Part shown: piece by piece, positions 1 to 64,000 of the stretch | Position numbering within the stretch: the stretch's first letter is position 1 | How the letters are laid out: each line of letters starts with the position of its first letter | From: Geoalkalibacter halelectricus | Lineage (GTDB): Bacteria; Desulfobacterota; Desulfuromonadia; Desulfuromonadales; Geoalkalibacteraceae | Direction: 5' to 3' | Assembly (NCBI RefSeq): GCF_025263685.1 | Contig: NZ_CP092109.1 | Span: forward strand, 868,001 to 932,000 | Length of the DNA: 64,000 nucleotides | The notes under the pieces: generated by a model | What the model was told of the DNA's origin: nothing | Database searches by the model: none | Seen by the model: the letters and a program-made list of their open reading frames with translations, nothing else | Translations under genes and position numbers: made by a program

Positions 1-1546
1 GCATGCAGGCACGGCGGGTGATGATGACGGAAACCTCGGGCCGCTCCATCTCCCGCTTGATGAGGTCGCGGGTCTCGTCGAGGCCGTAGGGGTCGATGGA
101 ATAGACGTGCTTGACGCCCACCGAGCGGCACAAACCTTCGAGATCCACCTGATAGCTGGGGTCACCCTTGAGGCTGTAACCGGTGCCGGGATGGTCCTGG
201 CGGCCGGTCATGCCTGTGGTGCTGTTGTCGAGAATGATCACCGTGGCGGTGGAGCCGTTGTAGACCATGTCGATCAGGCCGTTGATGCCGGTGTGCAGGA
301 AGGTCGAATCGCCGATGACCGCCACCACCTTCTTGCGGTCCTCGGGCGTGAGCACCTTGCTGATGCCGGTGGCGTTGCCGATGCTCGCACCCATGCACAC
401 GCAGGTATCCATGGCCGAAAGCGGCGGCATGAAGCCCAGGGTGTAACAGCCGATGTCGCCGGTGACATAGGCCTTGAGGCGGTTGAGCTGATAGAACACG
501 CCGCGATGCGGGCAACCAGGACACATGTTGGGCGGACGCTGCGGCAGGGTCTCCGTGGGAGTGAAACCCTGGGGAATCTCCTCCTTGAACAGGCCGGCGG
601 CCACGCGGCCGGGGCTCAGCTCGCCGCAGACCGACAACAAGTCCTTGCCATGCACCTCGATGCCCATGGCACGCACCTGCTCCTCGATGAAGGGGTCGAG
701 TTCCTCGATGACGTAGAGCGTCTTGCAGCGTGCGGCAAACTCGCGAATCAACTGCTTGGGCAGCGGATGCACCAGGCCGAGTTTAAGCACATGGGCCTCG
801 GGCAGCACTTCCTTGGCGTATTGATAGGCCACGCCGGCGGTGATGACGCCCACCTCGCCCTGGCCTTCCTCGATGCGGTTGAAGGACTGGGAACAGGACC
901 ACTCGGCCATTTTCGCCAGGCGTTCCTCGACGAAGTAGTGACGCTTGCGGGCATTGCCGGGCAGCATGACCAGCTTGGCCGGATCACGCGCCAGGCTCGG
1001 CTCTGGCAGCCCCTCAACCGGCGTCTGGGGATAAACAATGGATTTGGAGTGCGAAATCCGTGTGGTCGAACGCACCATGACCGGCGTATCGAACTGCTCG
1101 CTCGCCTCGAAAGCCAGGCGGGTGAAGGCGCGCGCCTCCTCGCTGTCGGAGGGCTCGAACATGGGCACCTTGGCAAAACGCGCGTAATGGCGGCTGTCCT
1201 GCTCGTTCTGGGACGAATGCAGCTCCGGATCGTCGGCGACGATCAGCACCAGTCCGCCGCGCACGCCCGTATAGGATAGGGTGAACAGCGGATCGGCCGC
1301 CACGTTGACGCCCACATGCTTCATGGTGCACAGGGCGCGCGCACCGCCGAAGCTGGCGCCGATGGTGACCTCCAGGGAGACCTTTTCGTTGGGCGCCCAG
1401 GACGAGTCGATGCTGGGATAGTGATGGGCGATGTTTTCCAGGATTTCCGTGCTGGGCGTGCCGGGATAAGCCGATGCCACCTTGACGCCCGCTTCGAAGG
1501 CGCCGCGGGCAAAAGCTTCGTTGCCCGAGAGAATGGTCTTGTCCAT
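1..1546 (-). CDS. iorA: Indolepyruvate:ferredoxin oxidoreductase alpha subunit (3' end outside window)
   Basis: Oxidatively decarboxylates aryl pyruvates from aromatic amino acid transamination to aryl-acetyl-CoA, passing electrons to ferredoxin in the cytoplasm. About 515 codons are visible. The N-terminus MDKTILSGNEAFARGAFEAG, the stretch SAYPGTPSTEI and the C-terminal TPP-binding part (GDIGCYTLGF near residue 360, GDSTFLHTGINGL near 410) are typical of IorA. The reading frame is open at the left edge, so the usual C-terminal [4Fe-4S] ferredoxin domain and iorB, if present, lie outside. The start at 1546 is preceded by GGAAAGGAC, a good ribosome binding site. The family assignment is firm; the intactness of the end cannot be judged. 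Confidence 0.93.
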   Translation of the reverse strand, partial: MDKTILSGNEAFARGAFEAGVKVASAYPGTPSTEILENIAHHYPSIDSSWAPNEKVSLEVTIGASFGGARALCTMKHVGVNVAADPLFTLSYTGVRGGLVLIVADDPELHSSQNEQDSRHYARFAKVPMFEPSDSEEARAFTRLAFEASEQFDTPVMVRSTTRISHSKSIVYPQTPVEGLPEPSLARDPAKLVMLPGNARKRHYFVEERLAKMAEWSCSQSFNRIEEGQGEVGVITAGVAYQYAKEVLPEAHVLKLGLVHPLPKQLIREFAARCKTLYVIEELDPFIEEQVRAMGIEVHGKDLLSVCGELSPGRVAAGLFKEEIPQGFTPTETLPQRPPNMCPGCPHRGVFYQLNRLKAYVTGDIGCYTLGFMPPLSAMDTCVCMGASIGNATGISKVLTPEDRKKVVAVIGDSTFLHTGINGLIDMVYNGSTATVIILDNSTTGMTGRQDHPGTGYSLKGDPSYQVDLEGLCRSVGVKHVYSIDPYGLDETRDLIKREMERPEVSVIITRRACM

Positions 1547-1662
1547 GGATGTCCTTTCCAGATTTATTTCGCAGTGATCGTTTATACAGGGGAAATTGCG
1601 GAACAGGGAATATAGATCAAGCCGTGGGGAGATGTCAATTTCATTCAGGATTATCAGGAGTT

Positions 1663-1689
1663 GGCGCCCGCTCCCGAAGAGCGGGCGCC
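1663..1689 (-). terminator. Hairpin downstream of the Na/Pi transporter gene
   Basis: Perfect 11-bp inverted repeat (GGCGCCCGCTC / GAGCGGGCGCC) with a 5-nt loop, 8 bases after the transporter stop codon on the minus strand. The U-tract that should follow is weak, so it may act as an mRNA 3' stabiliser as much as an intrinsic terminator. Confidence 0.6.
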
Positions 1690-1696
1690 ATACCGT

Positions 1697-3397
1697 TTAT
1701 TTGCGTCCGACCAAGGCCTTGGTGACGTTGAAGGTGTGGTCGCCGATCTTTTCAAAGCTGTGCAGCATATCGATAAAGACCAGCCCAGGGAGAACGGCGC
1801 ATTCTCCGGTATTCAGGCGAGCGATGTGGCCGTTGCGATAAAGCTCCTCGGCCTTGTTGATCGCCTTCTCGAAGAACTCGGCCTTTTCCATCACCGAGGT
1901 GTCGCCGCGCTCGACGGCTGAGATGATAAACGCAAGAAATTCGCGGGTTTTCTGGGCTATATCAGCGATTTCCTGGTCCGCGATATCGGAGAAGACAATC
2001 TTCTGGTCCTGTTTGCGCAAGCCCAGCAGCCAGATCTTTTCGCAGTAATCGCCGATCCGCTCAAGGTCGTTGACCATGTGCATCAGGGAAGCGATTTCCT
2101 TGTGCATCTGGGAGGAAACCGACTGCTGGGACAGGGCCACCAGGAAATTGGTCACCTCCTTCTGCAGCAGGTCGACAATCTCCTCCTTCTTTTCCAAGGT
2201 TTCGATGTGCTTGCGGTCATTGTCGCGCAGAAATTCGGTGGTTTCCTCGACCATTTCCAGACAGATCTGCCCCATGCGCTTGGTTTCGGAGCGCGCCTGC
2301 CCCAGGGCGATGGGCGGTGTGTTGAGAACGCGGGTGTCGATGTATTTGAGGTGAAATTCCTGCAGGGCGTCCTCTCCGCGAATGATGACCGTGGTCAACT
2401 TGGCGAGAATGCCAACCAGGGGCAGGAAAATAAGGGTGTTGATGATATTGAAGAGCGTGTGGGTATTGGCGATATGGCGTGCGATATACGGCTTATCCCC
2501 CTCACGCAACCCTTGGCCGAAAGCATCGGCCTGCGCCTGGGTTTGCAGGACAAAATCCGCGTCTCCGGGCGTGATGGCCGAGATGACTTGGAGAAAGGCG
2601 GGAAAGAGCACCAGCATGTAGGCAACGCCGATGGCGTTGAAGAGAAAATGTGCCAGGGCCGTTCGTCGCGCGGCCAGATTGGTGCCGACGGCGGCGAGAT
2701 TGGCCGTGATGGTGGTGCCGATGTTTTCGCCGAGAATCAAGGCCACACTGGCTTCGAAAGTCAGCAGTCCGCTGCTGGCGAGGGCCAGGGTGATGGCGAT
2801 GACCGCGGTACTGCTCTGCACAATCATGGTCATGATCGCGCCGATCAAAACTCCGAGCAGCAGATTGTCGCCGATGAGGAGAAAGAAGTTGCGGAATTCT
2901 TCGCTGGTACGCAGGGGATCGAACGCCTCGCGCATGATGGTGAGGCCGAAGAACAGCAGGCCAAACCCAAGCAGCGCCTCACCGAAATACGCCCGTTCAC
3001 GCTTCTTGCGGCAGAAAAGCCGCAGAAAAACGCCGATTCCGATGGCGGGCAAGGCATATTTGGTGATGGGAAAGGCAATGATCTGGGCCGTCACCGTGGT
3101 GCCGATGTTGGCGCCCAGCACCACGCCGATGGCCTGGGTGAGATTCATCAGGCCGGCATTGACGAAGCCGACCACCATGACGGTGGTGGCGCTCGAGGAT
3201 TGAATGATGGTGGTGACCCCGATGCCGACCAGGGTGCCCATGAAGCGGTTGTTGGTCAGGGCCGCTAGAATTTTACGCATGCGATCCCCGGCCAGCTTCT
3301 GCAATCCCTCCGACATGATTTTCATGCCGAACAGAAAAAGGCCCAAGCCACCGACTAATTTAAAAATGAAGGTTTGATCGAGAAGAACCGAGAGCAT
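1697..3397 (-). CDS. Na+/phosphate cotransporter family protein with PhoU-like C-terminal domain
   Basis: Predicted inner-membrane sodium-dependent phosphate transporter of the NptA/NPT2 type (566 aa). Residues about 1-310 are hydrophobic and hold the two QSSS-type repeats that mark this family (TTIIQSSSATTVMVVGF near 60-75 and MTMIVQSSTAVIAITLAL near 185-200). Residues about 345-560 form a helical PhoU-like domain, including an LERIGDYCEKI stretch. Length and architecture are normal for the bacterial two-domain form. The gene stands alone between iorA and an unrelated lipoprotein gene, with a hairpin after it. Substrate specificity is taken from the family, not read from the sequence. Confidence 0.92.
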   Translation of the reverse strand: MLSVLLDQTFIFKLVGGLGLFLFGMKIMSEGLQKLAGDRMRKILAALTNNRFMGTLVGIGVTTIIQSSSATTVMVVGFVNAGLMNLTQAIGVVLGANIGTTVTAQIIAFPITKYALPAIGIGVFLRLFCRKKRERAYFGEALLGFGLLFFGLTIMREAFDPLRTSEEFRNFFLLIGDNLLLGVLIGAIMTMIVQSSTAVIAITLALASSGLLTFEASVALILGENIGTTITANLAAVGTNLAARRTALAHFLFNAIGVAYMLVLFPAFLQVISAITPGDADFVLQTQAQADAFGQGLREGDKPYIARHIANTHTLFNIINTLIFLPLVGILAKLTTVIIRGEDALQEFHLKYIDTRVLNTPPIALGQARSETKRMGQICLEMVEETTEFLRDNDRKHIETLEKKEEIVDLLQKEVTNFLVALSQQSVSSQMHKEIASLMHMVNDLERIGDYCEKIWLLGLRKQDQKIVFSDIADQEIADIAQKTREFLAFIISAVERGDTSVMEKAEFFEKAINKAEELYRNGHIARLNTGECAVLPGLVFIDMLHSFEKIGDHTFNVTKALVGRK

Positions 3398-3500
3398 GAA
3401 ATTCCCTCTTCCCCGATGGCCCGGGGGGAACGGTGTTGAGGCGGGAGCGGAAAATTAGGCAAGAGATCGCCCGAAAAACGGGCTGAATATAGCGGAAGGG

Positions 3501-4142
3501 TCAGTTTTTTTCAACGGAAAAGGGGAAGCGAAAATCGGCATCCTGAGAGAGCGGTGTTCCGGGCAGATAATAGCGCAATTCGAAGGATTCCATGCGGGTC
3601 AGATCAGCGACGAAATAGATCAGTCCGGACACGCGTGTGCCGGGCAGAACGACGCCCTCGGGTAAGGCCTGGGTATAGAGATCCTGGGGGAAACGTTGAG
3701 GAAAATAAGGCAGAGAACTGTCGAAATCAGCGGCACGTGAAACGCGCACGGCATCTTGCAGGTAGTAAAAGCCGACAAAAGGATAAGGAATCAGGTAAAA
3801 GGAATCGCGTGCGATCATTTCGTGAACTTGCGACGGGGTGACGGGACGCTTTTGGTTGCCCTGTCCATCAACCAAATAGAAGCCATCCATCGCCAAAGGG
3901 ATGCCCTGGTTGGAGCCATTGTCGAAAGCTACCCAGAACGAGGTCAGGTTGTCGACCATTTGATAAGGGCGCACCTCAAGGTCCTGCACCCTGAGGGTCA
4001 GGCTCATCCCGTCGACTTGTTGCGTCACCGACCCGTCGGAGAGGTCGATTTGAGCGCCGGGCAGAGGTTGGGGAACGATCTTGACACCGCAACCTGTCAG
4101 TATCAGCAAAGCACACAGGACAACCAGAATCGTACGAGCCAT
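3501..4142 (-). CDS. Predicted lipoprotein of unknown function
   Basis: A 213-aa protein beginning MARTILVVLCALLILTGCG, a lipoprotein signal peptide with lipobox LTGC. The start at 4142 has GGAGG seven bases upstream; an upstream in-frame extension would lose the signal peptide and was rejected. The mature part is mixed alpha/beta without a domain I recognise; it contains the stretch VDNLTSFWVAFDN, suggesting an immunoglobulin-like surface fold, which is a guess. It follows the cyclic-nucleotide-binding gene so closely (stop and start one base apart) that the two are almost certainly cotranslated. Confidence 0.75.
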   Translation of the reverse strand: MARTILVVLCALLILTGCGVKIVPQPLPGAQIDLSDGSVTQQVDGMSLTLRVQDLEVRPYQMVDNLTSFWVAFDNGSNQGIPLAMDGFYLVDGQGNQKRPVTPSQVHEMIARDSFYLIPYPFVGFYYLQDAVRVSRAADFDSSLPYFPQRFPQDLYTQALPEGVVLPGTRVSGLIYFVADLTRMESFELRYYLPGTPLSQDADFRFPFSVEKN

Positions 4143-4143
4143 A

Positions 4144-4629
4144 TCAATAACCTCCGGCGTGGTGAGGTGATTTGCCCAGGGCAAAGCGCAGCATCTGATG
4201 GTAGTCTTCCTCCGCGGCCCGTACCCGCTCACTGAACACGCGCAAAATATTGCGCATCAGCTTCATCCCCAAGCGCGGATGGCGGTCGCACAGGCGATTG
4301 AATTCCTTGCGCGTCAGTTGCAGCAGGCCGGCCGCCTCAACGATGCGCGCCGTTACGGGACGACGTCCGGTAAGGACGAGGGCCAGTTCCCCGAAAACCT
4401 CCTCGGGGCCCAAAATGAGCAGGGTGCGTTCCTCGCCCTCGGCGGTGGACTTGGAGATCTGGACCGCGCCGCGCTGAATCAGATAGAGGCTCTCACCCGG
4501 CATGTTTTCAATGAAAACGGTGGTCCCTTCGTCCATGGACCGTTCCTTGAAGCAATCGCCCAGCAAGGCCAGCTCTCCTTCGTCGAGTCCCTTGAGAAGC
4601 GGGCTTTTTTCCAGACCGTCAAAAACCAT
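4144..4629 (-). CDS. Cyclic nucleotide-binding domain protein without a DNA-binding domain
   Basis: A 161-aa cytoplasmic protein made of a CRP-type cNMP-binding domain (residues about 10-125: FIENMPGESLYLIQRGAVQI, then GPEEVFGELALVLTGRRPVTARI, the phosphate-binding cassette region). It ends in a helix (about 125-150) with no helix-turn-helix, so it is probably a sensor or partner subunit, not a transcription factor. GAGG lies upstream of the ATG. It is the first gene of a pair with the lipoprotein at 3501-4142. The ligand is unknown; the cassette has GELA and R..TARI in the expected order. Confidence 0.82.
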   Translation of the reverse strand: MVFDGLEKSPLLKGLDEGELALLGDCFKERSMDEGTTVFIENMPGESLYLIQRGAVQISKSTAEGEERTLLILGPEEVFGELALVLTGRRPVTARIVEAAGLLQLTRKEFNRLCDRHPRLGMKLMRNILRVFSERVRAAEEDYHQMLRFALGKSPHHAGGY

Positions 4630-4642
4630 GGCGTCCTCTGCC

Positions 4643-5119
4643 TTAGCGCGTGATCACCTCTTCCATACCGGCGGTGCCGATATCCATTAGGTTATCATAA
4701 AGGACGATTTCCACACGATCCGGAGAAAGAGTATCATTCCGATCGGATTTCGCGGCAAAGCCGGTGAGGATGAGGGAAAATTTCGGCAGGCGTTCTTTGA
4801 TCGCCTCGCCCACCGATTGCGCGCGAACCATGGCCAGGGTCACGGCATCGCCTCCCCCGCCGCCGGAACTGGAAAAACCCTCGATGCGCACCAGCAGCCG
4901 ATCATAATCCAGATCGCGCAACCCCGGCATCAAGCCGGCCAGCTGGGTAAGCCCCTGGGCACTTAAATCGTCGGCCCCGGGAAGAAAATCGACCGTGCCC
5001 AAAACCTTGCGGCCGGCAAGCAAGTCATGCGTTGCAGGCTGTTGCGCGGACATCGGCGCCTCGGCCCAGGCCAGGACATAAAACAGCATGACGTACAGGG
5101 CGGTGAGGATAAATTTCAT
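4643..5119 (-). CDS. Small exported OmpA-like protein
   Basis: A 158-aa protein with an N-terminal signal peptide (MKFILTALYVMLFYVLAWAEA) followed by a short domain whose pattern (VDFLPGADDLSAQGLTQLAGL, LLVRIEGFSS, RAQSVGEAIKERL, DRVEIVLYDN) follows the peptidoglycan-binding OmpA C-terminal fold. A run of glycines replaces the usual HTD loop, so peptidoglycan binding is uncertain. Its ATG overlaps the stop of the upstream OmpA-family gene by four bases, indicating translational coupling. It probably arose as a degenerate partner of that protein. Confidence 0.72.
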   Translation of the reverse strand: MKFILTALYVMLFYVLAWAEAPMSAQQPATHDLLAGRKVLGTVDFLPGADDLSAQGLTQLAGLMPGLRDLDYDRLLVRIEGFSSSGGGGGDAVTLAMVRAQSVGEAIKERLPKFSLILTGFAAKSDRNDTLSPDRVEIVLYDNLMDIGTAGMEEVITR

Positions 5120-6618
5120 CGCATTCCATCCTTGGGCAGCAGCACCAGAATTTCAACCCGCCGATTGAGGCTGCGTCCCTCGGCCGTCTCGTTGTCGGCC
5201 AGGGGCTGATCCTGACCAAAGCCCTTGACGAAAATCCGGGCCGGATCCAACCCCTCATGCCCGGCGATATAGGATCCCATGGCAATGGCGCGGCGCAGGG
5301 AAAGCCTTTCATTGTATTGCGCCGAACCGACGTTGTCGGTGTGTCCGTCAATGCGCAGCAGAAACCAGCGTCCCTCCCTTCTCAGATCGGCGATGATCTC
5401 CGAAACGGCTTTTCTGCCTTCGTCGGACAGGCTGTGTTGATCAAAACCAAAGCTGAATTCGGGCAGGCGGAATTTGCGGTACACATAGGTTCGAATCGCT
5501 TCCTGGGATGATTCGTCGGGTGCGGGTGCCGCAATAGTTTCCGCGACTGGGGATGGTGCGGAGGTCATGGGTGCCAGGGGGCTGAGCCCGCGGGTGCGCA
5601 CGGGCGCGCCTTCTGCTTGGGGCAGGCGTTCGGCCGCGGTGAGAATGACATCCGGTGCCGAGGCAGTCGGAGCCACGGGCATTTCATGCAATTCAACCCC
5701 GGTGAGGGCGCGGGGTTGTGCCTGGGCGGCCAGAAGCGGCGAAAGGGGGCGGATGCCGGGCAGCTCCTCGGTGTCGGGCGCCGCTCCAGCCGGAGCGGAA
5801 ACGGGGTCGGGAGGCTGAATCAGGCGCGGCACCGGAACGAAATAAGTGCCGATCCCCTGGGTCGTGGACATGCCGGCAAGAATGCGCCAATCCGGCGAAG
5901 CATCGGCGATCCCCACGCCCACACCAAGATTTAAGGTCAGATGCGGGGAAGCGAAGTATTGCAGCCCGATCATGGCCTCGCCCTCCTCCCCTCGCCCTTT
6001 TTCCTTCTCCGTCGCATAGCCCAATTCGGCGATCAGGCGAGCACGGGGGTTGGGATAAAATTCAATGCCGCCACCGACCAGAACCTGATTATCGTAGTGC
6101 ACATCCCTGGGACTGTCGTTGCCCTGATAGCCGATGTTGGCATGAACACCGAAGCGCTCCGGGCGGTAACTGCCGATCATGCGGCCGAGGTAACTGTTGA
6201 CGCCGTCGCGTCCGGGGTCGTCGGCTACGGAGCGCCGCCCTTGGACATCCATGGCCAGTTTAAAAGGCGAGGAGCGCTTGCCGAGGACACGCGCCTTGAA
6301 GCCCAAGGCCAGATCACCACGCCCGCTGGCCAGGTCGTCGTCATTGAACAGCAGGTTGGGATAGGTACCGTAAACTTCCAGGAAAGAGCCGAGGCCCAGG
6401 GTCAAGGCGACCGGTGCCACGGTGGCGCTGCCCCCATCACCGTCGGAGTGATTGAGCCACAGACCGAAGCTGAGATTGCCGGCGTCCAGGGTCTCGGCGC
6501 TGGGTTGCGACAAAAGGCCGGTGTCGCCGAATTGGGTGGGAACCGCGTGACAGGGTGCTGGATTCAGCCATAGGGCCAAGATACCGATGACCAGCAACAG
6601 GAGGACGGTGGTTCTCAT
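5116..6618 (-). CDS. OmpA family outer membrane protein
   Basis: A 500-aa outer membrane protein. It has a signal peptide (MRTTVLLLLVIGILALWLNPAPCHA), an N-terminal beta-rich region (about 30-265) resembling an outer membrane barrel (LTLGLGSFLEVYGTYPNLLF, YQGNDSPRDVHYDNQVLVG), a proline/alanine-rich linker (about 265-370) and a C-terminal OmpA domain (about 385-500) with the peptidoglycan-binding signatures LRIDGHTDNVGSAQYNERLS and NRRVEILV. It likely anchors the outer membrane to the cell wall. It forms a two-gene unit with the small OmpA-like protein downstream. The loading of the barrel (porin or purely structural) cannot be told. Confidence 0.88.
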   Translation of the reverse strand: MRTTVLLLLVIGILALWLNPAPCHAVPTQFGDTGLLSQPSAETLDAGNLSFGLWLNHSDGDGGSATVAPVALTLGLGSFLEVYGTYPNLLFNDDDLASGRGDLALGFKARVLGKRSSPFKLAMDVQGRRSVADDPGRDGVNSYLGRMIGSYRPERFGVHANIGYQGNDSPRDVHYDNQVLVGGGIEFYPNPRARLIAELGYATEKEKGRGEEGEAMIGLQYFASPHLTLNLGVGVGIADASPDWRILAGMSTTQGIGTYFVPVPRLIQPPDPVSAPAGAAPDTEELPGIRPLSPLLAAQAQPRALTGVELHEMPVAPTASAPDVILTAAERLPQAEGAPVRTRGLSPLAPMTSAPSPVAETIAAPAPDESSQEAIRTYVYRKFRLPEFSFGFDQHSLSDEGRKAVSEIIADLRREGRWFLLRIDGHTDNVGSAQYNERLSLRRAIAMGSYIAGHEGLDPARIFVKGFGQDQPLADNETAEGRSLNRRVEILVLLPKDGMR

Positions 6619-6708
6619 TGAGCCTCTTTCCTTGCCTTGGGTGTGACGAGACGAGAGTTGATCTTTGCGGCAAGATTAAAGGCATCATATTATTTTTTTT
6701 ACATAAAA

Positions 6709-7245
6709 TCAACCCTTCTTTCCGCTGCGGGTCTCAAGCAAGAAAAAATAATGCTGCATGTATCCCACGTAGTTTTGCGCGGAGATTTTTAAATGAGCGC
6801 GCTCCGCTTCGCTCAACGGGCGCTTGACGCGTGCCGGACTGCCCAACACCAGGTGGCCCGGGGGAATCTGGGTGCCGGGAGATACCAGCGATCCGGCCGC
6901 AACCAGGCAGTCATCGCCGATAACGGCACCATCGAGAATGATGGCCCCGATGCCGATCAGGCAGCGACTGCCGATGGTGCAGCCGTGCAGCGTCACGTTA
7001 TGGCCGACCGTCACCTCATCGCCGAGCACCGTCGGATGGGTTTCGCGCGTGACATGGATCATGGTGCCATCCTGAATATTGGTGCGCTCGCCGATGCGAA
7101 TGTAGTTGACGTCACCGCGAATGACGACATTGAACCAGATACTTGACTGATTGCCGATGTGGACGTCGCCGATGATTTTGGCGCTGGCTTCGACAAAAAC
7201 CTCACCGTCGAGTTTGGGGGCGGCTTCGAAAAAGGGCATCAACAT
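6709..7245 (-). CDS. Gamma-carbonic anhydrase family protein
   Basis: A 178-aa left-handed beta-helix protein of the YrdA/PaaY/CaiE type. Hexapeptide repeats run through residues about 15-150 (VEASAKIIGDVHIGNQSSIW, NIQDGTMIHVTRETHPTVLG, VTVGHNVTLHGCTIGSRCLI). The three zinc-ligand histidines appear as MIHV, VGHN and LHGC. The start at 7245 is chosen because GGAG sits eight bases upstream; an ATG 18 bases earlier lacks one. Family members are metal enzymes, some with carbonic anhydrase activity, many of unproven function. It stands alone. Confidence 0.9.
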   Translation of the reverse strand: MLMPFFEAAPKLDGEVFVEASAKIIGDVHIGNQSSIWFNVVIRGDVNYIRIGERTNIQDGTMIHVTRETHPTVLGDEVTVGHNVTLHGCTIGSRCLIGIGAIILDGAVIGDDCLVAAGSLVSPGTQIPPGHLVLGSPARVKRPLSEAERAHLKISAQNYVGYMQHYFFLLETRSGKKG

Positions 7246-7299
7246 AGAATCTCTCCAGGTCAAAAATCGCTATCCATTTTGGTAACCGCGAAAACAAAT

Positions 7300-7332
7300 C
7301 AAGCCCGGAAAAGACGGTCTTTTCCGGGCTTG
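7300..7332 (-). terminator. Terminator of ihfB
   Basis: A 15-bp perfect stem (CAAGCCCGGAAAAGA / TCTTTTCCGGGCTTG) with a 3-nt loop, followed on the minus strand by TTTGTTTT. It lies about 85 bases after the ihfB stop codon. Confidence 0.8.
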
Positions 7333-7415
7333 TGGACCACTAAGCGTACACGACCCTTGAATCTTCCCTGGCAAAGCAGCGCGATCCTGATCTTTAAATG
7401 GTCAGCGATAAACCC

Positions 7416-7700
7416 TTAATGGCGGCCTTTGTTGACCCGCTCGCGCAGTTCCTTGCCAACCTTGAAAAAGGGCAGCTTTTTGGGCTTGACGTGGATGACC
7501 TCACCCGTCTTCGGGTTGCGCCCCATGTAGTCCTTGTAATCCTTGACCACGAAACTGCCGAACCCGCGGATTTCAATGCGGTCGCTGTTGATCAGGGCAT
7601 CGGTCATGGAGTCGAAGATCAGATTAACGATTTCCTCTGATTTCTTGTAGGTCAGGTTCTTCTTGCTGGCCAGTTTTTCGACGAGTTCAGATTTGTTCAT
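7416..7700 (-). CDS. ihfB: Integration host factor beta-type (HU family) DNA-bending protein
   Basis: A 94-aa nucleoid protein that bends DNA as a dimer with IhfA and assists recombination and sigma-54 promoters. It begins MNKSELVEKLASKKNLTYKK, has the family signature GFGSFVVKDYKDYMGRNPKT with the intercalating proline in NPKTGE, and is the normal length. GGAGGCACC precedes the ATG at 7700; the in-frame upstream extension is rejected because of that site. The call as IHF-beta and not plain HU rests on the KSELVEKLA start and R-rich C-terminus. IHF is relevant here because a sigma-54 activator is encoded at 55.6 kb. Confidence 0.9.
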   Translation of the reverse strand: MNKSELVEKLASKKNLTYKKSEEIVNLIFDSMTDALINSDRIEIRGFGSFVVKDYKDYMGRNPKTGEVIHVKPKKLPFFKVGKELRERVNKGRH

Positions 7701-7878
7701 GGTGCCTCCGGAGAAAAATCGCCTGGGCGTCAACCAGAAACAACTCTAAGCATTTAAAACCTTTGTAAAAATATACCCCCAATAAAAAAGCTGTCAACAA
7801 GCCGAGCGATTTTCATGAAGTGGCGATAGCCGCCCCCATTGGTAATCGTCACTCTCTCATGGGAACGTATCCAGGCGT

Positions 7879-9138
7879 TCAGGACACCGAGAGAATTTTT
7901 TCGGCCGCGGCCCGCAGGTCGGGAGATAGGCCGGGATGCCCCAGGGCCTCCTCGACCAGGGCGCGCCCCTCCTTTTTCCAGCCGCGCGCCAGGTAGGTTT
8001 CACCGATGCGCAGTCGCCAGCGGGGGTTGCCGGGCTCCTGGCGCGCCGCCTGGTTGAAGGCGTCCAGGGCCTTTTCGAGATTGCGCCCATGACGCAGCCA
8101 GAATTCGGCGAGATGAGCCGACGCCCCTCCCTTGCAGCCGCCACCGCTCATGCGGGCCAACAATCGCTCCGCTTCGCCAAGTTCGCCGCGCCGCTCAAGC
8201 AGCGAAGAGGTCAGCAACAGAATGTCCGGATCGGCCGGGCCGGCGTCCAGGGCCTGGCGGGCGTAATCCAGAGCCTGATCGTAATCACCCTGCCGAGTAT
8301 GAATGATGGCCAGTCGGGACAAGCAGAAACTCGGAGCGCTGCCGGATTCGAGGCCGCGCAGGGCATGGTCGCGGGCCTCGTCCAGGCGCCCGGCGCCAAG
8401 TGCCAAAGCGATCAGGGCCTCAAGGGCAGGAACGTGGGAGGGATTGAGTTCCAGGGCGCGCCGCAGATCCCTCTGGGCCGCCGCGCTGTCACCGGAACGC
8501 GCCGCCAGACTGCCCCGTTCGAAATAATACAGATCGCTGCGTTCGGCCTCCGGCACCTGGGCGTAGAGTTCCAGAGCTTGCGCGTCGCGCCCGTCGTGGG
8601 TGGCGAGAAAAGCACGCCGAAAAGCATCGGAAACATCGAGATAGCGCTCCGCCAATTCGGCAGGATAAGACGCTAGAGTCAGCTCAAATCTGCTCGCCTC
8701 ATCGAGAAATTCCGCATCCTCTCCGACTGGCGCGGCGGTGCGGCCGGTGGAACCCCCCCCCGTGCCACAATGAACCGCCCCGCCCGGACCTGGAGAAGAA
8801 GCCGGTTTGGCGGGGGCGGCGAGGCCGGTCAGAGCCGCCTCGATGGCCTTGCGCAAAACGTCATCGCGAACCTGAGACAAGGCGAGTTCGAAGTGTTCAC
8901 GGGCCTTGACCGTTTCTCCAGCCCGCGCGCACCCCTCGCCTTCCTCGAGATTGAGTTGCGCCAGTTGATCGCCGGCTACCTGAAGAAGCGATTCGAACGC
9001 CTCTCGGTCCGCCGTGCTGAGTTCTTCAGGACGTACATTTTCGCTGAATTGCAAAACATCCGCCCAGCGCGCGTCATCGCGGGCGCGCCGCATCTGCTCA
9101 AGGGGAGTTTTGCGGCCGAATAGCCGTGAAAAAACCAT
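7879..9138 (-). CDS. Tetratricopeptide repeat protein
   Basis: A 419-aa protein starting MVFSRLFGRKTPLEQMRRAR. After a low-complexity linker (residues about 105-145, rich in Pro, Gly and Ala, containing a run of nine G on the coding strand) it is built of TPR units (for example RDLRRALELNPSHVPALEAL, YDQALDYARQALDAGPADPD, LEKALDAFNQAARQEPGNPR). There is no signal peptide, so it is probably a cytoplasmic scaffold. The start is the ATG at 9138; the long in-frame extension upstream lies inside the next gene in another frame. No specific partner can be named. Confidence 0.8.
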   Translation of the reverse strand: MVFSRLFGRKTPLEQMRRARDDARWADVLQFSENVRPEELSTADREAFESLLQVAGDQLAQLNLEEGEGCARAGETVKAREHFELALSQVRDDVLRKAIEAALTGLAAPAKPASSPGPGGAVHCGTGGGSTGRTAAPVGEDAEFLDEASRFELTLASYPAELAERYLDVSDAFRRAFLATHDGRDAQALELYAQVPEAERSDLYYFERGSLAARSGDSAAAQRDLRRALELNPSHVPALEALIALALGAGRLDEARDHALRGLESGSAPSFCLSRLAIIHTRQGDYDQALDYARQALDAGPADPDILLLTSSLLERRGELGEAERLLARMSGGGCKGGASAHLAEFWLRHGRNLEKALDAFNQAARQEPGNPRWRLRIGETYLARGWKKEGRALVEEALGHPGLSPDLRAAAEKILSVS

Positions 9139-9160
9139 GGGGAAAGTCCCTGTATCGGAA

Positions 9161-9727
9161 TTAGATGATGGTGAAGGGTGACAGAGTCCAAAGCACCTTG
9201 GCGTCCTGCTCGCTGATGTTGTCCCAGCGATGGGGCAGGTGGGATTTGAAGGAGAGGCTGTCGCCCGGCTGGAGTACGTATTCCTCCCCGGCAATGGTCA
9301 CGCGCAGGCACCCTTCAAGCAGATAAATCAATTCGTCGCCAGGGTGATACATGTGCTGCCTGCCGCTGGTGCCTCCGGGCGGCACGGTGCAGAAAAACGA
9401 CATGAACTGCGGGTCGCGCAATCCCGAGGTGAAAGACTCGGTATGCATGTTGTGCTCATCGTCATAAACCGTGGTATCGCGCTTTCCAGGAGAGGAAAAC
9501 ACCACCTCGTGGGTGGTGCTGACCTCTTCGACGAAGTAATTAATGCTCTTGTCGAACACCCCCGCCAGCTTCATCAGGATTTCAACGGAAGGGATGGTGA
9601 GCCCACGCTCGACCCGGCTGATCATGTTGGAGGACACCCCGGATTTTTCAGCCAGTTCCTGGATGGTCATGTCGTTTTTGAGACGGATGGCTTTGAGTTT
9701 TTTGCCGACAATTTTTTTGATGCGCAT
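9161..9727 (-). CDS. XRE family regulator with C-terminal cupin domain
   Basis: A 188-aa transcription factor. Residues about 10-65 form a helix-turn-helix (TIQELAEKSGVSSNMISRVE, then RGLTIPSVEILMKLA) and residues about 110-185 a cupin_2 ligand-sensing barrel (HMYHPGDELIYLLEGCLRVT, YVLQPGDSLSFKSHLPHRWD). This is the PuuR/SutR-like architecture, usually sensing small metabolites or a metal-bound ligand. A close paralogue of identical length lies immediately upstream. Target genes are not evident. Confidence 0.9.
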   Translation of the reverse strand: MRIKKIVGKKLKAIRLKNDMTIQELAEKSGVSSNMISRVERGLTIPSVEILMKLAGVFDKSINYFVEEVSTTHEVVFSSPGKRDTTVYDDEHNMHTESFTSGLRDPQFMSFFCTVPPGGTSGRQHMYHPGDELIYLLEGCLRVTIAGEEYVLQPGDSLSFKSHLPHRWDNISEQDAKVLWTLSPFTII

Positions 9728-9812
9728 GCACTGCTCCGCGAATGGAATCCGATAGCGAAAAAAACCTGAAAACGGTCAGGATTGCAAACAAAAAATACGA
9801 TGAAACGCGGAC

Positions 9813-10379
9813 CTACTGCGACACGTTCGGCGCCGGGGAAACGACCCACAAAATTTCGGTCTGTCCCGAGAACAGGTTGTCCCAGCGATGAGGAAGAGAG
9901 GCCTTGAACACGATGGAATCGCCTTCCTCCAGCACATAGCTTTCACCGTCGATGACAAAACGCATTTTGCCCTTGAGTATATAGGCGAATTCTTCGCCGT
10001 TGTGCACCATGCCCCCTTCCCCGCTGCTGCAACCTTCTTCGAGGGTGTCGCAGAATACGCTGAAGCCCGGATCGCGGATGCCGTGGGTGAGGCTGGTGAT
10101 CTGATGCTTGTCCTCGAAGAAAAAGATCGGCTCTCCCTTGCGCTGGACGGTGGGAACGACCATGGTCCCTTTTTCGGCTTCCTCGACGAAGAAGCTGATG
10201 CTCATCCCGAAGGCATCGGCAAGCTTCATAAGAATCTCCACCGAGGGGATGGTCAAACCACGTTCGATGCGAGAAATCATGTTTGAGGATACACGAGATT
10301 TCTGCGCGAGTTCCTGAATAGTCAAATCATTGCGCAGGCGGGTCGCTTTCAGTTTCTTGCCGATAAGTTGCTTCACCAT
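9813..10379 (-). CDS. XRE family regulator with C-terminal cupin domain (paralogue)
   Basis: A 188-aa regulator like its neighbour at 9161-9727: HTH at about 10-65 (TIQELAQKSRVSSNMISRIE) and cupin at about 110-180 (HNGEEFAYILKGKMRFVIDG, LPHRWDNL). The start at 10379 (MVKQLIGKKLKATRLRNDLT) aligns with the paralogue; an upstream in-frame extension would add a spurious hydrophobic stretch. The cupin histidines differ in spacing from the sister protein, so the ligands may differ. It is divergent from bioB, whose promoter region begins about 110 bases away. Confidence 0.88.
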   Translation of the reverse strand: MVKQLIGKKLKATRLRNDLTIQELAQKSRVSSNMISRIERGLTIPSVEILMKLADAFGMSISFFVEEAEKGTMVVPTVQRKGEPIFFFEDKHQITSLTHGIRDPGFSVFCDTLEEGCSSGEGGMVHNGEEFAYILKGKMRFVIDGESYVLEEGDSIVFKASLPHRWDNLFSGQTEILWVVSPAPNVSQ

Positions 10380-10492
10380 GATGAGAAAACTCCATAGAAA
10401 TTTATAAAATGATGTTCTATCACTGTCGGGAGCGCCTGTCAATACCGATATGAGATAGCCAAACCACAAATAGTAGAAATTGGCCCAAGCCA

Positions 10493-10526
10493 ATCGTTAA
10501 CCCACTCGGCCTCCGGGGTTGACAAT
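10493..10526 (+). promoter_or_regulatory. Candidate BirA operator of the biotin operon
   Basis: Inverted repeat ATCGTTAACC - 14 nt - GGTTGACAAT, with two mismatches between the 10-bp arms. This arm sequence and spacing match the type of site bound by the bifunctional biotin ligase/repressor BirA. The right arm overlaps the -35 hexamer of the bioB promoter, as expected for repression by biotinyl-AMP-bound BirA. No birA gene is in the window. Confidence 0.7.
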
Positions 10527-10546
10527 GACCGGGGCTTCCCTATAAT
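10519..10546 (+). promoter_or_regulatory. Sigma-70 promoter of bioBDA
   Basis: Consensus TTGACA (10519-10524) and TATAAT (10541-10546) separated by 16 bp, about 45 bases before the bioB start codon. This is the best sigma-70 promoter in the window. Confidence 0.85.
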
Positions 10547-10590
10547 CACTTGCCTAACGACCAACCACGCTAAACAAGGGAGCAGCAGCG

Positions 10591-11565
10591 ATGAACAACC
10601 CTTTACTGGAAAAGGTAACGGCCGGCCGGCCCCTGAGCGAGACGGAAGCCCTGACCATTCTGCAAGCACGTGGCGCCGCACTCACGAGCATTCTCGCCGG
10701 CGCCCATTATCTGCGGGAACAAGCCTTCGGCAACCGGATCGAACTCTGCTCCATCATCAACGCCAAGTCGGGGCGGTGCGCCGAGAATTGCAGCTTTTGT
10801 GCCCAGTCAGCCCACCATCGCACGACGGCTCCCGTCTACCCCCTCAAGAGCGAGGACGAACTGGTGGCCGGCGCCCTTGCGGCGGCCGCCGCCAGCTCCC
10901 ACTGTTACGGTATCGTCACCAGCGGCACGACCATCCGTCCCGGTCCCGAGTTGGATAGGATCCTGGCGGCTCTCCGCCGCATTCGCCAAGAAACGCCCAT
11001 CGAGCCTTCGGCGTCCCTGGGCTTGCTGGACGAACCCACAGCTCAAGCCCTTGCCGCGGCCGGATGCGTGACTTATCACCACAACCTGGAGACCGCCCGT
11101 TCTTTTTTTCCCCAGGTCTGCACCACCCATGATTATGAACAAGACGTGGAAACCGTGCGTGTGGCCAAGCGCGCGGGCATGAAGGTCTGCTGCGGCGGCA
11201 TCTTCGGCCTGGGAGAAAGTCTTGAGCAGCGCGTCGAACTGGCCATGACTCTGCGTGACCTGGCGGTGGATTCCGTGCCGCTGAATTTTCTCAATCCCGT
11301 GGCTGGAACCCCCCTGGAGGGCTCCAAACTCCTCACTCCACTGGACTGCGTGCGCATCATCGCCCTGTTCCGCTACCTGCTTCCCACCACCCGCATCGCC
11401 GTGTGCGGGGGCCGCGAACACAATCTGCGCGAATTCCAGTCGTGGATATTCATGGCCGGGGCCAGCGGCACCATGGTGGGCAATTATCTCACCACCACCG
11501 GGCGCAATGCCGAAACGGATTTACAGATGTTCGACGACGCGGAGGTACAAGTCCATGCCTGCTGA
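10591..11565 (+). CDS. bioB: Biotin synthase
   Basis: Radical SAM enzyme that inserts sulfur into dethiobiotin, the last step of biotin synthesis. The 324-aa protein has the cluster-binding motif CAENCSFC (about residues 62-69), the NHNLET-like substrate stretch (HHNLETARSFF) and the GGIFGLGES motif. GGGAGCAGCAG precedes the ATG. It is first in a bioB-bioD-bioA operon; bioD starts inside its last codons. Length and motifs are normal. Expression is probably controlled by BirA through the operator at 10493-10526. Confidence 0.97.
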   Translation: MNNPLLEKVTAGRPLSETEALTILQARGAALTSILAGAHYLREQAFGNRIELCSIINAKSGRCAENCSFCAQSAHHRTTAPVYPLKSEDELVAGALAAAAASSHCYGIVTSGTTIRPGPELDRILAALRRIRQETPIEPSASLGLLDEPTAQALAAAGCVTYHHNLETARSFFPQVCTTHDYEQDVETVRVAKRAGMKVCCGGIFGLGESLEQRVELAMTLRDLAVDSVPLNFLNPVAGTPLEGSKLLTPLDCVRIIALFRYLLPTTRIAVCGGREHNLREFQSWIFMAGASGTMVGNYLTTTGRNAETDLQMFDDAEVQVHAC

Positions 11566-12304
11566 GCGGCGACTTGCCCCCGGGGTGTTTGTCACCGGAA
11601 CCGATACGGGGGTCGGAAAAACCCTGGTCGCGGCCGCCCTCGCCCGTCATCTGCGCGACCAGGGTTTGCGCGTCGCGGTGATGAAGCCCGTGGAAACTGG
11701 GGTTGCCGATCCGAATCAGGCCGGCCCGGACGCCGCTTTGCTGCGCTGGGCGGCCGGTTGCCAGGCACCCTGGGAAGACGTGGCCCCCCTGCGCCTGCGC
11801 CGGCCCCTGGCGCCCGCCCTCGCCGCGGAAAAGGACAAGGTTTTCGTCGATTTCAGCGCCTTGGTGGAGACCTGCCAACGCCTGCGCCGGAATCACGACT
11901 TTGTCATTGTCGAGGGTGCCGGCGGCCTGATGGTGCCCCTGGCGGGCGGCCTGCTCATCGCCGATCTGGCGCGGGCCATGGAGTTGCCTCTGCTCGTGGT
12001 ATGCCGGCCGGACCTGGGCACCATCAACCACACCCTGCTCACGGTATTTTCCGCGCAGACCATGGAAATTCCCGTCTGCGGATTTCTCATCAACGGCATG
12101 CCCGATGCACCCGACGAAGCCATGGGCGACGCGCCCCACGCCCTTGCCGCCCTGGCATCCACCGATCTGCTCGGGGTGCTCGACCGTGTCGACGCCGCGG
12201 ATGAACAAGCCAAGGTTGAAGCACTGGCCGGCCAGATCGCGCAACTGCCCACCTACCGCACCCTGCGCTACAACCTCGCCTGGCCGAGCGAACCCTCGGT
12301 CTAA
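11555..12304 (+). CDS. bioD: Dethiobiotin synthetase
   Basis: ATP-dependent carboxylation of 7,8-diaminopelargonic acid to dethiobiotin. The 249-aa protein has the P-loop GTDTGVGKTLVAAALA (about residues 14-29) and the EGAGGLMVPLAGG motif near 120. The ATG at 11555 is preceded by GGAGG and overlaps bioB by 11 bases, so the two are translationally coupled. An in-frame ATG 48 bases upstream inside bioB was rejected. Confidence 0.96.
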   Translation: MPAERRLAPGVFVTGTDTGVGKTLVAAALARHLRDQGLRVAVMKPVETGVADPNQAGPDAALLRWAAGCQAPWEDVAPLRLRRPLAPALAAEKDKVFVDFSALVETCQRLRRNHDFVIVEGAGGLMVPLAGGLLIADLARAMELPLLVVCRPDLGTINHTLLTVFSAQTMEIPVCGFLINGMPDAPDEAMGDAPHALAALASTDLLGVLDRVDAADEQAKVEALAGQIAQLPTYRTLRYNLAWPSEPSV

Positions 12305-12324
12305 CCAAAAAGGCTGCCTGAATC

Positions 12325-13671
12325 ATGAATCACGATGAGATTGTTCGCCTGGATCGCCGCCACGTCTGGCATCCCTGCACCCAGGAAAAGGATCACGAAT
12401 CCCTGCCGCCCATTCCCATCGAGCGTGGCGAGGGCTGCTACCTCATCACCACCCGCGGAGAGCGCATCATCGATGCCGTATCCTCCTGGTGGGTCAATCT
12501 CTTCGGGCACAATCACCCGCGCCTCAATCGAGCATTGCAGGAACAAACCCAACGCATCGCCCATCACATCTTCGCCGGGTTCACCCACGAACCGGCCGTG
12601 GAGCTGGCACGCCGTCTGTGTGACAAAGCGCCCGGCAACCTGAGCAAGGTGTTTTTCGCCGACAACGGCTCGGCGGCCGTCGAGGTAGCGCTGAAAATGA
12701 GTTTTCAATACTGGCAGCAAAGCGGCAAGACGCGCAAAACCCGCTTTGTCTCCATCAGCGAGGCTTACCACGGCGAAACCCTCGGGGCCTTGGCGGTAAG
12801 CGGTTGCGATCTCTACCGCAGCACCTATCGTCCCATCCTCATGCAGGGGTTTTCCGTGCCGGGCCCCGACTGCTTTCGCTGCCCCTACGGCCTGGAACGC
12901 GAGACCTGCCAGGCGCCCTGCTTCGCTGCCATGGAAGACACCGTTGCGGCCCACCACGAAGAGATCGCCGGGATCATCATCGAACCCCTCATCCAGGCCG
13001 CTGCCGGAATGCGCATCTACTCGCCGGTTTACCTGCAGAAATTACGCGCCCTGTGCGATCACTACCAGGTGCACTACATCGCCGATGAAATCGCCGTCGG
13101 CTTCGGACGCACCGGGCGCTTTTTCGCCAATGAGCATGCCGGCACGGCTCCCGACATCCTGTGTTTGTCCAAAGGCATCACCGGCGGCTACCTGCCCCTG
13201 GCGGTAACCCTGACCAGCGAGGAGATCTATCGCGCCTTTTACGACGACTATGAAACGCTCAAGGCTTTCCTCCACTCCCACTCCTACACGGGCAATCCCC
13301 TGGCCTGCGCCCTGGCCGTGGAAGTGATGAAGATTTTCGAGGAGGAGGATATCCTGGGACAATTACAGCCGCGCATGAGGCTGCTGGACGACGCCCGCAG
13401 CCGCTTTGCCGCGCACGCCCATGTCGGGGAGGTGCGTCGCCTCGGGCTGGTCGCGGCCATCGAAATGGTAAAGGATAAGAAAACCAGGGAGGGATTTCCC
13501 TGGCAGCAACGGCGAGGCTACCAATTTTACCGCAAAGCCTTGGAACGCGGGGCGCTCTTGCGCCCCCTGGGCAATGTGATCTATTTCATGCCGCCCCTCA
13601 ACATTCCCATGGATGCCTTGGAAAAAGTCATCGAGGTTGCCTGGGATTGCCTCAACGAGGTCTGTCCTTAA
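12325..13671 (+). CDS. bioA: Adenosylmethionine-8-amino-7-oxononanoate aminotransferase
   Basis: PLP enzyme that makes 7,8-diaminopelargonic acid from 8-amino-7-oxononanoate. The 448-aa protein starts with RRHVWHPCTQEKDHE, typical of BioA, and has the PLP lysine in LCLSKGITGGYLPLA (about residue 285) and ADEIAVGFGRTGRFFA before it. It closes the operon 20 bases after bioD. bioF and the pimeloyl-forming genes are not in this window. Its stop codon shares the tetranucleotide TTAA with the stop of the convergent VanZ-like gene. Confidence 0.96.
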   Translation: MNHDEIVRLDRRHVWHPCTQEKDHESLPPIPIERGEGCYLITTRGERIIDAVSSWWVNLFGHNHPRLNRALQEQTQRIAHHIFAGFTHEPAVELARRLCDKAPGNLSKVFFADNGSAAVEVALKMSFQYWQQSGKTRKTRFVSISEAYHGETLGALAVSGCDLYRSTYRPILMQGFSVPGPDCFRCPYGLERETCQAPCFAAMEDTVAAHHEEIAGIIIEPLIQAAAGMRIYSPVYLQKLRALCDHYQVHYIADEIAVGFGRTGRFFANEHAGTAPDILCLSKGITGGYLPLAVTLTSEEIYRAFYDDYETLKAFLHSHSYTGNPLACALAVEVMKIFEEEDILGQLQPRMRLLDDARSRFAAHAHVGEVRRLGLVAAIEMVKDKKTREGFPWQQRRGYQFYRKALERGALLRPLGNVIYFMPPLNIPMDALEKVIEVAWDCLNEVCP

Positions 13672-14048
13672 CTTGCCACTCCGTTCCTGCGACGCACCCA
13701 CCACCAGCCCCCGGCAAAAGCCGTCAGGGCGCCGCCCAGATTGGCGAGAAAATCAGCGAACTCGGCATGCCGATGGGTGGTCAGGGTGCCTTGCAGAATC
13801 TCCATGAGTCCGCCGAAGACGGCGGCAATCAGCAGCCCGGTGTAGAGCCCGCGCCGCGTCAAGGCCCGCCTCCCACTCCAGGCCCAGGCACCCAGCAAGG
13901 TCATCAGGGCGTAGGCAAGAAAGTGTCCGACCTTGTCTTTGTGCGGCCAAGGCCAATAGAGATCGCCGCCAGGCGGGGCGGCTGAGAGGGACATCCACAG
14001 CAGAAACAGGGAGTAGGCAATAAACAGGAAGATCCTGACCGAAACCAT
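13668..14048 (-). CDS. VanZ family small membrane protein
   Basis: A 126-aa inner-membrane protein with about four hydrophobic segments (FLFIAYSLFLLWMSLSA, FLAYALMTLLGAWAW, GLYTGLLIAAVFGGLMEILQ, LGGALTAFAGGWWWV). The HKDKVGHFLAYALM and FGGLMEILQ stretches match the VanZ-like family, whose function is mostly unknown outside teicoplanin resistance. GGAG lies upstream of the ATG at 14048. It converges on bioA. Confidence 0.8.
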   Translation of the reverse strand: MVSVRIFLFIAYSLFLLWMSLSAAPPGGDLYWPWPHKDKVGHFLAYALMTLLGAWAWSGRRALTRRGLYTGLLIAAVFGGLMEILQGTLTTHRHAEFADFLANLGGALTAFAGGWWWVRRRNGVAS

Positions 14049-14176
14049 GAACAATCTCCGCAAAGCTCCAAACCCTATCCCAGATCGTTCTGAATGACCA
14101 TAAAAAAAATTTAGTAACTGTTCAGAATGGGGGATGCAACCCCACACCGGGGGAATTGAGACGAAATTTCACCCAT

Positions 14177-14206
14177 AAAAAAAGCCCGCTCGAAGCGGGC
14201 TTTTTT
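14177..14206. terminator. Bidirectional rho-independent terminator
   Basis: AGCCCGCT/AGCGGGCT stem with a 3-nt loop between an A7 and a T6 run, directly after the alpha/beta hydrolase stop codon. It terminates minus-strand transcription of the hydrolase gene. Confidence 0.9.
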
Positions 14207-14220
14207 GGACAAGACTTGAC

Positions 14221-15060
14221 TCAGGAGGGTTGCTCAACCGGTTCGGAAAGATCGCGGGAGCGCGGTACCAGAGTCCGCAGGAACTCCAGTAGATGGCCAT
14301 TGAAAGCCTGAAATTTCTCCAGATTGACAAGATGCCCCCCCTTGAGGCTCACGGCCCGAAAACAGTTCGGCAAATGCCGCGCCAGCAATTCGGAATGCAG
14401 GGGATGAATAACCTGATCGAGTTCAGCGCCCACCACCAAGGTCGGCAGGGAGAGTTTCTTGATCAGCGACGTGTAGTCCTTGCGCCCGCCAATGGCCTTG
14501 AGTCCGGCGGCCATGCTGCGCGGGTCGGCAGTGCGCACCCATTCGCAAACCTCGCGCATATCCGTTGAACGTGCTTTCTTGCGCCCCGTGGGCGTCAGCA
14601 GCACCCGCAGAAAGGCTTCCCGCACCCGGTCGGTTTCGCCATTTTCGAGGGCGCGGCGCAATTCGGCGCGCTTAACCCGCTCTTGAACGTCATCGCCCAC
14701 CGGCCGCGTCACCACGAAACACGCCCCCGCCACCCGCTGCGGATAACGATCCAGCAAATCGAACAGGACGTAACCGCCCATGGAAATGCCGCACACCACC
14801 GCACGGCCGACCCCGAGATAATTAAGCAAACCGACCAGGTCGTCGGCATGGGTGTGCAGGTCTTCGGCGTCCTCGCGCAATTCACTTTCGCCAAATCCGC
14901 TCAGATCCGTGAGAATTACGCGAAAGCCATCATTGACCAAAGGCTCGATTTGACGCCGCCACATTTTGCGGTTCAGGGGGTAGCCATGAATAAACAGCAC
15001 CGCCGGTCCCTTGCCGAAGTCATCATAGCCGATCTGCACACCATTGATTCTTGCCTTCAT
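14221..15060 (-). CDS. Alpha/beta fold hydrolase
   Basis: A 279-aa soluble hydrolase. It shows the oxyanion HGYPLNRKMW stretch (about residue 25), the nucleophile elbow GISMGGYV (serine about 95), an acidic residue in VVGAELDQVI (about 220) and the terminal KGGHLVNLE histidine (about 250). The ATG at 15060 is six bases after AGGAGG; one codon pair earlier an ATG abuts the site and is less likely. Substrate unknown. Its closeness to bioBDA raises the possibility of a BioH-like pimeloyl-ester esterase, but the elbow differs from the usual GWSLGG. Confidence 0.85.
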   Translation of the reverse strand: MKARINGVQIGYDDFGKGPAVLFIHGYPLNRKMWRRQIEPLVNDGFRVILTDLSGFGESELREDAEDLHTHADDLVGLLNYLGVGRAVVCGISMGGYVLFDLLDRYPQRVAGACFVVTRPVGDDVQERVKRAELRRALENGETDRVREAFLRVLLTPTGRKKARSTDMREVCEWVRTADPRSMAAGLKAIGGRKDYTSLIKKLSLPTLVVGAELDQVIHPLHSELLARHLPNCFRAVSLKGGHLVNLEKFQAFNGHLLEFLRTLVPRSRDLSEPVEQPS

Positions 15061-15399
15061 CGTCATCCTCCTGGTCGGAAAGCGTTCATGCCCTAAGCGC
15101 GCGGTCGCGGGTCGAAAATTACGTGCGCCTCAACCTTCAACATCTTCCCTTACCTGGAGCAACCCCCGTACCAAATTTTAAAAAATCGTTCTAAAACTAT
15201 TTTCTATTGTATTTTCGGCGACTTGAAGAATGATTTAAAAGGCGTTCTCAAACCCGGATTTTCGCAAATTTGCAAAAAGCAGGCTGCTACCAAATCCGGT
15301 AAGAAAAACATTTCGCCGCTAAATCGAATACTTGAATTGTGATGAAAAATTCATGCCTCCTTTTTGCATTTATGCAAACACTATTTTACCGTATACGCC
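15061..15399. other. AT-rich intergenic region with palindromes
   Basis: 339 bases without a credible gene, markedly AT-richer than its surroundings, upstream of the alpha/beta hydrolase and downstream of glpK. It holds GCAAATTTGC (15264-15273) flanked by T4 and A5 tracts, and TTTGCAT-TT-ATGCAAA at 15363-15378, both perfect palindromes sharing the TTTGCA core. They may be binding sites for one regulator; none is identified. Confidence 0.5.
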
Positions 15400-16914
15400 T
15401 TATTCCAGCCAATCAAAGGTACGGCTCACCGCCTTTTTCCACATGCGGTAGTTGCGGGTGCGCAGGGTGTCGTCCGCCGAAGGCTGCCAGGTCTTGTCGA
15501 CGCCCCAGTTTTTCCTGAGATCCTCGGGATTCTTCCAGTAGCCCACGGCCAGGCCTGCCGCGTAGGCCGCTCCCAAGGCGGTGCTTTCGGCGACCTTGGG
15601 ACGAATGACCGGCACTCCGAGCACATCGGCCTGGATCTGCATGAGCAGTTCATTGGCGGTCATGCCGCCGTCGACCTTGAGGGCCTTGAGTTCCACCCCC
15701 GAATCGGCGGCCATGGCGTCGACCACCTCGCGGGTCTGATATGCCACGGCCTCCAGAGCGGCGCGGGCGAAGTGACCGCGCGTGATGAAACGCGTCATGC
15801 CGATGACCAGGCCGCGGGCCTCGCTGCGCCAGTAAGGCGCGAACAGTCCGGAAAAGGCCGGCACGAAATACATGCCGCCGTTGTCGTCGACCATCTTGGC
15901 CAGATTCTCCACGTCGGCGGCGGTGTTGATGAGACGCATGCGATCGCGCAGCCACTGCACCAGGGCGCCGGCGATGGCGATGGAACCCTCCAAGGCATAA
16001 ACGGGTTTCTGCTTGCCGAATTGATAGCAGAGCGTGGTGAGCAGTCCGTGCTGGGAGTGAACAATGTCGGTCCCCGTGTTGAGCAGCAGAAAACAGCCGG
16101 TGCCGTAGGTATTTTTCGCCTCGCCCACCGCAAAGCAGGTCTGCCCCACGGTGGCTGCCTGCTGGTCGCCAAGCGCGCCGCACACCGGGATTTCGCCGCC
16201 GAAGGGGCCATCGGCGCGAGTCAGGCCGTAAAACTTGGGGTCGCTGGAGGGGCGGATGCGCGGCAACATGGACCGGGGGATGTCGAGTTCCGCGAGGATC
16301 TCCTCATCCCAGTCCAGAGTCTGTAGGTTCATCAACAGGGTGCGCGAGGCGTTGGTGACGTCGGTGACGTGGACCGCGCCCGCTCCGGGGCCGCCGGTGA
16401 GCTTCCAGATGATCCAGCTGTCCATGGTGCCGAACAGGGCGTCGCCGCGCTCGGCGGCATCGCGCAGGCCGGACACATTGTCGAACAGCCATTTGATCTT
16501 GGGCCCGGAAAAATAGGTGGCCAGGGGCAGTCCGGTCTGGGCGCGAAAACGATCCTGACCGCCGTTTTGCGCCAACTGGTTGCAGATCTTGTCGGTGCGC
16601 GTGTCTTGCCAGACGATGGCGTTGGCGTAGGGCTGACCGGTCTTTTTGTCCCACACCAGGGTGGTTTCGCGCTGGTTGGTGACGCCGACGGCGGCGATGT
16701 CCGCGGCGATGAGCCCGGCTTTTTCCATGGCGGAGCGCACCACGTCGCGGGCACGGTCCCAGATTTCCAGGGCATCGTGCTCGACCCAGCCGGCCTGAGG
16801 ATAGATCTGCTGGTGTTCCAACTGATGATGGGCGACGACTTCGCCGCCGTGGTTGAAAATCATGCAGCGGCTGCTGGTGGTTCCCTGATCCAGTGCGGCG
16901 ATGTAACGGGGCAT
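15400..16914 (-). CDS. glpK: Glycerol kinase
   Basis: Phosphorylates glycerol to sn-glycerol 3-phosphate in the cytoplasm. The 504-aa protein shows the FGGY kinase N-terminus [14 protein letters not shown], the [13 protein letters not shown] motif and the C-terminal signature [20 protein letters not shown]. Length is normal. It lies 27 bases downstream of glpD on the same strand, so the two form a glycerol utilisation unit. No glpF facilitator or glpR is adjacent. Confidence 0.97.
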
Positions 16915-16941
16915 GTCCTCCTCCTTGAGTGTAGCAATGAC

Positions 16942-18555
16942 TCAAATGGCCGTTTCCACCTGATGCTGAAATACCTGCAATTCCTCGCGGCGGCGGGCTT
17001 CGTCCCAGCCCAGTTCACGCGCCAGGATCTCGGCGGTGCGCGCAGCAGCCGCGGCGGCCGCCTGGAGATCGAGTAGCGCGAGAGCGGTACGCCGCACCAG
17101 CACGTCGGCAAGGCGCTCGGCCTGTTCCTCGCGGGCGGCATGGACGACCTCGGCGCCAATCAGGGGATACTCGGGATGCAGGCGCTCGCCCAGATCTCCC
17201 TGCGCCAGCTCCGCCACCTGCGCGGCACAACCACCGTAGGTCTGATGCAGATGCGCGGCGACCTCGGCAGCAAGTCCATGATCGCGCGCCAGTCCCGGCG
17301 CCCCGTGCGGATCAAAACCCTGGGCGCCGTGCAGGGCCAGCTCCGCGGTGACGCAGGTGCTTGCCGGTGCCAGGGAAAAGGCCTGGACGGCCCGATCCAC
17401 GGCATCCTCGGCCATTTTACGGTAGGTGGTCCACTTGCCGCCGACGATGGTCAACAGGCCCGCTGGGCTGATTTGCACCAGGTGGTCGCGAACCAGGCGG
17501 GCGGTATCGGATGATTGAGGCGCATCGAGCAGCGGGCGCAGGCCCGACCAGGTGGAACGGATGTGGTCCGGAGTGAGATCGAGATTGAAATAGCGCCGCA
17601 CATGACGCAACAGGTAGGCGATGTCTGCCTGGCTGGGACGCGGATGGTCGACGATGGCGGCCGGTTCGTCGGTGGTGCCGATGAGGGTTCGGCCCTGCCA
17701 GGGCAGGATGAACAGCACCCGCCCATCCTCGGTCTTGGGGATCATCAAGCCGGCGCCGGGCGGCGCGAAGTGCTTGTCGAGGACGATATGGATGCCGGAA
17801 CTGGCCTTGAGCAGCGGGCGCGTTTCGGGGTCATCGAGGCGGCGGATGTGGTCCGCGAAGGGACCGGTGGCGTTGATCACCCCCCGGGCGCGGATGATAA
17901 ATTCCTCGCCGCCAATCGCGTCGCGCACTCGGGCACCACGCAAGCGCCCACCTTCCCTGATCAGTTCCACAACCTCCACATGATTGGCGGTTACCGCCCC
18001 CTGGCGGCGCGCCGTGGCGACCAGGGCCTGGATCATGCGCACGTCGTTGAACTGGCCGTCGTAGTAGAGCACCCCAGCCTTGAGGCCCTCGGCCTTGAGG
18101 AGGGGAAAGCGCCGCAGGGCTTCCTCGCGCCCGATGAGACGGCTGGAGCCCAGGCTTTTACGTCCGGCCAGGGTGTCGTAAAGCTTGAGGCCGGCAAAAA
18201 CGTAGGGCACCTCAAGCCAGTTGTAAATGGGCGTGACCAGGGGCAGGCGATGGGCCAAGTGGGGCGCGTTGCGCAAAATAAGACCGCGTTCGCGCAGACC
18301 GTCCTTGACCAGCTGATACTGGGCGCGGTCGAGCCCGCGCACCGCCATCTCCAGGTAGCGCACGCCGCCATGCACCAGCTTGGTACTGCGACTGCTGGTG
18401 CCCTCGCCGTAATCGCGCTTCTCCACCAGGGCCACTCGCAGTCCGCGCGCCGCCGCGTCCACCGCGATGCCGCAGCCCGTCGCGCCGCCGCCGACCACCA
18501 GCAGATCAAAGGGTTGGGGTGATTGCAGGGCGCGCAGGGTTTGTTCGCGGTTCAT
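16942..18555 (-). CDS. glpD: Glycerol-3-phosphate dehydrogenase (quinone-linked)
   Basis: Membrane-associated FAD enzyme oxidising glycerol 3-phosphate to dihydroxyacetone phosphate and feeding electrons to the quinone pool. The 537-aa protein begins with the FAD-binding DLLVVGGGATGCGIAVDAAA (about residues 17-36), followed by RSTKLVHGGVRYLE, and contains VNATGPFADHIRR and TIVGGKWTTYRKMAEDAVDR. The length fits the single-subunit aerobic-type GlpD. It precedes glpK. Upstream small genes (DUF2835-like, epimerase-like, pepN) run the same way and may be cotranscribed. Confidence 0.96.
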   Translation of the reverse strand: MNREQTLRALQSPQPFDLLVVGGGATGCGIAVDAAARGLRVALVEKRDYGEGTSSRSTKLVHGGVRYLEMAVRGLDRAQYQLVKDGLRERGLILRNAPHLAHRLPLVTPIYNWLEVPYVFAGLKLYDTLAGRKSLGSSRLIGREEALRRFPLLKAEGLKAGVLYYDGQFNDVRMIQALVATARRQGAVTANHVEVVELIREGGRLRGARVRDAIGGEEFIIRARGVINATGPFADHIRRLDDPETRPLLKASSGIHIVLDKHFAPPGAGLMIPKTEDGRVLFILPWQGRTLIGTTDEPAAIVDHPRPSQADIAYLLRHVRRYFNLDLTPDHIRSTWSGLRPLLDAPQSSDTARLVRDHLVQISPAGLLTIVGGKWTTYRKMAEDAVDRAVQAFSLAPASTCVTAELALHGAQGFDPHGAPGLARDHGLAAEVAAHLHQTYGGCAAQVAELAQGDLGERLHPEYPLIGAEVVHAAREEQAERLADVLVRRTALALLDLQAAAAAAARTAEILARELGWDEARRREELQVFQHQVETAI

Positions 18556-18600
18556 GGAGTCCTTTCCGGGCGGCGCCTCCCTGGAGGAAGCATCATGGAT

Positions 18601-18831
18601 TCAGGAAGAAACTTTCTCCAGGGACAGAATTTTCTGCCGGTCGTCGAAGCGCAGGCGAAACCGCCCGGTAATGCCCTCGCGGGTGACGAAGGTGCGCAGG
18701 TTGGCCGCCGGCAGGCGGATACGGCGCCCGTCCTCGGAGCGAACCTGGACAAAGGCGGCCGTGCCCTGATAATAGCGCAGGTACTTCTCGGCCGGGATAT
18801 GCAGACGGAAGAAGACTTCGCCGCCGGCCAT
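18601..18831 (-). CDS. Small DUF2835-like protein
   Basis: A 76-aa protein (starts MAGGEVFFRLHIPAEKYLRYYQG). The pattern of a YLRYYQG stretch, a basic patch (RIRLPAANLRTFVTREGI) and the ending GRFRLRFDDRQKILSLEKV matches the uncharacterised DUF2835 family, which has one domain over the full length. It starts two bases past the end of the epimerase-like gene, consistent with cotranslation. Function unknown. Confidence 0.78.
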   Translation of the reverse strand: MAGGEVFFRLHIPAEKYLRYYQGTAAFVQVRSEDGRRIRLPAANLRTFVTREGITGRFRLRFDDRQKILSLEKVSS

Positions 18832-18833
18832 GC

Positions 18834-19730
18834 CTAGGACACTTTACCCTCTTCGGCCAGGGCCGCGCGCAGCCCCGCGGCCAGATCCGGATAGCGCAGC
18901 TCGATGCCCAGCCTCTCGCGCAGGCGGCGGCTATCGAGGCGCCGCGATTCGTTGAGGTAGGAGAGCATCTCCGCGCTAAGGCGGCGGCGTGCCTCGGCCA
19001 TGCTGATCTGTGGCGGGCGTGGCAGGCCGCAGGCATCGGCCACCGCGTTAAAGTAGTCGGTCATGCTGCCGCCGCTCTCGTCGCAGACGTTGAAAACCTC
19101 CCCCGTTTGGCCCTTCTCGCCCGCCGCCACGCAGATGCGCGCCAGATCCACGGCGTGAATGCGGTTGGAGGGCGGCGCCTCGCGCGCTTCTAGAACCGGC
19201 ACGCCCTGCTCGATGCGCTTGCGCGGCAGGCGTCCCGGTCCGTAAATGCCCGGTACGCGCAGAATCACCACGGCGATGTCGCGCTCGCGCTGCACGCGCC
19301 GCAAGCGCTCCTCGGCATCTACGCGCCGTCGGGCCCGATCAGTCAGTGGCCGCAGGGGTGCTGTTTCATCCACCAGCGCCCCGCCGCAATCGCCGTAGAC
19401 GCCGCTGGTGCTGATGTAGACGATCTTCCAGGGTTTATCAGCGGCAAGAGCCTGATCGCAGAAGGCTTCCATGCGCGGATCGGCGACGCCCTGATCCGGC
19501 GGCGGGGCGAAATAGTAGACCAGACGATTTTCCACCGCCAGACCGGCAAGGCTTGCCGGATCATCCAGGTCACCCCGCGCAACGGCAAAGCCCAGTTCCT
19601 CGAGCTTGAGCTCCGCCTCCCGCGAACGCGCCAAGGCGCTCACCGCGACCCCGCGTTCCAGCCACAGCCGCCCGACCCGCCGACCGATCTCTCCGCAGCC
19701 GATGATGAGAACACCTGAAAAGTCAACCAT
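18834..19730 (-). CDS. NAD(P)-dependent epimerase/dehydratase-like protein (YeeZ type)
   Basis: A 298-aa Rossmann protein. It begins VDFSGVLIIGCGEIGRRVGR, a dinucleotide-binding glycine pattern, and shows IVYISTSGVYGDCGG and RVPGIYGPGRLPRKR, typical of extended SDR/epimerase-like proteins of the YeeZ group. The usual catalytic YxxxK is not obvious, so enzymatic activity is uncertain. It sits 23 bases downstream of pepN and directly before the DUF2835-like gene. Confidence 0.82.
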   Translation of the reverse strand: MVDFSGVLIIGCGEIGRRVGRLWLERGVAVSALARSREAELKLEELGFAVARGDLDDPASLAGLAVENRLVYYFAPPPDQGVADPRMEAFCDQALAADKPWKIVYISTSGVYGDCGGALVDETAPLRPLTDRARRRVDAEERLRRVQRERDIAVVILRVPGIYGPGRLPRKRIEQGVPVLEAREAPPSNRIHAVDLARICVAAGEKGQTGEVFNVCDESGGSMTDYFNAVADACGLPRPPQISMAEARRRLSAEMLSYLNESRRLDSRRLRERLGIELRYPDLAAGLRAALAEEGKVS

Positions 19731-19753
19731 ACCCGCCTTCCCTCTCCGGCGTC

Positions 19754-22396
19754 CTATCGCCCCAGACTCTTGCCTACCACCTCGGCCACATCCCGCGAAA
19801 CATCGGGCCGCTCAAGGATCTCCTCAAGCTGCGCCCGCATCAGCCGCTGCCGGCTTTCATCGTAGCGGCGCCAGTGATTGAAGGCCGCCACCAGGCGCGC
19901 GGCCAATTGCGGGTTGAAGGCATCGATGCGCCGCACGTAATCGCCGAGCAAGGCATAGCCGTCGCCCGACGCGGCATGGAAATGATAAGGGTTGGCGGTG
20001 CTGAAGGCGCCGAGCAGGGACCGCACCCGATTAGGGTTGCGCAGGTTGAAGGCCGGATGGTCGAGCAGTTCCCTGACCCGCGCCCCGGCGTCGGCGCGGC
20101 CCGAGGTAGCCTGAAGGGTGAACCATTTGTCGACCACCAGGGGATCCTGTTGCCATTTCTCGTAAAAACGCGCCAGCGGCGCCGCGCCCTCGGTTCCCTC
20201 GTGCTGAGCGAGGATGCTCAGGGCCGCCAGCACATCGGTCATGTTGCCGCCGCGCTCGGCCTGATTGGCGCACAGCTCCACGCACACCGGCTCATCGAGC
20301 AGGGCCAGATAGCTCAAACAGGCGTTCTTGAGGCTGCGCCGCCCCACGGCCTGGGGCTCGAAACCATAGGGTCCGGTATCGACGTTCTCCTGCCAGACCG
20401 TCAGCAGCAGAAGCCGCAGTTCCCGGGCCAGGGCCTTTTGCAGATGCTTGCGAGCCTGATGAATGGCCGAGGGATCGATGCGCTCCATCTGCTCGGCCAC
20501 ATAGATCTCGCTGGGCAAGAGCAGCGCCTGCGCCTTGAAGGCGGGCTCCAGGTGCGGATCGTTGAGAGTGTTGGCCAGGGCATGGGCCAGGGCTCCGGCA
20601 TCACCCGGCGCGCGCCCCTGCTGAAAATCCCCGACCAGGCGCAGCAGCACACGCAGCGCGAGCTGCTGGCCGCTGTCCCAGCGGTTGAAGGCATCGTCGT
20701 CGTGGCCGGCGAGAAACGCCAGCTCCGCGTCGCTCAGATCACACACCAGCTTGACCGGCGCGGAAAATCCGCGCAGCAGGGACGGCAGCGGCTCCTGCGG
20801 CACGCCGACGAACTCAAAGGTCTGCTGCGTCTCGGTCAGACTGAGCACGTGGCTGTGGCCGTCGGGCTGGGCCTCGCCGCGCAGTTGCAGCGGCAGCCTT
20901 TGGCCTTGGGGATCAAGCAGCGCCATGCTGACGGGGATATGGAAAGGCTGCTTCTCCCCCTGCCCCGGCGTGGGCGGGCAGCTCTGCCGCAGGGTCAGGG
21001 AATAGGTCTGGGACGCGGCGTCATAACGGCGCTCGACCTGGATTTCCGGGGTGCCGGCCTGGGTGTACCAGCGGCGGAACTGGCCAAGGTCAACCCCCGC
21101 GGCATCCTCCATGGCGCGCACGAAATCGTCGGTGGTCACCGCCTGGCCGTCATGACGGGCGAAATAGAGGTCCATGCCGCGGCGGAATCCCTTTTCCCCG
21201 AGCAGGGTGTGCATCATGCGGATGACTTCCGCGCCTTTGTTGTAGATGGTCAGGGTGTAGAAATTGTTAATCTCCTCATAGCACGAGGGCCGCACCGGAT
21301 GGGCCATGGGGCCGGCATCCTCGGCGAACTGCGCGGTGCGCAGCAGGCGCACGTCGGCGATCCGTTTGATGGCGCGCGCGCTCTGGTCGGCGGAGAACTC
21401 CTGATCGCGGAACACCGTCAGGCCCTCCTTGAGGCTCAACTGAAACCAGTCGCGGCAGGTCACGCGGTTGCCGGTCCAATTGTGGAAATACTCGTGACCG
21501 ATAACGCCTTCGATGTTCTGGTAATCGAGGTCGGTCGCGGTGTCGGGGCGCGCCAGGACGTACTTGGAGTTGAAGATGTTGAGCCCCTTGTTTTCCATGG
21601 CGCCCATGTTGAAATCGTCCACGGCGACGATCATGTACTGATCGAGGTCGCATTCCAGACCGAAGCGCTCCTCGTCCCAGCGCATGGCGTTCTTCAGGGC
21701 GTGCATGGCGTGGGCGCACTTGTCGAGATTGTGCGCTTCCACGTATATCTGCAGGGTAATGGGGCGCTCCGAACGGGTGGTGAAGGTATCTTCGAGGCAG
21801 GCGAGCTTGCCCGCCACCAGGGCGAACAGGTAGGAGGGCTTGGGGAAGGGATCATCCCATTCGGCGAAGTGCCTGCCGCCTTCGAGTTCGCCATGGGCCA
21901 CGCGGTTGCCGTTGGCGAGCAGCACCGGAAAACGCTCGCGGTCGGCGACCAGGGTGGTGCGGTAGACGGTCATGACGTCGGGGCGGTCGGGAAAATAGGT
22001 GATGCGCCGGAACCCCTCGGGCTCGCATTGGGTGCACAGGTTGCCGCTGGAGAGATATAGCCCTTCCAGGGCACCGTTGTCCTTAGGGTTGAGCAGGGTT
22101 TCGACCTCCAGGACAAAGCGCTCCGGCACCTCGCTAACCACCAGCCGCTCCTCGTCGCGGTAATATTCCTCGCCGCTAAGCTCGCGTCCATCCATGTGCA
22201 GGCTCAACAGGTGCAGCTGGTTGCCGTCGAGCACCAGGGGTTGCCTCGGCGCCGCCGTCGCCGGGTTGCGCCGCAACTCCAGGGTCGCCTTGACGCGGGT
22301 GGCGGCTTCATCGAGATCGAAATGCAGGTTGACCCGCTCGACCAGATAGGCCGGCGGGCAATAGTCTTCAAGATGGATGGTTTTGTTGCGGTTCAT
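19754..22396 (-). CDS. pepN: Aminopeptidase N
   Basis: Zinc metallo-exopeptidase (M1 family) that trims N-terminal residues from peptides in the cytoplasm. The 880-aa protein has the substrate-binding GAMENKGLN motif (about residue 265) and the zinc site HEYFHNWTGNRVT (HExxH near 300) with the downstream LKEGLTVFRDQEFS glutamate. The length equals that of the E. coli-type enzyme. No signal peptide is seen. It heads a minus-strand run of genes leading to glpK. Confidence 0.96.
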   Translation of the reverse strand: MNRNKTIHLEDYCPPAYLVERVNLHFDLDEAATRVKATLELRRNPATAAPRQPLVLDGNQLHLLSLHMDGRELSGEEYYRDEERLVVSEVPERFVLEVETLLNPKDNGALEGLYLSSGNLCTQCEPEGFRRITYFPDRPDVMTVYRTTLVADRERFPVLLANGNRVAHGELEGGRHFAEWDDPFPKPSYLFALVAGKLACLEDTFTTRSERPITLQIYVEAHNLDKCAHAMHALKNAMRWDEERFGLECDLDQYMIVAVDDFNMGAMENKGLNIFNSKYVLARPDTATDLDYQNIEGVIGHEYFHNWTGNRVTCRDWFQLSLKEGLTVFRDQEFSADQSARAIKRIADVRLLRTAQFAEDAGPMAHPVRPSCYEEINNFYTLTIYNKGAEVIRMMHTLLGEKGFRRGMDLYFARHDGQAVTTDDFVRAMEDAAGVDLGQFRRWYTQAGTPEIQVERRYDAASQTYSLTLRQSCPPTPGQGEKQPFHIPVSMALLDPQGQRLPLQLRGEAQPDGHSHVLSLTETQQTFEFVGVPQEPLPSLLRGFSAPVKLVCDLSDAELAFLAGHDDDAFNRWDSGQQLALRVLLRLVGDFQQGRAPGDAGALAHALANTLNDPHLEPAFKAQALLLPSEIYVAEQMERIDPSAIHQARKHLQKALARELRLLLLTVWQENVDTGPYGFEPQAVGRRSLKNACLSYLALLDEPVCVELCANQAERGGNMTDVLAALSILAQHEGTEGAAPLARFYEKWQQDPLVVDKWFTLQATSGRADAGARVRELLDHPAFNLRNPNRVRSLLGAFSTANPYHFHAASGDGYALLGDYVRRIDAFNPQLAARLVAAFNHWRRYDESRQRLMRAQLEEILERPDVSRDVAEVVGKSLGR

Positions 22397-22613
22397 CGCG
22401 CCTCGTTTCGTGGGGTGACAGTGAAATCCCTCAAGCTCTTTTGCCTCTCCAACCTATTGTCCTTATCCAACTGATTTGTCAAGAGCAACCCGTTACACAG
22501 AAGGAATAAAAATCTTTTTCATGTGTGATTTTTTTTCTTGATCTTTTCATTCGCTTCGCCTAAAGTTTGCCAGTAAGCATGCTTTAATTTTTTTCGTCTA
22601 AAAACAGCGAGTC

Positions 22614-22922
22614 ATGACCATGAAAATTGCGAGCTCTCTGCTGAATTGGCTCACCAGGGCAACCACGGCTCAGGAAGTTAATCTTCCCAACACCCAAGTC
22701 CAGCCCGAAAAAGTTGTCTCTCCCGGTACGACATCGGCACCGGCGGACAAAGTGCAATTTTCCGAATTGGCGCAAAAGCTCAGCCAAACACCCCCTGCGG
22801 AAATCGAGGCTCATATCACCCTTGAGGAACGCCTCGCCTTGCGCCAGGAACCCCAAACCCAGACCTACAAACCAAGTCTCATGCAGATGGCCAAGAAGTT
22901 TTTGGGCATGGGCATGACCTAA
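22614..22922 (+). CDS. Small protein of unknown function
   Basis: A 102-aa hydrophilic protein (MTMKIASSLLNWLTRATTAQ...), with an amphipathic N-terminal helix, a Pro/Thr/Ser-rich middle and a C-terminal helical half (FSELAQKLSQTPPAEIEAHI, LMQMAKKFLGMGMT). Start is uncertain (22614 or 22620); no strong ribosome site is visible. It is a monocistron between a divergent pepN and a clear terminator, which argues that it is real. The helical C-terminal half is reminiscent of small anti-sigma or regulatory proteins, but I do not recognise the family. Confidence 0.6.
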   Translation: MTMKIASSLLNWLTRATTAQEVNLPNTQVQPEKVVSPGTTSAPADKVQFSELAQKLSQTPPAEIEAHITLEERLALRQEPQTQTYKPSLMQMAKKFLGMGMT

Positions 22923-22941
22923 GCCCTCTCCTATAATCCCG

Positions 22942-22975
22942 AAAAAGCCGGCGCCTCCAACGCCGGCTTTTTTTA
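22942..22975 (+). terminator. Rho-independent terminator
   Basis: Stem AAAAAGCCGGCG / CGCCGGCTTTTT with a 7-nt loop and a T7 tail, 20 bases after the small unknown gene. Confidence 0.92.
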
Positions 22976-23050
22976 TGTTCATTGTTCTGCTAAACTCAGA
23001 CAGAAGAAGTAAGGAATCACCCTTTGTTCTGTTTCTGTGAGGTTCTTGCC

Positions 23051-24661
23051 TTGACGCCGAATTGCTGTTGGAATCTAGACTTGGAGTCCATTGAGGGCTG
23101 TCCGAACCTCGCCGACGGCGACGAGGAACTGCTGTTCAACAAAAAGAAGCGGCTGATGGAGCGTTGCTTCGAATGCCCGCGCTTCTACGAGGATCTGCTT
23201 CAATTACGTCATCAAGGGGAACTCTCGGCCGAGCTGCTCGGGGTCGCTCTTGAGAGCCTTCGCGACCTGCGCTTGCAGCGCCAGGAGCTTCGCGGCGAAC
23301 TTGAGGTTCGCAATCGCGAATTCGAGTTTCTCCATGAGGTGACATCGACCATTCAATCCAGCCTCAACCTGGATGAAATCATCGCCTGGGCACTGACCGC
23401 GATCACCGCCGGACAGGGTTTCGGCTTCAACCGCGCCATCCTGCTGCTGGTCGATGCCCCCAGGCAAAACCTCAACGGTTATGTCGCCGTCGGCCCCCGG
23501 CGCCTGGAAGACGCGCAGCGCATCTGGCACGAAATCGAGGAAAAACACTATAGCCTGCAAGAAATGGCGCAGCGTTTTTTCACGGAGAAAATGCCTGCCG
23601 AGAAGGAAAAATTTCGCGACCTCCTCGACCTACTTTCCCTGCCCCTGGCGAAAAACAACCATTTGTTCATAGACACGCTTAACAACTCCGCCAGTCGCCA
23701 CATTCACAATCTCTGGCAGGAGCCGCAAATCGACCGACACCAGGTTGAGGCCCTGGAGGTCAGCGAAATCGTCCTGGTGCCCTTGAAGAGCCACAAGCGC
23801 CGGGTGGGATTGCTGCTTGCCGACAATATCGTCAACCGTCGCCCCATCAGCCGCCACGACCTGCGTCTCCTCGAAACCTTCGCGCGCCCCCTGGCCTTTG
23901 CCATTGAGAGGGGGGCCTTGCATGAGCAGTTGCAAAAGGAACTGGGCAAGGTCCGCGACGCCCACCAGCGCCTGCAACAGCAGCAGGAAGAGATGGTGCG
24001 CATGGAAAAGATGGCGCTGGTGGGAAAAATCGTCTCGCATTTCTCCCACTCCATCCGCAATCCCCTGATGATCATCGGCGGCTTCGCCCGGTCCTTGAGC
24101 CGGCAAATCCCCGAGGGCGACGAACGTCGCCGCTACATCGAATCCATCGTCCGCGAAACGCGCAAGCTCGAAGATGTCCTCCAGGAAGCCCTCAACTATT
24201 CGGAAGCCCTGCACCCGACCTTTGATCTGTGGGATATCAACCAGTTGTTGACCACGGTCTACGGCGGTCTGCTTGAGGACATGGACTTGGGAGGCGTTGC
24301 CGCGCATTTCGACCTGAGTGTCGGCCTGCCCCTGGCGCGCATCGACTTTAAGCAAATGAGCTACTGCCTGCGCAGCCTTTTCAACAATGCGCTGGAGGCC
24401 ATGCCCCAAGGCGGCAAGTTGACCATTTCCACCCGGGCCTCGGATACCCACCTGATGATTGAAATCCGTGATTCCGGCCCCGGCATCGCTCCGGAAATCC
24501 TCGACCAGGTGGAATCGCCCTTCGCCACCAACAACGGCAAGACGACCGGCCTTGGCCTCTCTCTGTGTTCACGCATTTTGCGCGGCCATGGCGGCACCTT
24601 CTCCCTGGCTAACAGCGAACAAGGCGGGGCGGTGGTCACATTGAGCTTGCCCCTGCAATAA
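23051..24661 (+). CDS. GAF-domain sensor histidine kinase with Cys-rich N-terminus
   Basis: A soluble kinase of about 536 aa. The N-terminal 45 residues carry a Cys cluster (NCCWNLD, EGCPN, RCFECPRFYE) suggestive of a metal or Fe-S site. Residues about 75-290 are GAF-like, followed by a coiled coil and the H-box SHSIRNPLMIIGGFARSL (about 335), N-box LFNNALEAMPQGG, G1 DSGPGI and G2 GLGLSLC. Start is debatable: TTG at 23051 preceded by GAGG fits the pattern NCCW near the N-terminus; a TTG at 23024 preceded by AAGGA is the alternative. No response regulator is adjacent; an ATP-grasp-like gene follows 37 bases on. Confidence 0.85.
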   Translation: MTPNCCWNLDLESIEGCPNLADGDEELLFNKKKRLMERCFECPRFYEDLLQLRHQGELSAELLGVALESLRDLRLQRQELRGELEVRNREFEFLHEVTSTIQSSLNLDEIIAWALTAITAGQGFGFNRAILLLVDAPRQNLNGYVAVGPRRLEDAQRIWHEIEEKHYSLQEMAQRFFTEKMPAEKEKFRDLLDLLSLPLAKNNHLFIDTLNNSASRHIHNLWQEPQIDRHQVEALEVSEIVLVPLKSHKRRVGLLLADNIVNRRPISRHDLRLLETFARPLAFAIERGALHEQLQKELGKVRDAHQRLQQQQEEMVRMEKMALVGKIVSHFSHSIRNPLMIIGGFARSLSRQIPEGDERRRYIESIVRETRKLEDVLQEALNYSEALHPTFDLWDINQLLTTVYGGLLEDMDLGGVAAHFDLSVGLPLARIDFKQMSYCLRSLFNNALEAMPQGGKLTISTRASDTHLMIEIRDSGPGIAPEILDQVESPFATNNGKTTGLGLSLCSRILRGHGGTFSLANSEQGGAVVTLSLPLQ

Positions 24662-24698
24662 ACATCCGCGCTCCTCGCCTTGCCTCTGAGAGCTTTTC

Positions 24699-25820
24699 AT
24701 GCCCCCTTTTAGCGATTGCCTCATTGATACCCCGGTGGAACTTTCCCGTGGCGACTTGCGTGCCATGATGCATCTGGCCCGCAGCCTGTTCCATCTTAGC
24801 CGACTGCCCGCCTACCGCGACCTGATTGCACCTGAGGCTCCCCCGATCGCCGCCTTCGATCCTCGCCATGACGCCGTTATGATGGGGTATGATTTTCACC
24901 TCGATTCGCAGGGGCCGCGGCTGATCGAGGTCAACACCAATGCCGGCGGCGGGCTGCTGGCAATTCTCTCCCACGGCGCCTCAGATCTAACCGCTGCCGG
25001 GGCACTCCCGCGACGTCTGCGGGAGAAAATCCTTTCCCCCTTTTATCAGGAAATGTACCGATACTCCGGAGGCCGGTCCAGGCGGCCAGGGCGCATCGCC
25101 ATTATCGACGAGGAGCCGGGCGGACAATTTCTCTATCCGGAAATGCAGGGGTTTCAGCGCCTGTTCGAGCAAGACGGCGTATCGACGGCCATCATCGATC
25201 CGACGGAGGTCGAGGAGCGCGAGGAGGGATTGTTCCACCAGGGAGAGATGCTTGATCTGATCTACAACCGCCACTGTGATTTTTATCTGGAAACGCCGAC
25301 CATGCAGCCCATCGCCAGGGCCTATGCCGGCGGCCGTGTCTGCCTGACGCCCAACCCTTTTGCCTACGGGCTGCTGGGCGACAAGCGCCGCATGGCTCTG
25401 TGGTCCGATGAGAAGGTGCTGCGTGCCTTACCCTTGAAGGAAGCGGAAATTCACCGAATCCTGGATGCCGTACCCTATACCCGGCTACTTGCCGAACTGG
25501 GCAGGGAAGACGCTTGGAAGAAACGGAAGAATCTGGTCTTCAAGCCTGTAACGCGCTTTGGCAGTCGCGGCGTGTATATGGGGGCGAGCATTTCACGAAC
25601 CCGTTTCGATTCTCTCCCCCCGGACCAGACCCTCGCCCAAACCCTGGTGCCACCGTCGCTGACGCAGGTGGCCTCCCAGGAGCGCCCCATGAAAACCGAT
25701 TTTCGCCTCTATGCCTATCGCACCCATATCCTCGGCGTCACGGCCCGCCTCTATCACGGACAGGTCACCAACATGCAATCCCCGGGCAGCGGTTTCGCTC
25801 CGGTGCGCATCCGGGATTAA
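24699..25820 (+). CDS. ATP-grasp-like protein of unknown substrate
   Basis: A 373-aa protein. The stretch LIEVNTNAGGGLLAIL near residue 75-90 and FKPVTRFGSRGVYMG near 275-290 resemble the metal- and nucleotide-binding elements of ATP-grasp ligases (glutathionylspermidine-synthase-like), though in an unusual order for canonical ATP-grasp folds, compatible with a circular permutation. No signal peptide. It follows the GAF kinase by 37 bases and is probably cotranscribed. Its stop codon shares TTAA with that of the convergent M23 peptidase gene. The ligase assignment is inference from motifs. Confidence 0.65.
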   Translation: MPPFSDCLIDTPVELSRGDLRAMMHLARSLFHLSRLPAYRDLIAPEAPPIAAFDPRHDAVMMGYDFHLDSQGPRLIEVNTNAGGGLLAILSHGASDLTAAGALPRRLREKILSPFYQEMYRYSGGRSRRPGRIAIIDEEPGGQFLYPEMQGFQRLFEQDGVSTAIIDPTEVEEREEGLFHQGEMLDLIYNRHCDFYLETPTMQPIARAYAGGRVCLTPNPFAYGLLGDKRRMALWSDEKVLRALPLKEAEIHRILDAVPYTRLLAELGREDAWKKRKNLVFKPVTRFGSRGVYMGASISRTRFDSLPPDQTLAQTLVPPSLTQVASQERPMKTDFRLYAYRTHILGVTARLYHGQVTNMQSPGSGFAPVRIRD

Positions 25821-27151
25821 GGGGCGGACGGCAATTTGCTCGTGATGTTGTTGCGGACCCAGTTGGGATCCCACCATTCAATGGGATTGACCGGCACGCC
25901 GCCTACCATGATTTCAAAATGCAGATGGTCGCCCAGAGCCATGCCCGTGGCACCGCTGTTGCCGATCAGATCACCCTTCTGGACGAAATCACCCGGGCTG
26001 ACCTCCATGCGGGTCAGATGGGCGTAGAGGCTTTGCAGACCCAGGCCGTGGTCGATGACCACACAATTGCCATAGATTCCCAGAAACTCGGCGAAAATGA
26101 CGCGCCCGTGGTTGCTGGCATGAATCGGTGCCTGCTGCACCGAGGCCAGATCGATTCCCATGTGGGTCGCTTCGCTGATCTTTCTGCCTTGATAGAGGTA
26201 GGTGCGACGATCGGCGTAGCCGGCCATGTTGGCGGCACCAGCCATGCGCAGAAAATCCCCGCGCCACAGGGGTTCGGAAGCGGTATTGCGGCTTAACTCG
26301 TTGAGGGTTTGCCGGTTGTCCTCGCGCATCTGGGTGTTGACCTTCAGAAAAGTCTCCAGCAGGGAATCGGCATTGGGAAAGTAGCGTTCGAACTGCGGCA
26401 TGACCGCATTGAGGAAATTATCGGAAATATTGAGATTGTCGTGCCGAAACCGGCGCGCATTGGCATGGTGGCTAAACCCGCCGCGCCCTTCATTGCCGGC
26501 CAGATCGACGGCGATCAACCGCGGCGAGAATTCCGCGGGGCTCATGTCATGGGGTAAGGCGAAAAGTGCCAGGTATTCTCCGCTCGGCTGGCGAAATCCG
26601 GGAAAGAAATAGTCTCCCACCTCCATGCCGGTTCGCTTTACCTCTTCACTGACTGTGTAAACGATGAGCGCCGCGCCCCCCTGATTGATGTTGTGGGCGG
26701 TACTCAGCACATTGATGCGCGGTGGCGTGGCATCGAAAATCAGGTGAAAGACCTGATCAGAGGTGTTTCCGGCGCCAAAGCGATAAATTGATCGGTCGGT
26801 GGCGATCACACGAACCTCGATCGGGCCATCGCGCAAGGCCGGATCCTGCAAGGCGATGGTTTCGCTGCTGCGAGTGACGCCAGGCTCATAGGTGGTGTCG
26901 AGAATGGTGCGGGAAATATTGCCCTGGGTAAGGGTAATGGTCGCATTGCGCAGCCCCGAGCCCTTATCGCTCAGTTCAAAAGTCAGGGGTTTGGCCGATA
27001 CACGCTCGGATTCAGCCATAAGCGTAATTTGGGGACCGTCGGTATCACGGAAATAGCTGAAAGCCCCGACAATCAGGGCGACGGCCACCAATATGCTGAG
27101 CAGCAGTCCGAGTTTAGGAGCCAGGGATTTTTTTCGTGAATAGGATCTCAT
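25817..27151 (-). CDS. M23 family peptidoglycan endopeptidase, membrane anchored
   Basis: A 444-aa protein with an N-terminal membrane anchor (LGLLLSILVAVALIVGAFSYF, residues about 13-33) and Ig-like beta-sheet repeats in the middle. The C-terminal LytM domain (about 310-440) shows the zinc motifs THMGIDLAS, the surrounding VVIDHGLGLQSLYAHL and the catalytic GDHLHFEIMVGG. It presumably cuts peptide crosslinks in the periplasm. The start at 27151 is chosen by AAAGG upstream and a proper positive N-terminus; the in-frame extension adds a second unlikely hydrophobic segment. Confidence 0.9.
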   Translation of the reverse strand: MRSYSRKKSLAPKLGLLLSILVAVALIVGAFSYFRDTDGPQITLMAESERVSAKPLTFELSDKGSGLRNATITLTQGNISRTILDTTYEPGVTRSSETIALQDPALRDGPIEVRVIATDRSIYRFGAGNTSDQVFHLIFDATPPRINVLSTAHNINQGGAALIVYTVSEEVKRTGMEVGDYFFPGFRQPSGEYLALFALPHDMSPAEFSPRLIAVDLAGNEGRGGFSHHANARRFRHDNLNISDNFLNAVMPQFERYFPNADSLLETFLKVNTQMREDNRQTLNELSRNTASEPLWRGDFLRMAGAANMAGYADRRTYLYQGRKISEATHMGIDLASVQQAPIHASNHGRVIFAEFLGIYGNCVVIDHGLGLQSLYAHLTRMEVSPGDFVQKGDLIGNSGATGMALGDHLHFEIMVGGVPVNPIEWWDPNWVRNNITSKLPSAP

Positions 27152-27241
27152 TATTACAGCCTTTGGGTAGATATGGAAAATCCAAAACCCGATGTTACCC
27201 AAAGGCTCCGATCCGGGTCAACACAAACCGCCCGGGCCGCC

Positions 27242-27643
27242 TTACTGCCAGCGTCCGTCGCGGCGCTGACGCAATTCGATCTCCACGGATTGAATCCGCC
27301 CGCGGTCGCTGACAAAGGAACTCAGCAGCCAGCTCACCAGGCTGATCACCAGGGAGCCGAGCAGCGCCCAGCCGAATCCGGCCACGTGGAATCCCGTGAT
27401 GACACCGGATACCATCAACAGCAGCAAGGCATTGATGACAAAGGTGAACAGTCCCAGAGTCAAAATGGTAATGGGCAAGGTGAGCAGAAAAAGAATCGGG
27501 CGAAAAAACGCATTGAGAAAGCCTAAAATCGCCGCCGCCAGCAGGGCCGAACCAAAACCGGCCACCTCGATGCCCCGCAACAGATAAGCCGCCGCCAGAA
27601 TGGCGGCGGTCAAAATGAGCCAACGCAGAATCAAACCAGGCAC
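27242..27643 (-). CDS. Phage-holin-family-4-like small membrane protein
   Basis: A 133-aa protein with four membrane spans (for example LILTAAILAAAYLLRGI, FGSALLAAAILGFLNAFF, LFLLTLPITILTLGLFTFVI, WALLGSLVISLVSWLLSSF). The NAFFRPILFLLTLPITILTLG stretch fits the widespread YkvI/holin_4_2 type; these are chromosomal membrane proteins, and there is no phage context here. The start is a GTG with GGAGGACAG upstream. Function unknown. Confidence 0.82.
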   Translation of the reverse strand: MPGLILRWLILTAAILAAAYLLRGIEVAGFGSALLAAAILGFLNAFFRPILFLLTLPITILTLGLFTFVINALLLLMVSGVITGFHVAGFGWALLGSLVISLVSWLLSSFVSDRGRIQSVEIELRQRRDGRWQ

Positions 27644-27696
27644 GAACCCTGTCCTCCCGTGTTATTTCTAAAATAGATACTCAGCGCCACAACAAA

Positions 27697-29115
27697 TCAG
27701 CGCTGTAGCGATTTGATCTCGAAAAACTCCTCCAGGCCCCAGCGCCCGAATTCGCGTCCGATTCCAGACTGTTTGAACCCCCCGAAGGGTGCCAGGGGAT
27801 TGAAGCGGCCGCCGTTGATATCGACCTGCCCCGCCTCGATGCGCCGAGCCAGTTGTTCGGCGCGCGCGGCATCGCCCGACCAGACCGCCGCCGCCAGCCC
27901 GTAGTCGGAGTCGTTGGCGATGGCGATGGCCTGTTCCTCGTCCTCATAGGCCAGAATCACGAGCACCGGACCGAAGATTTCCTCGCGGGCAATGGTCATG
28001 TGAGGGTTCACGTCGCCAAATACCGTGGGCTGCACGTAAAATCCGCGTTCCAGTCCCACCGGCGGTTCCTCCCCGCCACACAACAATCTTGCCCCCTCTT
28101 TCTGCCCCTGCCGGATGTAATCGCGCACCCGTTCGCGTTGCGCGGCGGAAACCAGGGGTCCCAGACGCGTATCGGGCGCCAGGGGATCGCCGGGTGAAAA
28201 ACCACCGGCAATTTCCACCGCCAGAGCCGCGGCCTGCTCGTACTGAGATTTGTGCACCAACATGCGTGTCAGGGCACTACAGGTTTGCCCGGAGTTGAGA
28301 AAACAGCTTGCCACCGTCGCCTTGACCGCCTTGCCCAAATCGGCATCGGGAAGAATCAGCGAGGGCGATTTGCCACCCATCTCCAGGGTAATCCGCTTGG
28401 CCGTCGCCGCGGCCAGTTCACTGATGCGCCGTCCGGCGCGGGTGGAGCCGGTGAAGGAGATCATGCGCACCTCGGGGTGGCGCACCAGGGCTTCGCCGGC
28501 TTCGGGCCCATAGCCGCTGACCAGATTGAAGACCCCCGGTGGAAGCCCGCATTCCTGAGCGATTTCCGCCAGGCGAAAGGCTGACAGGGGCGCCTGTTCG
28601 CTCGGTTTGACCACCAGGGTGCAGCCCGCAGCCAAGGCCGGGGCGATCTTCGCCACGACCTGGTGCAGGGGATAGTTCCAGGGCGTAATGCACCCCACAA
28701 CTCCGCGCGGCTCCTTGAGGATCAGGGAATTGCCGACTTCCTCCGTGAACGGGTAGTCCTCGAGCAGTTTGATGTAGCTCTCCAGGATCAAGGGCGGCAG
28801 ACCGGCCTGGATACGCTCGGAGAGTTTAAGCGGCATGCCGACCTCGGCACTGATGGTGCGGGCGATTGCAGCGCCGCTCGCCGTCAAACCCGCATGCAGG
28901 CGCACCAGGTGTTCGCGTCGCTCGGCCGGACTCAGGTTGGCCCAGGCCGGCAGAGCCTGGCGGGCCGCGTTCACCGCCGCATCTACTTCTTCACGCCCCG
29001 CCGAGGGAATAACACCGATCACCTCCTCGGTCGCGGCATGGATGACCTCGATTCCGGCGCGGTGCGAAGCCTCGATCCATTCACCACCGATATACAGTTT
29101 GTCATACACTTGCAT
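27697..29115 (-). CDS. Aldehyde dehydrogenase
   Basis: A 472-aa NAD(P)-dependent aldehyde dehydrogenase. It shows GCITPWNYPLHQVVAK (about 135), SFTGSTRAGRRI (about 220), the catalytic glutamate in LEMGGKSPSLI (about 245), the catalytic cysteine in NSGQTCSALTRM (about 280) and EEIFGPVLVILAYEDEEQAI (about 380). The substrate is unknown. It lies downstream of a short-chain dehydrogenase gene on the same strand. Confidence 0.94.
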   Translation of the reverse strand: MQVYDKLYIGGEWIEASHRAGIEVIHAATEEVIGVIPSAGREEVDAAVNAARQALPAWANLSPAERREHLVRLHAGLTASGAAIARTISAEVGMPLKLSERIQAGLPPLILESYIKLLEDYPFTEEVGNSLILKEPRGVVGCITPWNYPLHQVVAKIAPALAAGCTLVVKPSEQAPLSAFRLAEIAQECGLPPGVFNLVSGYGPEAGEALVRHPEVRMISFTGSTRAGRRISELAAATAKRITLEMGGKSPSLILPDADLGKAVKATVASCFLNSGQTCSALTRMLVHKSQYEQAAALAVEIAGGFSPGDPLAPDTRLGPLVSAAQRERVRDYIRQGQKEGARLLCGGEEPPVGLERGFYVQPTVFGDVNPHMTIAREEIFGPVLVILAYEDEEQAIAIANDSDYGLAAAVWSGDAARAEQLARRIEAGQVDINGGRFNPLAPFGGFKQSGIGREFGRWGLEEFFEIKSLQR

Positions 29116-29141
29116 GTCGCCCTCCTTAAAAAAAAAACGAT

Positions 29142-29840
29142 TTACCAGGGGATGATGCGGCCATCATAGGCGATGAGCTTGCCGTTGTCCTCAGGCCCCG
29201 CCCCATCGAGCACTCGGCGCAACCCCTCGACACTCTGCGTGACGCTCAAGGTAGCCTGCGCCCCGCCCATGTCGGTGCGCACCCAACCGGGATGCAGCAG
29301 CAAGGTGGTGATGCCGCGCGGTTCCAAGTCGATGGAGAGGGATTTCCCCACCATGTGCGCGGCCGCCTTGGAAGAGCGGTAGACATATTTCCCCCCCGAG
29401 GTATTGTCGGCGATGCTGCCGAGTTGGGTGCCCATGATGACCAGAAAGCGCCGCTTGCCGGCAAGCAGATGATCGAGAAAGGCCACCGCCATCTGAAAGG
29501 GCGCCACGACGTTGACACGCATGGCCGCCAACCACTCCTCGGCGTTTATAGGGCCGAAGTCTTGAGGTTTAGGCCCACCGACACCGGCATTGTTGAACAA
29601 GATGTCGATGGCCTCGCCGCACAGGTTCTCGGCCAACCGGCTGATGGAATCCTCGCTGCCGACATCCAGGGCGTGGATGGCGATTTTCTGCCCCTGTTGC
29701 GCGGCCAATTGTCGAAGATCCACGGCCTGCTCGGGGTTACGGCAACAGGCCAGCACCCGCCAGCCGGCCGCGCCGTATTGGCGAGTGAGTTCGAGCCCGA
29801 TGCCCCGGTTGGCTCCGGTGATCAGGATGGTGTTGTCCAT
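29142..29840 (-). CDS. Short-chain dehydrogenase/reductase
   Basis: A 232-aa SDR oxidoreductase. It has the NAD(P)-binding TGANRGIGLELTR (about residues 7-19), NNAGVGGP, the catalytic serine region IMGTQLGSIADN and the YRSSKAAAH motif (YxxxK). Length is normal for a classical SDR. It is followed on the minus strand by the ALDH gene 26 bases away, so the two probably act on related carbonyl compounds. Substrate unknown. Confidence 0.92.
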   Translation of the reverse strand: MDNTILITGANRGIGLELTRQYGAAGWRVLACCRNPEQAVDLRQLAAQQGQKIAIHALDVGSEDSISRLAENLCGEAIDILFNNAGVGGPKPQDFGPINAEEWLAAMRVNVVAPFQMAVAFLDHLLAGKRRFLVIMGTQLGSIADNTSGGKYVYRSSKAAAHMVGKSLSIDLEPRGITTLLLHPGWVRTDMGGAQATLSVTQSVEGLRRVLDGAGPEDNGKLIAYDGRIIPW

Positions 29841-30023
29841 GGTTACCTCCTGTGTCCGTTTCGCATCCTGAACACTTTACCTGAATTTTGCCGATTTGCG
29901 ACCCTTGTTCATTCAAGAATCTCTGGTAAATATAAGGAATAATTCTTTTTTGGCAGCGTTTTTGAGGCGCTTATTCTCAGCCTCCGACGCCAGCGCACGG
30001 CACTAAGAAAAGGTTGGCTTTTT

Positions 30024-30293
30024 ATGAGCGATGAACGGCGGGAAATGGATGAGCGGATCAGGGATCCACGAACAATCGAGCGCATCGCCCAGGATCTGGG
30101 CCTGAAAAGTCAAGGCAAGCACTTTTTCTGCCCAAGTTGCCATGACGCCGAAGCCCCCATGGTGATCAAGGACGGACGTTTTGAGTGTTTTCGCTGCGGG
30201 GTGCGGGGAGATGTGGTCGGGTTGGTCAAGCTGGCGCGCAAGTGCGATTTGGAGGCAGCGCTGGAATGGTTGTCAGGGGAGATCGAACCGTAG
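30024..30293 (+). CDS. Stand-alone CHC2-type zinc finger protein
   Basis: An 89-aa protein whose central part (FFCPSCHDAEAPMVIKDGRF then ECFRCGVRGDVVGLV) is the DnaG-primase zinc-binding motif: CxxCH followed 18 residues on by CxxC. The remainder (about 60-89) is a short helix with VGLVKLARKCDLEAAL, like the segment following the zinc finger in primases. It lacks the Toprim and helicase-binding domains, so it is not a complete primase. Such stand-alone fingers may bind DNA; function unknown. Confidence 0.82.
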   Translation: MSDERREMDERIRDPRTIERIAQDLGLKSQGKHFFCPSCHDAEAPMVIKDGRFECFRCGVRGDVVGLVKLARKCDLEAALEWLSGEIEP

Positions 30294-30416
30294 AAAAAAA
30301 TATGGGGTGCCCCCAGGAGGGATAAGGACACCCCGAAATAAAGGTTGGTTTATCTGAATTATCACCAAAACAATCCCAATTGTCAAGAACCCCCGCGCTG
30401 AATAAATCGATAGTCC

Positions 30417-31685
30417 CTATTCATGACGCAGCGCCTCGATGGGATCGAGGCGCGCGGCGCGGACCGCTGGATAGAGCCCGAAAACTATCCCCACCGAAAA
30501 ACTGATGATGACGGATAAAAGCAAGCTGCCGAGGGTCACCACCGTGGTAAGCCCGGCAAAATAAGTGATCAGCTGTGGAATCAGCAAACCCACTCCGATA
30601 CCGACCAGTCCCCCGGCGCAGGACAGCACCACGGTTTCGATGAGAAACTGCCCGACGATCTGCCGGCGCTTGGCGCCGATGGCGCGGCGGATGCCGATCT
30701 CGCGGGTGCGTTCGGTAACCGAGGCGAGCATGATGTTCATGATGCCGATACCGCCCACCAGCAGACTGATGCCGGCGATGGAACCGAGCACGATATTGAA
30801 GGTGCGCTTGGTCGCCTCGGCCTGGCGCAGCAGAGCCAGGGGCACATCGATGCGATAGTCCTTTTTGGCGTGAAACCGCTCGAGCATCTCCTCGATGGCA
30901 TGCGCTGTCTTCTCGACATTATCGATGGAATCGATCTGCACGATCACCTGATGCAGCTCCACCCGCTCCCGCATGAAACTGCCGGCGCTGCGCCTGACCG
31001 TCATGTCTCCGTAGCGTTCTCGTGCAGTGCTCAGGGGCAGATAAATGTCGTTCTGGCGGTCGGGGGCCTGCACGCCGGAGGTTTGCTCGCCGAGGGACTG
31101 CACGATGCCGACCACCTCGAAGACTTCGCCGCCGATTTGCAGGAACGAGCCGAGGGGGTGCTCAAGGGGCAGCAGGTTGCGCGCCACCGTTTCGGTCACG
31201 ACAATCGCGGCGGCGCGATTTTCCTCATCCTGATAACTCAGGTAGCGACCGCCGATCAGAGGCCGCTGGACAAGGTCGAACCATTCGGGAGTCACACCCA
31301 TGAGGCGCGTTTCCATGGCGCGCGAGCCCAGGCGCGCTTCCTGGCGAACGGTCTTGACGGGCACGGTGGTGCGCACGGTATCAAAGGTTTCGCGAATGCG
31401 TTTTTCGTCATCGTAGGTCAACCCGTACATGCTCATGAGGATGCGCACCTGGGGGCTGGTCTCCTCCTCCACGGGCTTGACCGAGGTGATCAGAATATTC
31501 TCGCTGCCCAGGCGCCGGATCTGCTCCAGAGCCTCCTGGCTGGCGCCCTCGCCCACCGAGAGCATGGCGATGACGCTGCCCACCCCGAACACCATGCCGA
31601 GCATGGTGAGCAGGCTGCGCAGGCCGTTGAGAATCAGGTTCTTGATGCCGAGGCGAATATTGCGGATGATTTTGAGTTCACGCAT
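30417..31685 (-). CDS. MacB-type ABC transporter permease
   Basis: A 422-aa inner-membrane protein of the FtsX/MacB family. It has one N-terminal helix, a large periplasmic region (about 45-275) and three C-terminal helices (FNIVLGSIAGISLLVGGIGI, VLSCAGGLVGIGVGLLIPQL, LGSLLLSVIISFSVGIVFGL). It ends with the typical YPAVRAARLDPIEALRHE. Overlapping ABC ATPase, adaptor and TolC genes lie upstream in the same operon, so it is part of a MacAB-TolC type exporter, perhaps for a peptide, lipid or macrolide-like compound. Confidence 0.93.
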   Translation of the reverse strand: MRELKIIRNIRLGIKNLILNGLRSLLTMLGMVFGVGSVIAMLSVGEGASQEALEQIRRLGSENILITSVKPVEEETSPQVRILMSMYGLTYDDEKRIRETFDTVRTTVPVKTVRQEARLGSRAMETRLMGVTPEWFDLVQRPLIGGRYLSYQDEENRAAAIVVTETVARNLLPLEHPLGSFLQIGGEVFEVVGIVQSLGEQTSGVQAPDRQNDIYLPLSTARERYGDMTVRRSAGSFMRERVELHQVIVQIDSIDNVEKTAHAIEEMLERFHAKKDYRIDVPLALLRQAEATKRTFNIVLGSIAGISLLVGGIGIMNIMLASVTERTREIGIRRAIGAKRRQIVGQFLIETVVLSCAGGLVGIGVGLLIPQLITYFAGLTTVVTLGSLLLSVIISFSVGIVFGLYPAVRAARLDPIEALRHE

Positions 31686-31688
31686 AGG

Positions 31689-32390
31689 TTACTGGGATTT
31701 CGACTCGATGCGGTCGATGAGGCCGTCTCGGATATGCAGGCGATGGTCGGCATAGGCGGCGATTTCCGGCTCATGGGTGACCATGATCACGGTTTTGCCC
31801 TGGGCGTTGAGGGATTGCAGCATCTCCATGATCTGGGTGCCCGTGGCGGTGTCGAGATTGCCCGTCGGCTCGTCGGCGAGGATGATCTGCGGGTCGTTGG
31901 CCAGGGCACGCGCGATGGCGACGCGTTGCTGCTGGCCGCCGGAGAGTTCATTGGGGCGATGTTCGAGCCGCTCTTGCAGCCCTACCAGGGCCGCGAGTTC
32001 CTCGGCCCGCCGGCGGCTGCGCTCGGCATCCCAGCCCAGGTAAAAAAGCGGCAATTCGATGTTCTCGCGCACGCTGAGCTGCGCGATGAGATTGAAGCTT
32101 TGGAAAATGAATCCCAGGTGACGCAGGCGAATCTCGCTCAGGGCGTCATCATCAACACCGGCGGTCGGCTGGCCCTGGATAAAGCAGGCACCCCGCGTCG
32201 GCCGATCCAGGCAACCGAGCAGGTTGAGCAAGGTGCTCTTGCCCGAGCCGCTCGGACCCATCACCGCCCAGAAACTGCCCTGGGGAAAATCGACGGACAC
32301 TCCGGCCAGGGCATGCACGTCCTCGCTGCCGACCCGGTAGGTCTTCCAGACCTCCTCAAGGCGGATCACATGCGCGAGGGAGGAACTCAT
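31689..32390 (-). CDS. MacB/LolD-type ABC transporter ATPase
   Basis: A 233-aa ATPase with Walker A GPSGSGKSTLLNLLG, Q-loop FQSFNLI, signature LSGGQQQRVAIARALAN and Walker B IILADEPTGNLD. It energises the adjacent permease. The start overlaps the adaptor gene by four bases and its stop is three bases from the permease start, so the genes are tightly coupled. Length matches the LolD/MacB nucleotide-binding unit when the permease is a separate polypeptide. Confidence 0.95.
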   Translation of the reverse strand: MSSSLAHVIRLEEVWKTYRVGSEDVHALAGVSVDFPQGSFWAVMGPSGSGKSTLLNLLGCLDRPTRGACFIQGQPTAGVDDDALSEIRLRHLGFIFQSFNLIAQLSVRENIELPLFYLGWDAERSRRRAEELAALVGLQERLEHRPNELSGGQQQRVAIARALANDPQIILADEPTGNLDTATGTQIMEMLQSLNAQGKTVIMVTHEPEIAAYADHRLHIRDGLIDRIESKSQ

Positions 32391-33943
32391 CCCCGCCCTC
32401 CCCCAGGCGGCTGCCCGGCCTGAGAACCGGTTTGGCCCGCGCCGCGCGGCCGCGAGCTTTCCAGCGGCGGCGTCAACAGCACCGACTCGCCGACCGCCAG
32501 CCCGTCGAGAATATGCACCATGCGGTTGTTGTCCAGACCCACATCCACAGTGCGCGGAGCAAATTGGCCGCCCTTGCGCACATAGACCGTGGGCACCCCG
32601 TCGATTCGCGTCACTGCCTGCACCGGCACATAGAGCGCCTCATCATAATCGGCCACCAGAATTTCCGCCCGGCAACTCATGCCGGTGCGCAGCCCCTCGG
32701 CGTTGCCCAAAATCTCTATATCGGTGTTGTACACCTTGAGATCGGGATTTAGCCACACGCTCACGGCATCGGGCAAGGGCGCGATGTTGGCGACCCGCCC
32801 CTCGAAGACACGCCCCGGCAAGGCATTGACGGTGATGCGCACCGGCATGCCCACCGCCACCTTGTCGAGATTGGATTCATGTACCTTGATCTCCGCCTTG
32901 ACCGATCCGGGGGCCGGCAGATAAATCAACTCCTGGCGCTCACGCACCTCCTGCCCTTCGGCCAGGGGCTCCACATTGCCGCGAAACGTCGCCTGGGTCG
33001 AGGTGGCATAGACCACCAGCCCAGCGTTGGGCGCATGAATGCGGGTCTTGGCGATTTGCTCCTCGATTTTCTTCAGGCGCATCTGTTCGCGCTGATATTC
33101 CGAATCGCGGGCGCGCAGTTCGGCCTCGGCCTGAATGACGTCGGCCGCCGCCTTGCGTCGCACCCGCTCCAGGGCCATGGCGGTCTGATGCTCCTGGCTG
33201 CGCAGTTCGTCGAGCTTGCGCCGATAGGTGAAATTTTGCAGCAGCTCCAACTCGGCCAACGCCAAATCGAGATCGAGCTGGGCGCGCTGCGCGGCCAATT
33301 CGTCGGCCTGCAGCTCGGTCTGGGAGATGTATTTTTCCTCGAACAGCACCCTGGACCATTCAAGTTTTTCCTCGGCGCGCCGCAATTCCTCGCGGCTGAT
33401 GGTGATGCGCGCCTCGGCGGCCATCAGATCCTTGGGGAAATCCCCCTCGACGTATTTTTTCAGATCCTCGGCGGCAAACTGGGCATCAAGTTCGGCACGC
33501 TCGGTCTCGCTTTGGGCCTGGTTGCGCACCACTTCAAGGTTCTCGCGGGCACGAATGAAGGCGGCCTCGGAATTCATCATGCGAATCTGCTGGTCGATCA
33601 TGTCGTCCTGCAGGCGGCTGGCGTCGAGTTCGATGAGCAGATCGCCTTTTTCGACGCGGGTCCCCTCGCGCACCAGGTACAAAATGGTGGTGCGTCCCTC
33701 GACCTCGTTTTTGATCACCACCTGGTTCATGGATTGAATGGTGCCCGACTGCGCCACGCTGATGGCTAGGGGGCCTTGTTCAACCTTAAACGTTGCCTTC
33801 CCTTGAGGGTTGTTGCGCTCCGAGCCACCGCCCGTGGATAACAGGCCCCAGAGGAGTGCTCCCGCAGCCACCAGGGCAAGAATAAGAACCAGTACTGTTT
33901 TATAGCCGCCGCGCGGTGCGCGGGTCGGTTTAGCTTCCTTCAT
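32387..33943 (-). CDS. Periplasmic adaptor (HlyD/MacA) of the ABC exporter
   Basis: A 518-aa membrane-fusion protein that links the ABC permease to the TolC-type channel. The N-terminus has a membrane anchor (KTVLVLILALVAAGALLWGLL, about 15-35). A long alpha-hairpin follows (about 120-310, many A/E/R/Q/L heptads), then barrel and membrane-proximal domains (VKAEIKVHESNLDKVAVGMP, PVQAVTRIDGVPTVYVRKGG). The start at 33943 has GGAG nearby and overlaps the channel gene by 14 bases. The C-terminus is Gly/Pro-rich. An in-frame extension at the 5' end is rejected as it lies in the upstream gene. Confidence 0.92.
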   Translation of the reverse strand: MKEAKPTRAPRGGYKTVLVLILALVAAGALLWGLLSTGGGSERNNPQGKATFKVEQGPLAISVAQSGTIQSMNQVVIKNEVEGRTTILYLVREGTRVEKGDLLIELDASRLQDDMIDQQIRMMNSEAAFIRARENLEVVRNQAQSETERAELDAQFAAEDLKKYVEGDFPKDLMAAEARITISREELRRAEEKLEWSRVLFEEKYISQTELQADELAAQRAQLDLDLALAELELLQNFTYRRKLDELRSQEHQTAMALERVRRKAAADVIQAEAELRARDSEYQREQMRLKKIEEQIAKTRIHAPNAGLVVYATSTQATFRGNVEPLAEGQEVRERQELIYLPAPGSVKAEIKVHESNLDKVAVGMPVRITVNALPGRVFEGRVANIAPLPDAVSVWLNPDLKVYNTDIEILGNAEGLRTGMSCRAEILVADYDEALYVPVQAVTRIDGVPTVYVRKGGQFAPRTVDVGLDNNRMVHILDGLAVGESVLLTPPLESSRPRGAGQTGSQAGQPPGGGRG

Positions 33944-35825
33944 GACGCATCTCCATGGTGTCGAATTCGGTCCACAGACCTTTTTCGTCGACGCTGAGCA
34001 CGCCCATGTCGCGCTGCAGTTCAAGTTCGGCCACCCGGTAGTTGACCAGGGCGGTGGTCAGGGCGTTCTGGGCGCTGACCAGGGCTTCCTGAGCTTCAAG
34101 CAAATCGCGGATCTCGGCGCGGCCGGCCTGCAAAAAGAGGCTGGTGCTCTCGACGCGTCGCTGCGCCACCCGCACCGCCTGAGCCTGAATGTGCAAACCT
34201 TCGCGAAATTCCACCAAATCCCGCAACCGGTTGCGCACATCGCCCTTGACTCGATCCTCTTGTTCTTGCAAGGCCCGCACCCGCTGCTCGAAAGTCAGAT
34301 AGGAATTGCGAAAGGCTACCCGCTCGGCGGTGCGTTCGATGGGCAGATCGAGGCTGAGCAGGGCCGAATAAAAACCGCTCTCGGGGCGCAGTCGCGCATC
34401 AGGTAATGCGGCCGCACCCAGCGAGCGGCGTTCGCCGCTTGAGGCCCGACCCAAAAGCGTCAGCTCACCTTTGAGAGCGTCCGCAGCCACCACCACCGCA
34501 CGCTGGGCATCGAAAGTGCGCTCCTGGGCGATGCGCAGATCGAGGCGGTGATCGAAGGCCAGTTCCAGGGCCACGTCCTCGGGCAATTCGTAAGGGCCGG
34601 CATGGCGCATGTCCGGCTCGGCGAGAATGATGGGGGCATCGGCCGGGGGTACCTTTCCGGCAACGGCCTTGGCAACCTCGCCTTCGGCCTCAAGGCGTTG
34701 GCGCGCAAGCTCGGCCAGGCGCTGCAGTTCGTTGCGGTCGGGTTCGATGCGCGCGTCGGGCGGCAGGCCGAGGCTGATACGGAAATTATCCAGAGTGCGA
34801 GCGTAAGCCTGCCGCGCGCTGATCCAGCGATCACGGGCGCGCAACTCATCCTGCAATGCCTGGTCGACCTGAATTTCCGGCAGACGTCCGGCATCGGCCA
34901 GGCGCCGGGCACGCCGCGTGGAAGAGACGAGCCGCCGATAGTTGTCCTCGGCGTTTTCCACCTGATCGAGCTGGCTCAGCACCCCCAGATAGCCGCTGGC
35001 CACCGTAACGACGAAGGTGTGCTTGAAGCGTTCGAACTCCCAGATGGCATACACCACGTCGCGTTCGGCCTGCAGCAGGGGCTCCCCGACGATATGGCGG
35101 CCCGATCCCCGCCACAGGGGCACGGCGATGGAAGCATCGGCCTGCAAGCCCAGGGATGAGGCACGGCCGGCGTTGAGCATCCGCACCAGATCAAAGGCAA
35201 TCTGGGAGGTGAGCTGGGTTCCAGTTTGCCAGGCGCGGTTGAGCCCGGCCGCGCCGCTGGTTTCCACCCCCGAGCGAGTTGTGTCGCCGCTGCGGTCGGT
35301 GGTGATCTGGGTCTCGCCGCGGGCGAAAAGGATGTTGCGGAAGGTGTTACGCTCCAGATCCAGGGCCAGGGCGGCACGAAACACCCGTTCCTTGGCCTCC
35401 TGATATTCGCGGCTGTTGGCGGCTGCCACCTGGAGGGCCTCCATCAAGGTGACATACAAGACCGCCTCGTCGCGCGGCACGTCGATAAAGGCATCGATTC
35501 CGGATTTTTCCCGGGCGTCGAAATAGCCGTCCAGCGGCGCCTTCGCCAGGGGCTCGAGCAGATGACTGCCCGCCGATGCCGGATGGGACAGGGGCAGGTC
35601 CTGCTCGTCGAGCAGGCGCGCGCGCAAGGTTTGCTCGACGGGAGTGACGCTGAAAGGTTCGGTGCGCCCCAAGGCCTGCTGTTGTTTGTCGGCAATGATC
35701 TCCATGACGGCGCGATCCGCACCCGCCAGATGTCCGCGAGGACCGGCGCAACCGGTTGCGAAAGTCACCAGGAGTAAGGCGGCGGAAAAAAATCGGATGG
35801 TTTTCTGTGGATAGGACACGGGCAT
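33930..35825 (-). CDS. TolC family outer membrane lipoprotein
   Basis: A 631-aa outer membrane channel, long for the family. It begins with a lipoprotein signal (FFSAALLLVTFATGC) and shows the repeated TolC helices (MEALQVAAANSREYQEAKER, YLGVLSQLDQVENAEDNYRR, LSLDLPIERTAERVAFRNSY, LFLQAGRAEIRDLLEAQEAL). It is the first gene of the four-gene exporter operon (channel, adaptor, ATPase, permease). The start at 35825 is used; a longer frame exists upstream but would run through the dispersed repeat at 35855-35969 and is not accepted. The ribosome binding site is weak. Confidence 0.88.
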   Translation of the reverse strand: MPVSYPQKTIRFFSAALLLVTFATGCAGPRGHLAGADRAVMEIIADKQQQALGRTEPFSVTPVEQTLRARLLDEQDLPLSHPASAGSHLLEPLAKAPLDGYFDAREKSGIDAFIDVPRDEAVLYVTLMEALQVAAANSREYQEAKERVFRAALALDLERNTFRNILFARGETQITTDRSGDTTRSGVETSGAAGLNRAWQTGTQLTSQIAFDLVRMLNAGRASSLGLQADASIAVPLWRGSGRHIVGEPLLQAERDVVYAIWEFERFKHTFVVTVASGYLGVLSQLDQVENAEDNYRRLVSSTRRARRLADAGRLPEIQVDQALQDELRARDRWISARQAYARTLDNFRISLGLPPDARIEPDRNELQRLAELARQRLEAEGEVAKAVAGKVPPADAPIILAEPDMRHAGPYELPEDVALELAFDHRLDLRIAQERTFDAQRAVVVAADALKGELTLLGRASSGERRSLGAAALPDARLRPESGFYSALLSLDLPIERTAERVAFRNSYLTFEQRVRALQEQEDRVKGDVRNRLRDLVEFREGLHIQAQAVRVAQRRVESTSLFLQAGRAEIRDLLEAQEALVSAQNALTTALVNYRVAELELQRDMGVLSVDEKGLWTEFDTMEMRHEGS

Positions 35826-35854
35826 GGCTTGAACTTTGATGAATTTGTAATGTT

Positions 35855-35969
35855 CAGCATGGGGTCGCAGCCCCCAGGACAAGGGGCGCTTTTCGCCATC
35901 CCTGGCCGCTTGACTGGCGCCATCCCTGGCGCCAGACACCCTCGCCATGGGGCCTGCGACCCCATGCTG
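35855..35969. repeat. Palindromic dispersed repeat, copy A (MITE/REP-like)
   Basis: 115-bp element with perfect 16-bp terminal inverted repeats (CAGCATGGGGTCGCAG / CTGCGACCCCATGCTG) and an internal palindrome TGGCGCC-ATCCCT-GGCGCCA. An inverted, roughly 90% identical copy is at 37621-37733 and a shorter remnant at 60941-60965. It lies upstream of the ABC exporter operon. No gene is within it. The rest of the 403-base gap 35826-36228 is AT-rich and shows nothing else. Confidence 0.85.
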
Positions 35970-36228
35970 GATAAATGGTTGCGATTTTTTCATAAAAAAA
36001 ATACCTGTTTGCGGCGGCGCGAACAGCAGCGGAAATCACAGCCGACCACCCAACAGGTGCGATATGAACTACTTTTCATATCATAAACGGTGAGGGCTCA
36101 CGCTGACAACTGTATACGGCAATAGCTTTGCGCAACGCCAATATTCAGGCGGAAATCTTCACCACGGCTGGTCAGATTTTTTGTTAAACTCAGCGCCAAA
36201 CGAAACTCTTTTCGGGAGAATCAGTGCC

Positions 36229-36717
36229 ATGAAATCCATCTTACGCTTTGTTCTGCCCTGCCTGCTCGTTTTCCTGGTGAGTGGATGCGCCGGATTGCGC
36301 CCCGAACCGCCACAAGTCAGCCTGGTCGCCCTGCAGGTGCAAGAGCTGACCCTGAGCCACATCAACATGCGCGCCGATCTGCGTCTGTTCAACCCCAACC
36401 GCTTCGCCCTCAACATCCAGGAGGTCGACTACGCCCTGTCCCTCAACGGTATTCGCGTCTCTTCGGGCAAAAGCCTGGCTCCCTCACGCGTTGCCGCCGG
36501 GGATAGCGCGGATATCTCCCTGCGCATTTCCGGTTCCTACCTGAGCCTGTTGCAGCTCATCGGCAGCCTGCAACGCCAGGAGGATCTGCATTACCTGCTG
36601 GACGGCGTGGTCAGAGTGGGAGGCACCGGATTGCGCGGTTATACCTTTCCCCTGCGTGAGGAAGGCATGATTTCCGCCGAAATCCTGCGCGGCGCCCTGG
36701 GTGATCCGGCGCGCTGA
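36229..36717 (+). CDS. LEA14-like lipoprotein
   Basis: A 162-aa periplasmic lipoprotein. The signal peptide is MKSILRFVLPCLLVFLVSGC (lipobox VSGC). The rest has the single beta-sandwich of the LEA type-2/WHy domain: LVALQVQELTLSHINMRADL, then LFNPNRFALNIQEVDYALSL (the NPN motif of the family), then ADISLRISGSYL. A good ribosome site (GGGAG) precedes 36229; an in-frame ATG 48 bases upstream lacks it. Such bacterial WHy proteins are thought to be stress-related; the role here is unknown. Confidence 0.85.
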   Translation: MKSILRFVLPCLLVFLVSGCAGLRPEPPQVSLVALQVQELTLSHINMRADLRLFNPNRFALNIQEVDYALSLNGIRVSSGKSLAPSRVAAGDSADISLRISGSYLSLLQLIGSLQRQEDLHYLLDGVVRVGGTGLRGYTFPLREEGMISAEILRGALGDPAR

Positions 36718-36724
36718 CCCCAAC

Positions 36725-36905
36725 CTAACCCGAATTATCCATGAAGACTTCTGCTGCAACCGCCCATTGCGCGCCATCTCAAGCCGTGCTCGCTCCTTGC
36801 GCTTCGACGTACTGCAAGTACGTCTGTAGGGCAACTCCCTGCGCTTGGCTTGATCTGACGCGCACTGGTCGGTTTCGCGACAAAGCCTCATGAATAATCC
36901 GGGCT
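36725..36905. repeat. Palindromic repeat with terminal inverted repeats (distinct from copies A-C)
   Basis: About 180 bp between CCCGAATTATCCATGA (36729-36744) and TCATGAATAATCCGGGC (to 36904), imperfect inverted repeats. The centre holds GACGTACT-GCA-AGTACGTC, a perfect 8-bp stem. No coding potential. It looks like a small non-autonomous mobile element; only one copy is in this window. Confidence 0.75.
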
Positions 36906-36927
36906 AAATTCTCATTCTTCACATAAG

Positions 36928-36964
36928 AAAAGGGCCGCTTCCCCTCTTGGAAAGCGGCCCTTTT
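36928..36964. terminator. Bidirectional terminator
   Basis: 13-bp stem AAAAGGGCCGCTT / AAGCGGCCCTTTT, 11-nt loop. It terminates the minus-strand His-rich gene and could serve the plus-strand lipoprotein gene. Confidence 0.88.
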
Positions 36965-36978
36965 GTGTGCTGAGTTGC

Positions 36979-37524
36979 TTACTCGTAGTCGAAGCTGAAC
37001 TCGTATTGGCGGCGTTTTTCGTCAGGCAGGGCGCTGCCGACGGTGAAGTGATAGGTGCCCTTGTCTTCGAGGATGATATCGGCCCCGAAGTGACCATCCA
37101 TCCCGATGAGGCGAATGGGGGCGCTTTGTTCACCGGCCGGGTTGACGATACGCACTGCGACCGTGCCTTCCTCGATGGAATCGCCGCTGGCTTCGTCCAT
37201 GAAATGAATCATGAAGTGATGGGTTTCCGCCATGCCCACCGCCGCCATGGCTTCGCGCACATCGCTGATATGGGCGTTGCCCTTGACGCCGTCGACGGAG
37301 AGACTGCCGAGGTCATACATTTCCTCGTGGGCATCATGGGCATGGGCATCATGGGCATCATGCGCGGCGGCCTTGTCGTCATGGTGGCCATGATTTTTCC
37401 CGTCTTTTTCCTGATGCTGGGCACCGTGGTTGTCATGGCCCGAGCGATGGAAGAAGGCATCGGCATCCATGGACAGGGAAAAGACGAAAAACGCTGCGAA
37501 CAATAGACTCAGTGTGGTTTTCAT
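36979..37524 (-). CDS. His-rich exported protein, probable metal-binding protein
   Basis: A 181-aa protein with a signal peptide (MKTTLSLLFAAFFVFSLSMDADA) and a His/Asp-rich segment of about 45 residues (HRSGHDNHGAQHQEKDGKNH, HDAHDAHAHDAHEEM). A C-terminal beta-rich domain (about 90-181) is without a family I recognise. The start at 37524 has AAAGGAG upstream. It sits upstream of cusA in the reverse direction to the LEA-like gene, within a metal efflux region, so periplasmic copper/silver or zinc buffering is a reasonable inference. The His-rich part is encoded by a low-complexity run of GCATCATGG-like repeats. Confidence 0.78.
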   Translation of the reverse strand: MKTTLSLLFAAFFVFSLSMDADAFFHRSGHDNHGAQHQEKDGKNHGHHDDKAAAHDAHDAHAHDAHEEMYDLGSLSVDGVKGNAHISDVREAMAAVGMAETHHFMIHFMDEASGDSIEEGTVAVRIVNPAGEQSAPIRLIGMDGHFGADIILEDKGTYHFTVGSALPDEKRRQYEFSFDYE

Positions 37525-37554
37525 GATGGGTTCTCCTTTTGTTGCCTGTGAATG

Positions 37555-37571
37555 GGCGAACGGTGTTCGCC
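37555..37571. promoter_or_regulatory. Inverted repeat upstream of the His-rich gene
   Basis: GGCGAAC-GGT-GTTCGCC, a perfect 7-3-7 palindrome 31 bases upstream of the start codon. It could be an operator; no regulator is known. Confidence 0.35.
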
Positions 37572-37620
37572 GGTTGATGTTGATCAAGCTGTTGCCTCTT
37601 CAGGCTCCTCTATTCGCCCT

Positions 37621-37733
37621 GTGTGGGGTCGCGGCTCCCATGACGAGGGTGTCTGGCGCCAGGGATGGCGCCAGTCAAGCGGCCATGGACGGCGAAAAGC
37701 GCCCCTTGTCATGGGGGTTGCGGCCCCATGCTG
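37621..37733. repeat. Palindromic dispersed repeat, copy B
   Basis: Inverted copy of the element at 35855-35969 (compare TGTCTGGCGCCAGGGATGGC and GCGAAAAGCGCCCCTTGTCA in this copy). It lies between the His-rich gene and cusA. The outer ends match less perfectly than in copy A. Confidence 0.85.
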
Positions 37734-37738
37734 CAAAG

Positions 37739-40700
37739 TTACTCAGGCTCTTCGTCGATATCGAGTTCCGAAGTCGGAACCATGCTTTTATCAAGGCCGC
37801 GCGCGCGCCAGGCGAAATACACCACCGGGTAAAGCAGCAGTTCGATGAGCAGCGACGACACGGCACCGCCGACCATGGGCGCGGCGACGCGCTTCATGAC
37901 GTCGGCACCGGCGCCGGTACTCCACATGATGGGCAGCAGCGCAACGATAATGGTGACGACGGTCATGATTTTGGGCCGGATACGCTTGACCGCTCCGTAA
38001 TGCACCGCCTGGATCAAGTCGCCGCGGGTTTTCAAGCGTCCGTGCTTGGCCCATTTGTCGCGGGCCAGGTCCAGGTAGAGCAGCATCACCGTGCCCGTTT
38101 CCGCATCCAGGCCGGCCATGGCGATCAATCCGACCCAAACCGCCACCGACATGTTGTAGTCAAGCGCATAGAGCAGCCAGAAAGCGCCCACCAGAGAAAT
38201 GGGCACGCCCATGAAAACGATGAGGGTCTTGACCACCGAGCGAGTGCTGATGAAGATGAGCACGAAGATCGCAATGACCGTGAGCGGAAGAATCAGCATC
38301 AAACGCTCGCGGGTGGATTCGATGTATTCGTACTGCCCACTCCACACGATGCTGTAACCGGGAGGCAGGGTGATGTTGTCGGCCACGGCCCGGCGCGCGT
38401 TCTCGACGTAGGTGCCCACGTCGATGTCGCGGATATCGACATAAACCCAGGCGGTGCGCCGCGCGTTCTCGCTTTTGATGCTGTCGGGGGCATTGATGAT
38501 GTTGATCTCGACCAACTGCCCCAGGGGAATATGCCGTCCGCCCGGCGCCGGCACCAGAACTCGGCGCAGGGCTTCGGGATCGCTGCGGAAATCACGGTCG
38601 TAGCGCACGTTGATGGGGTAGCGTTCGAGCCCTTCCACCGTTTCGGAGATGTTCATGCCGCCGATGGCGGCCTGAACCACGTCCTGGATGTCGCCGACGT
38701 TGATGCCATAGCGGGCCGCGGCGCGCCGGTCGATGTCGATATCGAGGTAATAGCCGCCCACGGTGCGCTCGGCGATGGCGCTCAGGGTGCCGGGCAGCGG
38801 GCGCACCACGGTCTCGATTTCCTCGCCCAAGCGCGCCAGAACCTCAAGGTCATCACCCATGACCTTGATGCCCACCGGGGTGCGGATGCCGGTGGAGAGC
38901 ATATCGATGCGGGTGCGGATGGGCATGGTCCAAGCATTGGTCAATCCCGGAAAATGCACCGCCTCGTTAAGCTCGTCGATGAGTTTATCGACGGATATCG
39001 GTTTTTCCTCGGGCCACACCCAACGCAGGGGTTTCTTGAGAATTTCCGTCCAGTCCGGCCAATCCGTATAGAATCGGTGCACGTGGGTGGTGCGCCACTG
39101 ATCCTCGGGCTTGAGTAGAATGGTGGTCTCAATCATCATCATCGGCGCCGGGTCGGTGGCGGTTTCTGCACGGCCGATCTTGCCGAACACCCGGTCCACT
39201 TCGGGAAAGGAGGCGATGATTTTATCCGTCTGCTGCAATAACTCGCGCGCTTTGGTGACCGAGAGCCCCGGCAGGGTCGTCGGCATGTAAAGCAGATCGC
39301 CCTCGTAGAGCGGCGGCATGAACTCGGTGCCGATTTTCGAGATGGGATAGGCGATGGAAAGCACCAGCAGCAGTGCCACCAGCATGGTGATCTTGCGCCA
39401 TCTGAGCACAAAGTGAACGGCCGGGTGGTAAATCCGGTTGAGGAAACGATTGATGGGGTTCTGGTTCTCGGGGCGAACGCGCCCGCGGATAAACCACATC
39501 ATCAGCACCGGCACCAGGGTGATGGAGAGAAACGCCGCCGCGGCAATGGAAAAAGTCTTGGTGAAGGCCAGGGGCTTGAACAAACGCCCCGCTTGCTCCT
39601 GCAAAGCGAACACCGGCGCAAAGGCGGCGGCGATCACCAGCAGGGCGAAGAAAATGGTGGGCCCGACCTCCTTGGCCGCGGCGATGATCACCTCCGACCT
39701 CGGCTTATCGGGATAGCGCTCGATTTTTTTGTGGGCGTTCTCCACCATGATGATGCCCGAATCGACCATGGTGCCGATGGCGATGGCGATGCCGCCCAAA
39801 CTCATGATGTTCGCGTTGATCCCCATGGCGTACATGACGATGAACGACATGAGTACCGCGATGGGCAAGGACACGATGATGACCGCCGCACTAGGCAGGT
39901 GAAAAAGAAACAGGATGATCACCAGGGCGACGATCAGCATCTCTTCCACCAGTTTCTGCTGGAGATGGTCGACGGAGCGATCGATGAGGTCGGAGCGATC
40001 ATAGGTCATGACCACCTCGACCCCTTCGGGAAGCCCGGGTTTAAGCTCCTCAAGGCGATCCTTGACGCGTTGGATGACCTGGCGCGCGTTCTCGCCGAAC
40101 CGCATGACGATGATGCCGCCGACCACTTCGCCCTCACCGTCGAGTTCCGCCAAACCACGACGCATTTCGGGTCCCAGGCGCACCTCGGCCAGATCCCTGA
40201 CCAGAATCGGTGTGCCGTCCTCCGTGGCCATGACCACCACCTGCTCCAGGTCTTCCACCGACTGGATATAGCCGCGGCTGCGCACCATGAACTCGGTTTC
40301 GGCCATCTCGATGGCTCCCCCGCCGACATCGACGTTGGAGCGCTGGATGGCCATCATCAGATCGGTAATGGGCAGATCGTAGGCAATCAACTTGTTGGGA
40401 TCGACCACCACCTGGTACTGCTTGACGAATCCGCCCAGGCTCGCCACTTCCGAGACGCCATCCAGGGCCGCCAGTTCGTAGCGCAGATACCAGTCCTGAA
40501 TGGAGCGCAACTCCTGAAGGTCATGCCGGTCGCTGGTCAAAGCATAGCTGTAGACCCATCCGACCCCGGTAGCGTCCGGCCCGAGCGTTGGCGTCACATC
40601 ACGAGGAAGCTGGCCCGCGGCGTAATTGAGATATTCCAGCACCCGCGAACGCGCCCAGTAAATATCTGTACCGTCCTCGAAGATGATGTAGACGAAGGAA

Positions 40701-40969
40701 TAACCGAAGAAGGAATAACCGCGCACATCCTTGGCGCCGGGCACCGAGAGCATGCGCGTGGTCAGGGGATAGGTGACCTGATCCTCCACCACCTGCGGCG
40801 CCTGGCCGGGATACTCGGTGTAGATGATGACCTGGACGTCGGAAAGGTCGGGAATCGCGTCGATGGCGATGTTGCGCAGGGAATAGATGCCCCCAATGAT
40901 CAGGATGATCGTCGCCAGCACCACCATGAACCGATTTCGGGATGACCATTCGATGATTTTTTCAAGCAT
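37739..40969 (-). CDS. cusA: CusA/CzcA-type heavy metal RND efflux pump
   Basis: A 1076-aa inner-membrane proton antiporter that exports metal ions through a tripartite complex. It begins MLEKIIEWSSRNRFMVVLAT, has two large periplasmic loops, the TM4 motif GGIAIAIGTMVDSGIIMVEN and the TM10-11 motif AGLDAETGTVMLLYLDLARD. These are typical of the HAE-1-like HME subfamily (CusA for copper/silver). The methionine-rich character and full length favour Cu/Ag over Co/Zn/Cd, but the substrate is not certain. It follows cusB after a 166-base spacer with a striking inverted repeat. Confidence 0.93.
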   Translation of the reverse strand: MLEKIIEWSSRNRFMVVLATIILIIGGIYSLRNIAIDAIPDLSDVQVIIYTEYPGQAPQVVEDQVTYPLTTRMLSVPGAKDVRGYSFFGYSFVYIIFEDGTDIYWARSRVLEYLNYAAGQLPRDVTPTLGPDATGVGWVYSYALTSDRHDLQELRSIQDWYLRYELAALDGVSEVASLGGFVKQYQVVVDPNKLIAYDLPITDLMMAIQRSNVDVGGGAIEMAETEFMVRSRGYIQSVEDLEQVVVMATEDGTPILVRDLAEVRLGPEMRRGLAELDGEGEVVGGIIVMRFGENARQVIQRVKDRLEELKPGLPEGVEVVMTYDRSDLIDRSVDHLQQKLVEEMLIVALVIILFLFHLPSAAVIIVSLPIAVLMSFIVMYAMGINANIMSLGGIAIAIGTMVDSGIIMVENAHKKIERYPDKPRSEVIIAAAKEVGPTIFFALLVIAAAFAPVFALQEQAGRLFKPLAFTKTFSIAAAAFLSITLVPVLMMWFIRGRVRPENQNPINRFLNRIYHPAVHFVLRWRKITMLVALLLVLSIAYPISKIGTEFMPPLYEGDLLYMPTTLPGLSVTKARELLQQTDKIIASFPEVDRVFGKIGRAETATDPAPMMMIETTILLKPEDQWRTTHVHRFYTDWPDWTEILKKPLRWVWPEEKPISVDKLIDELNEAVHFPGLTNAWTMPIRTRIDMLSTGIRTPVGIKVMGDDLEVLARLGEEIETVVRPLPGTLSAIAERTVGGYYLDIDIDRRAAARYGINVGDIQDVVQAAIGGMNISETVEGLERYPINVRYDRDFRSDPEALRRVLVPAPGGRHIPLGQLVEINIINAPDSIKSENARRTAWVYVDIRDIDVGTYVENARRAVADNITLPPGYSIVWSGQYEYIESTRERLMLILPLTVIAIFVLIFISTRSVVKTLIVFMGVPISLVGAFWLLYALDYNMSVAVWVGLIAMAGLDAETGTVMLLYLDLARDKWAKHGRLKTRGDLIQAVHYGAVKRIRPKIMTVVTIIVALLPIMWSTGAGADVMKRVAAPMVGGAVSSLLIELLLYPVVYFAWRARGLDKSMVPTSELDIDEEPE

Positions 40970-40997
40970 AAAAAATGTCCTTGGTCATTTTTAGAAA

Positions 40998-41130
40998 ATC
41001 GTCATTTGTCATTTGTCATTTGTCATTTGTTTTTTCTTGGTGGGCACAGTCAATGGATAAGTAAATTTCCACCCTGCGCAGCAAAGACTTGGTTTTTACA
41101 AATGACCAATGACAAATGACAAATGACGAT
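40998..41130. repeat. 33-bp inverted repeat of heptamers between cusB and cusA
   Basis: Left arm 40998-41030: ATC followed by four GTCATTT units. Right arm 41098-41130: the reverse complement with one mismatch (three AAATGAC units and one CAATGAC). The arms are separated by 67 bases. It folds into a long stem in the cus mRNA between the two cistrons. Confidence 0.9.
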
Positions 41131-41135
41131 TCATA

Positions 41136-42584
41136 TCAAAACAAATCCTCAAGATCGATCTCCGGTTCATGCTCCTCGTGGTCGACGGGTTCGGGCACCG
41201 GCATCATTTTCTCAATGGCCTCCTGCAGTTTGGCTTCGGAGTCGAGCATGAACTGGGCGGAAACAACCACATCCTCGCCCAGGCGCAGGCCGCTGAGAAT
41301 TTGCATGTAGCCCTCTTCGTCCGTTACCCCAATGGTGACCGTGCGCGGCTCAAAGCGGCCCTCGCCAAGGGCGACGAACACGCGGTCGCGCTTGCCCGAG
41401 CGCAGCACCGCCTGACGCGGTACGGCAAGCACGTCACGCACCGGATCAGCGGCGATGAAGACATTGGCATACATGCCGGGCTTGAGTTGCAGGTCGGGGT
41501 TGTCGAACTCGATGCGCGCCTGAAGGGTGCGCGTCTCCCCGCGCAGATAAGGATAGAGGAAGGCGACCTTGCCTTCGCGCGCCACATCGACAGCAAAGGG
41601 CAACTCCACCCGCGCGTTAAGTCCGGCACGCACCCAGGGCGCCTCGAACTCGTAGATGTCGGTCAATATCCACACCCGGCTCAGGTCGGAAATCTGGAAC
41701 AGATCCTCCCCGCCCATGATGCGCATGCCCTGAAAAACCGCCTTTTCGGTGACGATGCCGCCGTGAGGGCTGTAAAGAGTGAGGGTTTTGCGCACCTGGC
41801 GGGTTCGTTCAAGTTCTTCGATCTGACGATCACTGATGTCCCAATACTTCAGCCGGGTGCGGGCCGCTTCCAGAAGCCGCTCGCCCCCCGCGGCGATCTC
41901 GGGAAAAGGACTTTGAGCCAGACGGTCGCGATTGCGCAGAGCGAGCAAGAATTCCTCCTGCGCCGAAACCAACTCCGGGCTGTAAATGTCGAGGAGCGCC
42001 TGGCCGCGGCGTACCGTCTGGCCGGTCTGATTGACATGCAGCCGCTCGACCCAGCCGTCGATCTTGCTATTGATCATGTAACGGCGCGGCTCCTCGTATT
42101 CCACCAGCCCTACCGTGCGGATGGTGCGGGTCAGATCGCGGCGCTCCACCGGGGCGATGCGCACCCCCATGTTCTGCATGGTCACCGGATCGATGAGAAT
42201 CTGTCCCGGAACCACGCCATCCTCGTAGACTGGCACGAGGTCATGCCCCATGTAATCCTCACCCGGCTCGTCGCGCACATAGGTCGGATCCATGGGTGAG
42301 ACCCAGTGCTTTATGCGCCGCTCGGCGGGGGCCGCCTTGTCCTCACCCGGACGCATGGGGGTGAGGCGCATGCCGCAGATGGGACAGGTGCCCGGCTCAT
42401 CTTGAATAATGAAGGGATGCATGCCGCAGGTGTACTGCACCTTGGCCCCGGTGTCGGCCGTTTCGGCCGGTACGCCCGGGTCATGGAGCAGATGCCGGCC
42501 ACCGCCGACGAGATAACCCGCCACCAGGGCCAGGGCGATGGCCAAAATCACCAAGATTTTTCTGGTCTTACTCGACGTTTTCAT
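41136..42584 (-). CDS. cusB: CusB-type periplasmic adaptor of the metal efflux pump
   Basis: A 482-aa membrane-fusion protein. A membrane anchor (LVILAIALALVAGYLVGG, about 12-30) is followed by a heavy-metal-binding motif of the CusB N-terminus (CGMHPFIIQDEPGTCPICGM, about 52-73) and then a second HWVSPMDPTYVRDEPG-like segment (about 90-107). Adaptor domains follow (MQNMGVRIAPVERRDLTRTI, HVNQTGQTVRRGQALLDIYS, PRQAVLRSGKRDRVFVALGE). The Met/Cys/His-rich N-terminus suits Cu+/Ag+ capture. It lies in a cusC-cusB-cusA operon on the minus strand. Confidence 0.92.
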   Translation of the reverse strand: MKTSSKTRKILVILAIALALVAGYLVGGGRHLLHDPGVPAETADTGAKVQYTCGMHPFIIQDEPGTCPICGMRLTPMRPGEDKAAPAERRIKHWVSPMDPTYVRDEPGEDYMGHDLVPVYEDGVVPGQILIDPVTMQNMGVRIAPVERRDLTRTIRTVGLVEYEEPRRYMINSKIDGWVERLHVNQTGQTVRRGQALLDIYSPELVSAQEEFLLALRNRDRLAQSPFPEIAAGGERLLEAARTRLKYWDISDRQIEELERTRQVRKTLTLYSPHGGIVTEKAVFQGMRIMGGEDLFQISDLSRVWILTDIYEFEAPWVRAGLNARVELPFAVDVAREGKVAFLYPYLRGETRTLQARIEFDNPDLQLKPGMYANVFIAADPVRDVLAVPRQAVLRSGKRDRVFVALGEGRFEPRTVTIGVTDEEGYMQILSGLRLGEDVVVSAQFMLDSEAKLQEAIEKMMPVPEPVDHEEHEPEIDLEDLF

Positions 42585-42679
42585 GCGGCAATCCTCATGT
42601 TCATTTTATTCACTCAAAGCGCGCATCGGTGCGTCCTTGTGGTTTACTGGGCATCCCTGCGGGCGCACATCAGTGCACC

Positions 42680-43948
42680 CTACGGCAACCGCGTTCCGAT
42701 CAGCGCCTCGATTTGCACGCGCGCCATCTCGTGTTCGGCGATGGCCTCGAAATAATCCCGCTCGTAATTGAAAAGGGCCATCTGGGTATCCAGCACATTC
42801 ATGAACTCGGCCCGGCCGACGCGATAAGCCGCCAGGGAGGCATCCAAGGTTGCGCCTGCCTGGGGGATGATCCCGTCCTGGTACAATGCGGCCTGGCGAC
42901 GGCTGCGTTCCAGACGCGCCAGCGCGTCGGCAACGCCCTGGCGAATGTCATTGCGCACCATGGCGAGTTCGTGGCGGGCCATGCGCCCCTCGGAATCGGC
43001 CTCCGCGACCATCGCCCGACGGCGCTCACGCTGCACCGGCAGATTGAAGCTGATACCGGCGCTGTACATATCGTAGCCCTCCTCGCCCATGGCCGGCTCG
43101 CGCTGCATGTATTCGAAGGAGAAGGTGAAATCTGGGTAGTTCTCGCGCAGAGCCAGATCTCGGGCGACACCGGTTTTCTCCACCTCGCTGCGCAGGGCGC
43201 GCAGCAGCGGACGGTGTTGCTGGGCCAGTTCCTCAAGCTGCGCGACGTCCATATCCAAAGGCAGCAACTCAGCATCGGGGAGAGTGGGGATGGGAAGATC
43301 GGGATCGCGGTAGGCCAGAGTATTGAGGCGCGCCTCCAGGCTGCGCCGCTGCTGGCGCAGGGCAAGGCGCATGTCTTCCATTTTGGAACGTTCCAGATGG
43401 GCGCGCAAAACATCCTGCTGCAACGCACTGCCGACCCCGTAGAGCGTTTCCGCCAGATGGGCCAGATCATCGAGCAACTGCAAATTTTTCTCCACAATCT
43501 CCAGAGAACGATCCACGGCAAAAAGCTGATACCAGCTTTCGCGCACCATCAATTCAAGGGCGATCTTACGCTCTTCAAAGCCCCAGCGCCGGGTTTCGGC
43601 ATCCAGTTCGGCCGAGCGCCGCGCCAGCTCACGCTTGCCGAAAAACGGCACCATCTGACTGATGCCGATCACCTTGGAGGTCATGCTGTCACGATTAAAG
43701 GCCAGAGGATCTCGCACCAGGGCGTTCTGGATGGCCAACATCAGCATGGGATCCTCAAAGGTCCCCGCCTGCCGGGCGCGGTGTACAAAGGCCTGCCAGC
43801 GCGCCTCATCCGCCCGAATTTCCGGATTGTTGGTCAATGCGGTTTCCACCAATTCGTCCAAGGTCAGGGCCGGTACTTCCTCGGCCAGGGAACCCGAGGA
43901 CCAGCCCAGAATCAGAACCAGAAACCCAAAAAGCAAAATGCGCCGCAT
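42680..43948 (-). CDS. cusC: CusC-type TolC family outer membrane factor
   Basis: A 422-aa outer membrane channel with a signal peptide (MRRILLFGFLVLILGWSSGSLA) and the usual TolC coiled-coil repeats (LVETALTNNPEIRADEARWQ, VVEKNLQLLDDLAHLAETLY-like, AELDAETRRWGFEERKIALE, MAMVRNDIRQGVADALARLE-like). It is the first gene of the cus operon, with cusB 95 bases downstream. It lies about 95 bases from the inner edge of an IS3-type insertion. The cus role is inferred from operon context. Confidence 0.9.
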   Translation of the reverse strand: MRRILLFGFLVLILGWSSGSLAEEVPALTLDELVETALTNNPEIRADEARWQAFVHRARQAGTFEDPMLMLAIQNALVRDPLAFNRDSMTSKVIGISQMVPFFGKRELARRSAELDAETRRWGFEERKIALELMVRESWYQLFAVDRSLEIVEKNLQLLDDLAHLAETLYGVGSALQQDVLRAHLERSKMEDMRLALRQQRRSLEARLNTLAYRDPDLPIPTLPDAELLPLDMDVAQLEELAQQHRPLLRALRSEVEKTGVARDLALRENYPDFTFSFEYMQREPAMGEEGYDMYSAGISFNLPVQRERRRAMVAEADSEGRMARHELAMVRNDIRQGVADALARLERSRRQAALYQDGIIPQAGATLDASLAAYRVGRAEFMNVLDTQMALFNYERDYFEAIAEHEMARVQIEALIGTRLP

Positions 43949-43987
43949 GAAATCTTCTCCTCAAGGCGGTGGTCGATGTTTGCCACA

Positions 43988-44015
43988 AGCATAATTTCCC
44001 AGGCCGCCCTGTCAA
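43988..44015 (-). promoter_or_regulatory. Candidate cusC promoter
   Basis: On the minus strand TTGACA (44010-44015) and TATGCT (43988-43993), 16-bp spacer, 40 bases before the cusC start. TGTCAA and TTGACA form an inverted repeat of N16 spacing at 44010-44037, possibly a regulator site, cut off at its upstream side by the IS. Confidence 0.5.
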
Positions 44016-44077
44016 CAATGCCTTAACCTGATTGACAACCATTGTAGCGGAACCGGTTCCTTGGACACAAGTTTGGC

Positions 44078-44977
44078 TTATGCAGCCTGGCTCATTTCCG
44101 TCCGGTTCAGGCGGATTTCCCGTGGCGATCTGAAGGCATTCTTCTCGACGCGCCACTCGCTGTTGTAAAGCTCCACGAAGTTTTTCACCGCCTCTCGGAC
44201 ATCCTCGGCGGTGTGGAATATCCGGCCATAGATGGCCTGCTCTTTCAAAGTTCGATTGAAGCGTTCGGCCACCCCGTTTGTCTCGGGTTCCGAAATAAAG
44301 GCGAAGCTGGGAGCAATCCCCCAATACTTCAACTGGTTCAGAAAATGATCGGAGAGATACTGAGAGCCGTGATCCATGCGCAGGGCCAGCCCACGGGCGA
44401 CTTCGGCCTGTACGCCCCCGTAGAGATCGTTTAACGCCATGGATATCGGCTGCAAGGCGGCATAGCGATCACCTTTTTTGCAGACATGCCAGCCGACGCA
44501 TTCGGCATTCCAGTGCTCGACGGCGGCAAAGATCCAGACCCAGCCCTGCTCCGACGTGAAGACCCGGGTCCCATCGGTGCCCCACATCAGGTTGGGAGTC
44601 ATGGTGATGATCTTGCCGTCATGTTTCTTGGCCGGCTTGGGCCGGTTGCGGTACGGCGAAAGCAGGTGGTTCTCTCGCATCAGTCGCAACACCCGCTTGC
44701 GCGATACTCGCACACCGTCGCGAACCCGTAACCGTGCCCAGACCTTGCGATGCCCCTCGCCGGTGAAGGGCGAGTTTTTCAGATCGGCGCGGATCAGGTC
44801 CAGTAGGGTCTCGTCGCTGACCAAGGGCCGAGGGCCACGGCGCTTCGGCGGTGTTTGATCGCTCATCCCGCAGCGGCGGGCATCATGGTAGTACGAGGAG
44901 CGAGCCTGTTCCCAGATGCGGCAGACCCGCTGGATGCCGTAAGGCTTCTCAGCCCCTGGGGAGATCGTTTGGCTCAT
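44078..44977 (-). CDS. IS3-type transposase OrfB (DDE integrase domain)
   Basis: A 299-aa integrase-like transposase. An HTH_21-type N-terminal part (RRGPRPLVSDETLLDLIRAD, GEGHRKVWARLRV) is followed by the DDE catalytic core: MWGTDGTRVFT (first D), RMDHGSQYLSDHFLNQL (second D) and SEPETNGVAERFNRTLKEQA (E). All three acidic residues are present, so the enzyme appears intact. It begins inside the last codons of OrfA (ATGA overlap) instead of by the -1 frameshift site usual in IS3. Confidence 0.9.
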   Translation of the reverse strand: MSQTISPGAEKPYGIQRVCRIWEQARSSYYHDARRCGMSDQTPPKRRGPRPLVSDETLLDLIRADLKNSPFTGEGHRKVWARLRVRDGVRVSRKRVLRLMRENHLLSPYRNRPKPAKKHDGKIITMTPNLMWGTDGTRVFTSEQGWVWIFAAVEHWNAECVGWHVCKKGDRYAALQPISMALNDLYGGVQAEVARGLALRMDHGSQYLSDHFLNQLKYWGIAPSFAFISEPETNGVAERFNRTLKEQAIYGRIFHTAEDVREAVKNFVELYNSEWRVEKNAFRSPREIRLNRTEMSQAA

Positions 44978-45315
44978 TTCGACGACCTCCGCTTGGCTAA
45001 AGGGCCGGGTTTTCTCACTCGCTCCCAGAGAAGCTCGTTCTCCATGGTCAGCTCGCCGATCCGGCGCATGGCTTGGCTTAGTTCGGCTTGAACCGGATCG
45101 TTTTGCCGGTTTTTCAGCGACTCATCGATCCCGGACAGGGCTTTTTCCCGCCACTGCTCCAGGCGGTAGATTTCGATGTTCAGTTCGCGGGAGAGCGCAT
45201 CAACAGATTCGCCTCGCAGCATACGCAGCACGACTTCACGCTTGCGGCCAGCACTCCAACGCTGCCCTTCGGCTAACGGTCCTTTGAAGGTCTTGTTCTC
45301 TGAAGTCATTTTCAA
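44974..45315 (-). CDS. IS3-type transposase OrfA (HTH)
   Basis: A 113-aa DNA-binding partner: KREVVLRMLRGESVDALSRE, LNIEIYRLEQWREKALSGID (HTH of the transposase_8 type) and a C-terminal leucine-zipper-like helix (LSQAMRRIGELTMENELLWE). Stop overlaps the OrfB start by four bases. Typical length for an OrfA. Confidence 0.88.
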   Translation of the reverse strand: MKMTSENKTFKGPLAEGQRWSAGRKREVVLRMLRGESVDALSRELNIEIYRLEQWREKALSGIDESLKNRQNDPVQAELSQAMRRIGELTMENELLWERVRKPGPLAKRRSSK

Positions 45316-45470
45316 TCTCCTTGGACACGGGGACTTTACCCCAAATCAGTGTCCAAGAAAACCGGCGCCGCCCCATGATTGACAACCATTTACACATTGC
45401 GTGCCTAAACTAAATTTAGCGTAAATCCCGACGTTTTCCTCCATTCCGTCGAAAGCAAGCCCCCCAAACT

Positions 45471-45506
45471 GTTGAATATTCCACACCACTGGTGAGAATA
45501 TTCAAC
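45471..45506. promoter_or_regulatory. Paired GAATATT motif upstream of the cytochrome operon
   Basis: GTTGAATATTCCACACC (45471-45487) and GGTGAGAATATTCAAC (45491-45506) form a near-perfect palindrome. The half-site GGTGTRGAATATT recurs at 55510-55526 and 54967-54982. It lies about 65-100 bases upstream of a sigma-54-like -24/-12 element, a fitting distance for an upstream activating sequence. Confidence 0.55.
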
Positions 45507-45568
45507 AATAACGCGCCAATAAGGGCTCTTCAGCGACCAGCATCCGGAGTAGGCAGAGAAAAAAATTT

Positions 45569-45583
45569 TGGTATGCTTCCTGC
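45569..45583 (+). promoter_or_regulatory. Candidate sigma-54 promoter of the cytochrome operon
   Basis: TGGTATGCTTCCTGC, fits the -24/-12 pattern TGGYAY-N5-YTGC. It would start transcription near 45595, which would leave little or no leader for the first cytochrome's ATG. The assignment is therefore tentative. Confidence 0.4.
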
Positions 45584-45584
45584 C

Positions 45585-47258
45585 ATGGCAAATAAAATTA
45601 TGCACACCGACCCCGTTCCATCCAAAGACAACCCGGCGCCAACGCCTCCGAGGTGGATCAATGGCGGATTGATCGCTGCTGCCTTGCTGGCCCTAGGAGC
45701 GGCAGGCGCCGCGTTGTATGTCGGCTGGTCGAAAAACACCCATAACCACGGGCTGATTGCCGATTTGAGCTATAACCTCGGCGGCCGCGAGGTGCGTGAG
45801 CACTGCACCACCTGCCATGTCGAAGGCGGCCTCCCTTCCCCTGGTCCGAACGCCGCTGCGGAGCCACATCCGGACATATCTCCTCATGTGGTGGAGAACC
45901 TGGGCTGCACCGGCTGCCACCTTGGCGAAGGCATGGCCATGGACAGGGCTCTCTCCCACGGCTTGCCCGGTTTGGGCGCCCGGCAGGTGCTGACCGGAAG
46001 GGATGTCCAGGGCCGCTGCTACGCCTGCCACCTTCTCGATGCGACTCCTCTCGCCGGCGCGGAACGTCCTTGGCAGGGCTATCAGCTCTTTCGCGAGAAA
46101 GCCTGCGGCCTGTGCCACCATATCGGAGGGCTTGCCACGGGCGGGCATTTCGGTCCGGATTTAAGCCACATCGGTTCGCAGCTCGGCCTGGAACAACTAC
46201 ATACGGCAATTCGCGATCCGCGCAGCGACCCTCCTAACTCCATCATGCCGCGCTTTCCCTTGTCGCGCAGCCAGGTGAGAGATCTGGCCTGGTTTCTCAA
46301 AAGCCGCGTCGCTGATCCCTATTACGCCACGCCCATGCAGGTGCAGGCGGGCAAAATCCGTCTCCCCGAGGTTTCCCTGGTGCCGGATGACGTTGACCTG
46401 CTGCCGGACGAAGACCTGCTGTACCGCGGCAAGTGCCTGGCCTGCCACCAGTTCAGAGACGAGGACGGCTACATCGCCCCCGACCTGACTTATGCGGGAC
46501 GCATGCGCTCCGAGGAATTTATTCGCGAGTTTTTGGAGCGACCGACTCGCCTGATTCCCGGCGCAATCATGCCTCCCTCCCCCCTCGATGCCCAGAAGCG
46601 CGATACCCTGGCGACCTTTCTGGCTCGGGAGGCGACCAGTGAACCCGAGCATCCCCACGCCAAGCATCTCTACATGCACCTGTGTCAGCGCTGCCATGCC
46701 GCCGACGGCGGCGGCCACGGTCCCATCGAGCCCAATCTGGCCACCTTTCCGCGCGCGTTTTCCGGCAACGCCGAGTTTTATCGTCGCAGCGACGACGAAC
46801 GCCTAGTGCGCAGCGTCGAGCGCGGCATCGCCGGCACCTCCATGCCGCCCTATGCCGATGTCATCGACAAGGCGGCGCGCGAAGACCTCCTCGATCTGAT
46901 TTTCGCCGCCTTCATCGGCATCGAGCGCCAAGACAAGACGCCCCTGCCCCTGCTGCCGACGCGCCCCCAGGAGCTTTCTGCGCCCCAGCAGACCGATGCC
47001 CTCTACGCCCGCCACTGCCTGCGCTGCCACGGCCGCACCGGTAGCGGCAAGGGTCCGGAATATCTTGACCATCTGCCGCGGCCGCGCAATCTGACCAATC
47101 GTCCCTATTTTGCGGCGCAAAGCGATGAACAGGTCGCGCGGGCCATCGCCGACGGCGTTTCCGGAACAGCCATGGATGCCTTTCGCGACCGGCTGCAGGA
47201 TCGGCACATCTGGGATCTGGTCGATCGCGTGCGGACACTATCCGGAGGTGAACCATGA
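45585..47258 (+). CDS. Membrane-anchored heptaheme cytochrome c
   Basis: A multiheme c-type cytochrome of about 557 aa. Hydrophobic anchor WINGGLIAAALLALGAAGAAL is followed by seven CXXCH haem sites: CTTCH, CTGCH, CYACH, CGLCH, CLACH, CQRCH and CLRCH. The C-terminal half looks like two monohaem class I domains with Met ligands (for example GTSMPPYADV). The start is uncertain: ATGs at 45573, 45585 and 45600 all lack a clear ribosome site. The stop is coupled to the Rieske gene (ATGA). As first gene of a Rieske/cytochrome b operon it likely passes quinol electrons to periplasmic acceptors. Confidence 0.9.
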   Translation: MANKIMHTDPVPSKDNPAPTPPRWINGGLIAAALLALGAAGAALYVGWSKNTHNHGLIADLSYNLGGREVREHCTTCHVEGGLPSPGPNAAAEPHPDISPHVVENLGCTGCHLGEGMAMDRALSHGLPGLGARQVLTGRDVQGRCYACHLLDATPLAGAERPWQGYQLFREKACGLCHHIGGLATGGHFGPDLSHIGSQLGLEQLHTAIRDPRSDPPNSIMPRFPLSRSQVRDLAWFLKSRVADPYYATPMQVQAGKIRLPEVSLVPDDVDLLPDEDLLYRGKCLACHQFRDEDGYIAPDLTYAGRMRSEEFIREFLERPTRLIPGAIMPPSPLDAQKRDTLATFLAREATSEPEHPHAKHLYMHLCQRCHAADGGGHGPIEPNLATFPRAFSGNAEFYRRSDDERLVRSVERGIAGTSMPPYADVIDKAAREDLLDLIFAAFIGIERQDKTPLPLLPTRPQELSAPQQTDALYARHCLRCHGRTGSGKGPEYLDHLPRPRNLTNRPYFAAQSDEQVARAIADGVSGTAMDAFRDRLQDRHIWDLVDRVRTLSGGEP

Positions 47259-47746
47259 CCCGACGACAATGGCTCTTCAAGGTCGTCGTCAGGCCCGGTG
47301 TGGCGGCGACCGGCGCCCTCCTGGGCGCCATTCTGCTCGATGTCTGGCTGGCGGCGGGACGCTTCACCTCCCTGCACTGGACGGAGGCGACCAGCCTCGA
47401 CACCCTCCCCGAGGATGCCGTCCTCAGCCTGCCGGCCAAACGACTGGCCCTGGTCAGGGACCGGGATCGGGTGGCGGCGCTGAGCCTTGAATGCACCCAT
47501 CTCGGCTGCCTGGTCAATACGGTCGAGGAGGGCTTCTTCTGCCCCTGCCACGGCAGCGAATTCGGTCCCCGGGGCGAAGTCCATTCGGGACCCGCTCCGC
47601 GCGACCTTGATTGGCTGCCCCTGCGCGTTCATCGCGAGCGACTCTGGGTTCAGGCAGGCACCCGGCTTGCCGAGCCGGCCTGGGTCAGTCTGCCGGCCAA
47701 CGCAGCAGACGCCCCCCAGGGCAACACCCAGGAGGGAACGAGATGA
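47255..47746 (+). CDS. Rieske iron-sulfur protein of a bc-type complex
   Basis: A 163-aa membrane-anchored protein. N-terminal TM helix (GVAATGALLGAILLDVWLAA, about 15-34) and C-terminal Rieske domain with both cluster motifs, CTHLGC and CPCHGSEF (about 80-103), each contributing Cys and His to the [2Fe-2S]. It overlaps the cytochrome by four bases and the cytochrome b start by four bases. Together these encode a quinol-oxidising complex without a separate cytochrome c1. Confidence 0.96.
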   Translation: MTRRQWLFKVVVRPGVAATGALLGAILLDVWLAAGRFTSLHWTEATSLDTLPEDAVLSLPAKRLALVRDRDRVAALSLECTHLGCLVNTVEEGFFCPCHGSEFGPRGEVHSGPAPRDLDWLPLRVHRERLWVQAGTRLAEPAWVSLPANAADAPQGNTQEGTR

Positions 47747-48789
47747 GTGCCAAGCGCAATTTTCTGCACCATCTTCATCCGCCCCAAGTCTGTCGCCGCA
47801 CCCTCGAACCGACGGCCACTCTGGGCCTGGGCATCGCCTGTCTGACCTGCCTGGCCGTTCTGTTCGTCACCGGCGCGACCCTTTTTCTCTATTACGTTCC
47901 CGACCCGGAGCGCGCCTACGAGCGGATTCTGCACATCACCACCACCCTGCGTTACGGCGATTTCATCCGCAACCTGCATTTTATCGCCGCCAACGCCCTG
48001 GCCATCCTGATCTTCGCCCATCTTGCCCGGGTCTTTTTCACCGCCGCGTACAAGGAACGCTACCTCAACTGGCTCTACGGGCTGGTGCTGCTGGGGTTGG
48101 TGCTGTTCGGCAATTTCACCGGTTACCTGCTACCCTGGGATCAGGTGGCCTACTGGGCCATCAAGGTCGGTGCAAGCCTCGCCGCCTACCTGCCCTACAT
48201 TGGTGAGGGCGTACAGCGCTTCTTTCTGGGCGGGACGGATATCGGGCCGGAAACCCTGCTGCGCTCCTTTGCCTTTCACGCCGGCTTCGTGCCCCTGATG
48301 TTGGTGGTCTTCACCAGCCTGCACCTGTGGCGCATCCGCAAGGACGGCGGCCTGGCCGCACCGGCCGAGGCCCGCAAGCAACGCCTGCCCGCGGCGCCCT
48401 GGCTTTACCGCGCCGAAGGGGCGGTCGCCCTGGCGACACTGGGCACTCTTATTGCACTATCCTTGATTATTGACGCACCCCTACATGAGCGCGCCGATCC
48501 CGTGCATCCGCCCAACCCGGCCAAAGCCCCCTGGTATTTCGTCGGATTTCAGGAAATGGTCGGCTATTCGGCGTTTCTCGGTGGCGTGGCGGCGCCTGCC
48601 GCATTGCTGGCGTTTTTCACCCTCGCCCCCCTGCTGGATCGAACCCGCAGCGAGGGCGGCATCTGGTTCGCCCGAGATCGCCTCGCTCTCAACCTGCTGT
48701 TTGCGGCGGTGATGGTCAGCCAGATCGCTTTCATCGTCATCGGCCAATGGTTTCGCGGCAAAAACTGGGCTCTCATTTGGCCCTTCTGA
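47743..48789 (+). CDS. Cytochrome b of the bc-type complex
   Basis: A 348-aa polytopic protein. N-terminal four-helix bundle with haem-ligand histidines (FIRNLHFIAANALAILIFAH, SFAFHAGFVPLMLVVFTSLH) and a C-terminal part with the quinol-site motif KAPWYFVGFQEM (equivalent to PEWY). The N- and C-terminal halves are one polypeptide, as in proteobacterial cytochrome b but shorter. ATG at 47743 has GGAGGGAACG upstream and overlaps the Rieske stop. The longer frame upstream lies within the Rieske gene. Confidence 0.94.
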   Translation: MSAKRNFLHHLHPPQVCRRTLEPTATLGLGIACLTCLAVLFVTGATLFLYYVPDPERAYERILHITTTLRYGDFIRNLHFIAANALAILIFAHLARVFFTAAYKERYLNWLYGLVLLGLVLFGNFTGYLLPWDQVAYWAIKVGASLAAYLPYIGEGVQRFFLGGTDIGPETLLRSFAFHAGFVPLMLVVFTSLHLWRIRKDGGLAAPAEARKQRLPAAPWLYRAEGAVALATLGTLIALSLIIDAPLHERADPVHPPNPAKAPWYFVGFQEMVGYSAFLGGVAAPAALLAFFTLAPLLDRTRSEGGIWFARDRLALNLLFAAVMVSQIAFIVIGQWFRGKNWALIWPF

Positions 48790-48811
48790 ACCCTTTATTC
48801 GGAGACAACCC

Positions 48812-49312
48812 ATGACCAACGTCATTCGAACTCTCACTCTTCTTCTGGTCCTCTTTATGCTCGGCACCCCTTCCCTCGCCGCCGACCAGAGTGAATTCGA
48901 GCGCATCCGCGATCTCGGCATGAGCGACCTCACCGAGGAAGCCTTTGAAGTGCTCGAAAAGAAATATCCCAACGAAAACTGGGATGCTTACCGATTTCCG
49001 CGCTACGTGTTCACCAACGACAGCGTCGAGGCGGGCTACATGATCGCCGTCAAGGAGCCCGACCTGCTCAGGCAATTCAAGTGTTACTGCTTCTGCGACG
49101 CCATGGACCACGAGCATTTGCTCCACTGCTTCGTCAAGGACAGCGAGCGGCGCAGAATCCAGTTCGATCCCCATGGCGCAGGCTGCAATATCTGCTACGG
49201 CCAGGCCATGATGGCGCTGCTCTGGCAAGAGAAGGGATTTACCCAGGAACAGATGCAGACGGGCTTCGAAAAGCGCTTCGAGCGGCTTATCGAGCAGTTT
49301 GGAAGTAATTGA
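48812..49312 (+). CDS. PCYCGC-like exported protein
   Basis: A 166-aa protein with a signal peptide (IRTLTLLLVLFMLGTPSLAA). Its Cys-rich core (QFKCYCFCDAMDHEHLLHCF near 90-110, HGAGCNICYGQAMMALLWQE near 125-145) resembles the PCYCGC-motif family of exported proteins, which may bind metal. It follows cytochrome b by 22 bases, suggesting a role with the bc complex or metal handling in the periplasm; that is inference. Confidence 0.75.
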   Translation: MTNVIRTLTLLLVLFMLGTPSLAADQSEFERIRDLGMSDLTEEAFEVLEKKYPNENWDAYRFPRYVFTNDSVEAGYMIAVKEPDLLRQFKCYCFCDAMDHEHLLHCFVKDSERRRIQFDPHGAGCNICYGQAMMALLWQEKGFTQEQMQTGFEKRFERLIEQFGSN

Positions 49313-49330
49313 AAAGGAAATTGAAGCCCC

Positions 49331-49846
49331 TCACTCTCCCTCGGGCTCTACGCCGAAGGCTCGATTGAAGCGGGCGCTGAAGTTTTCCAGGGCGATGGCT
49401 GCGGTCAACTCGACCATCTGGTCGGGCGAAAGACGCTCGGCCAGTCGGCCGAACAGGTCATCGGGCACCTGCGCCGGGGTTTGGGTCATGGCATCGGCGT
49501 AGGCAAGCACATCCTTTTCAAGATCGGTGAAACGATCGCTTCGCGGATAATCCCCGAGATCCGCCAACTCCTCCTTGCTGATTCCCGCCTCACGGGCGAG
49601 ACGATCGGTCAGATCCACTCAAAAAGCGCACTCGATGACCCGCGCGGTGCGATACATGGCCAGGCGTTTCAGGCGCTCCGGAAACTCTCCTTGGCGCCGC
49701 ACCGCCCGACCCAGGGCTAGAAACGTTGCTAGAATGTTCGGCCGCCGGCCGTAAATGCGCAGCGGCGCCGGCACCTTACCCAGCACCCGAAACAGCAAGC
49801 GCACCGCTAACGGCCCTTGATCCCCTGAAACGCCTGGAATACGCAT
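49331..49846 (-). CDS. Carboxymuconolactone decarboxylase/AhpD-like selenoprotein (in-frame TGA)
   Basis: A 171-residue protein if TGA at 49619-49621 is read as selenocysteine (residue 76). The frame is open on both sides with continuous family similarity: RIYGRRPNILATFLALGRA, then ERLKRLAMYRTARVIECAF, TGA, VDLTDRLAREAGISKEELAD, and later VPDDLFGRLAERLSPDQMVE and LENFSARFNRAFG. The TGA falls where the second redox Cys of the C-x-x-C motif should be, giving C-A-F-U. A SECIS-like hairpin follows (49583-49601). Start at 49846 has GAGG upstream. A standard annotation would split it into two genes. The reductase/peroxidase-type role is from the AhpD family. Confidence 0.85.
49583..49601 (-). promoter_or_regulatory. 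SECIS-like hairpin of the selenoprotein gene
   Basis: Seven-pair stem TCTCGCC / GGCGGGA (one G-U pair) with loop CGTGA, on the mRNA 17 nt after the TGA. A guanosine is the second loop base, 26 nt downstream of TGA. This fits the rule for bacterial SECIS elements (short loop with early G, 16-37 nt from the codon). Confidence 0.75.
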
Positions 49847-49965
49847 GAGGCACCTCAATTCTCATCCTGATTATCACCAATCTTTCCTAACAGCCAAGTC
49901 CCCCTTTAGCAAAGGGGGGGAATGACTTGCGGCACACTCACCTGTGCTCAACCCAATTGGTCTGG

Positions 49966-52227
49966 CTAAAGCGCAGTTCGCCGCAACAAAATGGAATTGC
50001 CGATAACGGTCAGGGAACTGAATGTCATGGCGATGACGCCGATCATGGGATGCAGCAGTCCCAGAGCCGCTATGGGGATGGCAAGTACGTTGTAGAAAAA
50101 GGCCCAGAAAAGGTTCTGCACAATCTTGCGAAACGTCTGGCGCGACAGCTTCACCGCTTCCACGACTTTGGTAAGTTCGCCACGGACCAAGGTCACATCG
50201 GCCGCTTCAATGGCGACATCCGCTCCGGCGCCGATGGCGATCCCGATGTTGGCCTGCTTCAGCGCCGGCGCGTCGTTGATGCCGTCTCCCACCATGGCAA
50301 CAACCTCGCCGTGTTCTCTTTGTAAGCGGCGCACGGCATCGACCTTGCCTTCCGGGAGAATATCGGCCATGACCTCCTCAATGCCCACCTGGGTCGCGAC
50401 CGCCTGAGCGGTGCGTTCGTTGTCGCCGGTTATCATCAGCGGGCGAATCTGCAATTTCTTGAGTTCTTCAACGGCGCTGCGGGAATCGGGCTTGAGGGTA
50501 TCGGCCACGGCCACCAGGCCCGCGGGGCGACCGTCGACAGCCACCAACATCACCGTCTTTCCCTCCTCCTCCAGCCTTGCCTTTTCTTTTTTCAAGCCAT
50601 TGATGGAGATTCCGTTTTCTTCGAACATTCTTTGGTTGCCGACCTGGACATCCTTTCCGTCCACCCGGCCCTGTACTCCTTGAGCCGTCTTGGACTCAAA
50701 GTTTTCGACCTTCGCAAGCGACAGATCCTTGTCGCGCGCCCCCTGCACGATCGCCTGCCCGAGGGGATGCTCTGAACCTGTCTCGACGGCCGCGGCAAAA
50801 GCCAGCACCTCATCTTTGTCAAACCCTTCCATCGACACGACATCGGTCAGGGACGGCTCTCCTTTGGTGATGGTTCCGGTCTTGTCCAGAACAATGAAAC
50901 GAATATCCTTGAATTGCTGAATCGCTTCCCCGGCGCGAATCAATACGCCCCTCTCGGCACCGACTCCTGAACCGACCATCAGGGCCGTCGGCGTGGCCAA
51001 GCCCAGCGCGCAGGGACAGGCGATTACCAGGACGGCGATGGCCGAAAGAATCCCCAGCATCAAGGGCGAGAGTTCAGGATTGACCCAGGGCAGAAAACCT
51101 GCCCCCCAGATCAAGACGGGACGAAGATGCTCGGCGAAAACAAACCAGGCAAGAAAACTCAGTGCCGCAATCCCGATGACCGCCGGAACAAACCTGCTGG
51201 TAATGCGATCGGCAAATTCCTGAATCGGCACCTTGGAACTCTGGGCCTCTTCAACGAGGCGAATCATTTGCGAAAGGAAGGTTTCCTCACCGATCTTGGT
51301 GGCTCGGACCATCAACAATCCCTGCTTGTTGATGGTCGCTCCGATGACCTCGTCACCCGGATTTTTCTCCACCGGCACGGATTCACCCGTGGCAATGGAC
51401 TCATCGACGTGGCTGCTCCCTTCGACGATTTCTCCGTCGGTGGGTATCTTTTCTCCGGGGCGAACGATCATCAGATCACCTTGCTTGAGTGAATTGATCG
51501 CCACCTCGGTCTCCTGACCGTCCCGCTCGACGCGGGCGGTCTTGGCGCCCAAAGTAAGAAGCTTGCGAATGGCCTGGGATGCTCGCCCTTTGGCGCGCGT
51601 TTCGAGATAGCGCCCCAGCAGATGAAAAGTCATGATGGTTGCGGCCATTTCGATAAAGGATGTCATGGGATAGATAAAACCGAACAGCCCGATGACATAG
51701 GGAGGCAGGCTCCCCATGGAGATGAGCACATCCATATTGGCCGTGCGGTTGGTGAGGGCCCGCCAGGAAGAGCGGTGGGTGGCGGCTCCGCCGGCAAGAA
51801 AGACGACGGGGAAAGCCAATGCGGCGACAATGGCGAGGTATCCCGGAATGGGCCGCCAGAACATGTGCGCCATCATCAAAATCATGATCGCCGTAGCGGG
51901 GATTGCGGCTATCCAAAGCCGCCGCCACGCCTGTTGCAGGTAGCGCTCTTCAATTTCAGCCTCATCGGCACCCGGGCCGCCCTTCTCCTCCAGGGCCGCC
52001 ACCTCATAGCCCGCCTTTTCCACGGCTTGGCGTAGCTCATCCGCCCCAACGTTTTGCTCGTCAAAACGAACTCTGACGCGGTGATTGCTGATATTGGTAT
52101 TAAGAACCTCGACTCCCTCCAAGCGTCCCAGTGAGGTTCGAATGATTCCTGCACAGTGATCAGACCCCATTCCGGGGACAGTTAAAACGGCCTCCTGCTT
52201 CTCGGAATTTGTTTCGCCTTGAGCCAA
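49966..52227 (-). CDS. copA: Copper-transporting P1B-type ATPase
   Basis: A 753-aa inner-membrane Cu+ export ATPase. N-terminal metal-binding domain (about 13-75) with a degenerate motif GMGSDHC (first Cys replaced by Ser), then TM helices, TGES phosphatase motif ([11 protein letters not shown]), the CPC motif [13 protein letters not shown], phosphorylation [20 protein letters not shown] and [10 protein letters not shown]. The C-terminal helices show [14 protein letters not shown] and [12 protein letters not shown], which define Cu+ specificity (YN and MxxSS). It is single, with no adjacent copZ. Confidence 0.95.
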
Positions 52228-52373
52228 CCTGAAACTCCTTTCGCACGGCAGAAAACGGATCCTTACGTTAGAGTATCAAAGCACAAACTTGCCGCAACAA
52301 TCCGGCAGGGCGAAAAAGGCTGAGAGCGGATCAGAGCCTCTAAATCCTCAACGGGCAATATCCGGATTGTAGG

Positions 52374-52604
52374 TCAAGGGATCTCCTCCCCCTTTTCGAT
52401 ACGCAGCCGGTAAAAACCTTCTTCTTCCTTAAGTTCCAACAACCTGTGCCCCTCGGCCTTGAGGCTGCGGGGCACATTTTTTACCGGCTCGCCGTCATCC
52501 AGAAGAAATTCGACCACCTCGCCGGGGTCAAGCAATTCCAGGGCGAGTTTGGCTTTGACGAAATTGGTCGGGCAGCTGAGGCCGCGCAGATCGATGACGG
52601 ACAT
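52374..52604 (-). CDS. TusA-family sulfur carrier protein
   Basis: A 76-aa protein of the SirA/TusA/YedF fold: VIDLRGLSCPTNFVKAKLAL contains the CPxx motif with the persulfide-bearing cysteine, and LDPGEVVEFLLDDGEPVKNV the second strand-helix. It lies 9 bases downstream of the siroheme sulfite reductase-like gene, which suggests delivery of sulfane sulfur or interaction with that enzyme. The physiological partner is not proved. Confidence 0.88.
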   Translation of the reverse strand: MSVIDLRGLSCPTNFVKAKLALELLDPGEVVEFLLDDGEPVKNVPRSLKAEGHRLLELKEEEGFYRLRIEKGEEIP

Positions 52605-52613
52605 AGGGAAACC

Positions 52614-53564
52614 TCATTGTTTTCCAATCTGGGTGTCGATAACCTGCGGAGGGATGGTCGACTCCACGACGGACTCGGGAAAATCCTTGCGCAGATGCGC
52701 CAGCAGGGAACCCACGCCGGCCCTGTGGATCACATCGCCGATGCGGATACGCCCCATTCCTAGCGCCTGCTCTCGATACCAGTCCAGCACCGCGGCAATG
52801 AAGTCGACCACCTGCTCCTCGGGCAGAAAAACGGCGAACAGGGTACCGACCAGGGGTTTGCGTCCCCATTTGCCGCCCACGCGCACGGTGTAGCCTTTTT
52901 TCTCCACCTGCCAGGCTTCGCTGGGGCACACCTTGACGCAGTCTCCGCAATAGGTACATCGCTCGGAAATGAAACTAAGCGTGTCGTCCGGATTTTTTTC
53001 AATGGCCTTCTCGGTGCAGGATTTCACGCACAGCCCGCAATGAATGCACAAATCCTGGCGCAACCGCGGCCAGATCGCTCCCTGAAAGCCGACATCGTTG
53101 ATGGCCGATTTGGGACAATCGAAGGGACAACCGGCGAATCCGACCTTGAATTTGTGATGGCCGGTCTCGCTGCCGAAGAGCTTGCGGTCGACCTCCAGGG
53201 CCGAGGCCTGGGTATCGACCAGGCCGTGGGGATTGTATTCGCACCCTCCGCAGGCGGTCGGAACGCGCATGCGCGCCCCGCATGAGGCGACCTGCTGCTC
53301 CGCTTCGCCGAGAGCCGCGACCACCGCATCGAAATCCTTGAAGTTTACATGGATCAACTCGATGGATTGACGCACCGAAAGATGGACGAAATCGCCGCCG
53401 TAGCGCTCGGCGACCTCGGCGATTTTTTTCAGGCGGACGATGGGCAAGCGGCCGCCGGGCACCCGTAGACGCACGGTGAACAGATCCTTGCCGCGCTCCT
53501 TGATGAAGCCGCCGGCCTTGAGGTTCTTTAAATCCATGGCGGTTTTCACGGTTTTTTTGGACAT
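52614..53564 (-). CDS. Sulfite/nitrite reductase-like siroheme protein with ferredoxin domain
   Basis: A 316-aa protein. Residues about 30-90 match the ferredoxin-like half of sulfite reductases (FTVRLRVPGGRLPIVRLKKI, HLSVRQSIELIHVNFKDFDA). The siroheme-[4Fe-4S] site is ACGGCEYNPHGLVDT followed by GFAGCPFDCPKSAINDVGF (about 115-165). Two [4Fe-4S] ferredoxin motifs follow (CIHCGLCVKSCTEKA, CTYCGDCVKVCPSEA, about 175-225). This is the AsrC/Fsr-like architecture, likely reducing sulfite to sulfide. Start chosen at 53564 (MSKKTVKTAMDLK); ribosome site is weak. Confidence 0.85.
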   Translation of the reverse strand: MSKKTVKTAMDLKNLKAGGFIKERGKDLFTVRLRVPGGRLPIVRLKKIAEVAERYGGDFVHLSVRQSIELIHVNFKDFDAVVAALGEAEQQVASCGARMRVPTACGGCEYNPHGLVDTQASALEVDRKLFGSETGHHKFKVGFAGCPFDCPKSAINDVGFQGAIWPRLRQDLCIHCGLCVKSCTEKAIEKNPDDTLSFISERCTYCGDCVKVCPSEAWQVEKKGYTVRVGGKWGRKPLVGTLFAVFLPEEQVVDFIAAVLDWYREQALGMGRIRIGDVIHRAGVGSLLAHLRKDFPESVVESTIPPQVIDTQIGKQ

Positions 53565-53604
53565 AAGGTGCGAGTACCCCCGACAAATCGATGTGCGTAT
53601 CTCT

Positions 53605-54417
53605 TCATTTCTGATGAATGTTGCAGATGTTTGCTGCTTCATCCTCGTCACGCAGTTCGGTAATGGTCGGCGCCTCGCCGCACAAGGGGCAGTTGGGATT
53701 GCGCTTGAGATTGACTTCGCGAAACTGCATGTCCAGGGCGTCATACATCAGCAGACGGTTTTTTAGCAGCTCGCCCTTCCCGAGAAGAAATTTGACCGCC
53801 TCGGTGGCCTGCAAGGTGCCGATCACCCCAGGCAGCACGCCGATGACTCCCGCTTGCGAGCAAGTTGGAATAGCGTCGCGCGGCGGCGGCTTGGGAAAGA
53901 TGCAGCGGTAACAGGTGGACTCGTATGGCACCACGGTGATGGTCTGTCCGAAAAAGCCCAGAATGCCGGCGTGGGAATAACTTTTGCCTTCCATGACGCA
54001 GGCATCGTTGATAAGAAACTTGGCAGCAAAATTGTCCGTGCCGTCGATGATGAAATCGTAATCCCGGATCATTGCACGGATATTATCGGCATTCACCCAG
54101 CCCTGATGAGTGACGACCCGCACATCAGAGTTGACGGCCTCCATCTTCTCCTTGGCGGATTGAACCTTCGGTCGACCAATGTCGGAAGTGAAATGAATCA
54201 CCTGGCGCTGCAAGTTGGACAATTCGACGTCATCAGCATCGGCAACTCCGAGGGTGCCCACTCCGGCCGCGGTGAGATACAAGGCGGCAGGAGAACCCAA
54301 GGCGCCCGCACCGATGATCAGGACCCGCCCGTCGAGCAGCTTTTTTTGGCCCTTGCCGCCGACCTCCTTAAGGATGATATGGCGCGAGTAGCGCTCGATC
54401 TGCTCTTCCGTGAACAC
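53605..54417 (-). CDS. ThiF/MoeB/HesA-family adenylyltransferase
   Basis: A 270-aa E1-like enzyme that adenylates the C-terminus of a small sulfur carrier. It has the ATP-binding VLIIGAGALGSPAALYLTAA (about residues 32-51), the catalytic Arg stretch LSNLQRQVIHFTSDIGRPKV, IIDGTDNFAAKFLIND, the Cys in STCYRCIFP and a C-terminal zinc motif CPLCGE. The start is a GTG at 54417 with GGAGG 9 bases upstream, giving the normal MoeB length; an upstream ATG would add an unrelated tail. It leads the sulfite-reductase/TusA cluster, so a sulfur-transfer role is likely. Confidence 0.88.
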   Translation of the reverse strand: MFTEEQIERYSRHIILKEVGGKGQKKLLDGRVLIIGAGALGSPAALYLTAAGVGTLGVADADDVELSNLQRQVIHFTSDIGRPKVQSAKEKMEAVNSDVRVVTHQGWVNADNIRAMIRDYDFIIDGTDNFAAKFLINDACVMEGKSYSHAGILGFFGQTITVVPYESTCYRCIFPKPPPRDAIPTCSQAGVIGVLPGVIGTLQATEAVKFLLGKGELLKNRLLMYDALDMQFREVNLKRNPNCPLCGEAPTITELRDEDEAANICNIHQK

Positions 54418-54451
54418 CCTCGTAAACCTCCAGAACCGAAAATAGGGGTTT

Positions 54452-54532
54452 TTAGGCGATGACCTCGAAGCGTTCACACACCACGCCGAAAAGGTTTTCC
54501 TCCCGCCAAAACAGCCTTACCCCAGCAACCAA
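54452..54532 (-). other. Possible 26-residue leader ORF upstream of the ThiF-like gene
   Basis: An in-frame stretch beginning with TTG (or a nearby codon) encodes about 26 residues ending GVRLFWREENLFGVVCERFEVIA, stopping 34 bases before the GTG start of the ThiF-like gene. No clear ribosome site. It could be a real small protein, a translational leader, or chance. Confidence 0.25.
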
Positions 54533-54645
54533 CTAGACAAACCCTCAAGGATTATTTGCCAGGACCGTGCATAAGCATGTCAATTTTACCACGCAAATGC
54601 TCAAGAAAAAATCCTCACCTTTGACCTACCCTCAATAAATCCTTG

Positions 54646-54680
54646 AAAAAAAAAGCCCCGACCAGGCGGGGCTTTTTTTT
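54646..54680. terminator. Bidirectional terminator
   Basis: A8 run, stem GCCCCG / CGGGGC, 6-nt loop and T8 run. It ends the small lipoprotein gene on the minus strand. Confidence 0.92.
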
Positions 54681-54684
54681 GCCT

Positions 54685-54834
54685 TCAATTGTGGACATCC
54701 ATCTGCGGCTGAACCGGCTGGTTGATGGTCGGAGCCTTCATGGAACGGTAGGACTTGGGTTCGGTTGTCGCCGCGCATCCAATCATGCCGGCGGTGAAAG
54801 CAACCAGAACCAGCAGCATCATGATTCGTTTCAT
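54685..54834 (-). CDS. Small lipoprotein
   Basis: A 49-aa protein MKRIMMLLVLVAFTAGMIGC..., a type II signal peptide with lipobox MIGC, so the mature lipoprotein has only about 30 residues (AATTEPKSYRSMKAPTINQP...). GGAGG precedes the ATG at 54834. A sigma-54-like element (54891-54905) and a GAATATT motif (54967-54982) lie upstream. Function unknown; the gene ends at a strong terminator. Confidence 0.75.
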   Translation of the reverse strand: MKRIMMLLVLVAFTAGMIGCAATTEPKSYRSMKAPTINQPVQPQMDVHN

Positions 54835-54890
54835 AGGGTGCACCTCCTTTCTCTGTTGGCGATGAGATGAAATCATGCCACTTTAAAGGT

Positions 54891-54905
54891 GCAACCACCG
54901 GGCCA
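54891..54905 (-). promoter_or_regulatory. Candidate sigma-54 promoter of the small lipoprotein gene
   Basis: Minus-strand TGGCCC-GGTGG-TTGC, one mismatch from TGGCAC-N5-TTGC. It would initiate about 45 bases before the start codon; a GAATATT motif lies 62-77 bases further upstream. Confidence 0.45.
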
Positions 54906-54966
54906 ACCCATAACTCATTGGATTTATTGAGATTGGGCAGACAGGGCCTAAGCCGCGCAGAAAAAA

Positions 54967-54982
54967 CTGTAGAATATTGGAC
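54967..54982. promoter_or_regulatory. GAATATT motif copy 4
   Basis: CTGTAGAATATTGGAC. The 16-mer TGTAGAATATTGGACA starting at 54968 is identical to that at 55512-55527, so the two copies flank the monohaem cytochrome gene as direct repeats. Confidence 0.5.
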
Positions 54983-54996
54983 ACTGCGAAAACTCC

Positions 54997-55485
54997 TCAG
55001 TCATCTTTCCCCTTCGTTTCGGCCTGTTTTTGCAACTCCAGAATGAAGTTCACCAGGTCCCAACGATCACGCGGGCTGAGTTGCCCGGCAAATCCGGGCA
55101 TGGCGGCCTCGACAATCCCTTCGCCGATAATCCAGTATTTTTCGCCAGGGCCGTAAATATCGCTGTGTTCACGATCAAGAAAACTGGCCGGAGGTGCGGG
55201 CAAGGCTGTCGCTGCCGGGCCGTCACCCTCTCCCCGAGGACCGTGGCAGGCTGCGCAATGGCGGGTATAGAGCCGCGCGCCGCGCGCCAAGGACTCCGGG
55301 GAAGGTGTTACCGGAGTGCGGTCCATGATGTGATATTGCTCCGGGATACGCTCTTTGAGAGCCATCATTTCCTGCATGTGTGCGTGGTCGTCTCCATGGG
55401 CAACGACATCCTGGGCAGAAACAAGAAACCAGCCCAGAGTGGTTGCAAACAGACACCGGGTGATCAGACTATCGAACCTTGTCAT
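54997..55485 (-). CDS. Exported monohaem cytochrome c
   Basis: A 162-aa class I cytochrome c. Signal peptide CLFATTLGWFLVSAQDVVAH (cleavage near residue 30), haem site CAACHGPRGEGDGPAA (about 77-92) and Met ligand MPGFAGQLSPRDRWDLVNFI (about 129-148). The His-rich stretch HGDDHAHMQEM after the signal peptide could bind metal. It is flanked by two GAATATT motifs and lies downstream of the sigma-54 activator, in the metal-handling region. Confidence 0.9.
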   Translation of the reverse strand: MTRFDSLITRCLFATTLGWFLVSAQDVVAHGDDHAHMQEMMALKERIPEQYHIMDRTPVTPSPESLARGARLYTRHCAACHGPRGEGDGPAATALPAPPASFLDREHSDIYGPGEKYWIIGEGIVEAAMPGFAGQLSPRDRWDLVNFILELQKQAETKGKDD

Positions 55486-55509
55486 TGGGCATTCTCCCGA
55501 GTTGTTGGT

Positions 55510-55526
55510 GGTGTAGAATATTGGAC
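55510..55526. promoter_or_regulatory. GAATATT motif copy 3
   Basis: GGTGTAGAATATTGGAC, 25 bases upstream of the cytochrome start. With the following ACAGA-GA-TCTGTACACTATTCGGCA it makes an imperfect inverted repeat (about 14 of 18 positions). Confidence 0.5.
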
Positions 55527-55594
55527 AGAGATCTGTACACTATTCGGCAAAATTGCCTCAGATTTTTGAGGAAATCCCCAATTTCTCATTTTTT

Positions 55595-56623
55595 TCATTT
55601 CAAATCGATTTTCGGAGTGAATTGCAGTCCGTATTTTGCCAGACGATAGACGAGGGCATGGCGCGGTATCTGGAGAAACGCCGCGGCACGAGCCTGGTTT
55701 CCACCACATTTGATCATAGCTTGGGAGATCGCCTCTTTGATAATATCATCCAAGGAGTAGCCGTTTTCCGGCAGGCGAACAACTTCCGATCGTGCTCCCG
55801 TTCCGCGCAGTCGAAGTCTGGCGGGGAGTTCACTTTCATAGATTGTAGTGCCGCGCGAAAAAATTACCATCTGCTCTATGACATTTTCCAGTTCGCGCAC
55901 ATTTCCCGGCCAATCGTAATTTATTAGTTTTTTCATGACACAGGGGCTGAGTTCCATATCGCTGCAATCGGCTTTTTTTCTGAGGAAATGGGTCGCCAAA
56001 GGGGGTATATCCTCATATCTGTCCCGCAACGGCGGCAAAAAAAGCGGCACCACCGCCAATCGATAGTAAAGATCCTCACGAAAGACGCCTTGATTTATGC
56101 ACTGGGCCAACTCGCAATTTGTCGCCGAGATAACCCGCACATCTACCGCCTTCACTGTGCCGCCGACCGGTTCGATAACGCGCTCCTGCAAAGCCCGCAA
56201 TAACCGGGGCTGCAAATTCAAGGGCAGATCCCCGATTTCATCGAGAAAAAGTGTGCCGCCCTGGGCTTGCTCGAACTTACCTGGCTGATCACGCACCGCG
56301 CCGGTGAAAGCACCCTTACAGTGGCCGAACAATAAACTTTCGAGCAAATTTTCCGGTATCGCCGAGCAATTCAGGGGAACAAAAGGGCCATGCCTGCGGG
56401 TGCTGCTGCCATGGATAAAGCGAGCAATAAGTTCCTTGCCTGTGCCGCTTTCACCTTGCAACAAAACCGTGGCCTCGCTGCCGGCAACCCGCCGGGCGAC
56501 GGCCAATAGTGCCTGGAACACGTCACTGCGGCCGACGAGGGTGGGCACTTCCGAGGGTGGTTTATTTTTCCTGGTGTGGCACCCTGTTTCACATTCCAGG
56601 GTGTTATGTTTTTCGTGGCACAT
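55595..56623 (-). CDS. Sigma-54 activator with Cys/His-rich N-terminus
   Basis: A 342-aa bacterial enhancer-binding protein. AAA+ domain (about 40-270) with Walker A GESGTGKE, the sigma-54 contact loop GAFTGA, Walker [15 protein letters not shown] and [10 protein letters not shown]-terminal Fis-type HTH ([35 protein letters not shown]). There is no receiver or GAF domain; the short N-terminus [16 protein letters not shown] is Cys/His-rich, suggesting direct metal sensing. The start at 56623 avoids the porin terminator; an ATG at 56653 is also possible. The GAATATT motifs nearby are candidate binding sites. Confidence 0.92.
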
Positions 56624-56649
56624 TTTATTGCCGACTGAAAAATATAAAT

Positions 56650-56673
56650 ACAAAGGGGGCCCAGAGGGCCCCC
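56650..56673 (-). terminator. Terminator of the porin gene
   Basis: Stem GGGGGCCC / GGGCCCCC, 3-nt loop, then on the minus strand TTTGTATTTATATTTTT. It lies just after the porin stop codon and between porin and activator genes. Confidence 0.85.
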
Positions 56674-56688
56674 GGTAGAAGAGTGATA

Positions 56689-57789
56689 CTAGAAGTAAAT
56701 CTGGGTTTGGAAGCGGAAAGCGTCGACGCGCTCGCCGGCAATGATCTGGTCGTTGACCGCATAGTCAACCTTGAAATTAACGTTATGTCCACGCAGGTAA
56801 TAATTCAAACCCAGATTGAGCGTGTCGAGTTTAGGACCGACGTCGGGATTCTGATGCTGCCAGCGCACCACCGGCTGCCAATGGGCACCGTCCAACAACA
56901 TACAGGGCACCAGGTAGCCGGCCTGTACAGAGGCGGTTTTGCCCTCAAAGCCTCCAGCCCAGCCGTCTCCGTCCCAATCATAATAAGCGGCGGCACCGGT
57001 CAGGCGACCGATTCCCAACCCCTGGTCGACCAGGGCGAACAGGCTCCAGGCCTTGCCGTTGCTGACACCGGCGGCACTGTGGGGAATGCGGTCAAAGCCC
57101 ACGCCGAACGACAGCGCATCGATGGCGCCCAAACTGTTCATGTTATAAAACCAACCACCCTGGGCATCGCCGAGATTGACCATGATCATGCCCGTGGTGC
57201 GAAGTTCGTCGTCGGGATTCATGGCCGCGTCTCTTTGACCCTTGAAAACGCCGACGCGATAATCGATGAGACCACCGGCAAGAAGGCCGCGCGCTTCGAC
57301 CCCGTCATCGCGCCAGAACGAACGATCATTGGGGGTAGGCAACTTGATTGAATTGAGATTGTAGTCGATGCCGAGCAGCGTGGTGGCCGAAGCCTGGGTT
57401 TCCAGGGCGAACGGCGGCAGAATGCGGCCCATCGACACATTGATTTCCGGCATGAACTGAAAGTCGATTATCCCGTCATTCCAGATCAGGGAGTTATCTG
57501 AGCCGGTCTTGCCGGCATTGGGCACATCCGTGTCAAAGAAAAATTTGACTTTTTCATGCACGGAACCCATGGCGAGAATACGCGCCCGACGGGTAAAAAA
57601 TTCGTTGCTCCATTTGTTGTTGTCCGTGCCGGCGGCATTTTCAACGGTTTCGTATTGCAGTTGGGCGAGGAAGCCAAGTTGCAGCCAGGTATCCTCGTCA
57701 ACCTCCAAACGTGGGCCCCAGGCAGCCGCCGGAGAACTCAGGGCGAAAAGCAAGGTTGAAACCAATGCACCAAGAAAAAACTTTTTCAT
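56689..57789 (-). CDS. OprO/OprP-type outer membrane porin
   Basis: A 366-aa beta-barrel porin: signal peptide [23 protein letters not shown], then alternating beta strands ([60 protein letters not shown]) and a terminal aromatic residue (FRFQTQIYF), the signature for outer membrane insertion. The similarity is to the phosphate/polyphosphate-selective porin O/P family. In this metal-rich context it may serve anion or metal uptake or a stress response; specificity is not known. Confidence 0.88.
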
Positions 57790-57980
57790 TTTGCCTCCTG
57801 AATCAAATACAGATTTAATCGGGTGGATACTGAAAAAATTAATAAAGCGAACCGTAAACCGTTCAACACCTCCTTTCGAAATGTGTCAGAAAAAAAATGA
57901 GCCTTTTATTGTCATGCTCAGGACGGCCAAAGTGAGTAAGCATCCATCTAACAATCAAAAAGCGTTCCATTTTCATCGGA

Positions 57981-58015
57981 AATGAAAAGCCCCCATTTTT
58001 CGGGAGCTTTTCATT
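57981..58015 (-). terminator. Hairpin downstream of the multicopper oxidase
   Basis: AATGAAAAGCCCCC...GGGAGCTTTTCATT, a stem of about 13 pairs with one bulge and a 7-nt loop, with U-rich flanking in the minus direction. Confidence 0.75.
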
Positions 58016-58022
58016 CTGGAGA

Positions 58023-58106
58023 TTATTTTTTCAGTCCGGGGCCTGGAGAATATTGCTCAAGCTGTTGCAGAATATCCCCCACATTCCCACCTTCTTTCCG
58101 TGCCAT
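58023..58106 (-). CDS. Possible 27-aa small protein
   Basis: ATG frame MARKEGGNVGDILQQLEQYS...GLKK, ending before a terminator and starting shortly after the multicopper oxidase stop codon. No strong ribosome binding site is visible. It could be a real small protein or chance. Confidence 0.3.
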   Translation of the reverse strand: MARKEGGNVGDILQQLEQYSPGPGLKK

Positions 58107-58118
58107 TGCACCAAAGCC

Positions 58119-59423
58119 TCAGCCGGTTTTTATCCCATCGCGCCGCAGGTCCTGCTCAGGGGCCGGTTCCGCTACCGTACCGGGCGGATGTTCATACCAG
58201 TCATCTGGAGCGGGGCGCGTCGGGTGGACTTTGACGATGGTGAACATGCCGGCCATGTCGATGTGCCCGAAGGGTCCTTCGCCGCCGAGCATGGGAATGC
58301 TGTTGCGCGGCACCGGCATGCCCATGGTTCCCATGCCTCCCATGCCGGTGTGCCCCATGGTCATGTAGCCCGGCAGAAAACGTTGGATTTTTTCATCCAG
58401 TCCGCTTGGATCCATGCCGATCATGTTGGGGATGTCGTGCCCCATCTGGTTCATCAGATGATGGGTCATGTGGCAATGCAGCGCCCAATCACCCGGTTCG
58501 TCGGCGTTGAACTCAATATCACGGCTGCTGCCGACGGGCACCAGGACGGTGGTTTCCGGCCACTGGGCCGAGGGAGGGATTTTCCCTCCATCGGTGGCGG
58601 TGACGAGAAATTTGTAGCCGTGCAGATGAATGGGATGGTGACTCATGGCGCTGAGATTCACCAGGCGGATGCGCACCTTTTCGCCCTGTCGCACCAGCAG
58701 AGGTTCAGTTCCAGGGAAGGCCCGACCATTCATGGTCAGGATATTGAAATCGACCATCTCCCCCGGATCTGGGCGCGAAGTGCCGACCTGGATCTTCCAC
58801 TCACTGAGCAAAAGGGCAAAATCCTGATCGACGCGATAAGCCCGCGAATCGCGCGGGTGGATGATGAACAGCCCCATCATGCCCATGGCCATCTGGGTCA
58901 TTTCGTCGAAGTGGGGATGGTACATGTGGGTGCCGTGCTGGCGCAGGGTGAATTCATAGCGATAGGTTTCACCTGGCGGGATAGGGCGCTGATTGAGCCC
59001 CGCAACCCCATCCATACCGTTGGGCAGCAAGATGCCGTGCCAATGCACGGAGGTCGGCTCGGGCAGGCGGTTGGTGACGTAGATCCGCACCCGGTCACCT
59101 TCGACGGCCTCTATGGTCGGGCCGTGCACCCGCCCGTTGTAGCCCCAACCGTCAACGCGCAGGCCCGGAGCTAATTCATGACGGACCGGCTCGGCAATGA
59201 GATGAAAGACTTTGACGCCGTCAACGATTTTCCAGGGAAGATTCTCGACGTTGGGCGTATGTACCGGCAAATGCCGGTTTATTGCATCGGCACCGGGGCG
59301 CTGGTTCCCCGCGGACGGTGGGGGGGGAGCGCCCTGCGCCTCTCCGACCTCTTTAAGCAGCACACCGCCTGCGAAAACGGCGGCGCTGCGGGCCAGCATC
59401 TGACGACGGGTCATCGGGCTCAT
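58119..59423 (-). CDS. Tat-exported multicopper oxidase
   Basis: A 434-aa periplasmic oxidase: Tat signal (MTRRQMLARSAAVFAGGVLL), then the four copper-ligand motifs HWHGILLPNGMDG, HMYHPHFDEM, HPIHLHGYKFLV and ALHCHMTHHLMNQMG (type 1 Cys in HCH with the axial Met). The C-terminal Met/Gly-rich stretch (HTGMGGMGTMGMPVP) is like those in CopA/CueO-type Cu+ oxidases. It probably oxidises periplasmic Cu+ to less toxic Cu2+. A TolC-family gene lies 23 bases upstream in the same direction. Confidence 0.94.
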   Translation of the reverse strand: MSPMTRRQMLARSAAVFAGGVLLKEVGEAQGAPPPPSAGNQRPGADAINRHLPVHTPNVENLPWKIVDGVKVFHLIAEPVRHELAPGLRVDGWGYNGRVHGPTIEAVEGDRVRIYVTNRLPEPTSVHWHGILLPNGMDGVAGLNQRPIPPGETYRYEFTLRQHGTHMYHPHFDEMTQMAMGMMGLFIIHPRDSRAYRVDQDFALLLSEWKIQVGTSRPDPGEMVDFNILTMNGRAFPGTEPLLVRQGEKVRIRLVNLSAMSHHPIHLHGYKFLVTATDGGKIPPSAQWPETTVLVPVGSSRDIEFNADEPGDWALHCHMTHHLMNQMGHDIPNMIGMDPSGLDEKIQRFLPGYMTMGHTGMGGMGTMGMPVPRNSIPMLGGEGPFGHIDMAGMFTIVKVHPTRPAPDDWYEHPPGTVAEPAPEQDLRRDGIKTG

Positions 59424-59446
59424 GAGGCATACCTCTCTGCGGTGTA

Positions 59447-60910
59447 TCAGTGGTCATGTTCCTGGTGGGAGTCCGGCACCATTTCGGGTTCGGTGGCGGG
59501 GACCTCCTCGGTCCCGAACAAGCCTTCCAGATCCTCATCGATTTCGGGCGAAACGGGCTCGGGCAGCAGCCCGCCCACCACCCAGGTCAAGCGGCTGTGG
59601 GCCAGCCAATAATCCCTCCGGGCATTGACATGTCGGCTTCCGATCTCGAGTTGCCGCTGTTTGGCTTCGAGCAGATCAAACACGCCCAATTGCATGGCGT
59701 TGTAGTGTAATTGGCTCTCTTCGAGGATCTGGTCATGCAAAGGCAGAAGGATCTGGCGATAATGTTCGACCTCCGCGCGGGCCTGCTGCAACGCCAACCA
59801 GGCTTGACGCACGTCGCTGCGGATCTGGGCCTCCAGGGCCGCCTCTTGCCTCAGCGCCTGACGCCACCACCCCTGCTGGGCGGCCACAGCAGAGCCGCCT
59901 GCGTCGAAAATCGGCAAATTCATGCGCACCTTGGGACCCGCCAGCCAGGTGCCGTCGCTTTCACGTTCGACCTCGGCGCCCAGACCCAGATCGGGCTGCA
60001 TTGCGGAAAAGCGCGTGCCACGCAAGGCCTCGGCGCGAACCTCGCGCTCCAGGCGCATAACGGCCAGATCGAGGCGCTGCGCCAACGCGCGCTCTTCCAA
60101 GTCGATTTCGTCGATTTCAGCGGGAGGCAGGGCGGGCAATCGCGGAGCGATGCGCAGGGATTCGGATTGCGTCACCCCCAGTAGAACGGCCAGCTTTTCC
60201 TGATCCAGAGCCTGGCGGGTACGAGCCTGCATATGCGCCAGCCGTGCCTGCTGATAACGCTCCATTTCCCGGGCCAGGGCCAGGTCGGTGATGTTGCCTG
60301 CGCGATGAAGTCGCTCGGCGACATCCGCCGCGGCTTCCGCGACCTCTTCAATCAAACCATGAATTTCCCTGAGCCAAAGACTCCCCTGGGCCTGATAAAA
60401 AGCCTCGCGGGTTTCAGCGGCCAGAGTCAGGGCGGCATCCGCGGTGCGCAGCTTGACCTGCTCGAAATTTTTTGTCGCCACGCGGCGCTTAAGAGGCAGT
60501 TGCACGACATGCAGAAATTCCTGAACCAAGGAAAATTCCAACTGGGTCCGCCCGCCCCCTTCCGGAAAAAGCACCGTGGCACTCAAAACCGGGTTGCGCA
60601 ACAAACCGGCGCGCACCAGGTCGGCCCGGGCAATGCCCAAATCCTCCAACTGCGCGTGCAGGGACGGGTTGTTCAGCAGAGCCAGGCGCGTCGCTCCAAC
60701 TGCGCTCAGGGGTTGTTCCAGCAACTCCTGCACACGCAGTGCGAGAACTTCCTCGTCCAGGCTGACCCCGGGCCAATACAGAGGCTCGCCGGTACGCTCC
60801 TCGACCAGGGTCGCAACCTCGCCGATTCCGGCATCTCGGGGCAAGAAGGCGCACCCGGTCATAAGACCCAGAATCGGTACCAGCATCCAGAGAAAGATAA
60901 CTTTCACCAA
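59447..60910 (-). CDS. TolC family outer membrane lipoprotein (copper region)
   Basis: A 487-aa outer membrane factor with a lipoprotein signal (MVKVIFLWMLVPILGLMTGC) and TolC-like helical repeats (AVGATRLALLNNPSLHAQLE, AAEAAADVAERLHRAGNITD-like, VRQAWLALQQARAEVEHYRQ). It is followed by the multicopper oxidase gene. Unlike cusC it lacks a nearby RND pump, so its partner is unclear. C-terminus is Glu/Pro-rich and ends with HQEHDH, possibly metal-binding. Confidence 0.88.
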   Translation of the reverse strand: MVKVIFLWMLVPILGLMTGCAFLPRDAGIGEVATLVEERTGEPLYWPGVSLDEEVLALRVQELLEQPLSAVGATRLALLNNPSLHAQLEDLGIARADLVRAGLLRNPVLSATVLFPEGGGRTQLEFSLVQEFLHVVQLPLKRRVATKNFEQVKLRTADAALTLAAETREAFYQAQGSLWLREIHGLIEEVAEAAADVAERLHRAGNITDLALAREMERYQQARLAHMQARTRQALDQEKLAVLLGVTQSESLRIAPRLPALPPAEIDEIDLEERALAQRLDLAVMRLEREVRAEALRGTRFSAMQPDLGLGAEVERESDGTWLAGPKVRMNLPIFDAGGSAVAAQQGWWRQALRQEAALEAQIRSDVRQAWLALQQARAEVEHYRQILLPLHDQILEESQLHYNAMQLGVFDLLEAKQRQLEIGSRHVNARRDYWLAHSRLTWVVGGLLPEPVSPEIDEDLEGLFGTEEVPATEPEMVPDSHQEHDH

Positions 60911-60940
60911 AATCCCCCCTTGATCGTATCTAATTTACCC

Positions 60941-60965
60941 GATGTGGGGTCGCAGCCCCCATGTT
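60941..60965. repeat. Palindromic dispersed repeat, remnant C
   Basis: TGTGGGGTCGCAGCCCCCATG matches the ends of elements A (35855-35969) and B (37621-37733) but lacks the middle, as if the internal part was deleted. It lies just upstream of the TolC gene. Confidence 0.6.
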
Positions 60966-60975
60966 GAATGACCCT

Positions 60976-62325
60976 TCATTGCCGTGGATCGGTGGTCAAG
61001 ATGATGGCGCTGACGTTTTTTTTGTTGAACCCTTTATAGCCTTCGCAACGCTGAATGTTTTCCAGATGGCTGCCGATGGCCCCCTGGGCGAGGAACTTCT
61101 CTTCCTGCTCGGCGCTGATTCGCTGGTTGCGCCGCAGATACGCCACCCGCCCCTCGGCCACCGGCCAGCGTTCGGCGACGCTGAAAGCCTGCTTGAGGTA
61201 GGAGAAGTCGCTGAAGGGCGCCATGAAACCGATGCCGTGACGCGCCAGATCCTCCTTGAGGCGCGGAAAATCGAACTGGGCGGCGAGATGATGCATCCCG
61301 GCGCCAAGGATGGAATCACCGTGCAGGGCGCACCACAGCCCCACGGTACCTAACTGCTCGAGCTCTGGCAGTTCTTCGGCGGAAAAATCGGTGGCCACTT
61401 CCTCCGGGGCCAAATCCACATCGAGAAACAGGGTGAGGCCGGCCCGGGGATTTTCCATGAGCTGCGCGCCCCAACCGGCCTCGGCCCCGGCGTAGAAACG
61501 CTCGCGGTGCTCAAAGCCAAGGTCGGAGAACAGCTTGACCAGCTTGGCGAAGTGGCGACGCGAACTGCGGAAAGTATGGTGATCCTGATTGGCCCAACCC
61601 AGCCCCAGGGCATCCTGGCGATGCTTCTGCACCCCACCGGCGAAGTTGCGCGCCTGCCAGTAGCGGCGCTCCGCCTCGCAAATCACAGAGGCGGCGACGT
61701 CGGTCCCGAATTGCGCGATCAAACCCTGGGCCAGACGCTCAGCCTCCCCCCAGGCCAAATCCTCGTTCTCACCGTCACGGGCGCGGATTTGCCAGTCGTG
61801 CAGAGCGGACAAGTATCTGCCTGGATAATCCTCTCCAGGGTTGGTCGGTTCATAGCCATCGCCGCCGCGCCGCTCCACCGCCCACAGGGCCGTCCCGGCC
61901 CTGACGCTCACCAAGCAACGGCGATAGAGGCTCAAGGGTGCGCCCTCGATTTCGGCGGCAAAGCCGTTGGTCTGGAGAAAATCGGCCAGGTTCTCCACCC
62001 GCAGGGCCACTCCCGGAACCGGCCCGACGGAATTGCCGACCAGCATCAGGCGCGGCAGCAGCGCTCCGGGATGCCGCCAGGCCACATGCGTGGTTGCGCT
62101 CTGGGGAACGTAGCCGCAGGTGGCGAGGGTCTCGCGCAAGGCTGCGGTATCGCGCACCAACAGGTGGTCGACCCAATCGAGCAAGCGACCGCTGGTGTGC
62201 GTGCGGATTCTCTCCGCCAGACGCGTCAGGGTCGTGTTGTCCCGCATGTATTGCGCCAACAGATCGAGGCACAGCTTCTCCGCGGCGGCCTGCCGCTCCC
62301 AGTAAAACTCCTGCGCGTTGGTCAT
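60976..62325 (-). CDS. Protein of unknown function linked to lysine catabolism
   Basis: A 449-aa cytoplasmic protein (MTNAQEFYWERQAAAEKLCL). Ribosome site GGAG precedes the ATG at 62325; the longer frame upstream overlaps the aminotransferase gene and is rejected. A stretch resembling a metal-binding VOC-type or DUF1338-like site occurs: NQDHHTFRSSRRHF, GFEHRERFYAGAEAGWGAQL, LTLFLDVDLAPEE. The family of 2-oxoadipate dioxygenases (DUF1338/HglS) would act in lysine degradation and has similar length, but I cannot confirm homology. It directly follows lysine 6-aminotransferase. Confidence 0.75.
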   Translation of the reverse strand: MTNAQEFYWERQAAAEKLCLDLLAQYMRDNTTLTRLAERIRTHTSGRLLDWVDHLLVRDTAALRETLATCGYVPQSATTHVAWRHPGALLPRLMLVGNSVGPVPGVALRVENLADFLQTNGFAAEIEGAPLSLYRRCLVSVRAGTALWAVERRGGDGYEPTNPGEDYPGRYLSALHDWQIRARDGENEDLAWGEAERLAQGLIAQFGTDVAASVICEAERRYWQARNFAGGVQKHRQDALGLGWANQDHHTFRSSRRHFAKLVKLFSDLGFEHRERFYAGAEAGWGAQLMENPRAGLTLFLDVDLAPEEVATDFSAEELPELEQLGTVGLWCALHGDSILGAGMHHLAAQFDFPRLKEDLARHGIGFMAPFSDFSYLKQAFSVAERWPVAEGRVAYLRRNQRISAEQEEKFLAQGAIGSHLENIQRCEGYKGFNKKNVSAIILTTDPRQ

Positions 62326-62357
62326 GGTGACTCCTCTCTTCCCCCCCGTCCCCCTTC

Positions 62358-63725
62358 TCATGGCCCCACCAGCAGGCAGGGATCCTGGAAGACCTCCAGA
62401 TGCACATAGCGGCCCTCCTCCAGAACCTGGCGGATGATGGCCAGCCCCTGCCGGATTTCCTCGGCGGTCACGATCAGATGCGGGCGAAAACGTATGCCGC
62501 GCCGACCGCAGCCGACCATGAGCAGCTTGTTCTGATAGAAAGCCTTGATCAATTGGTCGCGGGTGCGCCCGTCGGGCGCGTCGAAGGCGCACATCAGCCC
62601 GCGGCCGCGGGGATTGCCGACCACCTCGGGAAAATCCGCCGCCAGCTTCTCCAACTCCGCCAGCAGCAATTCCCCCTGGCGGCGGGCGTTGTCCACCAGT
62701 TGCTCTTCCTCGATAATGCGCAGAATCTCGGCGCAGCGCACCATGTCGATGAGATTGCCGCCGAAGGTCGAATTGATGCGGCTGCGCTCGGCGAACACAT
62801 GGCAGCCGACCTCTTCGATGCGGCGCGACACCAGGATGCCGCACACCTGGGTCTTTTTGCCGAACACCAGGATGTCGGGCCGCACCCCGAAGTGTTCATA
62901 GGCCCAGAAGCGCCCGGTGAGGCCGACGCCGGTCTGCACCTCGTCAAAAATCAGCAGGATGTCGTGAGCGTCGCACAGCCGCCGCAGGGCCTGAAAGAAT
63001 TCGGCGCGAAAGTGGTTGTCGCCCCCTTCTCCCTGGATGGGCTCGATGATCAGGGCGGCCAACTCCTCCCCCTGCTGGGCGATAAGCTTTTCCAACTGCC
63101 GCAAGGCCTGGGTCTCGACGGCCTGCACCGCACTGAGTCCCGCGGCGCTCAAAGGAAAGCTCAGTTTCGGGTTGGGCAGGCGCGGCCAGGCGAATTTAGG
63201 GAAGTATTTGGTCTTGCGTTCGTCGGCGGTGTTGGTCAGGGACAGGGTGTAGCCGCTGCGGCCGTGAAAGGCCTGGCGAAAGTGCACCACCTGGCTGCCC
63301 ACCTCCCCCGTGCGGCCGCGAGCGAGATTCTTGCGCACCTTCCAGTCGAAGGCGGTCTTGAGGGCGTTTTCCACGGCGAGCGCCCCGCCTTCGATGAAAA
63401 ACATATGAGGCAGTTCCGCCGGGACAGCGATCCGCGAGAAAGTCTCGACAAATTCAGCCATAGCCTGGGTGTAGACATCGGAATTGGCGGGTTTGTTCAC
63501 CGCCAGTCGGCCCAGTTCCGGGCTCTTGGCCCGCAGGCGCGGATGGTTGTAGCCCACCGCCATGGAGGCGTACATGGAGAAAAAATCCAGGTAGTGCTCG
63601 CCGTTGCGCTGATCGACGAACCAACTGCCTGCGGAGCGCTCGAGGTCGAGAATGATATCGAAACCTTCCGTGAGCAGATGGCGGGACAGACATTGCTTGA
63701 CATCTTGGGGGGCGATGGATGGCAC
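62358..63725 (-). CDS. lat: L-lysine 6-aminotransferase
   Basis: A 455-aa PLP enzyme that converts lysine to aminoadipate semialdehyde (delta-1-piperideine-6-carboxylate), transferring the amino group to 2-oxoglutarate. It has the class III signatures FFSMYASMAVGYNHPRL, FIEGGALAVENALKTAFDW, LIIEPIQGEGGDNHFRAEFF, LLIFDEVQTGVGLTGRFWAY and the PLP lysine region ILVFGKKTQVCGILVS. These match Lat well. Downstream lies the unknown 449-aa gene, upstream an ALDH7-type gene, which together fit lysine catabolism. Confidence 0.93.
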   Translation of the reverse strand: MPSIAPQDVKQCLSRHLLTEGFDIILDLERSAGSWFVDQRNGEHYLDFFSMYASMAVGYNHPRLRAKSPELGRLAVNKPANSDVYTQAMAEFVETFSRIAVPAELPHMFFIEGGALAVENALKTAFDWKVRKNLARGRTGEVGSQVVHFRQAFHGRSGYTLSLTNTADERKTKYFPKFAWPRLPNPKLSFPLSAAGLSAVQAVETQALRQLEKLIAQQGEELAALIIEPIQGEGGDNHFRAEFFQALRRLCDAHDILLIFDEVQTGVGLTGRFWAYEHFGVRPDILVFGKKTQVCGILVSRRIEEVGCHVFAERSRINSTFGGNLIDMVRCAEILRIIEEEQLVDNARRQGELLLAELEKLAADFPEVVGNPRGRGLMCAFDAPDGRTRDQLIKAFYQNKLLMVGCGRRGIRFRPHLIVTAEEIRQGLAIIRQVLEEGRYVHLEVFQDPCLLVGP

Positions 63726-63747
63726 GGTCGTGAACTCCTTGAAGAAA

Positions 63748-64000
63748 TCACTCCTCGATGCGAAAGCTGATGCCCTGGGCCAGAGGCAGGGCGCTGCCGT
63801 AATTGATGGTCACCGTCTGGCGGCGCATATAGGCTTTCCAGACGTCGGAGCCTGCTTCGCGCCCGCCGCCCGTGTCCTTTTCGCCGCCGAAAGCGCCGCC
63901 GATTTCGGCCCCCGAGGTGCCGATGTTGACGTTGGCGATGCCGCAGTCCGATCCCGCCGTGCCGAGGAAGGTTTCAGCCTCGCGCAGGTCGGTGGTGAAA
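63748..64000 (-). CDS. ALDH7-type aminoadipate semialdehyde dehydrogenase (5' end outside window)
   Basis: The last 83 codons of an aldehyde dehydrogenase: [67 protein letters not shown]. These are near-identical in pattern to the antiquitin/ALDH7A1 C-terminus (SDCGIVNVNI, GSDAWKQYMRR). The enzyme would oxidise aminoadipate semialdehyde, the product of the adjacent lysine aminotransferase, to 2-aminoadipate. The catalytic region is outside. Confidence 0.9.

Follow-up and report, generated by a model that had tools for sequence, protein, structure and literature searches.

A predicted selenoprotein gene of the carboxymuconolactone decarboxylase superfamily, with an in-frame UGA at codon 76, in Geoalkalibacter halelectricus

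The minus-strand segment 49331-49846 of the window (the whole 64,000-nucleotide stretch of Geoalkalibacter halelectricus DNA that was analysed) is very probably a genuine selenoprotein gene, in which the UGA at codon 76 would be decoded as selenocysteine (Sec) to produce a Cys/Sec redox protein of the carboxymuconolactone decarboxylase (CMD) superfamily. In the mechanism that we propose, SelB and tRNA-Sec would decode this codon under the direction of a stem-loop located 17 nt downstream, whose CGUGA loop would present a G and a U, and a second UGA lacking such a hairpin would terminate the protein. Cys73 and Sec76 would form a C-x-x-U redox pair that most likely cycles via a selenenylsulfide, and the protein may act in the redox chemistry of thiols and peroxides or of sulfur species, possibly in cells exposed to copper or oxidative stress.

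The reading frame opens with an ATG at 49846-49844, and the only in-frame stop before its end is the TGA of codon 76 (49619-49621). When this codon is read as Sec the gene is complete and encodes 171 residues, with the redox motif C73-A-F-U76, in which the predicted Sec occupies the last position and its partner Cys73 (codon 49628-49630) is invariant in all seven distinct orthologues described below. The sequence GAGGTG at 49851-49856, 4 nt 5' of the ATG, is a likely ribosome-binding site. Under the standard code the same DNA yields two open reading frames, one of 79 aa with a TTG start (49619-49858) and one of 95 aa with a GTG start (49331-49618); an earlier note on this DNA had read two adjacent minus-strand frames, split only by the TGA, as a single CMD protein. 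Its coordinates proved exact, and the match to the Pfam CMD model PF02627 crosses the TGA (residues 36-118, 39 bits against a gathering cut-off of 23). The two standard-code frames also agree with the note's expectation that ordinary gene callers would report fragments, and since no NCBIfam model listed reaches its own cut-off for the 171-aa protein, gene callers are expected to split the gene. The terminal TGA (49331-49333) is taken as the real stop, because the hairpin test applied to codon 76 detects no SECIS-like hairpin 3' of it and because the orthologues end near the same point with TAA, TAG or TGA. Judged by homology, the product would be a small CMD-superfamily oxidoreductase with a helical fold; an AlphaFold2 model of the single 171-aa sequence has a mean pLDDT of 54.7, with residues 1-54 below 50, and it was left out of fold claims and fold searches because of these low values. 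An Rfam scan of 49300-50000 returned two matches only, both far below their gathering scores. Between copA and the selenoprotein gene, at 49900-49920, lies the inverted repeat CCCCCCCTTTGCTAAAGGGGG, possibly a dispersed repeat or a terminator.

Searching 136 genomes of the order at the protein level (E <= 1e-10) returned 17 matches in 16 genomes. Eight of the 136 genomes, its own included, carry an orthologue; they represent six genera, and the other orthologues are 56-71% identical to the 171-aa protein. All eight contain exactly one in-frame TGA, at the codon aligned with position 76, and none of them has Cys there. The protein of one orthologue (L028) is identical to that of another (L027) and was left out, leaving seven distinct orthologues for comparison. 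The other nine matches in the order are 27-37% identical, eight of them without a stop and one (L037) with a TGA at the site. A profile search of 395 genomes of the phylum produced 45 match rows, of which 30 loci (29 besides our own) were read at the sequence level and the remainder were judged by internal stops alone; it contributed four further TGA forms (L045, L046, L047 and L050), all in the same column. In the 47 rows read, which include our own and omit L028, column 76 is TGA in 12, a Cys codon in 22 and neither in 13, with a Trp codon in none, and Cys is the commonest codon at the site among the more distant homologues read. The alignment with Cys-containing homologues across the TGA that the earlier note had proposed thus bears it out in the eight orthologues and in the prevalence of Cys farther away, but not in the 13 rows with neither codon. 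No Cys form of the orthologue was found in the 136 genomes of the order, the 395 genomes of the phylum, the genome contigs or the best 15 of the 155 plasmid matches. The plasmid search covered 72,556 records, 155 of which had a match, all below 60% identity and the best listed at ~37%, and no orthologue is among the best 15 of them. The genome-contig search returned five matches, of which only L020 was kept (36% identical, the best kept); L021 and L022 (both on the plus strand), L023 and L024 were dropped as relatives, as they have no C-x-x-C/U site. The gene is dispensable, because the three other genomes of the same genus that were examined all lack the orthologue.

The putative bacterial SECIS element (49583-49601, minus strand) is the hairpin TCTCGCC-CGTGA-GGCGGGA, in which a stem of seven pairs (49601-49595 with 49589-49583) closes the loop CGTGA (49594-49590). 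It begins 17 nt 3' of the codon 76 TGA, and the spacing from TGA to loop is 24 nt. For bacterial SECIS elements, the available text of PMC13188914 gives a loop of 3-9 nt, a stem of 4-16 bp, a minimum free energy of <= -7.5 kcal/mol, a G in the first two loop positions and a UGA-to-loop distance of 16-37 nt, and the hairpin lies within all of these limits, with a loop of 5, a stem of 7, G as the second loop base, a spacing of 24 and a centroid energy of -10.7 kcal/mol. The description of the hairpin in the earlier note was therefore exact, but on its own the structure is weak evidence for a SECIS element, because it is no more stable than shuffled sequences (z = +0.62; equalled or surpassed by 141 of 200 shuffles) and because comparable hairpins, defined by a stem of at least 7 pairs with GT within the first four loop bases, follow 78 of the 1976 TGA triplets (~4%) on both strands of the 64-kb window.

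Comparison with relatives makes a convincing case that the hairpin is more than a chance structure, which appears mainly through synonymous constraint and to which covariation adds weakly. The codon test used the seven distinct orthologues, of which L030 and L031 are closely related, and the 69 residues that are the same in all seven and have synonymous codons. Within this set, codons 83-88 of the hairpin have a mean pairwise codon identity of 0.88 as compared to 0.48 elsewhere, and five of the six (CTC GCC CGT GAG GCG) are wholly invariant, as against 5 of the 63 other invariant residues; random sets of six codons were as extreme in 15 of 100,000 draws. Codon 82 lies outside the tested set, as only its third base is in the stem (in the outermost pair), and with two codons among the seven orthologues it is not frozen. 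The RNA-level constraint thus extends across the orthologues, with covariation in one pair only: six of the seven stem pairs never vary, and the outermost pair is U-A in three orthologues, A-U in three and unpaired in L029. Because six of the seven pairs never vary, a pair-shuffle control of this covariation is not significant (66/500). Stem pairing amounts to 98% and falls to 45-51% when the partners are slid by 1 to 3 columns. A DNA pattern comprising the TGA and the hairpin, searched with up to three mismatches and thus able to pick up TGC or TGT, matches only the eight orthologue genomes of the 136, each with 0 mismatches, and the reversed-pattern control has 0 matches in the 136 genomes.

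The genome encodes the machinery that decoding would require. Its search identified selB (390.8 bits; cut-off 242.25), selA (609.5 bits; cut-off 267.9) and selD (370.1 bits; cut-off 125), as well as a tRNA-Sec gene scoring 75.6 bits (gathering score 47), which ARAGORN likewise calls as tRNA-Sec with the anticodon TCA. The earlier note had proposed a search for selA, selB, selC and selD and held that a lack of selC or selB would refute its reading; all four are in the genome, a single 4.13-Mb contig on which selD, selB and selA stand side by side in the same orientation (C1:692433-696734). Together with the TGA in eight of eight orthologues and the constrained hairpin, these genes support the note's claim of a Sec-containing redox protein. 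Codon 11 of the matched part of selD (G000:C1:692433-693356, minus strand) is likewise an in-frame TGA, and the genome therefore probably holds at least two selenoprotein genes. A TGA form is carried by 13 genomes. G489 is the only one of them that gave no tRNA-Sec hit, and G045, an 81% complete genome, the only one without a selB hit, such that each of the 13 has at least one of the two. Ten non-carrier genomes were tested, and tRNA-Sec is present in all ten and selB in nine. The Sec machinery is necessary, but its presence in the order does not discriminate carriers, because nine to ten of the ten non-carriers also have it.

Purifying selection persists downstream of the TGA. After this codon dN is smaller than dS in all five of the seven pairs for which dS is computable (0.18 versus 1.05 for L001-L025; 0.014 versus 0.059 for L030-L031), being undefined in the other two, and identity is higher after the TGA than before it in five of the seven pairs (0.76 versus 0.64 for L001-L025) and lower in L025-L027 and L036-L037. 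These values argue against a pseudogene or sequencing error, in which a nonsense mutation or a miscalled base would have split a CxxC gene. The frame is indeed split under the standard code, and a gene absent from the three other genomes of the genus could be decaying, but the same TGA recurs in eight genomes of six genera and a run of synonymous sites is frozen at the hairpin, making decay or error extremely improbable. It is also very improbable that the TGA is read through as Trp by a near-cognate tRNA or recoded in some other non-Sec manner, or that TGA is reassigned genome-wide. Near-cognate tRNAs are known to read through TGA in bacteria; however, the genome has the full Sec machinery, including a tRNA-Sec with a TCA anticodon, the site is a Cys codon in 22 of the 47 rows read and a Trp codon in none of them, and the same gene terminates with TGA. 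The fit of the hairpin to the bacterial SECIS constraints, as given in the available text of PMC13188914, likewise speaks against such recoding. Alternatively, the gene could deliberately encode two products, a 75-residue N-terminal product and/or a C-terminal protein started at the GTG that directly follows the TGA of codon 76, as a means of regulation by selenium supply. Decoding of Sec codons competes with termination, yet the codon after the TGA is GTG, GTC, ATC or ATT in the orthologues, and it therefore tracks Val/Ile and not a start codon; as the CMD domain also spans the TGA, we regard a two-product gene as very improbable.

For a protein with Sec at position 76, the best reading of its active site, based on sequence comparison, would be that of a Cys/Sec thiol-selenol oxidoreductase. 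The AhpD-type relay, according to the available text of PMC3141380, consists of Glu, Cys, His or Tyr, Cys and His, which in PA0269 are Glu36, Cys48, Tyr50, Cys51 and His55. In the 2ijc alignment their counterparts are Arg61, Cys73, Phe75, Sec76 and Thr80, and three of the five positions thus differ (Glu to Arg61, Tyr to Phe75 and His to Thr80). All seven orthologues share Arg61, Cys73, Sec76, Asp78 and Thr80; at position 75, L029 has Tyr and the other six have Phe. The AhpD core domain model TIGR00778 scores 19.4 bits, below its cut-off of 27.8. Because the protein belongs to the superfamily yet lacks the relay that defines AhpD peroxidases, it should probably not be filed as one of them, and the term 'AhpD-like' used in the earlier note would hold for the fold family, not for a function. 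A true AhpD-type peroxiredoxin reductase or peroxidase, which would be compatible with a selenoprotein, nevertheless has a real, if minority, chance of being the correct function: the best solved relatives are AhpD-like with a CxxC at the same place, and PA0269 is weakly peroxidase-active according to the available text of PMC3141380. The exchange of its Glu36, Tyr50 and His55 for Arg61, Phe75 and Thr80 counts against this function, although L029 has Tyr at 75, and no AhpC-like model was matched among the 19 neighbour genes that were family-searched, a result confined to those genes.

If the protein is instead a thiol-selenol oxidoreductase, the loss of the relay may have a chemical explanation. 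The Glu and His of the relay are replaced by Arg61 and Thr80, and an invariant Asp stands two residues after Sec. Sec is acidic, and its low pKa could make the AhpD proton relay unnecessary. We offer this idea tentatively, because L047, one of the five TGA relatives outside the orthologue group, combines Sec with both relay residues (a His four residues after Sec and a Glu twelve before Cys) and because many Cys relatives lack the relay His, both as read by eye in the 47 rows. In its boldest form, the proposal would describe a Sec-only CMD subfamily in which selenium has assumed the role of the AhpD proton relay, leaving Glu and His dispensable, with the enzyme placed in a copper- and sulfur-linked redox pathway on account of the copper-type ATPase and the rhodanese (or its fragments) that each occur near the gene in three lineages; this version is speculative, and we think it rather unlikely.

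The kind of protein is already known, and the statement in the earlier note that AhpD-like Cys-x-x-Sec selenoproteins exist is confirmed by the available text of three sources. Selenoproteins with a CMD domain and AhpD-like ones, both with CxxU, were described from the Sargasso Sea in 2005 (PMC1088965), and CMD/AhpD-like CxxU selenoproteins appear in catalogues of 2022 (PMC9312934) and 2026 (PMC13188914). The available part of PMC1794560 lists a 'distant AhpD homolog' selenoprotein for two Geobacter species, and that of PMC13188914 assigns the model NF041047 to the GSU3128 family, a distant AhpD homologue of Geobacter that is likewise a CxxU selenoprotein. The NF041047 model gives no match to the 171-aa protein at E up to 0.1. 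The best-scoring NCBIfam model for this protein and the ten relatives scanned is NF053654 (YciW-related (seleno)protein, GroundWater_YciW), which at 179 positions is of similar length, but with 102.8 bits against a cut-off of 310 the protein is not a member. The AhpD-like and CMD selenoproteins of the COG2128/YciW (TIGR01926) kind share the superfamily and the CxxU site, a likeness drawn from the descriptions of catalogue entries in the available text; the peroxidase-related model TIGR01926 itself scores 27.1 bits, below its cut-off of 81.8. Among solved structures, PDB entries 7xw1, 2ijc and 2o4d, of the AhpD or PA0269-type peroxidase-related kind, match in sequence with E ~1e-11. In the two alignments shown, those of 7xw1 and 2ijc, their CxxC falls on C73/U76, in keeping with the earlier claim that the TGA takes the place of the second Cys in CAF-U. 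The protein differs from this type by Sec in place of the second Cys and, where the published relay residues are concerned, by Arg61, Phe75 and Thr80 in place of Glu, Tyr and His. CMD proteins with CxxC also occur in the same order (L032-L036 and L038); they are 34-37% identical, share the site C-x-F-C-V-D-I-N and have Cys in place of Sec, the related L037 with its TGA being the exception. We take this group to be YnjA-like, the sole support for the name being the E. coli ynjA record among the matches to the 171-aa protein. In the available literature on CMD selenoproteins, supplements aside, we met no description of the hairpin and gene context of the subfamily, and the available main text of PMC12013277 does not mention carboxymuconolactone, AhpD or YciW. 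Within these sources, CxxU CMD/AhpD-like proteins have been in print since 2005 and the subfamily is unnamed by the annotation models tried; the present gene and its orthologues add a well-supported selenoprotein subfamily to those on record.

Several TGA forms lie outside the orthologue group. L037 (G074; locus 1474-1956, minus strand) is a YnjA-like CMD gene with the site C-N-F-U that is nested among Cys sisters; its TGA corresponds to TGT in the sister L036, and it is apparently an independent Cys/Sec exchange. The 48 nt directly 3' of its TGA are predicted to fold very stably (-23.3 kcal/mol). L045, L046, L047 and L050 are TGA-containing CMD genes from other families of the phylum, and their best NCBIfam model is NF053654, at 94.6-139.8 bits (cut-off 310). 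Different candidate hairpins follow the TGA in the relatives that fall outside the orthologue group; those predicted for L045, L046 and L047 consist of seven pairs closing a loop of three bases, GTG or GTC. In L050 (G170; 1501-2019, plus strand) the site reads S-P-Y-U, with Ser for the partner Cys and the TGA kept, which suggests that the partner Cys itself may be lost once Sec is present. A single origin of Sec for the wider group was rejected, as a tree of 34 rows needs five changes and its well-supported branches force at least two, its long branches leaving the deep joins unsure; this tree omitted the 13 of the 47 rows without Cys/Ser-x-x-Cys/Sec columns, L028 having been omitted earlier. 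The order offers a natural set, with L036 versus L037 and the eight Sec-only orthologues, for asking what a CMD-fold redox enzyme gains from selenium and whether a general-base relay can be replaced by it.

Upstream of the selenoprotein gene, on the same strand, a copper/heavy-metal P-type ATPase gene (49969-52227; TIGR01511, 575.8 bits against a cut-off of 397) belongs to its context and is not part of it. The earlier note had placed the selenoprotein gene between a cytochrome bc operon and copA; the copper-type ATPase is as described, but a PCYCGC-family (PF13798) gene with the Cys motif C-Y-C-F-C (48812-49312, plus strand) stands between the cytochrome b gene and the selenoprotein gene. PF13798 is listed with a selenoprotein form in the available text of PMC13188914. 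The region also holds CusA- and CusB-like efflux genes. Seven neighbourhoods were compared, that of our own window and L074-L079, and a copper-type ATPase is nearby in three of them: our own, L075, where it is on the same strand and ends ~55 nt before the selenoprotein gene, and L077, where it is on the same strand at a distance of ~3 kb and Cus-type genes lie to the opposite side. L077 also has a cytochrome c that is 59% identical to the one in our window. A rhodanese occurs in three of the seven, being adjacent and convergent in L075, on the same strand and directly upstream in L076, and present only as fragments in L074. The L074 pieces (about 10340-10640, minus strand) lie upstream in two frames and resemble the intact L076 rhodanese, as a frameshifted or decaying copy would. 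A VTT-domain gene is found downstream in L074 (by family scan) and in L076 (by 61.6% identity to the L074 gene), and in L078 and L079 blastp, the one method applied, matched no open reading frame to the ATPase, the rhodanese or the other compared neighbour genes. Gene context was rejected as a guide to function, as it is not uniform and includes no single constant partner in the seven neighbourhoods; the patchy spread of the gene would suit an accessory stress gene, yet no partner gene is constant. Recent import marked by a jump in base composition was also rejected, the G+C content around the gene being 0.59-0.60, within the 0.52-0.65 of 36000-60000. At 52374-54477 on the minus strand, a TusA-like gene, a gene for a sulfite/nitrite-reductase-like ferredoxin protein and a MoeB/ThiF-like gene stand in a row and may form a sulfur-transfer operon.
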